From contig VBBT01000114.1 in assembly GCA_005881695.1 (NCBI GenBank), positions 1 to 32,943 of the forward strand: a DNA stretch of 32,943 nt, given 5' to 3'. This stretch comes from Candidatus Bathyarchaeota archaeon (lineage in GTDB: Archaea; Thermoproteota; Bathyarchaeia; 40CM-2-53-6). Shown piece after piece: positions 1 through 32,943 of the stretch. Each line of letters opens with the position of its first letter. Positions within the stretch are counted from its first letter, which is position 1. The position numbers and the translations under genes are program-made. A model generated the notes under the pieces. It was not told where the DNA came from. It saw nothing but the letters and a program-made list of their open reading frames with translations, and searched no databases.

Positions 1-367
1 CCGACTTTAGGGTTCGCGCGTAGCTGTCGGTTCGTTTCATCTGGGCAATCTTCACAATCTGTTCAGGAGATAGGTTGCCGACCTTGGTGGCCTTAGGTGT
101 TGCCGATCCCTTCTCGACCCCCAATTCCTTGACTATCAAGGCTGATGTAGTTGGTGTGCCGATCTCAACTTCGAAGCTCTTGTCTTCCACGTTGACGAGG
201 ATCTTTACGGGGACTTTCATTCCCGCGTAGGCCTTTGTGAGCTCGTTGATCCTGTTGACGATCTGCAGGATGTTTACTCCTAATGGTCCGAGTTGAGGAC
301 CTAGGGGAACGCCTGCTGTGGCTTTGCCACCGTCGATTATCGCGTCAACTGCTTTCTTGTCGGCCAG
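1..367 (-). CDS. rpl11: Ribosomal protein uL11 (partial; probable CTG start)
   Basis: Large-subunit protein L11, which binds the GTPase-centre rRNA. The N-terminal RNA-free domain is clear: residues about 10-30 carry the conserved GGKA-x-A-G and LGPQLGPLGVN segments, followed by a K-V-P-V-K-I strand and a TPTTSALI region. The C-terminal domain runs off the window edge. The frame opens just after a TAA and holds no ATG, GTG or TTG before the conserved segment; CTG at 367 gives the family's usual N-terminus (MADKKAVD...). This start lies inside the 3' end of spt5 (23-base overlap), with a purine-rich stretch (GAGGAGAGG) upstream. The order spt5-uL11 is standard in archaea. The family call is sure; the CTG start is inferred from the reading frame. 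Confidence 0.93.
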   Translation of the reverse strand, partial: MADKKAVDAIIDGGKATAGVPLGPQLGPLGVNILQIVNRINELTKAYAGMKVPVKILVNVEDKSFEVEIGTPTTSALIVKELGVEKGSATPKATKVGNLSPEQIVKIAQMKRTDSYARTLKS

Positions 368-842
368 CTTCCTCGACCTCTCCTCTACTTACGAGCTTCA
401 CATAGTCTGCGTGTACTGTTATCGGCAGTGTTGCGAAGCCTTCTTCCAAGAGCTCGATAACGACCTCTTGTTTGACCTTGTCGACGTGCGTGATCTTTGC
501 CTTCAGACCTCTGAAGGGTCCTCCAACAACCTCGACGAGGTTGCCCACGCTTAGCTCTTCGATTACGGGTTTTGTTACTATGAATCGTTCGATGGCCGCG
601 AGAGATACGACGCCTTTTGTTCTGGTTCGAGCGTGTCTTGTCCCGGCTATAGCTTCATCAACAAAGTGGGGTCCCATTGCCTCGACGAAAATGTATCCTT
701 TGATCACTTCCGGTGCGAGTATTGCTACGATGGGCAGCTTCTTGGGCTGGATCCTGCTGGCCATGAGGTCCACCACGGTTCTCTCCTGTCCGCTGGTTGT
801 GCGGACTGCGTATATCGAAGTCTTCTGAGTTTGAGTAGCCAC
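345..842 (-). CDS. spt5: Transcription elongation factor Spt5 (NusG-like)
   Basis: Archaeal Spt5, the NusG homologue. It clamps RNA polymerase on DNA and helps couple transcription to translation. 165 residues with a GTG start. The NGN domain covers about residues 8-90, with the K-G-Y-I-F-V-E motif at 48-54. The KOW domain starts near residue 99 (VGNLVEVVGGPFRGLKAKI). The C-terminal tail is polar and acidic. The order secE-spt5-uL11 is the standard archaeal arrangement, and the gap to secE is only 12 bases, so the genes are very likely cotranscribed. The stop codon lies within uL11. Identification is firm. Confidence 0.96.
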   Translation of the reverse strand: MATQTQKTSIYAVRTTSGQERTVVDLMASRIQPKKLPIVAILAPEVIKGYIFVEAMGPHFVDEAIAGTRHARTRTKGVVSLAAIERFIVTKPVIEELSVGNLVEVVGGPFRGLKAKITHVDKVKQEVVIELLEEGFATLPITVHADYVKLVSRGEVEEAGRQESS

Positions 843-854
843 GATCTTGCCCTT

Positions 855-1058
855 CTATCGTCCTGCGGCAGCTTGGCTAGCCGGCAACTGGTATAGTCCG
901 ACTACCCAGAAGAGGATTCTGAGAACGAACCCTATGCCCCCGACAATAGCTACGCCTATCAGGATAATCTTGATATTGAGTTTCGTCTCTTGCCAGTCCG
1001 GCTTTTGGGCTACGTGGAACAAGCGTCTCGCGGACTGCAGGAAGTTTCCAATGCCCAT
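855..1058 (-). CDS. secE: Protein translocase subunit SecE (Sec61 gamma)
   Basis: Small single-pass subunit of the SecYEG channel. 67 residues with an ATG start. An amphipathic N-terminal helix (about 4-27, with R11-R12 and the K-P-D-W segment) is followed by one transmembrane helix at about 31-54 (KIILIGVAIVGGIGFVLRIL). The length and architecture are typical of archaeal SecE/Sec61 gamma. Position directly before spt5 supports the call. About 150 non-coding bases separate it from argF upstream, so it may have its own promoter. Confidence 0.93.
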   Translation of the reverse strand: MGIGNFLQSARRLFHVAQKPDWQETKLNIKIILIGVAIVGGIGFVLRILFWVVGLYQLPASQAAAGR

Positions 1059-1207
1059 GACAAGCCCTCGATTATGGATCGGACTTCGATGGACCCGGCC
1101 CTTCCTATTTTAACTATGCTAGTGTCATGGCGTCCTTAGCACCTCTTTGAGCGGCGGGAGGAGAGCAATGATCGCTGGACCCAAGGAGGCTTCCATTCTA
1201 AGGTTGA

Positions 1208-2131
1208 TTACAGGATGAGTGAAAGAAGTCCTCTTGCCGTGTGCAATCTGTTTTCGGCTTCGTCCCAAACCGCTGACTGGGGGCCGTCGATTACGTCTTC
1301 GGTTACTTCCTCGCCCCTATGAGCTGGTAGGCAGTGAAGGAATATCGCTCCAGGCTTAGCATGCGAGAGCAGTCTCCTGGTGACCTGGTATTTTGGAATG
1401 AACGTCGATAGTCGTGTATCCTTTTCTTTCTCCATGCCCATTGAAACGAACGTGTCGGTGTAAATCGCGTCTGTTCCCTTTACTGCTTCTTCAGGGTCTT
1501 CCACAATGCTAATTGTTGCTCCGGACGTTCTGGCGGCTTCTTCGGCATGTTTGATTGCTTCTGGGTCCGGGCCATAACCTAGGGGCCTAGCGACTGCAAT
1601 GTCAACCCCGGTCTTGGCGCAGCCTATCAGGAGGCTGTTGCAGACATTGTTTCCGTCGCCCACGTAGGCTATTTTCAGACCTTTCAGTCGCTTCTTGTAT
1701 TGGATAAGTGTCAGCAGGTCCGCTAGAATCTGGCACGGGTGGTGTTTGTCAGACAGACCATTGATGACGGGAACCTCCGCATTCTCAGCGAGAACAACAA
1801 GGTCGTCATGCGAGTAGACACGTGCCATTATCGCGTTGACATACCTATTCAAGACCTTGGCAGTATCCGAAATCGTTTCTCCTCGTCCCAGTTGCATCTC
1901 GTTCCAGCTGAGATAAATGGGATGACCCCCTTGTTGCGCGACTGCTGTTTCGAAAGAAACCCGGGTCCTTGTGGAGGGTTTCTGAAATATCAAGGCCACC
2001 GTCTTTCCTTTGAGTTGTTGTGGAATTCTCGTTCGTCTTGCCAACATCGCAGAGCGCTTTAGGATTAGATCGATTTCTCTGGCGGATAATTCGACTAACG
2101 AGAGAATATCCCTCCCTTTCAGGCCGACCAA
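1208..2131 (-). CDS. argF: Ornithine carbamoyltransferase
   Basis: Transfers the carbamoyl group from carbamoyl phosphate to ornithine to give citrulline in arginine synthesis. 307 residues, the normal family length, with a TTG start. The carbamoyl-phosphate motif STRTR is at 53-57, HPCQ at 131-134, the ornithine loop with SMG at 230-232 and HCLP at 266-269. The SMG loop and HCLP distinguish it from aspartate carbamoyltransferase. It is an unusual guest between ftsY and secE. A TATA-like box lies about 50 bases upstream. All catalytic motifs are intact, so it should be functional. Confidence 0.96.
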   Translation of the reverse strand: MVGLKGRDILSLVELSAREIDLILKRSAMLARRTRIPQQLKGKTVALIFQKPSTRTRVSFETAVAQQGGHPIYLSWNEMQLGRGETISDTAKVLNRYVNAIMARVYSHDDLVVLAENAEVPVINGLSDKHHPCQILADLLTLIQYKKRLKGLKIAYVGDGNNVCNSLLIGCAKTGVDIAVARPLGYGPDPEAIKHAEEAARTSGATISIVEDPEEAVKGTDAIYTDTFVSMGMEKEKDTRLSTFIPKYQVTRRLLSHAKPGAIFLHCLPAHRGEEVTEDVIDGPQSAVWDEAENRLHTARGLLSLIL

Positions 2132-2177
2132 GGCTCTCTATGGTTCTCCGAGACTGTTTGGCGTCGAGGATTCTTCT

Positions 2178-2185
2178 CTTATAAG
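2178..2185 (-). promoter_or_regulatory. TATA-like box of argF
   Basis: The minus strand reads CTTATAAG about 47-54 bases before the argF TTG start. That would place transcription start about 20-25 bases before the codon. Inferred from motif and spacing only. Confidence 0.5.
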
Positions 2186-2236
2186 AACCCGCTGAATCGC
2201 GCCTCTATCGATCTTAGGTTAGGTTGAAAAAACGAG

Positions 2237-2243
2237 TTTAAAT
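2237..2243 (+). promoter_or_regulatory. TATA-like box of the SelW-like gene
   Basis: TTTAAAT ends 24 bases before the GTG at 2267 and 33 bases before the ATG at 2276. This is the spacing of a leaderless archaeal transcript, so the mRNA probably begins at or next to the start codon. Confidence 0.55.
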
Positions 2244-2266
2244 CTCGCTAATCGTGCACTCAACCA

Positions 2267-2545
2267 GTGACCAATATGGTTGATCTGGAAATAACGTACT
2301 GCCAACCCTGTGGACATCAGCCAGCCGCGATCGACATGGTAAATCAGCTTCTCGCGACCTATGGCATGCCGCTGAACCGGAAACTGACGGTTTCGCTGAA
2401 ACCAGCAGACAAAGGAGTCTTTGACATTGTACTTGATGGTCAGCTTATCTTCTCGAAGCACCAACAAGGTCGGTTCCCGACTATGGAAGACCTCAAGAAA
2501 AAGCTCGACCAGAAGCTTACGATTTCGCTAGAGACCCCGCAATAA
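2267..2545 (+). CDS. SelT/SelW/SelH-family thioredoxin-like protein
   Basis: Small thioredoxin-fold protein of the SelW/Rdx family, which in other organisms has a redox role. 92 residues from GTG; ATG at 2276 is an equally good start three codons later. The redox pair is C12-x-x-C15 in the segment TYCQPCG, after the first beta strand. A G-x-F-D-I-V-L-D-G strand and a KHQQGRFP segment match the family's second half (the usual G-x-F-E-V-x-x-x-G and K-x-x-x-G-x-F-P). Both redox positions are ordinary cysteine codons, so it is a non-selenoprotein member. It stands alone on the plus strand between argF and ftsY. The partner is unknown. Confidence 0.82.
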   Translation: MTNMVDLEITYCQPCGHQPAAIDMVNQLLATYGMPLNRKLTVSLKPADKGVFDIVLDGQLIFSKHQQGRFPTMEDLKKKLDQKLTISLETPQ

Positions 2546-2606
2546 ACACGCTAAACGTCACACTCATCCTACCAAGGTCTGGCCAGAGTACTACACTAGA
2601 TTCGTT

Positions 2607-3512
2607 TCATCCCACTAGGTTTCTTACGATAGTCTGGGGCTGGAATGGCTCCAGATCGTCGTAACCCTGACCTGTTCCGACCATGGTCACGGGCCGACCC
2701 ATTATGTAGGACAGGGATATCGCGTTACCGCCTTTGACATCAGCGTCGAGTTTCGCTAGGATTATCCCATCAATCTTAACTGCTTGCGAAAAGACCTTGC
2801 CCTGCTCTACCGCATCGTTTCCAGTGAGAGCATCAACCACCAGAATCGTCAAGTCTGGTTTCGTGACTCGCACGATCTTTCTCATCTCTTCCAACAAGTT
2901 CTGGTTTGTCTGCATCCGGCCCGCCGTGTCTATTAGAACCACGTTTATCCCATGCGCTCGTGCGTAATTGACTGCGTCAAACGCCACGGCAGCCGGATCA
3001 GCCCCATACTGATGTTTTATCATTCTTACTCCGATTCTTCTCGCATGCTCTTCAAGCTGCTCTATTGAACCCGAACGGTATGTGTCACTTGCAGCGAGTA
3101 TGCATGTCCGGCCTTTCTTCTGGAGAATGTGTGCGAGTTTTGCGATGCTTGTTGTTTTCCCCGTTCCATTGATGCCTACGAACACTATTATCGCGGGCTC
3201 TCCGGCGTTTCTTTTCTTTTCAACTAGCTCGAAGATGTCGAGTCGTCCAGCTCTGTCTAGTACTGATAGTAGTACGTCACCTAGTATGGTCTTGACCCTT
3301 CCTCTGGGGTCTGAGAATCTGGCGAACTGAACGTCTTTCAGCTTCTCTTTCAATTCGGTTGCTACGTAATCTGCAACAGAGACTGCGACATCGTTTTCCA
3401 CCAGCGAAAGCTGGAACTCGTCCAGAACTTTGTCCAGATCCTTTCCTTGGAGCTCTGCCTTGGTTACACGGTCGTAGAAGTTGGAAAACTGGGCTCTGAG
3501 TTTGTCAAACAA
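2607..3512 (-). CDS. ftsY: Signal recognition particle receptor FtsY
   Basis: SRP receptor GTPase that docks ribosome-SRP complexes at the membrane. 301 residues with a TTG start. The helical N domain is about 1-100. The G domain has GINGTGKTT at 113-121 (G1), DTYRSG near 143-148, DTAGR at 195-199 (G3) and AKLDADVKGG at 253-262 (G4 region). Archaeal forms like this lack the long acidic A domain of bacterial FtsY. It overlaps pfdA by 8 bases, so the two are translationally linked. The C-terminal Y-D-D-L-x-P-F segment is typical of the family. Confidence 0.97.
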   Translation of the reverse strand: MFDKLRAQFSNFYDRVTKAELQGKDLDKVLDEFQLSLVENDVAVSVADYVATELKEKLKDVQFARFSDPRGRVKTILGDVLLSVLDRAGRLDIFELVEKKRNAGEPAIIVFVGINGTGKTTSIAKLAHILQKKGRTCILAASDTYRSGSIEQLEEHARRIGVRMIKHQYGADPAAVAFDAVNYARAHGINVVLIDTAGRMQTNQNLLEEMRKIVRVTKPDLTILVVDALTGNDAVEQGKVFSQAVKIDGIILAKLDADVKGGNAISLSYIMGRPVTMVGTGQGYDDLEPFQPQTIVRNLVG

Positions 3513-3975
3513 TCTCTACCGGCCCACCGCCTTTCCTGCGAGCTAGATCCTCCAGGCGGGCTCTGTAGTCCTCGGTTTGGTTAATGATCTGGTTCAGCTG
3601 TTGTGTAACGTTGATTCGTGCCTTGTCCAGATCGGTCGCTCTCATGTTGAGATCCTTAATTGAGTCCTCTACCGTTTTTTCCAAACAGACGCCCGCCCCA
3701 ACTCCGATTATGATGTGCTGAGGGTCTTCGAGCTTCGCCTTGACAAAGGAGCCGGAGCCTATTGGAATCAGCATCTCGACGTCCTTTCCGGACTCTTTCG
3801 TGCCTTCTAGAGTTTGCTTGGCGGTCTGGGTCTCGGAGAGAGCGCCTGTGACGATATCAAGTCTTGACGAGAGAACTCTGGCTGACCCTTCCAGCATTCT
3901 GATCTCGACAAGTAGCTGGCGCATTTCCTCGTCTAGGTTTCGAGGAGCGGCCATCTGCTTCTTCGAACTCGCCAT
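3505..3975 (-). CDS. pfdA: Prefoldin alpha subunit
   Basis: Subunit of the hexameric prefoldin chaperone, which holds unfolded proteins for the thermosome. 156 residues. Two long heptad-rich helices (about 12-60 and 100-148) flank a beta-hairpin core with the motif L-I-P-I-G-S-G-S-F-V-K-A and the G-V-G-A-G strand. The ATG overlaps the eL20 stop codon by one base (ATGA) and its own 3' end overlaps ftsY. The eL20-pfdA-ftsY order is a known archaeal gene order. Confidence 0.95.
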   Translation of the reverse strand: MASSKKQMAAPRNLDEEMRQLLVEIRMLEGSARVLSSRLDIVTGALSETQTAKQTLEGTKESGKDVEMLIPIGSGSFVKAKLEDPQHIIIGVGAGVCLEKTVEDSIKDLNMRATDLDKARINVTQQLNQIINQTEDYRARLEDLARRKGGGPVEIV

Positions 3976-4169
3976 CAGGCCGCCTCTGGTTCAGGCAATT
4001 CCTCAATCTGTTTGACTGTTATTTCGAACCTTCGTGCTTTGTGACGGCTCCCCACGTCAGAATAGAGGTGTTGTAAGGCGTCTTCTTTTTTGACTGCCCT
4101 GATATCCTTGGTGAATGGGAGTCTATCTCCCCCCTTGCGCAATTCGCCCGTTATCTTGAATCGTCTCAC
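3975..4169 (-). CDS. rpl18a: Ribosomal protein eL20 (L18Ae/LX)
   Basis: Small archaeal large-subunit protein LX, the counterpart of the N-terminal half of eukaryotic L18A. 64 residues with a GTG start. It begins R-R-F-K-I-T-G, and the A-V-K-K-E-D-A-L-Q-H-L-Y-S-D-V-G-S-R-H motif is diagnostic. The stop overlaps the pfdA start in ATGA. A weak TATA-like GGATATTC about 25-35 bases upstream might give a second, leaderless promoter here. Confidence 0.94.
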   Translation of the reverse strand: MRRFKITGELRKGGDRLPFTKDIRAVKKEDALQHLYSDVGSRHKARRFEITVKQIEELPEPEAA

Positions 4170-4231
4170 TTGACTCAGTTTGGTAGCCTTTTTCCTAGAA
4201 TATCCGAGTTTGCAAGTGGGCGGTACTTAAC

Positions 4232-4897
4232 CTAATCCGTTTGGAAAGCGTTGCTTAGAGTGATAAGTTCGGAGCCCAGTGTCTGGGACCCAACTATTGC
4301 GCCTCTGGAGTTTACCACCAGTCCGGCTTTGGGATATGGAACCCCAGAGTTGATGGTCCCTTTTGACACGGGAACGCCGAGAACATCTGAGATGGTCCTA
4401 CTCTCATTGTCGGTTATTATTGGGTTCGCTAAGACTCCTTTGTTTGAAGCTGTTGCCAGTGCGCCAACGTGGGGAAGTCCTCCTATTGTGGAAGGTCGGA
4501 CAGGGACCTCGAGCGTTTCTTCGAGTTCTCTGATTGTATTGTGTTTGAGTCGGGGGTCGATTATGGCACCATGGTCGTTGCAGAGTATTATGTTGCCTAG
4601 TGCTGTTCGTTTCTCTTTTATGATCTCGATGTGTGTTCCTGTAGAGCGGAGTTGCTTTAGTTCGTCTTTCGTGGTAATGTAGGGAACTAGGACGGCGTTG
4701 GAGTTACCCGTGACATAGATTCCGACAAGTCTGGATTCTGCGATTCCTACTGAACAGGGTTCTACTCCCAGTGTGTCGTGGAAGCTGCTGATCTTCTTGG
4801 GAGAAATGCCAGCTGGCAAGATTGTTATCTTATCGTTCGCGAAGGAGAAGATCCCGACGTTCGGATCCCCGAAGATGTCAGAGAGAATGACAGGCAC
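4232..4897 (-). CDS. eif6: Translation initiation factor aIF6
   Basis: Anti-association factor that binds the 50S subunit and blocks premature joining with 30S. 221 residues, standard length, with a GTG start. The pentein fold shows as repeated beta-alpha units. Family segments include G-D-P-N-V-G-I-F-S-F near the N-terminus, P-Y-I-T-T near 72-76, the central L-C-N-D-H-G-A-I-I-D-P-R segment, the T-I-G-G-L-P-H-V-G-A-L region and a C-terminal G-S-x-x-L-G-x-E-L-I segment. It begins 3 bases after the eL31 stop. Confidence 0.97.
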   Translation of the reverse strand: MPVILSDIFGDPNVGIFSFANDKITILPAGISPKKISSFHDTLGVEPCSVGIAESRLVGIYVTGNSNAVLVPYITTKDELKQLRSTGTHIEIIKEKRTALGNIILCNDHGAIIDPRLKHNTIRELEETLEVPVRPSTIGGLPHVGALATASNKGVLANPIITDNESRTISDVLGVPVSKGTINSGVPYPKAGLVVNSRGAIVGSQTLGSELITLSNAFQTD

Positions 4898-4900
4898 TAT

Positions 4901-5356
4901 TCATTTTCCCTCACCTGGAAACACGATAACTTTGCCTTCTTTGTCTTTGACGACGCGAATCCTAATCTTTCGTGGGGGTTTGCTGATTCCTCTATTCCAG
5001 AGAAGACTGTTTGTCTCCTCGCTTAACGAAACCTTATCGGTTTTCATTCTTTGGGCAGCATATTGTCTGACGTATCTTACCGCCCTAGGCGTTCGTTTCT
5101 CTCTCGGAGCTGTCCAAATTCGACGTAGATTGAGGTCGTAAAATTTCTCTTCAACTATCTCTATCTCCTCTTCTTCCTCGGCAGCCTCTTCAACTCTCGG
5201 AGTTTCTGGGGCTTCAGGTGCCTTCGCCTCTGATTCTAGCCCTTCCGTTTCTTCTTCTGTGGATCCCGCTTTTCCGGCCTCGGGCTTAGTAAGATCAGTC
5301 TGCGTGGACGGTTCTAAGTCAGTATCATCTTCGATGGCGACTTCTTTTTCTGTCAT
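4901..5356 (-). CDS. rpl31e: Ribosomal protein eL31 with acidic N-terminal extension
   Basis: Large-subunit protein near the exit tunnel. The conserved eL31 domain occupies about residues 70-151 (F-Y-D-L-N-L-R-R-I-W, then basic R-x-x-R-A-V-R-Y-V and the S-L-L-W-N-R-G-I-S-K-P-P-R segment). It is preceded by about 69 residues that are Glu-, Ala-, Pro- and Thr-rich with an acidic run near 60-70. Archaeal eL31 is usually about 80-95 residues, so the extension is extra. The ATG follows the eL39 stop by 5 bases and no better internal ATG lies before the domain. It is part of the eL39-eL31-aIF6 operon. Confidence 0.93.
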   Translation of the reverse strand: MTEKEVAIEDDTDLEPSTQTDLTKPEAGKAGSTEEETEGLESEAKAPEAPETPRVEEAAEEEEEIEIVEEKFYDLNLRRIWTAPREKRTPRAVRYVRQYAAQRMKTDKVSLSEETNSLLWNRGISKPPRKIRIRVVKDKEGKVIVFPGEGK

Positions 5357-5361
5357 CTACA

Positions 5362-5517
5362 TTACACTTTGATCTTCGTTTCTCGCCAGTGTCGCTGCTT
5401 CGGGTTTCTCCTGACTTTGCCCTCAGTCTTAGCTACCACCCACGATGGAACGGCTTGAGCTTGTTTTAGAGCATGCGATAGGTGCTTCTTCTTTCCTGAA
5501 GGTTTGTGGCGTGCCAT
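5362..5517 (-). CDS. rpl39e: Ribosomal protein eL39
   Basis: Tiny, very basic protein that lines the ribosomal exit tunnel. 51 residues starting ARHKPSGKKKHLSHALKQ, with the conserved V-P-S-W-V-V-A-K-T segment, a basic R-R-N-P-K-x-R-H-W-R near the C-terminus and the ending K-I-K-V. Start and stop are canonical (ATG, TAA). It lies one base from the PDCD5 stop and 5 bases before eL31. The length equals that of other archaeal eL39 proteins. Confidence 0.97.
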   Translation of the reverse strand: MARHKPSGKKKHLSHALKQAQAVPSWVVAKTEGKVRRNPKQRHWRETKIKV

Positions 5518-5518
5518 T

Positions 5519-5863
5519 TTACGCTCTCCTGATCTTGATCTCCTTTTTCTGCGATTGTAACTGGACCAGTGTTTTTTTCAGTTGTTCATCCGTTATCTGT
5601 GTTTGAAGCCGTCCTGACTGAGCGAGCTGTATCAGTTGCATTTCCAATTCCTCGGCGAACTCGGGTTTGACCATTCGAATATTGGCGAGCCGCTGCCTCG
5701 CTTCCGGCGTGAGGATTTGGCGAATGATTGATTGTTTCTGACGCTCCACTTGTTGCTGAGCCTGTGAACGACGCTGTTCATCGTAGGCTGACCTTTGCAT
5801 CTCGGCCAATCTTCGTCGACGTAATGCTTCGAGCTCTTCGTCCGTGTAGTCTCCATTGGACAT
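5519..5863 (-). CDS. PDCD5-family DNA-binding protein
   Basis: Archaeal homologue of human PDCD5 (TFAR19). The family binds double-stranded DNA in vitro and has an unclear role near ribosome genes. 114 residues. It has a Glu/Arg/Gln-rich N-terminal helix, then a compact three-helix core with I-I-R-Q-I-L-T-P-E-A-R-Q-R-L-A-N-I, V-K-P-E-F-A and a basic end K-K-E-I-K-I-R-R. The ATG overlaps the eS19 stop by one base. The eS19-PDCD5-eL39 order is widespread in archaea. A divergent second copy lies at 7532-7918. Confidence 0.94.
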   Translation of the reverse strand: MSNGDYTDEELEALRRRRLAEMQRSAYDEQRRSQAQQQVERQKQSIIRQILTPEARQRLANIRMVKPEFAEELEMQLIQLAQSGRLQTQITDEQLKKTLVQLQSQKKEIKIRRA

Positions 5864-6315
5864 TAACTTGGGGCCTCTTGAGGCCGGGTTTTCAATTCCT
5901 TGGCAACTTCAGCTGCTGTGCGGTTTAGGAGCGCGATTCCTTCCCTTGTTAGCTTCCGGCCTTTCTTTCCTTCCACTGCGACGAGCTCTGCCTTCTGAAG
6001 CTGTTGAAGGGGTTCTCTGATGGCGGAACCTCCCGCGGGTACATGATGAGCCGGCCGGTTCCCGTGGCTAACACGTCCCCCGTACTGAACGCGCAACCGT
6101 GAAACTCCGACGGGTCCTCGGACATACATTTTTCGGAGAAGCGAGGCACATCTGAAGTACCACCAATCCGGGTTCTGTGGAGGTCTCTCCTTGTGAGCTC
6201 CAGTCTTCGCGAATTCAGTCCAGGGCGGAGGCGTAATGTCGCTCACGCTTTCTTTCAGGTGCTTGGCTAACCTATTGATTAATTCCTCGGCGGGGACTTC
6301 GAAAACTGTTGGCAA
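5863..6315 (-). CDS. rps19e: Ribosomal protein eS19
   Basis: Small-subunit head protein needed for late 18S/16S processing in eukaryotes. 150 residues with a TTG start. Diagnostic segments are W-T-E-F-A-K-T-G-A-H-K-E-R-P-P, D-W-W-Y-F-R-C-A-S-L-L-R-K, R-G-P-V-G-V-S-R-L-R and Y-G-G-R-V-S-H-G. A TATA-like box lies about 56-64 bases upstream, so this is probably the first gene of the eS19-to-ftsY transcript. It is followed directly by PDCD5. Confidence 0.96.
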   Translation of the reverse strand: MPTVFEVPAEELINRLAKHLKESVSDITPPPWTEFAKTGAHKERPPQNPDWWYFRCASLLRKMYVRGPVGVSRLRVQYGGRVSHGNRPAHHVPAGGSAIREPLQQLQKAELVAVEGKKGRKLTREGIALLNRTAAEVAKELKTRPQEAPS

Positions 6316-6370
6316 TTCTGTTAATGTCCTCAGCGGGTTCTAGATTTTCGTCGGGAAGGCGAGGGTAGCG

Positions 6371-6379
6371 TAATATAAG
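6371..6379 (-). promoter_or_regulatory. TATA-like box of the eS19 operon
   Basis: The minus strand reads CTTATATTA, 56-64 bases before the eS19 TTG codon. It lies in the 86-base gap between rnp4 and eS19. A start about 25 bases downstream would give a leader of roughly 30 bases. Confidence 0.5.
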
Positions 6380-6401
6380 GCTTCATCGAAAAATGCGGGG
6401 G

Positions 6402-6752
6402 TTAACACAGTTTTCTATACGGACACCTCCGAATAGCACCACAGCCGAGACAGGAAATGATGATTCTAGAATTGTTAGGCCGAAGCCTGATCCGCGCGTT
6501 CTTTCCGAGAACTAGGGGCTGGCCGCAGTTCCTGCAAAGATAATGTTTTTTCTCTCGTGGAATCCTAACCTTAGTCCGCTTCGAAATCTTTCTGGCGAGT
6601 CCAACATATCTCTTAGATAACTCGACATCCTTCGCAAGGATTTCTTCCGCCTGACGGAGAAGAATATCTATCCGTTCACGCGCAACCGTTGCCACCGCCG
6701 ACCGCGTCTTTCCGTAGTTTCGCCTCGTGGGCCTATTTCCCATGAAACTCAT
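6402..6752 (-). CDS. rnp4: RNase P protein component 4 (Rpp21/Rnp4)
   Basis: Zinc-ribbon subunit of archaeal RNase P, which matures tRNA 5' ends. 116 residues. An N-terminal helical region (A-x-E-R-I-D-I-L-L-x-x-A-E) resembles other Rpp21 proteins. The zinc ligands are C73-x2-C76 and C101-x2-C104. Between them lies the basic R-I-R-L-R-P-N-N-S-R-I-I-I-S strand, and R-C-P-Y-R-K-L near the end is typical. It is divergent from nep1, with only 33 bases between start codons, so the two promoters must overlap. A second ATG three codons in is also possible. Confidence 0.92.
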   Translation of the reverse strand: MSFMGNRPTRRNYGKTRSAVATVARERIDILLRQAEEILAKDVELSKRYVGLARKISKRTKVRIPREKKHYLCRNCGQPLVLGKNARIRLRPNNSRIIISCLGCGAIRRCPYRKLC

Positions 6753-6785
6753 AACCTAGCTCTAGCAACGAATGACTGGTCCGCG

Positions 6786-7493
6786 TTGGTCCTGTCACTA
6801 ATTCTCGCAGACTCCTCGATAGAGCTTGTGCCTAATGAACTGGTCGACCATCCCGCGATCTTAAATTGGGCGCACAGGAAAAGAAAAGACCCCCACTCCC
6901 TCATATTAGACCAGACCTATCATCACTCGGCCATCCTCCGGCTGGGACCCAGCGGGACGGGGAGGGGGCGTCCGGACATCGCCCATCTCTCCTTGCTGCT
7001 TGCACTAGGTTCACCCCTTAACCTGACAGGTGGATTGAGATGCTACGTGCATACGAGAGATAACAATATCATTAAAGTCGATTCGAACGCAAGGCTTCCA
7101 AGGAACACTGACCGATTCACGTCACTACTCGAACAACTCTACCAGGAAAAGGCCATTCCTCCTGCGGGGCGTCCGCTTATGTCGATTAAGCCCGGGTCCC
7201 TTGGAGATCTACTCAGCGAAATATCAGGAGAGGTCATAGCGCTAACAACAAAGGGTCTCCCCAAACGCATGGACGAAGTAGCTTCGAGATTGGCAGAAAT
7301 ACACAACCCTGTGTTGCTCGTAGGGGGATTTCCAAGAGGACACTTTTCCAAGGACGCCCTCTCCAAAGCCAAGGAATCCTACCGAATTCACGATCAAGGT
7401 TTAGAGGCGTGGACGGTTGTCGCGAGAGCAATCTACGACTACGAGAGAGAGACCGCGTCGAGAGGAAGTTTTCCCAAAACTAGCCTTATGTAG
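6786..7493 (+). CDS. nep1: 16S rRNA pseudouridine N1-methyltransferase Nep1 (Emg1)
   Basis: SPOUT-class enzyme that methylates a pseudouridine in small-subunit rRNA during ribosome assembly. 235 residues with a TTG start. G-R-P-D-I-A-H-L at 61-68 is the family signature near the substrate site. The C-terminal trefoil-knot part has V-G-G-F-P-R-G-H-F-S at 179-188, the SAM-binding loop. The L-I-L-A-D-S-S-I-E-L-V-P start also matches. It diverges from rnp4, another RNA-maturation gene. Overall length is normal. Confidence 0.95.
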   Translation: MVLSLILADSSIELVPNELVDHPAILNWAHRKRKDPHSLILDQTYHHSAILRLGPSGTGRGRPDIAHLSLLLALGSPLNLTGGLRCYVHTRDNNIIKVDSNARLPRNTDRFTSLLEQLYQEKAIPPAGRPLMSIKPGSLGDLLSEISGEVIALTTKGLPKRMDEVASRLAEIHNPVLLVGGFPRGHFSKDALSKAKESYRIHDQGLEAWTVVARAIYDYERETASRGSFPKTSLM

Positions 7494-7531
7494 ACCAAGT
7501 CCGAATTTCCCTTCTTGAATGGTCTAGACTG

Positions 7532-7918
7532 ATGTCCTCCGATTTGGAACTTCAGAGACAAAAGCGAGCTCTGGAACTCCGCCGGAGATTGCTACAGTCA
7601 CGGAACATCCCGGCTACAGTTCCACCGCCAAAACAGGCAGAACCTCCGCGAGACATAGTTCGGAGAATCCTAGCTGGCAGGGGTGCCGAAGTGATGGAGA
7701 CCGCACGTAGGTACTATCCTGCTGAAATCGAACGATTGGAGTCAAGTATCGCTTCCCTTGTCGCCGAAGGAAGGCTGAAAGGCCCCATATCAGGAGAAGA
7801 GTTGTATGCATTCCTCCGGAGGCTCGGGCTCGCATTTAGCATGGACGTCAAGATTAGAATAAAGGAACACGGCGAACTCAAGAGCATCGAAGAGAAACTT
7901 CGAAAATCGTCGGGTTAG
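7532..7918 (+). CDS. Divergent PDCD5-like protein (paralogue)
   Basis: 128-residue protein that lines up with the PDCD5 gene at 5519-5863. In order: a basic N-terminal helix (L-R-R-R-L-L), I-V-R-R-I-L against I-I-R-Q-I-L, Y-P-A-E-I-E-R-L-E with A-E-G-R-L against F-A-E-E-L-E with Q-S-G-R-L, I-S-G-E-E-L against I-T-D-E-Q-L, and D-V-K-I-R-I-K near the end against E-I-K-I-R-R. A proline-rich linker (PATVPPPKQAEPP) interrupts the N-terminal helix. ATG start, 38 bases after nep1, so probably cotranscribed with it. Homology is inferred by eye; DNA binding is a guess from the family. Confidence 0.7.
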   Translation: MSSDLELQRQKRALELRRRLLQSRNIPATVPPPKQAEPPRDIVRRILAGRGAEVMETARRYYPAEIERLESSIASLVAEGRLKGPISGEELYAFLRRLGLAFSMDVKIRIKEHGELKSIEEKLRKSSG

Positions 7919-8043
7919 CATCCGTCTCGGGAGTCTTCACGGACTCTTCGTCGAGAGTCCACGCGGACCATAGTACTCTAGGCATGGTTTGATGGGCACG
8001 GAAGACATTTTTTCGTTCCGCCCGTCCTAAGGCTTGTTCGTCC

Positions 8044-8661
8044 TTGGTAACGACCGCAGGCGCCTTCAACGTTCCGCTGAAGTGTACACCCGAAGAAACT
8101 AAGCATTTTGTCGAACCGGCTATGAAAGAGGCCGAAGGCTCTAACTTTACTGGAGCATTGGAGGTTGTCAACGACGGATTGAACGCCCATCCCGCTTCCG
8201 AAGGGCTTCTCTTTCTCCGATCGTATTTCTGCTACAAGATTGCAGATAGCATAAGCAGTGAGCTCAGCGCGCTGCCGAAACCAATTCAGCCGTTAGCAGA
8301 GGGTGTACTGATGGTTGATGGCGCAATGACAAACCAGATGCTTGGTCGATTCCAAGAGATTGTCAAAGTTCTAGGAGACGCTGAGGAGGCGATCAACGAG
8401 ATATTGCAGGTGAACCCCCATAACAACGAAGTTACCGCCTTCAGAGCCTACATTGACAGCAAGCTGCAAAAGCTGGGGCAAGAGTCCGAGAATATGCGGA
8501 TGACTTTCACAAACACCCCTAACATCGCAGGCAATTTCTGCGTGGGATGCAGGAAGAATATTTCGTTCGACACACAAACGGTCGTGTTCCGGAAAACCTC
8601 CTCTACACAACTAGAAGTTTGGCATCTCCCATGCTTCAAGCAGCTGGGCAACAAGAACTAG
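8044..8661 (+). CDS. TPR-like protein with C-terminal CxxC/HxxC zinc motif
   Basis: 205 residues; no named family recognised. The N-terminal 155 residues are alpha-helical with TPR-like pairs (A-M-K-E-A-E-G-S-N-F-T-G-A-L-E-V-V-N-D then N-A-H-P-A-S-E-G, and a later A-E-E-A-I-N-E-I-L-Q-V-N-P-H-N). The C-terminus has C166-x2-C169 and H194-x2-C197 around an F-D-T-Q-T-V-V-F-R-K strand, like a small treble-clef or LIM-type zinc knuckle. TTG start; an internal start is possible, so the exact N-terminus is uncertain. It converges on the YgfZ-like gene, with the stop codons overlapping by four bases. Confidence 0.7.
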   Translation: MVTTAGAFNVPLKCTPEETKHFVEPAMKEAEGSNFTGALEVVNDGLNAHPASEGLLFLRSYFCYKIADSISSELSALPKPIQPLAEGVLMVDGAMTNQMLGRFQEIVKVLGDAEEAINEILQVNPHNNEVTAFRAYIDSKLQKLGQESENMRMTFTNTPNIAGNFCVGCRKNISFDTQTVVFRKTSSTQLEVWHLPCFKQLGNKN

Positions 8662-9692
8662 ACTAACTTGGTTATTACTGTAGGCAGCGGGCCGTGAGCC
8701 GATTCAACGAATAGCTTAGTTCCTTCCTTGGCAAAGTCTCGCTGGGCATAACCCAGACCTACGACGGCTTTCAGTCCGGGGGAGTATGCAGCGCTGGTGA
8801 CGTATCCTGCTTCTTTGCCGCTTGCCTGAAGCTTCGACTTTTGGCCCGGTACGTGATCAGAGTCGGTTTGAAACTGAACAAGGTTCTTGTTTACCCGGCC
8901 AATGTGAGTAGCTCGGGCCACAACCTCCTGACCGAGATAGCATCCCTTAGTGAAACTGATAGCATCTTTGTATCCAGCTTCCAGGATTATCGTATTCTCG
9001 TCTACGTCGACCCCATATTTTGGGTATCCTGCTTCAAGCCTGAGAATTTCTAGCGCATCTTGCCCTACTGGGGTGACTCCTTTGAGGAGGAAGCCTTGCC
9101 AAACTGCCTCAGCCTCGTCATTTGGAATTATCATATCGTATCCAGATTGACCGGTCCGGTCGCGAACGACGATCATGGTAGGGCCTATCATCATGTGCTG
9201 CAAGGGCTTCATGTCTGCGAATGCTGTCCCGAACAACTCTTTCGCGTTCTCAGTCGCTTGCGGCCCTTGCATTGTTAGGTGAACAAATTCAGAGGTGATG
9301 TCTTTGACTTGTACGTCCTCGGTAATGATGAAGCGGTCGAAGGTATCTCTAACCCTTGCTGCTGGAGCATCACCGGTGTCGATGAGAAGATCATCTTCTC
9401 TTGCATAGAGGTAGAGGTCCGCTAGGACTCTGGCTTTTGTGTTGAGAAGTGCTGAGCGGACGCCTGTCCCTTCGTTCAGCTTCAAGACTTCGTTAGTGAC
9501 TAGTCCGTTGAGGAAGGGTAGTCTGTCCTTACCTGTTATTCGTAGTAGGCCGAGGTGTGAAAGGTCGGCTAGACCCGAATGGTTTCGGACGGCCCAGTAT
9601 TCTTCAGCTGGACTAGTGTAGGATAGTGGAATCCGGCTTTGTTCCAGCTGGGCGCCCATCTTCTCATGATGCAGAACCAGAGGATTGGACAT
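8658..9692 (-). CDS. YgfZ/GcvT-like folate-binding protein
   Basis: 344 residues of the aminomethyltransferase (GcvT) fold. The signature K-G-C-Y-L-G-Q-E at 249-256 is that of the YgfZ/IBA57 subfamily, whose members use tetrahydrofolate in iron-sulfur cluster assembly or repair. The N-terminus (A-V-R-N-H-S-G-L-A-D-L-S-H-L-G) resembles GcvT. No genes for the glycine cleavage system are beside it, which fits the YgfZ reading better. ATG start. It is alone on the minus strand next to the tRNA. Confidence 0.87.
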   Translation of the reverse strand: MSNPLVLHHEKMGAQLEQSRIPLSYTSPAEEYWAVRNHSGLADLSHLGLLRITGKDRLPFLNGLVTNEVLKLNEGTGVRSALLNTKARVLADLYLYAREDDLLIDTGDAPAARVRDTFDRFIITEDVQVKDITSEFVHLTMQGPQATENAKELFGTAFADMKPLQHMMIGPTMIVVRDRTGQSGYDMIIPNDEAEAVWQGFLLKGVTPVGQDALEILRLEAGYPKYGVDVDENTIILEAGYKDAISFTKGCYLGQEVVARATHIGRVNKNLVQFQTDSDHVPGQKSKLQASGKEAGYVTSAAYSPGLKAVVGLGYAQRDFAKEGTKLFVESAHGPLPTVITKLV

Positions 9693-9804
9693 GCCACTTT
9701 ACACGGTTCCAGTCGCGGGTAATAGGATTGAGCCCATGTCGTTCACCTTTGGTTTGGACTAGCGTCAGCTATTTTTCTTGATGGTGCGGCCGCCGGGATT
9801 TGAA

Positions 9805-9830
9805 CTCCCGAACCGCTGTCAAGGCGGTTT
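9805..9830 (-). other. tRNA intron 2, at the non-canonical position 53/54 (T arm)
   Basis: 26-base intron between the 3' end of the first T-stem strand and the T loop. It has a relaxed bulge-helix-bulge: 4-bp helix CCCG/CGGG, 3-base bulges GGA and AGT, and an inner 6-bp stem AACCGC/GCGGTT with a 7-base loop. Cutting after the second bulge base on each side restores CCGGG-TTCAAAT exactly. Confidence 0.85.
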
Positions 9831-9845
9831 CCCGGGTCGTCAGCG

Positions 9846-9863
9846 TTCTGCTAAGCCTAGGAT
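9846..9863 (-). other. tRNA intron 1, at the canonical position 37/38
   Basis: 18-base intron one base after the anticodon. The bulge-helix-bulge has 4-bp helix CTGC/GCAG, bulges CAA and AAC, and the 5-bp anticodon stem as the outer helix. Cutting after the second bulge base gives the 7-base loop CTGCCAC. The inner helix is very short. Confidence 0.85.
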
Positions 9864-9930
9864 TGGCAGGCTGATATCATAGACCAGGCTAGACCACGGC
9901 CGCACAAAACGAACTCCAAAGCTACCGGTC

Positions 9931-9937
9931 ATTTAAA
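9931..9937 (-). promoter_or_regulatory. TATA-like box of tRNA-Gly
   Basis: The minus strand reads TTTAAAT, ending 28 bases before the first base of the tRNA. This is the standard archaeal position. It suggests transcription starts a few bases before the mature 5' end. Confidence 0.6.
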
Positions 9938-10032
9938 GACTGAGCAAGCTGAGGAGCCACGAAACTGGGATTTCCCAATCGTGCACGCCGACTTGTGCCA
10001 TGTTCCATTGTCTTAAATAGAAAAATAGGCTC

Positions 10033-10896
10033 TTGCCCGATTTCAGAAGGATCTCAACTTTGAGTATCCCACTCGAGAACCTGAGGCGTGACCTACGAAC
10101 ACGGCTCGAAAGCGACAAGCAGATGTCAGGCGCTTGGGCGATCGTACCGTTACTGCCGACAATCGTGGGGATAGCTATCACTGCAATCGTTTTCACGGTT
10201 ATATTCAGCTCCCTGGCCAACATTCCCCGGACAACCACCCCTACAAATTCAACAGTCACGACAATAGGGCCCCTAATCGCGGCCCTCATTGGAGCAATAA
10301 TCCTCGCGTATCTTACCTATTTCATCCTGCTCATCTTAGTTATCGTTCTGATCTTCAAACTAGTGAGTCGTCGCAACAACCATTTCAACCGGCAAATTCT
10401 TCTCCAAGAAGATTTGGTAAGCATGGCGAGGGAGCTGGCGGCTAAGAAGGGTGTTGACGTCTCGATTCTCCTCAACAATATGGAAAGAAGTGTGAGAGAG
10501 GCGCGGCTGGAGGAGACGGAGAAAAACGCCACACTGTACGCGATACTCGGCGGCATCGTCTGGATCTACGTGGCCTACTTTCTGATGAAGGACTTCTTCA
10601 AGCATGAGAGAAGAGAGGACCTATTCATCAATGATATGCTTAGGACCTTCAATGCTCTCGGAGTATCAATTAACTTCCCTTACCGAAATCCGCCGATACC
10701 AGACCGAAGTTTTGCTCTCTACTTTGTATTGACACTGATAACTGGAAGCATCTTCGGCGTATACTGGGTCTACGTGCTGGTCACTGACCCTAACAACCAT
10801 TTCCGTCAACAGATGCTGATGGAGGACACGATTATGGCTCAGCTCTCCTGGACCTCTCCGACTCCTTCGCCCACTCCCTCCGCACTGCCCAGCTAA
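10033..10896 (+). CDS. Multi-pass membrane protein with repeated N-H-F/E-D modules
   Basis: 287 residues; no named family recognised with certainty (it resembles DUF4234-like proteins). Predicted membrane helices are about 37-61, 78-111, 167-186 and 228-251. Three cytosolic segments follow helices: NNHFNRQILLQED (115-127), KHERREDLF (190-198) and NNHFRQQMLMED (254-265). The first and third share N-N-H-F, R-Q and E-D, so the protein looks internally duplicated. The C-terminus is a Ser/Thr/Pro tail. TTG at 10033 is used; TTG at 10060 is an alternative because a TATA-like TTAAATA lies at 10013-10019. It begins a membrane-gene set with the next two genes. Confidence 0.75.
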   Translation: MPDFRRISTLSIPLENLRRDLRTRLESDKQMSGAWAIVPLLPTIVGIAITAIVFTVIFSSLANIPRTTTPTNSTVTTIGPLIAALIGAIILAYLTYFILLILVIVLIFKLVSRRNNHFNRQILLQEDLVSMARELAAKKGVDVSILLNNMERSVREARLEETEKNATLYAILGGIVWIYVAYFLMKDFFKHERREDLFINDMLRTFNALGVSINFPYRNPPIPDRSFALYFVLTLITGSIFGVYWVYVLVTDPNNHFRQQMLMEDTIMAQLSWTSPTPSPTPSALPS

Positions 10897-10924
10897 ACTG
10901 AACTGGTCAAGCTGGCGTTCGCGG

Positions 10925-11785
10925 GTGGCTTTCTCCGACTCTCCCAGCCGCGAGGTAAGATTCTCGACGTTGGTTCAGATGCGAACGACGACGGATCTAG
11001 CAGTTTCGGTTTCATGGTTGCTCATGCCGCTGATGAGTTATCTGCTGTGGGCGGGTTTTGTGGTCGCCTGGTGGGCCGCTGGCGCGGGAGTTGGAACCAT
11101 CAATCTAACTCTAGTAGTTAGCGGGCTGGGAATTGTGGGTCTGGCAGCTTCGGCGGCAGCGTCATACGTGGTCTTTACCCTAGTGAATAGGCTGAATATG
11201 CATTCCAGTAGAACGAGGGCTCTATTTTGGAATACGATCAGCGAACTTGAGTCGAGAATAGGAACCGTGGGCCAAAGTGCTCTTCTTCCCTTGAGTTCTG
11301 CTCAGGAGGGCTTCCACAGGCTCTCTCGTGGAGAGCATGAAAGGAGCGCAGTGCTTTGGGCGCTACTTGCCTCAGTTCCAATTATCGGCTGGATTTTTCT
11401 GCTCGCTGCATTATGGTATCTCTCACGAGATATGGCAAAACACAATCGTCTGGAGGAGTTAGTTCTTGAGGATGTGGACAGGACAATGAAGGGAGCTGGG
11501 TTGCAGGGCGTCTCCGTCAAGCATGCTCCAATTGGATCGCGCGATGTATTGGGAATAGCTGTTGTCGTAGTTTCGTTGGTCGAACTCTTGTCGGTGTTTC
11601 TTCTCGGCCTAGCCGGCTGCCTGACGCTGATCTATCTGACCGTTGGCGCGTTTTCTCTGGTCTGGTTGGACTTATCCATGAGAGATCCAATCCCGCATTT
11701 CGTTTTCCACTCTCAGTTCGAACCCGAAATCCTTCGGTCACTGCCCGATGCCAGTGCTAAGGCCGGCGCTGTTAGAGTTGAGTAG
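10925..11785 (+). CDS. Multi-pass membrane protein, paralogue of the preceding gene
   Basis: 286 residues with a GTG start. Membrane helices are about 26-52, 60-88, 142-166 and one or two within 207-250. The pattern follows the upstream protein: a helix-rich loop after helix 2, then L-W-A-L-L-A (upstream L-Y-A-I-L-G), helix 3, and K-H-N-R-L-E-E-L-V-L-E-D (upstream K-H-E-R-R-E-D-L-F-I-N-D). Near the C-terminus D-P-x-x-H-F is shared (upstream D-P-N-N-H-F). This makes tandem duplication likely though sequences have diverged. It overlaps the next gene by 38 bases, so the set is probably one operon. Function unknown. Confidence 0.75.
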   Translation: MAFSDSPSREVRFSTLVQMRTTTDLAVSVSWLLMPLMSYLLWAGFVVAWWAAGAGVGTINLTLVVSGLGIVGLAASAAASYVVFTLVNRLNMHSSRTRALFWNTISELESRIGTVGQSALLPLSSAQEGFHRLSRGEHERSAVLWALLASVPIIGWIFLLAALWYLSRDMAKHNRLEELVLEDVDRTMKGAGLQGVSVKHAPIGSRDVLGIAVVVVSLVELLSVFLLGLAGCLTLIYLTVGAFSLVWLDLSMRDPIPHFVFHSQFEPEILRSLPDASAKAGAVRVE

Positions 11786-13379
11786 ATTGGCGAGAAATGC
11801 TCTGTTCGGTTTGAAGAGAATACTCTTCGATAGGATCTTTGAGAGATCCTTCTGGACCTGGAGAAAACATCCCGCGATAATCATACCAACGATGCTGGGA
11901 TCGGCTTTGCAGGTTATCCTTCAATCTATCGTAACACTTGTGATAATGCTCCTCTTAACCAGCTGGGCTTTTTCGGGCTCGTTGTCAAGGGTTCTTGGGG
12001 TATATGGCAACTCTGGGTTGTTGGGAGTGCTTCAAGATCCAACGTTTTCTTTGACAATCGTACCTGTAGTCGTGGTCATGCTAGCGGCGATAGTTCTTGT
12101 CGCGATCGTCGGAGCTGGCTATGTCTATTCTTCCGAGTACGGTATCTACGTCGAGGCGTGGAGTAAGGATAGTGTCCCGGTCAAGTCTGTTCTGGAAAAT
12201 GGTTCTCGAAGATGGAGAGCGATGGCCTGGACCTTGTTTCTCTCTAATCTGATTACTTGGGGTCCTGCGGCCATAGGCTACGCGCTGATAATTGCATCCG
12301 CGTCAAGCATCAACAGCGTGGCCGGATTGATCGGTTTTTTCACCGCGATTAGCGTGTTTCAACCACTTTTCTTTGCGTCGTTGATACTTTCAGTATTCAC
12401 CGTATACTCGTATCCTGCAGTGGTCGTCGATCACGTCTCCGGTTTGAAAGCTGTTCGTTATAGCTTTAGAGTGGCGTCCCACAATCTCGGAATCACGCTG
12501 ACCTACTCGCTTGTCCGGATAATCTTCCAAGGATTACTCCTTCTCGTCGTCTTTTTCGCGGGATCGATCGGGCTCCCGCTGACGTCGCTTATCACGGTGA
12601 TTCTCAGTTTCCTCTTGACGCCGATCCTTCATCTTACGAAGACGATGATCTATTACTATGCTGGACCAGCGGTTCCCGAGATGCCCTTCCAGCTTTCCAG
12701 CCCGATATGGCAGGACGTTTTCCGACGATTGCCTAGGGCGGCTTGGGTTAAGATCAGAACCGGGCTCTCGGAGGGTTTCAGATTTGTCATAGGACCAAGG
12801 AATCTTCCCTTCCACATTCTCTCGACGCTCGCGTTCGCGCTTGGAATCTACATGGGCTATTACGTGTCTGTCAATGGAGTGGCAGGTTTCTTTCTCAGCT
12901 TAGGCTACAGGCCGGGGCACGGTAATAGTCTGCTGGCACAACTCCCTGTTCCTGCACTTCCTGTTCTTGGTATCGATATTTTTCTCAACAACTGGCTCGT
13001 TTCTATAGCCACGGCGCTGTCCGGGTTGGGGTTTGCTGCTCCGAGCTTTGTCACGATAATGTTCAACGGGTTCATTCTCGGGGTGCTCTGGGCGCCGCAG
13101 TTGTCGCCGAGCCTGACAATGTTTCTAGCGGCGATCTTGCCGCATGGGATTATCGAAATTCCCTCGTTTGTCTTGTCAGGATCTGTGGGGATTAGGCTGG
13201 GATATGCGGCTTGGAAGGCAAAGTTCCGGCGCAGTCCGGAGAATGATGCGTATCTGTCAAAGACTCTACGGTTGGCCGTGTATGTTGTTGTTGGGCTCGC
13301 GCCTCTGTTCTTCATTGCGGGCTTGATCGAGGCGGACATTACGCCGTGGATAATGCGGATGTTCGGCTGGACCTTCTAG
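11748..13379 (+). CDS. Membrane protein with C-terminal SpoIIM-like (DUF95) domain
   Basis: 543 residues. The N-terminal 320 residues are a membrane domain with about six helices, including R-K-H-P-A-I-I-I-P, R-R-W-R-A-M-A-W-T and A-V-R-Y-S-F-R-V-A segments, like large archaeal integral membrane domains of unknown role. The C-terminal part (about 350-525) has N-N-W-L-V-S, F-N-G-F-I-L-G and the SpoIIM signature I-L-P-H-G-I-I-E-I-P followed by L-S-G-S-V-G-I-R-L-G. ATG at 11748 overlaps the upstream gene; a later start such as TTG at 11778 is possible. Archaea do not sporulate; SpoIIM-like proteins there are probably membrane organisers or transport parts. Role inferred only. Confidence 0.82.
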   Translation: MPVLRPALLELSRLARNALFGLKRILFDRIFERSFWTWRKHPAIIIPTMLGSALQVILQSIVTLVIMLLLTSWAFSGSLSRVLGVYGNSGLLGVLQDPTFSLTIVPVVVVMLAAIVLVAIVGAGYVYSSEYGIYVEAWSKDSVPVKSVLENGSRRWRAMAWTLFLSNLITWGPAAIGYALIIASASSINSVAGLIGFFTAISVFQPLFFASLILSVFTVYSYPAVVVDHVSGLKAVRYSFRVASHNLGITLTYSLVRIIFQGLLLLVVFFAGSIGLPLTSLITVILSFLLTPILHLTKTMIYYYAGPAVPEMPFQLSSPIWQDVFRRLPRAAWVKIRTGLSEGFRFVIGPRNLPFHILSTLAFALGIYMGYYVSVNGVAGFFLSLGYRPGHGNSLLAQLPVPALPVLGIDIFLNNWLVSIATALSGLGFAAPSFVTIMFNGFILGVLWAPQLSPSLTMFLAAILPHGIIEIPSFVLSGSVGIRLGYAAWKAKFRRSPENDAYLSKTLRLAVYVVVGLAPLFFIAGLIEADITPWIMRMFGWTF

Positions 13380-13407
13380 CCAAGTCTCTTGTAGGCCGGA
13401 ATAGAAT

Positions 13408-13866
13408 ATGCCAGTCTACTATATCGATGGACAGAGTCAGGGAAACGAGCAGAATAGCCTACCTCGAAAGGCGAAAATTGCAATTGCCTACGCGGAGTCC
13501 GATACGGTTGACCATGGAAAATTCAGAATCTACTGGCAGCCGATCGGAGACAGAACCAACAACGAGGCAGAGTACTACGCGTTGCTCAAGGCGCTAGAGT
13601 TGATTGCGGAGAAGACGACCGGAAAAGTTCCAGTTAACATCGGTGAGGCGCTCGTTCGTTCGGACTCAAAGCTTGTAGTAAACCAGGTCAATGGAGAGTG
13701 GCGGGTTGAAGACGAGAAGCTCATAGAGCTGAGCGAAAAGGCGAGGGATCTGATCAAGGACCTAGGCTCTATACGATTGGAATGGGTTCCAAGAGATGAG
13801 AATTATGCTGGTCTATGGCTGGAGGGGAAGCTGAAGCCGTTCAGTGTCGAGCAATTACGCTGGTAA
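13408..13866 (+). CDS. rnhA: Ribonuclease HI-like protein
   Basis: Cuts RNA in RNA-DNA hybrids; archaeal type 1 RNase H. 152 residues with an ATG start. Active-site acids visible are D7 (Y-Y-I-D-G), E53 (N-N-E-A-E-Y-Y-A-L) and D86 (V-R-S-D-S-K-L-V). The fourth acidic position of most RNases HI follows R-E-x-N; here the segment is W-V-P-R-D-E-N-Y-A-G, so the usual Asp is replaced by Gly135, or D130/E131 may serve. Three of four catalytic residues are therefore clear. It follows the SpoIIM-like gene by 28 bases. Confidence 0.85.
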   Translation: MPVYYIDGQSQGNEQNSLPRKAKIAIAYAESDTVDHGKFRIYWQPIGDRTNNEAEYYALLKALELIAEKTTGKVPVNIGEALVRSDSKLVVNQVNGEWRVEDEKLIELSEKARDLIKDLGSIRLEWVPRDENYAGLWLEGKLKPFSVEQLRW

Positions 13867-14064
13867 TCAAGACAAGCCTTCAGGTCTTATGTGACGCGTC
13901 CGGGGGTCCGACTCTGGTCGAGAAAAAGGTTCTATGACCATGAAGGATAGGGGAACACCATTCTCATATCGCCGGAGGATTTAGTGTTAACGTGAGGCGA
14001 GCGCGACCGGTCTGTCGAGCTGTTTCTGGGCTCGTAGATTGATCTTGGAGGATCGTGGGTAGAC

Positions 14065-14304
14065 TTGGACAAGTTTTCTACTATTCGAAAAATCAAGTTA
14101 TCCTACAAGATCGATCAGGTGGAGAACGGCTGGACGGTAACGACCATGGACGGAACGGTCTTCGTCTTCCCCGATGCTAGGGAGATGACCGAATGGTTCT
14201 GCATGGTCGTCGGTGTTCCCTTCCAATACAAGAAGATGGAGCTGGACCCGTTGGAAGAGGAGATTCGGAAGCTTACGAAGGCTACAGCCAGCCTCCTAGC
14301 TTGA
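14065..14304 (+). CDS. Small hypothetical protein
   Basis: 79 residues with a TTG start and a good upstream GGAGG (14048-14052). An N-terminal beta-rich part (K-I-D-Q-V-E-N-G-W-T-V-T-T-M-D-G-T-V-F-V-F-P) precedes an acidic helix with L-D-P-L-E-E-E-I-R-K-L. No membrane helix, zinc motif or known domain. The 198 bases before it (13867-14064) hold no gene that I can see. Likely real because of the RBS and compact, hydrophobic-patterned strand region. Confidence 0.6.
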   Translation: MDKFSTIRKIKLSYKIDQVENGWTVTTMDGTVFVFPDAREMTEWFCMVVGVPFQYKKMELDPLEEEIRKLTKATASLLA

Positions 14305-14379
14305 CACTTTCAGGGCTTCTGGTCGGGTACTGGAAAATAGATATTGTCGATTGCCATTGACGATCGCTAGAAGGTCGTA

Positions 14380-14886
14380 GTGTTGGCGAATGTTCCTTCT
14401 GACATTGTCCGTGTTCTGGGTCCCGGCGAGCAGGTTGAATTGTACATTCAGCAGAAGATCTATCATCCGAAGATCAATATTGACTCTGTGGTCTTGACCA
14501 CGCAGCGGATTATTCTGCGTCACCCGCATGAGCTGGGGTTGAAGAAAGACTTTACCGATTTTAACTATACGGATGTTGCGAACGCGATTCTTGACAAGGG
14601 AATACTTCGATCAACGGTTAAGATTACTCTGCGGTTTGGCGGTGACCCGTTGAATCTCGCTGATCTTCCGAACGGCGATGCGGAGAAGGCTTACGGGATT
14701 ATTCGATCGAATATTTCGCGGTTTCAGACGCCGTTCTCTACGGGTTACGCGGGGATGGCGCCGGTTATGCCGGCGGGTATGGTCCAGCAGCAGCCTCCTC
14801 AGATTCAGGGAATTGTCTGCGGTAAGTGTGGGGCGCGGAGTGCGGCTGGGACAAGGTTTTGCGGGTCCTGTGGCAAAGCCTTCTAG
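14380..14886 (+). CDS. PH-like domain protein with C-terminal zinc ribbon
   Basis: 168 residues with a GTG start (TTG next codon). The first ~115 residues resemble bacterial-type PH domains: L-G-P-G-E-Q-V-E-L-Y-I-Q-Q-K, the strand N-I-D-S-V-V-L-T-T-Q-R-I-I-L-R and the helix D-A-E-K-A-Y-G-I-I-R. A Pro/Gln-rich linker leads to a zinc ribbon with C147-x2-C150 and C161-x2-C164. Such PH-zinc-ribbon proteins are common in archaea and are thought to act in binding or signalling. The exact partner is unknown. Confidence 0.8.
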   Translation: MLANVPSDIVRVLGPGEQVELYIQQKIYHPKINIDSVVLTTQRIILRHPHELGLKKDFTDFNYTDVANAILDKGILRSTVKITLRFGGDPLNLADLPNGDAEKAYGIIRSNISRFQTPFSTGYAGMAPVMPAGMVQQQPPQIQGIVCGKCGARSAAGTRFCGSCGKAF

Positions 14887-14929
14887 AAAAGACGCCTTCG
14901 AGCTAGAATAGTCTGATTGCTGGACCTTC

Positions 14930-15157
14930 CTATCTCAGCTTGGACGGCAATCTTCCATACTCTTTTGGACGGGACTGGTCGGCTCTCTCGATTACTCTGA
15001 GCGTTCTAGCGAGGAACGCTTGTTCTTCCATGTCTGTTGATAGTAGTATTTTCCAGTGGACTCTCTCTTTTTCGTGGCAGAGTCCGCAGAGGTAGAGGTT
15101 GGAGTCGTCGGCTTTGTCCACGTCTTGGAGGTCTCTTAGGCACTCGGCGCAGATCAT
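14930..15157 (-). CDS. Small four-cysteine zinc protein
   Basis: 75 residues with an ATG start. C3-x2-C6 and C24-x2-C27 form a likely zinc ribbon across an acidic loop, followed by a helical Arg/Glu-rich tail (F-L-A-R-T-L-R-V-I-E-R). No named family recognised. The spacing of the cysteine pairs and the ATG start argue that it is a real gene. It is transcribed away from the aldo/keto reductase promoter and could be its downstream neighbour (63 bases after the reductase stop). Confidence 0.6.
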   Translation of the reverse strand: MICAECLRDLQDVDKADDSNLYLCGLCHEKERVHWKILLSTDMEEQAFLARTLRVIERADQSRPKEYGRLPSKLR

Positions 15158-15220
15158 ACATGGACTAATGGTTTGGTAGCGGGATAAGTAGGGTAGAGAC
15201 TGGAGAAAGAAATCGGGGTT

Positions 15221-16048
15221 TCAGGGTGCGTTTGTCGGGTCCCAGGAGTTGCGGAAGTTCTCGTTTAGCGAGTCAAGTATCCTCATATCCTCGTTTGTGA
15301 GGTTGTAGTCGAACACCTGGCTGTTCTCTTTGATCCTCTCTTCCCTGACTGATTTTGGTATGGTTACGAGGTTGTGTTGGAGACTCCAGCGTATCAATAC
15401 CTGAGCTGGGGTCTTGTTGTGTTTTTTGGCGATCTGCTGGATTTTTGGATGGTTGAGCCTTTGGCCCTGTGTCAGTGGGCTGTATGCTTCGAGCTGAATC
15501 TTGTTCTGCTCGCAGTATTCCAGTAATTGTTTCTGGTAGAGGAAGGGGCTGAACTCCACCTGGTTCACCATCGGACCGATTTCCGATTTGTCAAACAGCT
15601 CTGTTAGATGCTGGATCGTGTAGTTGCTGACACCGATGGATCTGCATTTTCCATCCTTCAACAATTGTACCAATGCCTGCCAGCTTTCGTTTCTGATTTC
15701 TGGGACAGGCCAGTGAATGAGGTAGAGGTCGAGATATTTTAGTCCGAGTCTTTTGAGGCTCTGATCGCAAGCCCGGAGAGCGGATTCGTATCCGTGGTCG
15801 CTGTTCCAGAGCTTGGTGGTTATGAACACGTCTTCGCGTTTGACGCCGCTTTTGTGGAGGGCGGTGCCGACGTCTGATTCGTTGTTGTAGATCCGGGCGG
15901 TGTCGATATGACGGTAGCCTGTCTTCAGCGCGTATTCTACTGCTCTCTGGGTTGTCTGTCCGGGTGGCGATTGGTATACGCCTAGGCCAAGGCGTGGGAT
16001 CATGACTCCGTTGTTGAGCCTGGCGACCGGTTCGACTGTGGCTTGCAT
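15221..16048 (-). CDS. Aldo/keto reductase
   Basis: NADPH-dependent oxidoreductase of the aldo/keto reductase family. 275 residues, standard length. The catalytic tetrad is D49 and Y54 (H-I-D-T-A-R-I-Y), K79 (T-T-K-L-W) and H112 (L-I-H-W-P). G-V-S-N-Y and the cofactor segment I-P-K-S are present; the next E-E-R-I-K-E-N matches the NADP-binding end. Closest in style to the small bacterial/archaeal AKR5-type reductases. The substrate cannot be told from sequence. A TATA-like AATTAAGG lies about 33-40 bases upstream of the ATG on the minus strand. Confidence 0.95.
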   Translation of the reverse strand: MQATVEPVARLNNGVMIPRLGLGVYQSPPGQTTQRAVEYALKTGYRHIDTARIYNNESDVGTALHKSGVKREDVFITTKLWNSDHGYESALRACDQSLKRLGLKYLDLYLIHWPVPEIRNESWQALVQLLKDGKCRSIGVSNYTIQHLTELFDKSEIGPMVNQVEFSPFLYQKQLLEYCEQNKIQLEAYSPLTQGQRLNHPKIQQIAKKHNKTPAQVLIRWSLQHNLVTIPKSVREERIKENSQVFDYNLTNEDMRILDSLNENFRNSWDPTNAP

Positions 16049-16399
16049 GTTGTTGGCAATGTTCAGGGTTCCACTTCAACCTTAATTCCGGAGAAATTCC
16101 CCGAGGAGGCGTTCTTGGAAAAACCCGTTCATGTAACAAGCGCAGGGGTTACTTTCACCTGCGTCCGGCGAGGGCCGCTCTCGCACACGGGGGTCCTGCA
16201 AAAGTTATACGAATTTATTTTCCGGATCCTCTTTCTGTCTGAAACCGATTTGGGCTTGTTTTCTTGAGGAAGCGGTGTTCTGGGCTTGTCTCGGGTTTCT
16301 CGATACCCGTGTGTTCCCCTTGGGATCAGCGTGGGTTTTCCTGTTCTGGAAATCGTCGACTTGGATCCGAAATCAGGGCTGAAAATGGGCTTATCTGGG
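16049..16399. other. Non-coding gap of 351 bases
   Basis: Contains the aldo/keto reductase promoter region and an AT-rich run near 16205-16225. An imperfect palindrome with arms GCAGG/CCTGC lies at 16142-16162. No convincing gene on either strand. Confidence 0.5.
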
Positions 16400-16585
16400 C
16401 TATGCTTTGCCGCGAATGAACCTGTTCGCCGCGGTTGGCGCCAGCGCTCCTTTCCCACTGCAAACGTCCTTGTGAATCTTCTCATAGAAGAACCGATCAA
16501 AGGTCTCCCCACACTTCTCACACGTCGCCTTTCGAGACTGGTGGGTGGACTTGAAAGGGGACTTTTTCATCGGAGCGTTGCCCAT
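16400..16585 (-). CDS. Small C2HC zinc-finger protein
   Basis: 61 residues with an ATG start. The finger is C22-x2-C25, 12 residues, H38-x3-C42, in the segment T-C-E-K-C-G-E-T-F-D-R-F-F-Y-E-K-I-H. Flanks are basic (K-K-S-P-F-K-S-T-H-Q-S-R-K), which suggests nucleic-acid binding. No family name recognised. The start codon lies in an inverted repeat with arms GCCCAT/ATGGGC (16581-16609), which could hide the ATG in the mRNA. Moderate confidence because of its size. Confidence 0.62.
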   Translation of the reverse strand: MGNAPMKKSPFKSTHQSRKATCEKCGETFDRFFYEKIHKDVCSGKGALAPTAANRFIRGKA

Positions 16586-16757
16586 TATCGGTCCTCTTAC
16601 TGATGGGCATTGTATCCTCTAAATCTTACGGGAGGCGCGTATGATACACGACCGGGTCCAGGAGGCTAATGAAGGATTCTTGCTGCGGGGTTGGGGCGTT
16701 TTTTAGGATCGGATGCCTATCCGTTTGACGGAGACCCTTCCGACAGCGTGATAGATA

Positions 16758-17173
16758 ATGCCCTTGCAGGGAGAGATCCTGTTCGTACGTGCCGAGAACG
16801 CGGGTCGCGGCCAAATGGCTCAGGCTTTTGCGGAAAAGCTGGGGTTGAACGCTTCTAGCGCTGGAACGATTCCTTCCAGCCGCGCTAACCCGGTGGTGGT
16901 AGAAGCGATGCGAGAACGGGGAATAGATCTTTCCCGAAGATCGCCGAGGATGCTGACAGCTGACATGATTAGCCGAGCGCGCCTCGTTGTCACGATGGGC
17001 TGCTCCGTCGAAGAAGCATGTCCCAAGCTCATGCTGGCCGCGATGCAGAAGAAGCTGGTGGACTGGCACTGGAGGATCCGAAGGGCAGATCGATTGAGGA
17101 GGTTCGGAGGATCAGGGACGAGATCGAAAAGAGAGTCCGAGAGATTGCCAGAAAAAGAGTAACCGTCTACTAG
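16758..17173 (+). pseudogene. Arsenate-reductase-like (low-MW phosphatase fold) pseudogene
   Basis: The sequence follows archaeal ArsC/LMW-phosphatase proteins: I-L-F-V-x-A-E-N-A-G-R then Q-M-A-Q-A-F, L-V-V-T-M-G-C-S-V-E-E-A-C-P and M-Q-K-K-L-V-D-W. Two defects are visible. The P-loop nucleophile (C of C-x5-R) is Arg11 (CGT), while Arg17 is kept; the usual G-R-S-Q is G-R-G-Q. After V-D-W near 17065 the expected L-E-D-P-K-G-R-S-I-E-E-V continues only in another frame, to a TAG at 17171. A single missing base explains it. Without the frameshift repair, the open frame ends at 17162. Probably dead; a sequencing error would not explain the Cys loss. Confidence 0.8.
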
Positions 17174-17238
17174 CCCATTCGGGCCAATACTTTCAGCCGT
17201 AGATATTTCAAAGGCCTATTGACCAGGCGGAGAAGAGC

Positions 17239-17850
17239 ATGAGTTCTGTTTCCCAGGTCCGGATAAGGGCGCGGCTGGCCAAGCCTCCGGAATATGTGCT
17301 GGTCAAGTTTCCACGTTATGAGCGAGAGTTCTTTCTCGGTTATGCCAATTTCATTCTCGGACTAATACTGTCCCAGGAGATCAGAGAACTGTTGAGCACT
17401 CTGGTTTCCGCGGAGGGGATTCGTTCAGATCGATCGATTGACCTGCGTGTGATGATCTTTCCAGCCCGGCAATTGAGACGCCAACCCTCCAGAATACTCT
17501 ACGGAAGCTACAGTCACTCCTTGGCGCAGATCAGCCTCTACCCGCTGAGAATCAGCAAGGACAGGATTAGGAGGGAGGGTACCGCACTGTTCGCGAGTCA
17601 TCTTAACGATCTTTCAATTGCGCAGAGGAAGCTTATCGGCGAGATCGCCTCCGCGGCCATCTCCACTCTTATCCACGAAGTCTTGCATGTGAAGTTCCAG
17701 CAGAGAAGCCTCTCCCGGTATGTAGAGGAAGGAATGGTCCAGAGGCTGGAGAAAACATACATGAGACAGTGGGCCGACAAACTCGACGGGGTCTTAAGAT
17801 CACAATTCTCATCTGGTATCGACAATGGTTCCGTGGGAAACGAGCCCTAA
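17239..17850 (+). CDS. Putative metallopeptidase-like protein with HExxH
   Basis: 203 residues with an ATG start. H146-E-V-L-H150 followed by R-Y-V-E-E-G-M-V (E163/E164) looks like a gluzincin active site, with the two histidines and a downstream glutamate as zinc ligands. The N-terminal part has no recognised family. There is no clear signal peptide or membrane helix, so it is probably cytosolic. It lies 65 bases after the ArsC-like pseudogene. Activity is inferred from motif only. Confidence 0.7.
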   Translation: MSSVSQVRIRARLAKPPEYVLVKFPRYEREFFLGYANFILGLILSQEIRELLSTLVSAEGIRSDRSIDLRVMIFPARQLRRQPSRILYGSYSHSLAQISLYPLRISKDRIRREGTALFASHLNDLSIAQRKLIGEIASAAISTLIHEVLHVKFQQRSLSRYVEEGMVQRLEKTYMRQWADKLDGVLRSQFSSGIDNGSVGNEP

Positions 17851-17886
17851 GATAGCCGCGCATAACAGTGACACATCGAAGGAGTT

Positions 17887-18870
17887 GTGAACATGCTTCA
17901 AGAAATGACCGACAAAAAAGCACGACACCTGCTCGAACATTCCCGCGCATTTCACTGGGAGTTCCCCTCGTCCCAAGGCACCCCGATTGTCAAAGGACAC
18001 CGCAATAGCCAGGGGGTTGAGCAAGCTGTCAAGGAACGAGAATCTTATGCGAGTGCAGCACGTCTTCTCTTGGAGAATGGAGATGAAGAGGGCGCGACCG
18101 AGATTGCCTCCAATGCGTGGCGGCTCTGGATATTGGCCCGTGACCTCGACGGCGGACGAGCGTTTCTCGCCTCAGTCCTCGACAAGGGCGAGAAGAAACC
18201 GTCGCGAGCCAGATCACTTGCACTCTATGGTGATGCTCTGTTGGCTTTCAGGCAGGGAAAGATCGAGGAATCACGGCAAAGGAGCCAGGCCGCGCTTGAA
18301 TCCGCGCTAGCGGTAGATGATCGAGAAGCCTTGACACTTGCATACCTTGGGCTCGGCCGGGTAGCATTCGAGGACCGCGACTATGCCAAATCTGCCAGCC
18401 TTGCCGTCAAAGCTAGACAGTTCGCGCATGACCTTGGCCCGGCGATGGGACAAGCGCCCCTATTCCTTCATGCCAGTGCGACCCGACTGACAGGTGACTA
18501 CGATCAGGCAGCGGCCCTTTTTGAGCAGAGCCTCGAACTTAACCGGAAGATCGGAGACCAAGGCATGGTGGCGGCAGAGCTACAAAATCTAGGCTTTGTC
18601 GAGATCCACTGAGGAAACGTCGACGCAGCTGAACGCTACTTCACCGAAGGCGAGAAAATTGGACCCGCAAGCGATCCATATGGCACCGCGATGAGCATCA
18701 TCAACAAAGCTGTTATTGCATTCCTTCGGGGGAACAGGGACGAGTCGCGTAGTCTACTGCAGCGTGCTCAATCAGTTTTCAAAGAGGCCGGGATAGAGCC
18801 CGGTGCAGATGACCAGTTCGAGATCGACTGGCTTCACGGGCAATTGACGAAAAATGTCTTAGAAACCTAG
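17887..18870 (+). pseudogene. TPR-repeat protein broken by an in-frame TGA
   Basis: GTG start (ATG two codons later). TPR-like helical repeats run through the protein: A-L-Y-G-D-A-L-L-A-F-R-Q-G-K-I-E-E-S, A-Y-L-G-L-G-R-V-A-F-E-D-R-D-Y-A-K-S, T-G-D-Y-D-Q-A-A-A-L-F-E-Q-S-L-E-L, then L-Q-N-L-G-F-V-E-I-H. At 18610 a TGA follows. The same frame continues at once as G-N-V-D-A-A-E-R-Y-F-T-E-G-E-K-I, a normal TPR, up to a TAG at 18868-18870. The position normally holds Arg (H-R-G-N), one base from CGA. If the stop is used, the product is 241 residues. Confidence 0.78.
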
Positions 18871-18874
18871 CGGA

Positions 18875-19507
18875 CTGGGGGAACAGGCTCAGCGGCCCCG
18901 TCCGCGGATCCAGTCTCTATCCGATCTGATCTTCGGTCTTGCATTGTCGATCGGTGCCCTCAACCTGATCGCAAACAGGCCAACTGATACGCAAACGCTG
19001 TTGGGGAACATTGCAACGTTCGGCTTCAGCTTTCTCATCCTGATTTTCGTATGGTTCCGCTACACAGAAACCATGTCAGTCCTGCCGGTTGAAACAGGCA
19101 GGACCCGCTCGCTCAACACAATAATGCTGTTCCTCGTCGCCATCGAACCATACTTGTTCAACCAGCTCTCGTTCGGTTTGAATGCTGTAGCCTCTTCGCC
19201 CCTTCCGCAGGATGTTGCGTCTGCGACCTATGGTCTCGACCTAGGTGCGATCTGGATCATCCTAGCGGCTTTCACACATGTCCTAACCATAGAGGAGAAA
19301 AACCTCGCGCCTGATCTGTTCAGGAAATACCGTCTGTTGAGGAACCTAGAGATAATTGTCGCCGCGATCTTCTTCGTGTCGATTCTTCCCCAGTTCTGGA
19401 CTATCATGATAGGCAGCACAAGCCTCAGGTATGTACTGTGGGGTCTGACGTTTTTCGTTCGACGCACGGGAAACGTCTATTCTAGACTGGTCCTGAAACG
19501 GCGATGA
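18875..19507 (+). CDS. TMEM175-like membrane protein (probable CTG start)
   Basis: About 210 residues with five or six membrane helices. The first conserved element, Q-S-L-S-D-L-I-F-G-L-A-L-S-I-G, matches the R-x-x-x-F-S-D-G-x-F-A-I-x-x motif of TMEM175/DUF1211 potassium-channel-like proteins, though the F and G are changed. The first ATG/GTG/TTG in frame is TTG at 18944, which would cut this element in half. The frame is open from just after a TAG at about 18865, and CTG at 18875 is the first possible start. Later helices: A-T-F-G-F-S-F-L-I-L-I-F-V-W-F-R-Y, then I-W-I-I-L-A-A-F. Family call is moderate. Confidence 0.62.
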   Translation: MGEQAQRPRPRIQSLSDLIFGLALSIGALNLIANRPTDTQTLLGNIATFGFSFLILIFVWFRYTETMSVLPVETGRTRSLNTIMLFLVAIEPYLFNQLSFGLNAVASSPLPQDVASATYGLDLGAIWIILAAFTHVLTIEEKNLAPDLFRKYRLLRNLEIIVAAIFFVSILPQFWTIMIGSTSLRYVLWGLTFFVRRTGNVYSRLVLKRR

Positions 19508-19534
19508 GCCTAGCGAATTTCGGCGCGGATTCTC

Positions 19535-20137
19535 TTGAATGAGAAGACGCTCGGCCCGTGCACCCTTGAGGGCAGATTCGTACGTCTGGAGCCTCTTCGA
19601 GAGAAGCATGCTGCAGCATTGACAGAGGTTGCCCTGAAGATGGATTGGGGGTGGATGCTATACCCGCTACGGTCGAGAGAGGATGTGAACCGACGGATCG
19701 CCGACGGATTGAAGGCAGAGGAGAGGAATGAGGAGTACGCGTTCACTGTCGTCCTTAGACCCAAAGGTAGGGTGGTGGGCAGCACGTCCTATCTCGGTGT
19801 GGCCGCTAAGCGCAAGATTGTTGAGATAGGCTCGACATGGTACTCACTTGACTCGCAGGGCACGGTGGTAAATCCTGAGTGCAAATGCCTCCTGTTGAAA
19901 CATGCCTTCGAGGACTGGGGTGCGATCCGTGTGCAACTGGGAACAGATGCAAACAATGTTCATTCTCAGCGGGCAATCTTGAAGCTTGGAGCAAAGTTCG
20001 AGGGGAGGCTGCGGAATCATGGCTTTAGACAGGACGGCTCTATCCGCGATACGATGTTGTACTCGATAATATCGAGCGAGTGGCCAACGGTCAAGAAAGG
20101 ACTCGAAGCGAGAATGGAGAGCTTCGTTGGATCGTAG
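19535..20137 (+). CDS. GNAT-family N-acetyltransferase (RimJ/RimL-like)
   Basis: Transfers an acetyl group from acetyl-CoA. 200 residues with a TTG start. The opening L-E-G-R-F-V-R-L-E-P-L-R-E-K-H is the RimL-type N-terminus. Also visible are F-T-V-V-L-R-P-K-G-R-V-V-G-S-T-S-Y-L, I-G-S-T-W-Y-S, and the helix after the acetyl-CoA region with N-x-x-S-Q-R-A-I-L-K-L-G-A. E-C-K-C-L-L-L-K-H-A-F-E and A-I-R-V-Q-L-G-T-D match the family. Typical length. Substrate unknown. It follows the TMEM175-like gene by 27 bases and may share its transcript. Confidence 0.9.
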   Translation: MNEKTLGPCTLEGRFVRLEPLREKHAAALTEVALKMDWGWMLYPLRSREDVNRRIADGLKAEERNEEYAFTVVLRPKGRVVGSTSYLGVAAKRKIVEIGSTWYSLDSQGTVVNPECKCLLLKHAFEDWGAIRVQLGTDANNVHSQRAILKLGAKFEGRLRNHGFRQDGSIRDTMLYSIISSEWPTVKKGLEARMESFVGS

Positions 20138-20219
20138 CGTCAAAAATCCGATTTATCATGGACCGCCAAACCTTTTTCTTACCGTAATTCAGCACCGCTC
20201 CGAGTGAAGTGTATACACG

Positions 20220-20453
20220 TTGAAGGCAGCCGAGAAATCGGATACTTGGTGGGAGCGGGCTAACAAGAAGCTCGCGGAATCAACACTCAAGACGAGATTC
20301 ACGTTGAACAAGGATGGCAGGGTCGAGGTTAACCCTCCAGTCCTTCCAGAGGACTATGAAGAGACCCGATTGCTCTTCGAGATAGTAGACGACGTCTTCT
20401 CGATGCTCGAAGAAGAAGCCGAGGAAGCAGAACTAGATCAACCCGACAGCTAG
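20220..20453 (+). CDS. Small acidic hypothetical protein
   Basis: 77 residues with a TTG start. Basic N-terminal helix, a short strand (T-R-F-T-L-N-K-D-G-R-V-E-V), then a long acidic helix ending E-E-E-A-E-E-A-E-L-D-Q-P-D-S. No known domain. It stands alone between the acetyltransferase and the surface protein. Probably real because of amphipathic pattern and clean ends, but unsupported by any family. Confidence 0.5.
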   Translation: MKAAEKSDTWWERANKKLAESTLKTRFTLNKDGRVEVNPPVLPEDYEETRLLFEIVDDVFSMLEEEAEEAELDQPDS

Positions 20454-20466
20454 ATCTTGCGTACTG

Positions 20467-20475
20467 TCTAAATAC
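20467..20475 (+). promoter_or_regulatory. TATA-like box of the surface protein gene
   Basis: TCTAAATAC lies 29-37 bases before the GTG at 20504. Spacing suggests a nearly leaderless mRNA. Confidence 0.5.
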
Positions 20476-20503
20476 GCGAATTCCCTAGTCATCTCTGAAT
20501 CTC

Positions 20504-21643
20504 GTGCACCGATCTACATTATCGAATATCGTATTCTGCATAACACTGATTGCCCTAGCTCTTTCTGCTTCGATTCTTTCAACTCGTGCGGTTACGGCCT
20601 ATCTTCCTGCCGTTGTGCCTGGACAATTTGCCCAGTACAATGTACTCAAGGATTCCTGCCATTCTTCGATCCCTCAAATTTGCCAGTCGCTTGGGACTAG
20701 CCTAAACGATACGACGTACTCCGCGGTTCAGGTGGTAGGAGTATCGGGACCAGCAGTCACCTTGGAGCTCATCTCGATATTCAAGAATGGAACAGGTTCT
20801 CATGAGGCAGCGATCGTCAATGTTGCAACCGGAACGTCTAACGTGACCGTATTCTCCCAAGGCGTGAATGATTATTTCTTGCTTGCGGGGAGCCTTCAAG
20901 CCCCGGACCAAATTTGGAACACTCCATCGGCTCGGACTATCACCGCAACGAGCAACGAGATGGTGCTAGGCGAGATGAGAACGGTAAACTTTCTCAACTT
21001 TTCTGTGTCAGGGTCCCAGTATGGGACAACTTATTCTGGACCCGCAGGTTTTGCATTTGACCAGTCCTCGGGCCTCCTAATCGACTTCAACATTAAGCTC
21101 AGTACCACAGGTACTTCGACTACGATGTTGGACATTGCGATCCGCATGGTCGACAATAACGTCTGGCGCAGCGCGTACCTACCTGACTTCGACCTTCGCG
21201 CAGATCCGACAAGCGTCAACGCTGCAGCGAACACTTCTGGCAATTCGACCATAACCCTTCACCGACTGTACGGATTCACGGCAACCGTCAATCTCTCAAC
21301 CACGACATCCGCTAACAGCTTATCCTGTTCCGTTTCTCCAAGCAGGCTTCCTATGGGCGGCTCAGACACGTCAACGCTGTCGTGCAAGGGTTTTCCGGGA
21401 AGATATTCTGTCTTAGTCAGGGGAAATGGAGGATACTCAGTCCATAACGCGTCGATCACCGTCACTGTGAGCACTGCCCCAATACCGTTGCAGCCAGCTA
21501 GCATCCTCTCGATGCCTCTGTTCTACGGTGGAATAGGCGTTGCCGTCATCGTAGCGCTTGCCGCCTTCGTCTTCCTCAGACGGAAGCCAGGAGGTGGGGT
21601 GGTCGCGCCTAGTGCCGCGTCAACTCCCGCTGTCAAAGCATAG
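20504..21643 (+). CDS. Secreted, membrane-anchored surface protein with Ig-like domain
   Basis: 379 residues with a GTG start. An N-terminal hydrophobic signal segment (F-C-I-T-L-I-A-L-A-L-S-A-S-I) leads to a long Ser/Thr/Asn-rich beta region with many N-x-S/T sites, which suggests N-glycosylation. Near 225-325 a Cys-bearing beta domain (D-L-R-A-D-P-T-S-V-N, T-S-T-L-S-C-K-G) resembles the Ig-like surface domains of archaeal secreted proteins. One C-terminal membrane helix (G-G-I-G-V-A-V-I-V-A-L-A-A-F-V) with R-R-K-P after it anchors the protein with its bulk outside. Confidence 0.8.
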   Translation: MHRSTLSNIVFCITLIALALSASILSTRAVTAYLPAVVPGQFAQYNVLKDSCHSSIPQICQSLGTSLNDTTYSAVQVVGVSGPAVTLELISIFKNGTGSHEAAIVNVATGTSNVTVFSQGVNDYFLLAGSLQAPDQIWNTPSARTITATSNEMVLGEMRTVNFLNFSVSGSQYGTTYSGPAGFAFDQSSGLLIDFNIKLSTTGTSTTMLDIAIRMVDNNVWRSAYLPDFDLRADPTSVNAAANTSGNSTITLHRLYGFTATVNLSTTTSANSLSCSVSPSRLPMGGSDTSTLSCKGFPGRYSVLVRGNGGYSVHNASITVTVSTAPIPLQPASILSMPLFYGGIGVAVIVALAAFVFLRRKPGGGVVAPSAASTPAVKA

Positions 21644-21724
21644 CTTCAATTTCGCGTAACGCATGTCAACGGTCACACGTGATTAAAGACCCAGCAGATC
21701 AACACTGGCGAAAGGCGAACTGTC

Positions 21725-22018
21725 TTGGCCTCTACCGGACGCTTAGGCTGGTTCCTCATCGGAGTGATAATCGGCGCGATAGTACTGGAGCTCTACAATG
21801 GAATTGTAGGATTTGTTCCCCGCTGGCTTGGCGCCGCAACAGCGCTTGTTGGATTCCTGATCCATCTAGTCGCGTGGTTCGGCCTAATGCTCGCAGTAGC
21901 CGGCGTCCTCGGATCCCGGATCATAAGAAAAGACCAGATGAATTATGGGCTAATCGGGTTCGGCGCCATAATTGTGACCCTAGACTTATGGCTATCCATA
22001 CCATTCGGTCTCAGGTAA
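21725..22018 (+). CDS. Small three-helix membrane protein
   Basis: 97 residues with a TTG start. Helices about 8-27, 35-60 and 73-93; short charged loop R-I-I-R-K-D-Q between helices 2 and 3. No family recognised. It ends 22 bases before the convergent S9 peptidase stop. Its hydrophobic pattern is consistent with a real integral membrane protein. Confidence 0.65.
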   Translation: MASTGRLGWFLIGVIIGAIVLELYNGIVGFVPRWLGAATALVGFLIHLVAWFGLMLAVAGVLGSRIIRKDQMNYGLIGFGAIIVTLDLWLSIPFGLR

Positions 22019-22040
22019 AACGCTAATCGAGCCGTCCATG

Positions 22041-23915
22041 TCAAGCCGGTCTTTGATGTCCGACGTGTTGGTCCAGGAATTTTGCTGCTCTCTTGATCGA
22101 GTCTATCTCATTCTCACGCCGTACGAACCCGTGGCCCTCGTTTTCATAGATCTTGACCTCGACTGTTACCCCGTTTTTCCGGGCTGCTTCGGCCATCTGT
22201 TGTGTTTCCTCTACGGGGCATCGGATGTCGTGTTGGCCAGCGAGTAGGAGGAGGGGCGCTCGGATATGGTCGGCGAAGAATATTGGTGAGCGGTCCTGCC
22301 AGAGCTCGCGATCAGTTATGGGATTACCCATCAGCCATTCGTCGTTTTTCTGGAGGACCGGGTCCTCGTTCTCGTGTGCTGTGAACCAGTTGGCGAGTGG
22401 GACGAGGCTGACGCCGGCTGCCCAGATTTCTGGTGTCTTTGTTAGGGCCATTAGTGTGAGGTATCCTCCCCAGGACCCGCCCATTATCGCGACCTTTTTC
22501 GAATCCACGTAACCCGTGGTTTTGAGATAGTCGACTGCTGCGACGAGATCGTTGAGATCGCCTCGGCCAGCGTCTTTGCGTAGGGATTCCATGTATTCGC
22601 GTCCGAACCCCGTTGATCCACGGTAGTTTGGCGCGATGACCAGGTATTCGTGGCTCGTGAGGTACTGGATGTTGGGATACCAGCTGTTGAAGTGTTGCCA
22701 CTGGGGTCCACCGTGGGGATAGACGATGGCCGGGTGGGACTTGTCGGGTTTGATGTTGGCGGGGATGTAGAGGAAGCTGGAGATAGGGGTCTGGTCCTGG
22801 GCAGGGAAGACGACGAGGTGGGGTTGGACGAAGTTGTCCTGGTTTAGTCCTCCGACTAGCGAGTAGGTGATTTGTTTGAGGGTACGGGCTTTGAGATCGT
22901 AGACCCAGATATCATGGGGACTGTCGCCGGACCCGTGTATTATCGCGAGCTGTTTGCCGTCTGAGGAGAAGCGGGCGGCGCGTACGACTCCATAGCCTGG
23001 AGGTATCTCTTCCTCTTTTCCATCGAGGTCGCGGATGTACAGATGCAGGTTGCCTGCTTCGTTGACGACGTAGGCGTACTTGTCTTCGGTTGGGCTGGTG
23101 TCGACTAGCTGGCTGTCCCAGTCCTGGAGCGTAAGCCACTGGAATTCCGCGTTCTCCTTGAGATCGAGTAGGGCAACCGCGTCTATTCCCTTGTCATTCG
23201 CGTTACTTGTCACGAATACTCGTCGGTTGTCGCGGGTCCAGCCTCCAACAATGCTGGTAGAGCGATCGTCAATTGGGGCGAGAACTGTCTCATGTCCTGT
23301 CTCGAGATCGTGGACGCTGACCCCGGCGTACTGGTAGTTTCTGGTCCGACAGAAGGCGAGTTTTTTCCCGTCGGGGCTGGGCTCTATGGCTTCGCAGTCA
23401 CCGGTATCGCTGCTAATGATCTTCTTGACTGTCCCAGTTGCAAGGTCGTGGTGGAAGACCGGGTAGGTTCCGGGTATGTCTCGCTCTGCCGCGTAGAATA
23501 GAGATCTGCCGTCGGGATTCCATTTCATGTCTCTATGACCGATCTTCTCGGTGCGCGTGATATTCTTAGTAGTGTACTCTGTTAGATCGAGGAGGTAGAG
23601 GTTGGGTTTCTCATCGCCTTGATAGTCTTGGGCGTAGAGGAGGCGGTGTCGGTCTGGGCTGGGATCTGCGAGACTGTTTCTCTCGTCGCTCACTGTTAGC
23701 TGGACGGGCCAACCTCCAACACTGGGGACGCGCCAGATATTGTATCGGCCGGTAATGTTCGTCTCAAAGTAGAGATGCTCGTTGTCAATAGACCAGCGGA
23801 GAGCGTAGATGGAACGCGTGTAGTAGAGCGTGTCAATGTCCAACGGACGATAAGCCGGATTGGACGGGCTGGCGATAGAGTCGCTGGCCAGTTTGACAGC
23901 GGGAGTGGGGATCAT
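22041..23915 (-). CDS. S9-family serine peptidase (acylaminoacyl-peptidase-like)
   Basis: 624 residues with an ATG start. The N-terminal part (about 1-350) is a WD/beta-propeller-type domain with repeated S-x-D-x-x-x-L/I and strand motifs, such as S-P-D-G-K-K-L-A-F. The C-terminal alpha/beta-hydrolase has catalytic S481 (G-G-S-W-G-G-Y), D563 (Q-H-D-I-R-C-P-V) and H595 (E-G-H-G-F). H-G-G-P-Q-W-Q and Y-R-G-S-T-G-F-G also match prolyl oligopeptidase-family enzymes. No signal peptide, so it is cytosolic and likely degrades oligopeptides. All active-site residues are intact. Confidence 0.95.
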   Translation of the reverse strand: MIPTPAVKLASDSIASPSNPAYRPLDIDTLYYTRSIYALRWSIDNEHLYFETNITGRYNIWRVPSVGGWPVQLTVSDERNSLADPSPDRHRLLYAQDYQGDEKPNLYLLDLTEYTTKNITRTEKIGHRDMKWNPDGRSLFYAAERDIPGTYPVFHHDLATGTVKKIISSDTGDCEAIEPSPDGKKLAFCRTRNYQYAGVSVHDLETGHETVLAPIDDRSTSIVGGWTRDNRRVFVTSNANDKGIDAVALLDLKENAEFQWLTLQDWDSQLVDTSPTEDKYAYVVNEAGNLHLYIRDLDGKEEEIPPGYGVVRAARFSSDGKQLAIIHGSGDSPHDIWVYDLKARTLKQITYSLVGGLNQDNFVQPHLVVFPAQDQTPISSFLYIPANIKPDKSHPAIVYPHGGPQWQHFNSWYPNIQYLTSHEYLVIAPNYRGSTGFGREYMESLRKDAGRGDLNDLVAAVDYLKTTGYVDSKKVAIMGGSWGGYLTLMALTKTPEIWAAGVSLVPLANWFTAHENEDPVLQKNDEWLMGNPITDRELWQDRSPIFFADHIRAPLLLLAGQHDIRCPVEETQQMAEAARKNGVTVEVKIYENEGHGFVRRENEIDSIKRAAKFLDQHVGHQRPA

Positions 23916-23948
23916 TTGATCGGGGAGGTGAATCCGGAATAATTAGAA

Positions 23949-24575
23949 CTATCGGAGGTCTTTCTGAAGGCGTTCAATTCTCTGACTGACAGTGGGCCAC
24001 AGATGCACACGTTTTCGTGGATATCCCGTAGCGGAGATCGTCTCTCCATACTTCGCGAATGCTGCTAGAAGCACTTCTTTTCCAATCGTGTCCGCTGCAC
24101 GTCGGTCGGCGATGTAGGAAAAGCTTCTCCAACGTCTTCTGACGTACAGTGCAATTACGGGAATGTAGAATAGCAAGATGACGAGGTTTGCGAGGTTGAG
24201 TTCTCGAACATAGTCTGGCTGAGAAGAACGTATTATCTGAATTGCATCAAATCCCACTGCACACAGCCCGATGGCGAGCGGTAGGAATAGGCGCACGGCG
24301 TAATCGCGGATCGGATCGTGCAAGAGAAAATAACTGTAAATCATTGGCGGTGTTAGTAGTGGCTTCCAGTCTTCGGCTGTAAGCCTGCCCATCATGCTCC
24401 GAGGTAGCCTCACCTCTCCATACTTGACCACTACAAGGTCAGGGCGCATGCCATCATCCCAGGTGACCGTGTCCGGCTCAGGCCTCGTTATTCTGAGCTC
24501 TCGAAATAGCTCGACAGCGTATTCCAGAATCTTCTCATCGTCTGGACTATGAGATGCATCCTGCGACGGGAGCAC
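23949..24575 (-). CDS. M48-like membrane protein lacking the zinc motif
   Basis: 208 residues with a GTG start. Order of features resembles M48 (HtpX/Ste24) peptidases: an extracytoplasmic-type strand region (V-V-V-K-Y-G-E-V-R-L-P-R-S-M-M-G-R-L-T), two membrane helices (about 95-115 and 128-145) and Y-I-A-D-R-R-A-A-D-T-I-G, which corresponds to the E-x-x-A-D-R-x-A-x-x-x-G site. But no HExxH exists: the expected place reads L-T-P-P-M-I-Y-S-Y, and the third zinc ligand Glu is Tyr. Either a non-enzymatic relative or a dead copy. Homology is inferred by eye from this pattern. Confidence 0.6.
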   Translation of the reverse strand: MLPSQDASHSPDDEKILEYAVELFRELRITRPEPDTVTWDDGMRPDLVVVKYGEVRLPRSMMGRLTAEDWKPLLTPPMIYSYFLLHDPIRDYAVRLFLPLAIGLCAVGFDAIQIIRSSQPDYVRELNLANLVILLFYIPVIALYVRRRWRSFSYIADRRAADTIGKEVLLAAFAKYGETISATGYPRKRVHLWPTVSQRIERLQKDLR

Positions 24576-24674
24576 AGTTTCTTTCCAAGCGTCCCGGATT
24601 ATAAGCGGTGATGATCGTCACCTGGATTCGATTTGTTCGCCAGTCTGGTTTTCTAGGTTTCTCTTAAGTGGCGC

Positions 24675-25628
24675 ATGGGCCATTCTCTAGGGTTCTTGCA
24701 CCCTAGGCTTGTTTGGCCAGCGCTTCTATCCGGGGCAGGGAGCGTTACGCCCTTTGCGCTAGCAGACTTCTACTTCTCGACTCAGTTTTCTGCCCCTGCT
24801 GGTGACGGAACAGGTTTTTTCGTTTTTGCTCTGGGCGCGTTCTTCGGGTTGCTGGGCATATTCATCATCATCTTCGCCATCATTCAATTCCTTGACGTTG
24901 CGGATCACAAGGTCTTGGGAGCTCTCGTTCTAGCGGGTTACGGCTTCCTCAGCATGATCGTGATGGTGTTGATCATCATGCCGTTGCTCTATTCACCTGC
25001 TTTACAGGACCTGCCGATACTGTTTGCAGGCGTTGTGGGGCTCGTCCTCGGCTGGATCGGAGGAATCTGGGGATTGGTATGGGAAAACCCTCCGATATCC
25101 TCCTCTGTACCTCCAGGCAAGTCGCGTTTTTGGATGTTGTTGCAGAAAAAATGGGTGCTCGTGTTTCTCTTGATACTATTGGCTCTGGAGACATCGATTC
25201 TCATCCTGATTGCCGTTGAATGGTCCGTGGGCAACCAGAGTTTTCCGCCGCTCTCGTTGACGGCTCCGGTTGAGACGCGGTGTGCAGCCCTAACCGCCAC
25301 GGTGGTGTCTCAGAGCTCGGCGAACCGGACGGTGCTCTATGATTGCAGCGGCTCGCCAGGGAAGGGTCCAGCTCTAAAGATGAGCGTCTTCACGGGGGGT
25401 GCTGCAGTATGGTCTGTCCCTGTCTTCACCCTTCCACCGGGTTATCTGAAACTCTGGCTTATCGACGCGCAGGGATCCTGTTCTTCGCTCGGGCCGATCC
25501 CGCTTACGAGTGGGGAGGCTCTTGGATTGGGAGCATATTACCAGCCGTCGACGTACGATTACTGCGCGGCGATCAGCCTAGCCGGACCGGTGAGCGGTTT
25601 CACGATTAGATGGAGCCTCCTCCGATAG
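24675..25628 (+). CDS. Multi-pass membrane protein with outer C-terminal domain
   Basis: 317 residues with an ATG start. Five hydrophobic segments: about 10-30 (less certain), 48-72, 77-105, 109-133 and 156-177. The remaining ~130 residues, with Cys and N-x-S/T sites (C-A-A-L-T-A-T-V-V-S-Q, R-T-V-L-Y-D-C-S), look like a soluble beta domain outside the membrane. No named family recognised. Divergent from the M48-like gene. A TATA-like CTTAAG lies close to the ATG, so TTG at 24696 is another candidate start. Confidence 0.7.
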   Translation: MGHSLGFLHPRLVWPALLSGAGSVTPFALADFYFSTQFSAPAGDGTGFFVFALGAFFGLLGIFIIIFAIIQFLDVADHKVLGALVLAGYGFLSMIVMVLIIMPLLYSPALQDLPILFAGVVGLVLGWIGGIWGLVWENPPISSSVPPGKSRFWMLLQKKWVLVFLLILLALETSILILIAVEWSVGNQSFPPLSLTAPVETRCAALTATVVSQSSANRTVLYDCSGSPGKGPALKMSVFTGGAAVWSVPVFTLPPGYLKLWLIDAQGSCSSLGPIPLTSGEALGLGAYYQPSTYDYCAAISLAGPVSGFTIRWSLLR

Positions 25629-25768
25629 TAGGAAATGAGAATTGACCGTAAAGAGGGACGCGAAGATGCGATCCTCTGTATATTCGGGCTTTCGAGGCTT
25701 TTGCTCAAGAGCGGCTTCCCAAGATAGCAACATGCTCCCTCGAGGAAATGCCTTGCTTTTCCTTAGAC

Positions 25769-26269
25769 TTACGCTCGGCGGGTCCGAAACCAACCGGTCA
25801 AGGTCAGAACGGCGAAAGATAGCCCGACCCAGAACAGATAGTTCAGTGCGACCCGTACCGGGTCGTAGGCGAGACAAGCTGTGGGGAAGGCGGGAGTGGC
25901 GCAGCCTGGAATCGGATTCGTTATCGAGAAAGGAAATCCAATAGGGTCTTCTGTGAAACGATTCGTAGTGGCATAGATACTCACGCCTAGAAGGATGAGC
26001 GCCGGTCCGAGAGCGATCCCTAGGTTGCGGAGGAAGTGGTGCATCCGACCGCCCACCCGGGAGGATATTCGGTTCGTGATCTCCGGTGTCCTCGCAACAC
26101 GCCACGCTATGAGGGATACACCTACTCCGACAGGGATGATGGACCCGGTCATGAAGCTCAAGTCGATTGCAAACGGAAACAGGAGGAAGAAGACTACTAG
26201 GTTGAAGGTCCACCGAGCGCGCTTCTCCTCGGCCTCATCATTCAGTATGTCCCCCGTATACTCGGACAA
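25769..26269 (-). CDS. Membrane protein of unknown function
   Basis: 166 residues with a TTG start. Helices about 22-40, 42-59, 82-105 and 140-160. One loop after helix 3 has two Cys (G-C-A-T-P-A-F-P-T-A-C-L-A). The acidic, charged N-terminus is cytosolic in a positive-inside reading. The TATA-like AATTAATATT lies 26-35 bases upstream, which implies a leaderless transcript. No family recognised. Confidence 0.65.
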   Translation of the reverse strand: MSEYTGDILNDEAEEKRARWTFNLVVFFLLFPFAIDLSFMTGSIIPVGVGVSLIAWRVARTPEITNRISSRVGGRMHHFLRNLGIALGPALILLGVSIYATTNRFTEDPIGFPFSITNPIPGCATPAFPTACLAYDPVRVALNYLFWVGLSFAVLTLTGWFRTRRA

Positions 26270-26294
26270 TTTCGAGTAGCTAGATAGCGGCTCG

Positions 26295-26304
26295 AATATT
26301 AATT
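26295..26304 (-). promoter_or_regulatory. TATA-like box of the 25769-26269 membrane gene
   Basis: The minus strand reads AATTAATATT, 26-35 bases before the TTG at 26269, the spacing for a leaderless mRNA. Confidence 0.5.
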
Positions 26305-26345
26305 GCTAGAGGGCTTGATTTCGAGATCGTCGGCCACGACCTTGC

Positions 26346-27029
26346 TCAAGCGGGTCTCCTGTTTCTCCAGTACCGGATTACTTTGGTGCTGTCGTGTCCC
26401 TTAGCAGGTCTTCTGCGAAGCTTTTCGTTCATCAATAGGGCTGTTTTCCGTTGTCGCGAGGATTCGACGAGGGAGCGGGTCTCGCGAAGGATTTCCCTAG
26501 CGATTTCGACCGTGCTTTGTTGTTGGGCGAGCTTCAAGATCTTTCGCCTGTTGACTCTGGTGTTCGCAAGGATTTCTCTGATGTCTTCTCGATCCTTGAA
26601 GCTTCGTTCGACCGGACGTGTCGCTTTGATCATTCGGAGCTTCGATAAGATGAGCTGTTCGGGGGGCTGGTAGTAAGACCTCAATCCAAGGGCTGTGCCT
26701 GACCGTCGCTCCAATCTCCCTTCCGTCTGTATGATCAGGTCGACTTGGTAGGGGAAGTGTTGGTGTTGCAGGCTGATGATATTGTAGCCGCTGGCTAGCT
26801 GGAGCTTGATAATCGTCTTCTCTACTATCAGTCCACCGCGGGCGAGTTTGTCCAAGAACTTATCAAGGTCGTCGATCGAGACTTGGACGATAAAATCCAC
26901 ATCCGATGTTGTTCGTGGGACCCCGTAGTAGCTGGCCGCCATTGCACCAGTGATCGCATAGTCGTAGCCGATCGCGTTGAAGAGAGAGACTAGAGACTTT
27001 GAGAACCGCTCGAAGCTCAGAGTCCTCAG
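26346..27029 (-). CDS. Nucleotidyltransferase-fold protein (probable CTG start)
   Basis: 227 residues from CTG. The NTase core reads A-I-T-G-A-M-A-A-S-Y-Y-G-V-P-R-T-T-S-D-V-D-F, with acidic D43 and D45, and a third strand H-F-P-Y-Q-V-D-L-I. A C-terminal helical and basic tail follows. The only ATG in frame would delete the conserved first helix and the G motif's start. CTG at 27029 overlaps the TGA stop of the upstream small gene (CTGA), like a standard ATGA coupling. Related to AbiEii/MNT-type toxin or antitoxin nucleotidyltransferases; function inferred. It is one of three NTase genes in the island. Confidence 0.82.
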   Translation of the reverse strand: MRTLSFERFSKSLVSLFNAIGYDYAITGAMAASYYGVPRTTSDVDFIVQVSIDDLDKFLDKLARGGLIVEKTIIKLQLASGYNIISLQHQHFPYQVDLIIQTEGRLERRSGTALGLRSYYQPPEQLILSKLRMIKATRPVERSFKDREDIREILANTRVNRRKILKLAQQQSTVEIAREILRETRSLVESSRQRKTALLMNEKLRRRPAKGHDSTKVIRYWRNRRPA

Positions 27030-27244
27030 CGAACCCTACATCCCGACTTGAACCGTTTTCGGGCGAGCTCCAGCAGTTTTGCCTCGGAGATGCCTGGGTG
27101 CCGGTCACGGATAGAGTCCATAGTGATCGCCGCGACCGTGGAGCTCATGTCGACGGCGAGGTTAACTTTGGCTTCTCCGCTCATTCGTCGAAAGCCACGA
27201 GTGAGATGCTTGGTAGATGATTTCTTCGTTGAATTGCCAGCCAT
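27026..27244 (-). CDS. Small partner protein of the nucleotidyltransferase
   Basis: 72 residues from ATG (TTG at 27262 is an alternative). Basic N-terminus, then helices with S-S-T-V-A-A-I-T-M-D-S-I and R-H-P-G-I-S-E-A-K-L-L-E-L-A-R-K-R-F. No named family recognised. Its stop overlaps the downstream nucleotidyltransferase start (CTGA), so they form a two-gene unit. This resembles a toxin-antitoxin or partner pair, with the small protein first; that role is a guess. Confidence 0.68.
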   Translation of the reverse strand: MAGNSTKKSSTKHLTRGFRRMSGEAKVNLAVDMSSTVAAITMDSIRDRHPGISEAKLLELARKRFKSGCRVR

Positions 27245-27351
27245 GCTATAGTCCAATCTCAATTAGTGAACGTAGACTGAGTTGGAATAAAAACTGACCG
27301 TCGGGTCCAACGCAGGGACCAGCCCCCCACGCGCGATTTTCCGGGCGTCTC

Positions 27352-27359
27352 TTAAAAAG
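27352..27359 (+). promoter_or_regulatory. TATA-like box of the retropepsin-like gene
   Basis: TTAAAAAG, 39-46 bases before the ATG at 27398. A start 25 bases on would leave a leader of about 15-20 bases. Confidence 0.45.
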
Positions 27360-27397
27360 AGAGAGCTGGCGATTGTTGTTGGTTATCGCTACCCGAG

Positions 27398-27985
27398 ATG
27401 GTTGAAGATGAAGGCAGGAAGAATAGAGAAGATCGCGAAGAGGCGCATCAAAGCCACAGTCAAAAAATTCTGGGCGAGGCCTTCGGCATCGATAGGGAAC
27501 GTGTCAAGTCCTTCAACGAGGATGATAGGGGAGAGGACCAGAGATTCGAGACCTCCCTCCCCGGATTCAGGTTTAAAGAGGAAGAACACGAGGCTTCGCG
27601 GCACCTTTCCAAAATCGTGGCAAGAGTTACCCAGTTGATGGTGAAGGTGAAGCTTGGAAACCCTGTTTCCAAGTCTAGGGAGAAAATAGTTGACAAGGCT
27701 CTGGTCGATACGAGGTCGACATTCACAGTTCTTCCCCGTAGTATAGCTACGAAGCTCGGGTTGAGAAGCCTTGGGAAGAGACGAGTTGAGACGGCGAATC
27801 GCAGCCAAGTCTTGGATCAGTCTTTCGCCTCTATCGAGATCGACGGGAAGAACACTGTTACACCGCTCTTGATCAGCGGAACGCTGGACAAGATTCTGAT
27901 CGGCGTGATAACCCTTGAAGCGCTTGGGCTCATGGTCGACCCGACAAAAGGAACACTGAAAGACACCGAGACGCTTCTCCTCTAA
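27398..27985 (+). CDS. Retropepsin-like (clan AA) aspartic protease with DTG to DTR
   Basis: 195 residues. The conserved domain starts near residue 75: V-T-Q-L-M-V-K-V-K-L-G-N-P-V, A-L-V-D-T-R-S-T-F-T-V-L-P, I-A-T-K-L-G-L, then V-T-P-L-L-I-S and the end I-G-V-I-T-L-E-A-L-G-L-M-V-D-P. In functional relatives the D-T-G triad is followed by A/S-T; here Gly is Arg (AGG), a likely single-base change from GGG. The 75-residue N-terminus is Glu/Arg-rich low complexity and may not belong; a GTG near 27618 would give the bare domain. Activity is doubtful. Confidence 0.72.
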   Translation: MVEDEGRKNREDREEAHQSHSQKILGEAFGIDRERVKSFNEDDRGEDQRFETSLPGFRFKEEEHEASRHLSKIVARVTQLMVKVKLGNPVSKSREKIVDKALVDTRSTFTVLPRSIATKLGLRSLGKRRVETANRSQVLDQSFASIEIDGKNTVTPLLISGTLDKILIGVITLEALGLMVDPTKGTLKDTETLLL

Positions 27986-28026
27986 ACCCAGCCGTTTTCG
28001 TGAAGGTCAAGGTGTGTTGCGGTAGG

Positions 28027-28032
28027 TTTAAG
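28027..28032 (+). promoter_or_regulatory. TATA-like box of the vapB-like gene
   Basis: TTTAAG, 32-37 bases before the ATG at 28064, consistent with a very short leader. Confidence 0.4.
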
Positions 28033-28063
28033 TTCCATTGTTTCAATTGTAACTATTGAGATA

Positions 28064-28330
28064 ATGACAGCAACGACAATTACGATCTCCGAGGACCTCA
28101 AGAGGGACCTTCTCAGGGTGGCTGCCCGGCTCCAAGCCTCTCGTGGACAGAAGATAGACTATGACGATGTTCTCAGATACCTGGTGAGGAAGGCTACGAG
28201 GAACATGGCTCTCTTCCGGCAAGCATGCGCGCCCACCGGAGTATCCTCACGCGAGCTTCGAAAGCAGCTGGCGAAGGGAAGGGAAGAGGACAGGAAGAAG
28301 GAACTCAGCCTCGAGCGAAGACACTCTTAG
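28064..28330 (+). CDS. VapB-like antitoxin
   Basis: 88 residues with an ATG start. The N-terminal ribbon-helix-helix-like part reads T-T-I-T-I-S-E-D-L-K-R-D-L-L-R-V-A-A-R-L-Q-A-S-R-G, then Y-D-D-V-L-R-Y-L-V-R-K. Basic C-terminal part (L-R-K-Q-L-A-K-G-R-E-E-D-R-K-K) would wrap the toxin. This is the usual archaeal VapB form that pairs with a PIN-domain toxin, which lies right after it. The family would bind its own operator. Confidence 0.82.
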   Translation: MTATTITISEDLKRDLLRVAARLQASRGQKIDYDDVLRYLVRKATRNMALFRQACAPTGVSSRELRKQLAKGREEDRKKELSLERRHS

Positions 28331-28337
28331 CGGAACA

Positions 28338-28748
28338 ATCTCCCTTGACGGCAGCGTCTTGATCGAGCTCCTCTCTTCAACTGATCTCTCCAAGCCTCTC
28401 CGGGACGCAATAGAGGCGGATACCGTCAACCCTTACACCACATTCCAATCGCTTACCGAAGCCGAGTACATTCTCTGCAGAGAGATAGGCTGGGAGAAGG
28501 CTAGAGGAAAAATCGAAGGGCTGACCGAGTCTAGAGCCATTGAACTGGTAGAGGCGAGCGAGCTGGTCCACGAAACGGCCCGGATAAAATGTGCACGTGC
28601 GATAGCACTCACCGACTGTTACACTATCGCCCTTGCAGAGAAAATCAACGGAACAGCCGTCTTCGCCCATCTCGAAGATGACCTGTCTCGAGAGATAAGG
28701 AGAAAGCCATTCTCGACGAAACTCGCCTTCCTTGAACCGGCCCGCTAG
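28338..28748 (+). CDS. VapC-like PIN-domain toxin without a canonical start codon
   Basis: PIN-domain RNase. Acidic residues visible: the first D in I-S-L-D-G-S-V-L-I-E-L-L, E in S-L-T-E-A-E-Y-I-L-C, D in A-L-T-D-C-Y-T-I-A-L, and the acidic D-D after A-H-L-E. The only standard start in frame (TTG at 28359) would remove the first catalytic Asp. The frame is open for more than 100 bases upstream but has no ATG, GTG, TTG or CTG; ATC at 28338, 8 bases after the antitoxin stop, is the best position. The start therefore is unusual or mutated, or the gene is silent. Confidence 0.72.
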   Translation: MSLDGSVLIELLSSTDLSKPLRDAIEADTVNPYTTFQSLTEAEYILCREIGWEKARGKIEGLTESRAIELVEASELVHETARIKCARAIALTDCYTIALAEKINGTAVFAHLEDDLSREIRRKPFSTKLAFLEPAR

Positions 28749-29002
28749 AAACCACCCTGTTATCCTCTGAACATTGAACCGCACATGGTTATCCACTCTG
28801 CCATATGAGGGGACGGACCCTGGTTCCAGAGATCGCTTGATAATTCCAGAAGGGTGCTCACGACGAGAACAGCTAATGACCACGAAGACCAGTATGGGAA
28901 GCTTCGGGCCGGCGACCGGCAAGGCACGGTTACAGTTGTCGATTCTTCTAGTTGAGCTATAGAGGAAGCCGATGATAAACGGGGCCGGGTTTGATACCGG
29001 AG
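28749..29002. other. Non-coding gap after vapC-like gene
   Basis: No convincing gene. It leads into the 9-bp inverted repeat at 28983-29013. Together with the remnant below and the gap to 29409 it makes about 660 bases without an intact gene. Confidence 0.45.
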
Positions 29003-29013
29003 CTAACCCGGCC
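28983..29013. repeat. Perfect 9-bp inverted repeat
   Basis: Arms GGCCGGGTT (28983-28991) and AACCCGGCC (29005-29013), 13-base loop. It overlaps the stop codon of the remnant on the minus strand. No T-run follows, so a simple terminator is not clear; could be an operator or an RNA hairpin. Confidence 0.55.
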
Positions 29014-29277
29014 GCCGCAGGATCACTTTCTCTAAAGATCGAATAATGTTAGTGGGCCCTTCCATAACAGGAAGACGACCGTTATCCCCGACGAGTCTGC
29101 CGGCCAGCTCGAGTCTGAGACCTTCTAGATCCTCCTCGGAGACTCTCTCTCTAATAGCGCTGGCAAGCTTCTCCTTCCTCTCAACAACACTCCCCCACCA
29201 CTACCAGGAGTCAAAGGCTCAAAGGAAGAAACAGTTAGGTCGAAAAGTATTCGTTCAGTACCAACTTGATCAGCCAT
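29003..29277 (-). pseudogene. Frameshifted remnant of a small helical protein
   Basis: ATG at 29277 opens M-A-D-Q-V-G-T-E-R-I-L-F-D-L and runs to about 29190. The next frame then carries V-V-E-R-K-E-K-L-A-S-A-I-R-E-R-V and L-E-G-L-R-L-E-L-A-G-R-L-V-G-D-N-G-R up to a TAG at 29003. The second part has no start codon of its own (a TAG lies just before it). A single-base shift would join both. No family recognised. Low confidence that it was ever one gene. Confidence 0.35.
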
Positions 29278-29409
29278 ACACGCTCGCCTGAGCGTTCAGA
29301 TCGTTGACTCGGAAATTAGTGTTATGGACACGGGTGCATCCCATTCACAGCTCCTAAAGATAGGCTAGTCAGAGCTTTATCGAAGCAAGCAGAAAGTAGA
29401 CGTGGTCTC

Positions 29410-29805
29410 ATGTCAATGCACCAAAGCAATCCTTACGATTTCATAGCCCCAGTAAAGGACCCGAAACACTTCGCGGGGAGAAACGAAGAGCTCAAGGAAA
29501 TCGAATACTACATAGACGAAGCTAGGGGCCCGAAGCCGATATTCTTCAATCTAGCCTTGATTGGTGGGAGAGGTTCTGGAAAAACGAGTCTGCTCAACAT
29601 GATCGGCCACATAGCGAGCGAAAAGGGTCTCTTAGCTGTCAAACTATCCCTGAACAATGAGGTAGTGGAGAGTGATGTCCTATTCTTCAAGGACGTCTTC
29701 GATACCATTCTAACCAAAGGCATTGAAAGAGGAATGTTCGGTGGACCGACCGACAAAATTCAGCGTGCTTTGCGGAAGGTCAATTTGAACCAGAGCTTGC
29801 ACTAG
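29410..29805 (+). pseudogene. N-terminal fragment of a P-loop AAA-type ATPase
   Basis: 131 residues. After N-P-Y-D-F-I-A-P-V-K-D-P-K-H-F-A-G-R-N-E-E-L comes L-I-G-G-R-G-S-G-K-T-S-L-L-N, a Walker A. Proteins with this start (archaeal ATPases with F-x-G-R-x-x-E-L before Walker A) usually have several hundred residues, with Walker B and sensor motifs that are missing here. It ends abruptly in N-L-N-Q-S-L-H then TAG. I infer truncation of a larger gene. Confidence 0.65.
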
Positions 29806-29850
29806 TGGGCCTGTGTACTTGTTTACGATGCCGTTAATTTTCAATCAGTG

Positions 29851-30114
29851 TCAGAGAAGAAAATTGGGCGGGATCGTGCTAATAAAATCGACAGCGATGG
29901 TCGGCAAGTCGTCTGCACCCATGTCTTTCAGAATGTTGAGCAAGCGATCGTACTCCTTGTCGTGGGCAACAACCTTGCCTTCGCGAACTGCAACCCAAGA
30001 GTCTCCGTATTTTTCCTTCAGCCGGTCATAGTTTTCGACAAGCCACCTCATATTGTCCTCTGCGGTTTTGAATGAAGAGATCAGTTTTCTGCGTTCGTTT
30101 TTCGACAGTGGCAT
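29851..30114 (-). CDS. DUF5678-like small protein
   Basis: 87 residues with an ATG start. The core W-L-V-E-N-Y-D-R-L-K-E-K-Y-G-D-S-W-V-A-V-R-E-G-K-V-V-A-H-D-K is the DUF5678 pattern, common in archaea and found near toxin-antitoxin and other accessory genes. The C-terminus is hydrophobic (I-A-V-D-F-I-S-T-I-P-P). Function unknown. Confidence 0.78.
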   Translation of the reverse strand: MPLSKNERRKLISSFKTAEDNMRWLVENYDRLKEKYGDSWVAVREGKVVAHDKEYDRLLNILKDMGADDLPTIAVDFISTIPPNFLL

Positions 30115-30357
30115 TTTGGGCTATCCTGCATATGGAAAGTATCCGGTCTGAATTAGTTAAGAGTTACTGGTTCTCATCTAGATAAGTGACAGTGCTCCGG
30201 ATGAGCGAAAGCGTCTCCTTTTATGGTATTTAAACAACCGAAAGGACTCGACGGTAAGCTTGTCTTCCCAGAGTCTATGATGGTGGTTGTTCTATCCATA
30301 AAAGATTGTTCGATGAATAGAACGTCTGGGCGTCCTGGGTCCTAGTATCCAGCCCAG
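30115..30357. other. Non-coding gap
   Basis: AT-rich run with TATTTAAAC at 30226-30234 but no convincing gene. Together with the fragment below and the 200 bases that follow, about 580 bases separate intact genes. Confidence 0.45.
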
Positions 30358-30495
30358 ATGATGAAAGACGAGGAACTATGGACACTATTACGGAAAAGAG
30401 GATACAGGATACTGGAACTGAGCTACAGTAGCTACACGAATAAGAAAGGAGACGAACTATTCCGTGAAATAGTCAATAAGGTGGGAAGAGAATAG
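30358..30495 (+). pseudogene. Endonuclease-like C-terminal fragment, copy A
   Basis: 45-residue frame: K-D-E-E-L-W-T-L-L-R-K-R-G-Y-R-I-L then E-L-S-Y-S-S-Y. This resembles the end of restriction-endonuclease-fold (DUF559/Vsr-like) proteins, where R-x-x-G-Y-x-V-L-x-x follows the core. By hand count 31 of 44 aligned residues match copy B at 32066-32200, including a 29-base identical run (30382-30410 against 32090-32118). No core lies upstream. The name is an inference; the similarity to copy B is seen directly. Confidence 0.6.
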
Positions 30496-30653
30496 AGAGG
30501 AGATCTTTGCCTCGCTGCGAAAGCCCTGTTCTTGGTTCTGAGGCGATGATGTCAACGTCCTTCTAGAGTAGGAAAGGAAAGGGGGAGAGGAGCGAAACTA
30601 GAAGTGAAAGCAATCCAATATCCCGTTAGACCAATAGTTTCGGTCCTGTAACG

Positions 30654-30660
30654 CTTATAT
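30654..30660 (+). promoter_or_regulatory. TATA-like box of the MNT-HEPN pair
   Basis: CTTATAT lies 37-43 bases before the TTG at 30697, giving a short leader. Confidence 0.5.
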
Positions 30661-30696
30661 GGTCGTGTTCAGAATTATGAACAGACGTTCGGAAAA

Positions 30697-31233
30697 TTGA
30701 GCGACATAAACTACACGAGGGCCACCATGTCAATCCTCGACACCTTGTCAAGAGATCCGGACAAAAGTCTCTACACCAGGGAGGTCGCAGAACGTTCGGG
30801 CATCAGCGTGGGCGCCGCGAGCATGATACTCAGAGTCCTTGAAGGGTCCCACATGATAGACGTCGAGGAGAAGGGAGGGATGAAGTTCTACAGGATCAAC
30901 CTGTTGAACCCTGTCGCCAGAGAGTTCAAGGTCCTGTTCAACGTTCAGAAGATTAGCTGTCTCGTCGAACCTCTCAAGGAGTATTCCGACCGCATCATCT
31001 TATTCGGCAGCTTCGCAGATGGAACTGACGGTCCGGAGAGCGACGTAGACCTCCTTGTTCTTACCTCCGAACCCCACGCGGCCAAAGACCTCTTCCGCCT
31101 CCTTCAGAAGAAGATCGACAGACACCTCTCTCCCATAATAGTAGGAGCCGAAGGACTTGCCCGATTACGAAGAGACGACAAGGCCTTGTTTGAACAAGTA
31201 TATCGTGGCAAGACACTTTGGGAGAAACAGTAA
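30697..31233 (+). CDS. wHTH-MNT nucleotidyltransferase (antitoxin-like)
   Basis: 178 residues with a TTG start. N-terminal winged helix-turn-helix (S-L-Y-T-R-E-V-A-E-R-S-G-I-S-V-G-A-A-S-M-I-L-R-V-L-E), then the MNT domain with L-F-G-S-F-A-D-G-T (G104-S105) and E-S-D-V-D-L-L-V (D116, D118). MNT proteins are antitoxins that AMPylate HEPN RNases. The wHTH could make this one its own repressor. It overlaps the HEPN gene by 16 bases, so the two are coupled. Confidence 0.85.
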   Translation: MSDINYTRATMSILDTLSRDPDKSLYTREVAERSGISVGAASMILRVLEGSHMIDVEEKGGMKFYRINLLNPVAREFKVLFNVQKISCLVEPLKEYSDRIILFGSFADGTDGPESDVDLLVLTSEPHAAKDLFRLLQKKIDRHLSPIIVGAEGLARLRRDDKALFEQVYRGKTLWEKQ

Positions 31234-31790
31234 GCCCAGTTCTCAGAAAGCTCCTTGAGGAAAGGAGGATTCTAAGGTCTAGAACCTCGAGCCGTATGGT
31301 TGCCAAAGAACTCAAAGGTTCGGAGTTAGACCTGGCAACCGCCAAGGCGTCTTATGAGGCAGGAGATCACAAATGGGCAACGGTTCAGGCTTACTATTCC
31401 ATCTTCCACGCTGCGAGAGCTCTGTTGTACAACAAGGGGTTCAGGGAGCGCAGCCATAGAGGACTCCTCAAGGCGCTCGCAGAACTCTACTCTCGTAACA
31501 CCCTGTCGGACATGCTGGTTGTGTTTGAAGAATCAATGAGCCTGAGAGAAGATGCCGATTATGAACTCGTCCATTCCGAGCAGGGGGCCGGCGAGGCTTT
31601 GGAAGATGCAGAGATCTTCTTTGAAAGGTCCAAGATGATATTGCGCGACAGCATCGACGGCCATCGTCGAGCCCGCGTCCAGGGAGAGGATCTACTCTCT
31701 TATCTCGAAAAGTCCAAGGATTCACGAGGTGCAATATCCAAGAGGACGCGCAAGCATCAGGCACCTCGAGGGCGCCGTCAAAAACCGTAA
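31218..31790 (+). CDS. HEPN-domain RNase toxin-like protein
   Basis: 190 residues with a TTG start inside the MNT gene. The HEPN helices show A-T-V-Q-A-Y-Y-S-I-F-H-A-A-R-A-L-L, R-S-H-R-G-L-L-K-A-L, and the S-L-R-E-D-A-D-Y (R110, Y115) motif that in HEPN toxins contributes to the active site. The tail from ~145 is basic and looks untypical (S-K-R-T-R-K-H, G-R-R-Q-K-P). Forms the toxin half of an MNT-HEPN pair with the preceding gene; role as RNase inferred from the family. Confidence 0.82.
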   Translation: MGETVSPVLRKLLEERRILRSRTSSRMVAKELKGSELDLATAKASYEAGDHKWATVQAYYSIFHAARALLYNKGFRERSHRGLLKALAELYSRNTLSDMLVVFEESMSLREDADYELVHSEQGAGEALEDAEIFFERSKMILRDSIDGHRRARVQGEDLLSYLEKSKDSRGAISKRTRKHQAPRGRRQKP

Positions 31791-31849
31791 GCCTCGAATT
31801 CGACTCGAGGCCCGAGAGTCTGAGAACGAGTTCAATGCTAGAAAGAGTC

Positions 31850-32200
31850 AATGTTCCTATTACCCAACGGCGGCTGGAGAATTTCTAAACATTCTTTTTG
31901 ATGGGCCCCCAAGGGTGGTCGCTTTTCCCGCGCCTTTCCTTCGTGAAAGGCCGAGTTTCCACGTTCACCAGGCGCCTACCGGTGCTTCCTTCCTTCGTGG
32001 CCTGGTCTAGTCCTCGACCATTGGTCGTGTTCGTCTATGTCCCAGTCCACCTAAACACGATCCAGGTGTTGAAGGACGAAGAACTACGAACACTATTACG
32101 GAAAAGAGGATACAGGATCCTGGAACTGAGCTATAGTAGCTACTCGGATAGGAAGAGAGACGAGCTATACCGGGAAATAATGAGCGGACTCGGAAAGTAG
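31850..32200 (+). pseudogene. Degenerate endonuclease-like gene, copy B
   Basis: In one frame near 31870-31910 F-L-N-I-L-F-D-G-P-P appears, like the F-D-G-P-x-H core of endonuclease-fold proteins. Another frame from about 32040 reads V-H-L-N-T-I-Q-V-L-K-D-E-E-L-R-T-L-L-R-K and ends G-L-G-K at 32200. The two parts are in different frames with odd sequence between, so the gene is broken. Its end is the near-copy of the fragment at 30358-30495. Confidence 0.5.
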
Positions 32201-32232
32201 TAATGTCCCGATGCTCCGTGAATCAATTGGTC

Positions 32233-32943
32233 CTACAGGGAATCTCTGAATTTCTGCTCGGAGATATGAGCTCTAAGCGATTCAAGGCCTAGAATCGCCT
32301 CTTTGATTAGGAGCGTCGGGTCGCTTCGCATGGCGAACAAGGATTTCATATTTGATACGAATTTTGATGAAGAGATCTCTCCGATCGCAGAGTCTACCTG
32401 TTCCATTAGTTTTTCTTTTGATCCGCAGGCTGCGCACCGCGCGACTTCTTTCCAGTCGACCCTTTCTGAGAGTATTACAGAATCTGCAATGTCCTGAGTC
32501 CTCCCCGAGTGTAGTTTCATAGCGACGAGCAGATTCCTCTGTGCCACCCTTGAGGGTGTGGAGTCCGTTGCTCCCACTACGATCGCTTCTACGGAATTCT
32601 CGCGTATGAACTTGTAGGTCCACGTTCCACTTGTTTGTCGGCTTACAACGGTGTTCACCAAGAGTTCCACCGATACTGGGAGTCCAGCTACCGATTTGCG
32701 GTATTCCCTCATTGTCACGCCTATCGGGGGCCGGAATCGACCCTTCCACAACGCGTACCCCTCGCCGAGGACTGTTGCATCTATGACAGGAATGTTGTTG
32801 CTAATGGTGGCGAGGTCGCAGTCGATCGAGAAGCGGTGCTGACCGTGGGCATTAACTGCGTATCCGCCGATCACAACGAAGCCGTCTGTTGCCTCGCTCA
32901 GTACCCTGAGGATTCTGATGATCTCTGTCTCGCGGGCAGTCAG
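32233..32943 (-). CDS. Nucleotidyltransferase-fold protein (partial, 5' end outside window)
   Basis: At least 236 residues. V-V-I-G-G-Y-A-V-N-A-H-G with H-R-F-S-I-D-C-D-L is a nucleotidyltransferase start, with acidic D-C-D. A Cys pair (C-A-A-C-G) sits in the central helical part (R-C-A-A-C-G-S-K-E-K). In the window the frame is open to the edge (A-R-E-T-E-I-I-R-I-L-R-V-L-S-E-A-T-D-G-F), so the start is beyond it. AbiEii-like proteins look like this. Role as toxin is inferred. It converges on the copy B remnant with 32 bases between. Confidence 0.8.
   Translation of the reverse strand: MTARETEIIRILRVLSEATDGFVVIGGYAVNAHGQHRFSIDCDLATISNNIPVIDATVLGEGYALWKGRFRPPIGVTMREYRKSVAGLPVSVELLVNTVVSRQTSGTWTYKFIRENSVEAIVVGATDSTPSRVAQRNLLVAMKLHSGRTQDIADSVILSERVDWKEVARCAACGSKEKLMEQVDSAIGEISSSKFVSNMKSLFAMRSDPTLLIKEAILGLESLRAHISEQKFRDSL

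Follow-up and report, generated by a model that had tools for sequence, protein, structure and literature searches.

A tRNA-Gly(GCC) gene with two predicted introns, one of them in the T arm, in a genus of soil Bathyarchaeia

Archaeal tRNA introns outside the canonical position 37/38 form bulge–helix–bulge (BHB) motifs, occur alone or together with a canonical intron, and have been listed for several positions including 53/54 in the T arm (PMC4090602; Sugahara et al. 2007/2008). T-arm introns have also been reported for Caldiarchaeum (PMC3293823). Genes with several introns, many at non-canonical positions, are known from the Thermoproteales, where Pyrobaculum calidifontis has 46 tRNA genes with 71 introns and the number of introns per tRNA gene is 0.84, compared with 0.21 for all archaea (PMC8450103). 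In wetland-soil Asgard archaea, 92–95% of the tRNA genes are interrupted, often at non-canonical positions and by multiple introns (PMC11291895). The heteromeric splicing endonuclease (EndA) has an extra loop that is reported to be essential for the recognition of relaxed BHB motifs (PMC4033280).

The tRNA-Gly(GCC) gene described in the present study, with introns at 37/38 and 53/54, shares the BHB outside 37/38 with the non-canonical introns described previously. What differs is the host, a soil Bathyarchaeia genus in which all 17 genomes with a recoverable gene carry the T-arm intron in tRNA-Gly(GCC), tRNA-Gly(UCC) or both. The Thermoproteales resemble this genus in having several introns per gene, many at non-canonical positions, and a similar density (approximately 1.5 per resolved gene in the genus), but they belong to another class, and the density for the genus was obtained using a purpose-written solver on 21–23 resolved genes per genome. 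The Asgard archaea, likewise from soil and with most tRNA genes interrupted, belong to another phylum, and their introns were called on complete genomes. Within the same phylum, a family with genomes of 2.7–3.4 Mb (f61; L178–L182) has a tRNA-Gly(UCC) with introns at 37/38 and 53/54 and the same T-arm geometry, although the gene is for UCC rather than GCC and its acceptor and intron sequences are different; the two-intron genes of this family and of the host are probably either of independent origin or very ancient. Other families of the phylum also have T-arm sequences with this geometry. Both the kind of T-arm intron and the type of enzyme are thus already known, and the host lineage is what is added. 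No report of a T-arm tRNA intron in Bathyarchaeia was found in open-access papers, which is weak evidence as subscription papers lay mostly outside the search. The preliminary description of this DNA had stated that T-arm introns are known mainly in some TACK archaea, and the host is itself a TACK archaeon.

Gene layout and detection by scanners

Within the window (the whole stretch of DNA that was analysed, 32,943 nt), the preliminary description had placed a tRNA-Gly(GCC) gene at 9782–9903, with an 18-base intron at 37/38 and a 26-base intron at 53/54. The gene lies on the minus strand, which had not been given, and runs from 9903 to 9785 as a pre-tRNA of 119 nt, with CCA encoded directly after it at 9784–9782. 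When the two insertions, of 18 nt (9863–9846) and 26 nt (9830–9805), are cut out, a 75-nt tRNA is left, with a GCC anticodon, a class I cloverleaf and a TTCRA T loop, to which the encoded CCA is added. The features are as follows.

9929–9938, minus strand: putative archaeal TATA box CTTTAAATGA, −35 to −26 relative to G1 (TTTAAA in 16 of 17 orthologues at about the same distance)
9864–9903, minus strand: exon 1, tRNA positions 1–37, with the acceptor 5′ strand, D arm and anticodon GCC (sequence; same in 16 orthologues)
9866–9869, minus strand: central helix of the 37/38 motif, exon strand, C32 U33 G34 C35 (orthologues; segment folding)
9846–9863, minus strand: intron 1, 18 nt, at 37/38, bulge–helix–loop type with a weak inner helix (cut search; orthologues)
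9848–9851, minus strand: central helix of the 37/38 motif, intron strand GCAG, then the bulge AA/C38 (orthologues; segment folding)
9831–9845, minus strand: exon 2, positions 38–53, with the anticodon stem 3′ strand, variable region and T stem 5′ strand CCGGG (sequence; orthologues)
9833–9836, minus strand: central helix of the T-arm BHB, exon strand, C48 C49 C50 G51, then the bulge GG/A (sequence; covariation)
9805–9830, minus strand: intron 2, 26 nt, at 53/54 in the T arm, canonical BHB (cut search; covariation; missing from tRNA-Gly genes of related families)
9811–9829, minus strand: inner hairpin of intron 2, AACCGC-CTTGACA-GCGGTT (covariation)
9807–9810, minus strand: central helix of the T-arm BHB, intron strand CGGG, then the bulge AG/T54; alternative pairing with CCCG could give a decoy T stem (sequence; folding)
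9785–9804, minus strand: exon 3, positions 54–73, with the TTCAAAT loop, T stem 3′ strand, acceptor 3′ strand and A73 (sequence; orthologues)
9782–9784, minus strand: genomically encoded CCA (sequence; CCA in 17 of 17 orthologues listed)

A GcvT/YgfZ-like aminomethyltransferase-family gene (window 8658–9692) begins 92 nt downstream of the tRNA gene. The same gene order was found in L091–L093 and L099, and the tRNA lies 0.8–4.4 kb upstream of the GcvT/YgfZ-like gene in L094–L096 and L098. Elsewhere in the window, a nucleotidyltransferase gene (with a MarR-like domain) adjoins a HEPN gene at 30697–31790, resembling an MNT-HEPN toxin–antitoxin pair, and at 28064–28748 a small putative antitoxin gene is followed by one with a PIN domain.

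The precursor scored 30.5 bits with Rfam RF00005, compared with a gathering score of 29, and ARAGORN detected no tRNA anywhere in the window, nor any in the precursor when introns were allowed. Once both introns were removed ARAGORN called tRNA-Gly(gcc), and in intron mode it made the same call with the T-arm intron alone removed. ARAGORN is blind to the precursor as long as the T-arm insertion is kept, showing that this insertion is what hides the gene, as had been expected of such introns in standard scans. The cut sites were searched with the solver, which considers all pairs of cuts compatible with a 4-bp helix and two 3-nt bulges, takes out as many as three such introns and rates the cloverleaf that is left. 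Its top answer was exactly the 37/38 and 53/54 introns, 3 points above the runner-up, and was unchanged at a higher cost per intron; the two introns originally proposed were therefore recovered at first rank.

BHB motifs and covariation

At 53/54, a central helix of CCCG with CGGG is flanked by the bulges GG/A and AG/T (the stroke marks the predicted cut), so that both the 4-bp helix and the two 3-nt bulges of the motif are present; the outer helix read from the sequence is 2 bp (GA with UC). The inner helix had at least 4 bp in 28 of 28 distinct introns and at least 5 bp in 26, corresponding to the strict hBHBh′ form. At 37/38, a 4-bp central helix (CUGC with GCAG) and two 3-nt bulges (CA/A and AA/C) are likewise present, and were kept in 17 of 17 orthologues (GCAG once being GCGG). 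The inner helix at this site was 0–3 bp in the orthologues and 1 bp in the host gene, which falls short of the strict hBHBh′ form, and the 37/38 intron is a relaxed motif of the bulge–helix–loop type. Thus the earlier assignment of both introns to BHB motifs by eye holds in the strict sense for the T-arm intron, where covariation supports it, but not for the intron at 37/38.

The first four pairs of the inner hairpin were paired in all 28 of the distinct T-arm introns, compared with shuffle means of 21–26, and at pairs 1–3 and 5 the observed pairing exceeded all 2000 shuffles, which ignore kinship. Pairs 1 and 2 alternated between A-U and G-C, and pair 3 between C-G and U-A, in both paralogues and in several lineages. 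Pair 1 is the most informative of these. In the minimum-free-energy (MFE) structure of the isolated T-arm segment, G52 was paired with an intron U to give a 5-bp central helix in a register other than the canonical one. Since G pairs with U or C alike, the G52 register needs no matched change, and the changes observed support the canonical BHB; covariation therefore favours the canonical register over the MFE register. Compared with shuffles, the folds of the isolated segments gained little in stability (z −1.04 and −1.43), and the MFE fold of the whole precursor was not a cloverleaf and contained a decoy T arm beside the intron hairpin. MFE folding alone is a poor guide here.

Conservation among relatives and the splicing endonuclease

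The nearest named records are genomes from soil metagenomes, mostly Candidatus Bathyarchaeota (BA_9, BA_24, others and two 40CM assemblies), with 80–95% identity to the protein of the neighbouring gene. Among 16 orthologues (the GCC gene of G019, partly masked by N, was excluded from the comparison) the exon sequence was identical at 75 of 75 nt, with both introns varying: at least 12 versions of each were present, and 13 and 14 distinct versions when the more distant L078 was added. The exon identity and the conserved TATA box are consistent with selection that acts on the exons of this gene alone.

Two patterns were used: one, for the 3′ part of tRNA-Gly, covered 41 related genomes, and the other, which required the T-arm insertion, covered the 256 genomes of the class that were searched. 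The insertion was found in 17 of the 18 genomes of the genus, in tRNA-Gly(GCC), tRNA-Gly(UCC) or both; the eighteenth (52% complete) gave no tRNA-Gly match of any kind. Beyond the genus, it was present in two further genera of the same family and, within the order, in five genomes from a second family (in the GCC gene, among those inspected), making 24 separately assembled genomes in two families of the order and 25 of 256 in the class, and the reversed control pattern gave zero matches in the 256-genome search. In other families of the order the T arm of tRNA-Gly was uninterrupted, reading CCCGGG directly followed by TTCAAATCCCGG, with the junction exact to the base. These intronless homologues are a natural counterpart of the spliced sequence at the predicted 53/54 junction. 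That removal of the introns restores the anticodon and T arms, as first proposed, agrees both with the ARAGORN call on the spliced sequence and with its identity to the intronless homologues at the T-arm junction.

The other tRNA-Gly isoacceptors are interrupted as well. tRNA-Gly(CCC) has an intact T arm, its introns being at 37/38 and in the D loop, and tRNA-Gly(UCC) of the host (G000:C110:9562-9680; L021, L066) has a 53/54 T-arm intron plus an 18-nt intron near 25–28 rather than at 37/38. A sister-genus tRNA-Gly(UCC) (L079; G018:C8) apparently contains three introns in a 162-nt precursor, one in the D arm (approximately 40 nt), one near 27/28 (18 nt) and one at 53/54 (30 nt). In one genome (G007; L070, L106) the GCC and UCC genes have almost the same T-arm intron, which is not so in other genomes and suggests that gene conversion took place between this pair of genes. 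A further match to the T-arm-intron pattern in another family (L165; G038:C2:133155-133208), for which the acceptor partner was not found, was not counted as tRNA-Gly and may be a split or permuted tRNA, some other unusual tRNA, or a chance match. Neither the host assembly (82.5% complete) nor those of its genus mates, whose completeness reaches 95%, yielded a second, intact tRNA-Gly(GCC), and at 82.5% completeness such a gene could be absent from the host assembly. The two-intron gene is the sole tRNA gene detected in the host for two glycine codons.

The host genome has two different EndA genes, as an alpha2-beta2 enzyme requires. One (G000:C99) encodes 189 amino acids with Tyr, His and Lys in FAVY, IDHAP and TVRKQF, positions which we take to be the catalytic residues of the family, and contains FGKPVGIPKPKPDQDF, presumably the crenarchaea-specific extra loop of the catalytic subunit. 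This protein was aligned to PDB chain 3p1z_B over nearly its full length (E 7.5e-42), and FGKPVGIPKPKPDQDF aligned to the matching stretch with a 1-residue gap. The other (G000:C147) encodes a degenerate subunit of 176 amino acids without the His motif. Two EndA loci were found in most relatives. The host enzyme is thus predicted from its genes to be of the heteromeric alpha2-beta2 type, resembling the crenarchaeal enzymes (PDB 3p1z and 3ajv) in combining a catalytic subunit that carries the extra loop with a degenerate partner. The preliminary description had suggested looking for a heteromeric endonuclease, and had named the lack of a suitable enzyme together with another intact tRNA-Gly(GCC) as the genomic evidence against its proposal; an EndA pair was found, and no intact copy.

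Interpretation and introns across the genus

Taken together, our results make it almost certain that this is a working tRNA-Gly(GCC) gene with its own TATA box, whose two introns are presumably spliced by EndA before the exons are ligated; from the gene structure and conservation we infer transcription, cleavage, ligation and charging or use in translation. The TATA box would drive a precursor of about 120 nt, in which the alpha2-beta2 EndA would recognise the bulge–helix–loop at 37/38 and the full BHB at 53/54 and cut each site after the second nucleotide of the 3-nt bulge. A putative tRNA ligase (RtcB type) would join the three exons. Removal of intron 2 would free C49–G51 from the intron, where C48–G51 pair with CGGG, and C49–G53 could then pair with C61–G65 to restore the T stem.

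Other readings of the locus were rejected on the control pattern, the covariation, the intronless homologues and the conservation of the exons. A decayed pseudogene, bearing random insertions while the true tRNA-Gly(GCC) lies elsewhere, would agree with the failure of ARAGORN on the precursor and with the low Rfam score, but is very unlikely given that the exons are invariant in 16 orthologues, the intron hairpin covaries, no intact GCC gene was found in the genus and the UCC and CCC isoacceptors are interrupted too. Slightly less probable again is splicing of the 37/38 intron alone, with the second insertion retained as an extension of the T arm whose decoy stem (CGGGA with UCCCG) closes a 7-nt loop, GUUCAAA. 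The precursor MFE fold does contain such a decoy arm beside the intron hairpin; the arrangement would, however, displace the invariant UUCAA loop by a single nucleotide, and every orthologue would keep an extension of approximately 25 nt ahead of its T stem, whereas the intronless homologues have a normal T arm, and the BHB register covaries though the decoy has no need of it. The unexceptional folding energies of the isolated segments are what a chance hairpin-bearing insertion or an assembly error mimicking an intron would give, but its recurrence in separately assembled genomes of two families, the empty control search, the covariation and the exon identity leave this hardly credible.

Under the preferred reading of two spliced introns, the T-arm intron might in addition act as a folding switch, in which its 3′ end CGGGA and UCCCG of exon 3 form the decoy T stem in alternation with the BHB. 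The A after CGGG was kept in nearly all distinct T-arm introns (one exception, L112, by eye), and since BHB pairing alone does not need it, this is a point for the decoy stem. We consider the switch improbable; if it exists, splicing would decide when the mature T arm forms.

An approximate catalogue of introns was obtained by applying the solver to the best matches, at most 30 per genome, to Rfam (L001–L030, L213–L242), in which 6–9 matches per genome were not placed and single positions may be off. Among these best matches, the host had 31 introns in 21 resolved tRNA genes (18 interrupted), a genus mate (G012) had 37 in 23 (21 interrupted), and a genome from another family of the order (G029) had 16 in 23 with its three tRNA-Gly genes all intact. 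The density in the genus is thus approximately 1.5–1.6 introns per resolved tRNA gene among the best matches, many of them in the D arm. tRNA-Asn(GUU) in the genus has three introns, one at 8/9.

Through covariation and intronless relatives, the gene offers a clean comparative example of a T-arm intron from a lineage where no open-access report of one was found. With nearly nine in ten of the resolved tRNA genes of the genus interrupted, much of its tRNA set is missed by standard scanners, and counts of tRNAs taken as an index of how complete a genome is will therefore be too low.

Follow-up and report, generated by a model that had tools for sequence, protein, structure and literature searches.

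Two neighbouring genes on the minus strand of an archaeal contig raise the question of whether a protein can begin at CTG exactly where the gene before it ends, and of what so tightly coupled a pair might do. The window, by which we mean the whole stretch of 32,943 nucleotides that was analysed, is archaeal by its aIF6, L31e, S19e, Rpr2 and prefoldin genes. Within it, a small open reading frame runs from ATG 27244 to a TGA at 27028-27026, and this stop overlaps a CTG at 27029-27027 that opens a 227-codon nucleotidyltransferase (NTase) frame ending at 26346. The initial annotation had pointed to this CTGA as an overlap of stop and start; the overlap is present in the sequence and the junction is conserved in relatives. 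The features discussed below are these:

27026..27244, minus strand: small antitoxin-like gene (MenA1/Rv0078B-like), 72 aa from ATG 27244, start uncertain
27026..27184, minus strand: conserved core of the small gene, 52 aa from ATG 27184, modelled as two helices
27026..27029, minus strand: CTGA overlap of the small-gene TGA and the predicted CTG start of the NTase, conserved in relatives
26346..27029, minus strand: MenT1-like NTase, 227 aa, with a predicted CTG start
26895..26909, minus strand: codons T41-x-D43-x-D45, aligned with MenT1 T39, D41 and D43 (PMC10435456)
26346..26480, minus strand: NTase C-terminal tail (about residues 184-227), which matches VapB-like proteins over their C-terminal half

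The NTase frame itself leaves little room for a conventional start. Just two codons separate the preceding in-frame stop from the CTG, and the first ATG, GTG or TTG is ATG 26942, 29 codons past the CTG and within the conserved core. In the structural model, whose domain is predicted with high confidence, an N-terminal helix (residues 6-20) and a strand (residues 24-27) lie upstream of ATG 26942. Because this conserved helix and strand precede the first ATG, GTG or TTG, they can be kept only by a start at the CTG or at another non-canonical codon. The internal ATG 26942 was rejected as a start, as it falls inside the conserved core and is not itself conserved.

Junctions were read after searching 38 genomes of the order and a sample of 398 genomes of the phylum, all of them drafts, and the relatedness of the genomes inflates the homologue counts. 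Across 18 aligned NTase genes the codon at the start position is CTG in 11, TTG in six and ATG in one; it varies solely among initiator codons, in keeping with the start proposed in the initial annotation. CTG and TTG together account for a share of 0.34 of the internal leucine codons of the same genes, and no other leucine column among them exceeds 56% NTG. The chance estimate for the start-column pattern, about 10^-9, assumes independent rows, and the rows are related. Five IMG/VR loci found afterwards have an NTase start of CTG in one case and TTG in four. Within the window's clade, CTGA forms the junction in G000, G001, G006, G009, G013, G016 and G019, which is decayed, and G005 has TTGA. 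Members of a second clade (G028, G029, G038, G425, G153) mostly have a small gene that stops at TAG, with a single codon between this stop and the CTG; in the remaining relatives the NTase starts with TTG, or once with ATG (G217). The CTG start is retained in the NTase family across families of the class. On this comparative evidence the CTG appears to be the real start codon of the NTase, kept across a broad archaeal group, and the protein is predicted to begin there.

The same junctions bear on an alternative in which the CTG would not be a start and the small gene would instead be recoded, by frameshifting in the CTGA clade and by stop read-through in the TAG clade, to give an antitoxin-toxin fusion. 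Several relatives (L009, L010, L044, L045) do have both genes in the same frame with only a TAG between them. However, the NTG codon is constant across clades that differ in the relative frame of the two genes, a combination that counts against frameshifting or read-through. Moreover, the CTG changes solely to other initiators, TTG or ATG, and in four members of the second clade a GAGGT lies seven bases ahead of it. We regard recoding as very improbable.

Sequences ahead of the CTG in the window's clade match a Shine-Dalgarno motif no better than background, and we infer that translation of the window's NTase relies on ribosomes re-initiating once they have finished the small gene. A sigma-70 promoter scan, which is unsuited to archaea, found nothing. 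The arrangement is like that of archaeal termination-reinitiation pairs, which are co-directed genes with a four-base stop/start overlap (PMC6728339); it is unlike them in that the start here is CTG, and neither CTG nor CTGA was found in the text of that study. AUG, GUG and UUG are the start codons named in a review of initiation in archaea, in whose text CUG does not occur (PMC7531240).

To what extent does the genus use CTG elsewhere? A comparison that took in about 0.6 Mb from the window's genome and 1.0 Mb from a congener gave 185 ORF pairs, of which about four had CTG aligned to TTG or GTG and no usable canonical start nearby; the rate is rough, as the 185 pairs still contain some wrong-frame ORFs. 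It seems that the genus tolerates CTG starts, in roughly 1% of the genes sampled, and that CTG is not unique to the toxin-like gene. The idea that CTG serves as a regular start across the lineage was rejected, since it is tolerated but rare. Besides the NTase, four genes of the genus apparently begin with CTG in one of the two genomes and with TTG or GTG in its counterpart: L150 with L129, L091 with L118 (two pairs) and L133 with L084. Other CTGA overlaps in the sampled DNA were dismissed as CTG starts, since an ATG lies within three codons. The initial annotation had counted the NTase as the third CTG-start case; the others could not be identified, and the CTGA of the window's prefoldin gene has ATG as its next codon, so that CTG is unneeded there.

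As to what the NTase is, the profile of its family has MenT1 (8an4) as its best match in the PDB, with an E-value of 1.1e-6, and a Foldseek search with the model among 350,542 entries returned MenT1 chains as its four top matches (E 3e-7), at about 19% identity in the structural alignment. MenT3 (TglT, 6j7q) ranks 15th among the structural matches of the model, and antibiotic nucleotidyltransferases, ANT(2'')-Ia among them, have a similar fold too. The putative catalytic residues T41, D43 and D45 are invariant in 18 homologues and align with T39, D41 and D43 of MenT1, residues described for that enzyme (PMC10435456). K130, K135, D146 and D149, also invariant, lie in the region of MenT1 K137/D152; the residue-level alignment to MenT1 ends at residue 103. 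In Pfam searches a weak AbiEii match was obtained for six of eight family members, and NTP_transf_2 gave no match for the NTase.

The small gene is harder to delimit. An open reading frame from ATG 27244 does give the 72 residues first proposed, yet this length is uncertain: a counterpart of ATG 27244, 19-20 codons upstream, exists only in the two nearest relatives, and the alternative ATG 27184 gives the conserved core of 52 residues, which is modelled as two helices with a pLDDT of 92. In Pfam the window's small protein alone matches the Rv0078B family weakly (E 0.03), and five of ten homologues match it, with a best E-value of 1.2e-4; scores of the small protein fall below the curated cut-off. 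A search of the 398 phylum genomes with PF18993 found four copies at E <= 0.001, all adjoining these NTases and none above the cut-off. The small-protein model superposes on the MenA1 chain (8an5_C) of the MenAT1 complex with TM-scores of 0.72/0.73 and an rmsd of 1.5, a match between simple two-helix folds with a Foldseek E-value of 1.2. Neither the small protein nor its homologues gave a HEPN match in Pfam, and no DNA-binding domain was found in the two-helix protein. Matches of its profile to designed repeat proteins in the PDB were set aside as repeat artefacts.

Both proteins thus point independently to a described system, MenA1-MenT1 (Rv0078B-Rv0078A) of Mycobacterium tuberculosis, and the pair is not as uncharacterised as the initial annotation had supposed. 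As in that system, a small antitoxin-family gene, here with a Pfam score below the curated cut-off, lies directly upstream of an NTase gene whose product is closest to MenT1 in sequence and structure and carries its T/D/D motif. The assignment gains weight because a separate search was made for each gene and the results led to the two chains of one complex. The archaeal pair differs in its host, in its low identity, in the CTG or TTG start at the overlap, in an invariant G-A in the NTase motif where MenT1 has G-G, and in a small-protein core of 52 aa as against 68 aa in MenA1. The AbiEi-AbiEii and MenA3-MenT3 (DUF1814) systems also belong to the NTase superfamily, but the antitoxins of the AbiE/MenA3 (COG5340-DUF1814) kind have two domains, include a winged helix and are larger (PMC10435456), whereas the archaeal partner is a two-helix protein of 52-72 aa. 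From sequence, models and analogy, we consider it quite probable that the pair is a two-gene toxin-antitoxin module related to MenA1-MenT1, with predicted toxicity.

The distribution of the pair can be followed through its relatives. The small gene lies directly upstream of the NTase in every close relative with readable upstream DNA, and the toxin-antitoxin or partner reading of the initial annotation finds support in this conserved adjacency and in the start codon. The two observations that the annotation had named as refuting it, a different start in homologues and a small gene not conserved beside the NTase, were checked for and did not refute it. The two genes are inherited together, the divergence of the small protein keeping step with that of the NTase (distance correlation r = 0.77; 0 of 2000 permutations). 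Matches of any kind, distant ones included, occur in 20 of the 38 genomes of the order, and matches occur in 30 of the 398 genomes of the phylum sample; decayed copies are seen at L012, L058 and L066. The two-gene unit, again with the small gene directly upstream, is also present on five IMG/VR contigs classed as viral (L196-L200). A plasmid search gave no match, and a Chloroflexi locus from the genome scan (L041) was dropped, as a profile search finds no family member there.

The surroundings of the pair have a history of their own. Most relatives lack the tail seen on the window's NTase, which matches small VapB-like proteins over their C-terminal half; the genes for these proteins directly precede those of PIN toxins. 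In G010, a congener, the equivalent site (L013, G010:C64) lies before the same gene for a membrane protein as in the window, and there this tail is joined to a different NTase, one of the MNT type. We read this arrangement as a sign that different toxin-antitoxin modules may have occupied one site in turn. Divergent from the pair is an ORF at 27398-27985 (+) with weak similarity to aspartyl proteases (PF13975, E 2.8e-5). The right end of the window (28064-31790 on the plus strand and 32233-32943 on the minus strand) is rich in toxin-antitoxin-like genes, among them a small ORF followed by a PIN ORF at 28359-28748 (+), a pair of wHTH-MNT and HEPN genes at 30697-31790 (+), and a further NTase-like ORF at 32233-32943 (-), judged by eye and open at the window end.

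Two other accounts of the pair have to be weighed against a MenAT1-like module. An enzyme coupled to an accessory subunit and serving in housekeeping or RNA processing would be in keeping with the resemblance of the NTase fold to ANT(2'')-Ia-type enzymes, but it fits poorly with the patchy distribution and decayed copies, with a neighbourhood rich in toxin-antitoxin genes and with the nearness of both partners to MenAT1, and we consider it unlikely. The HEPN and wHTH-MNT pair nearby in the window suggests, in turn, a HEPN-MNT-like arrangement, with the small protein as toxin and the NTase as antitoxin. Such a reversal of roles is highly improbable, given a small protein that matches the MenA1 antitoxin family and not HEPN, and an NTase that is MenT1-like and has no NTP_transf_2 match.

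If the pair is indeed a MenAT1-like module, its workings can be sketched by analogy. MenT1 modifies tRNA by adding nucleotides at the 3' end; MenA1 blocks it by binding and by induced auto-phosphorylation of T39 (PMC10435456, PMC11375011). The archaeal NTase is likewise likely to be a toxin that blocks translation, with the small protein as its antitoxin. Both genes would be carried on one mRNA, and ribosomes ending the small gene would re-initiate at the overlapping CUG at low frequency, such that weak re-initiation would yield more antitoxin than toxin. Free NTase would modify RNA by nucleotide addition, with tRNA 3' ends the likeliest target, as for MenT1, and translation would stop. The two-helix protein would cover and block the active site of the NTase, and might also provoke auto-phosphorylation of the invariant T41, the counterpart of MenT1 T39. 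More tentatively, the CTG start could be a selected damper, in which a weak CUG or UUG coupled to the antitoxin stop keeps the toxin a small fraction of the antitoxin.

The MenA1-MenT1 antitoxin family has previously been surveyed in bacterial genomes, and with the present assignment the range of this kind of system would grow to include a broad set of uncultured archaea as well as contigs that are classified as viral. A gene finder that accepts just ATG, GTG and TTG as starts will miss the CTG and would begin the NTase inside its active-site region. Should the damper reading be true, the pair would provide an evolutionarily documented instance of CUG initiation in archaea, in a lineage with a low but real frequency of CTG starts.
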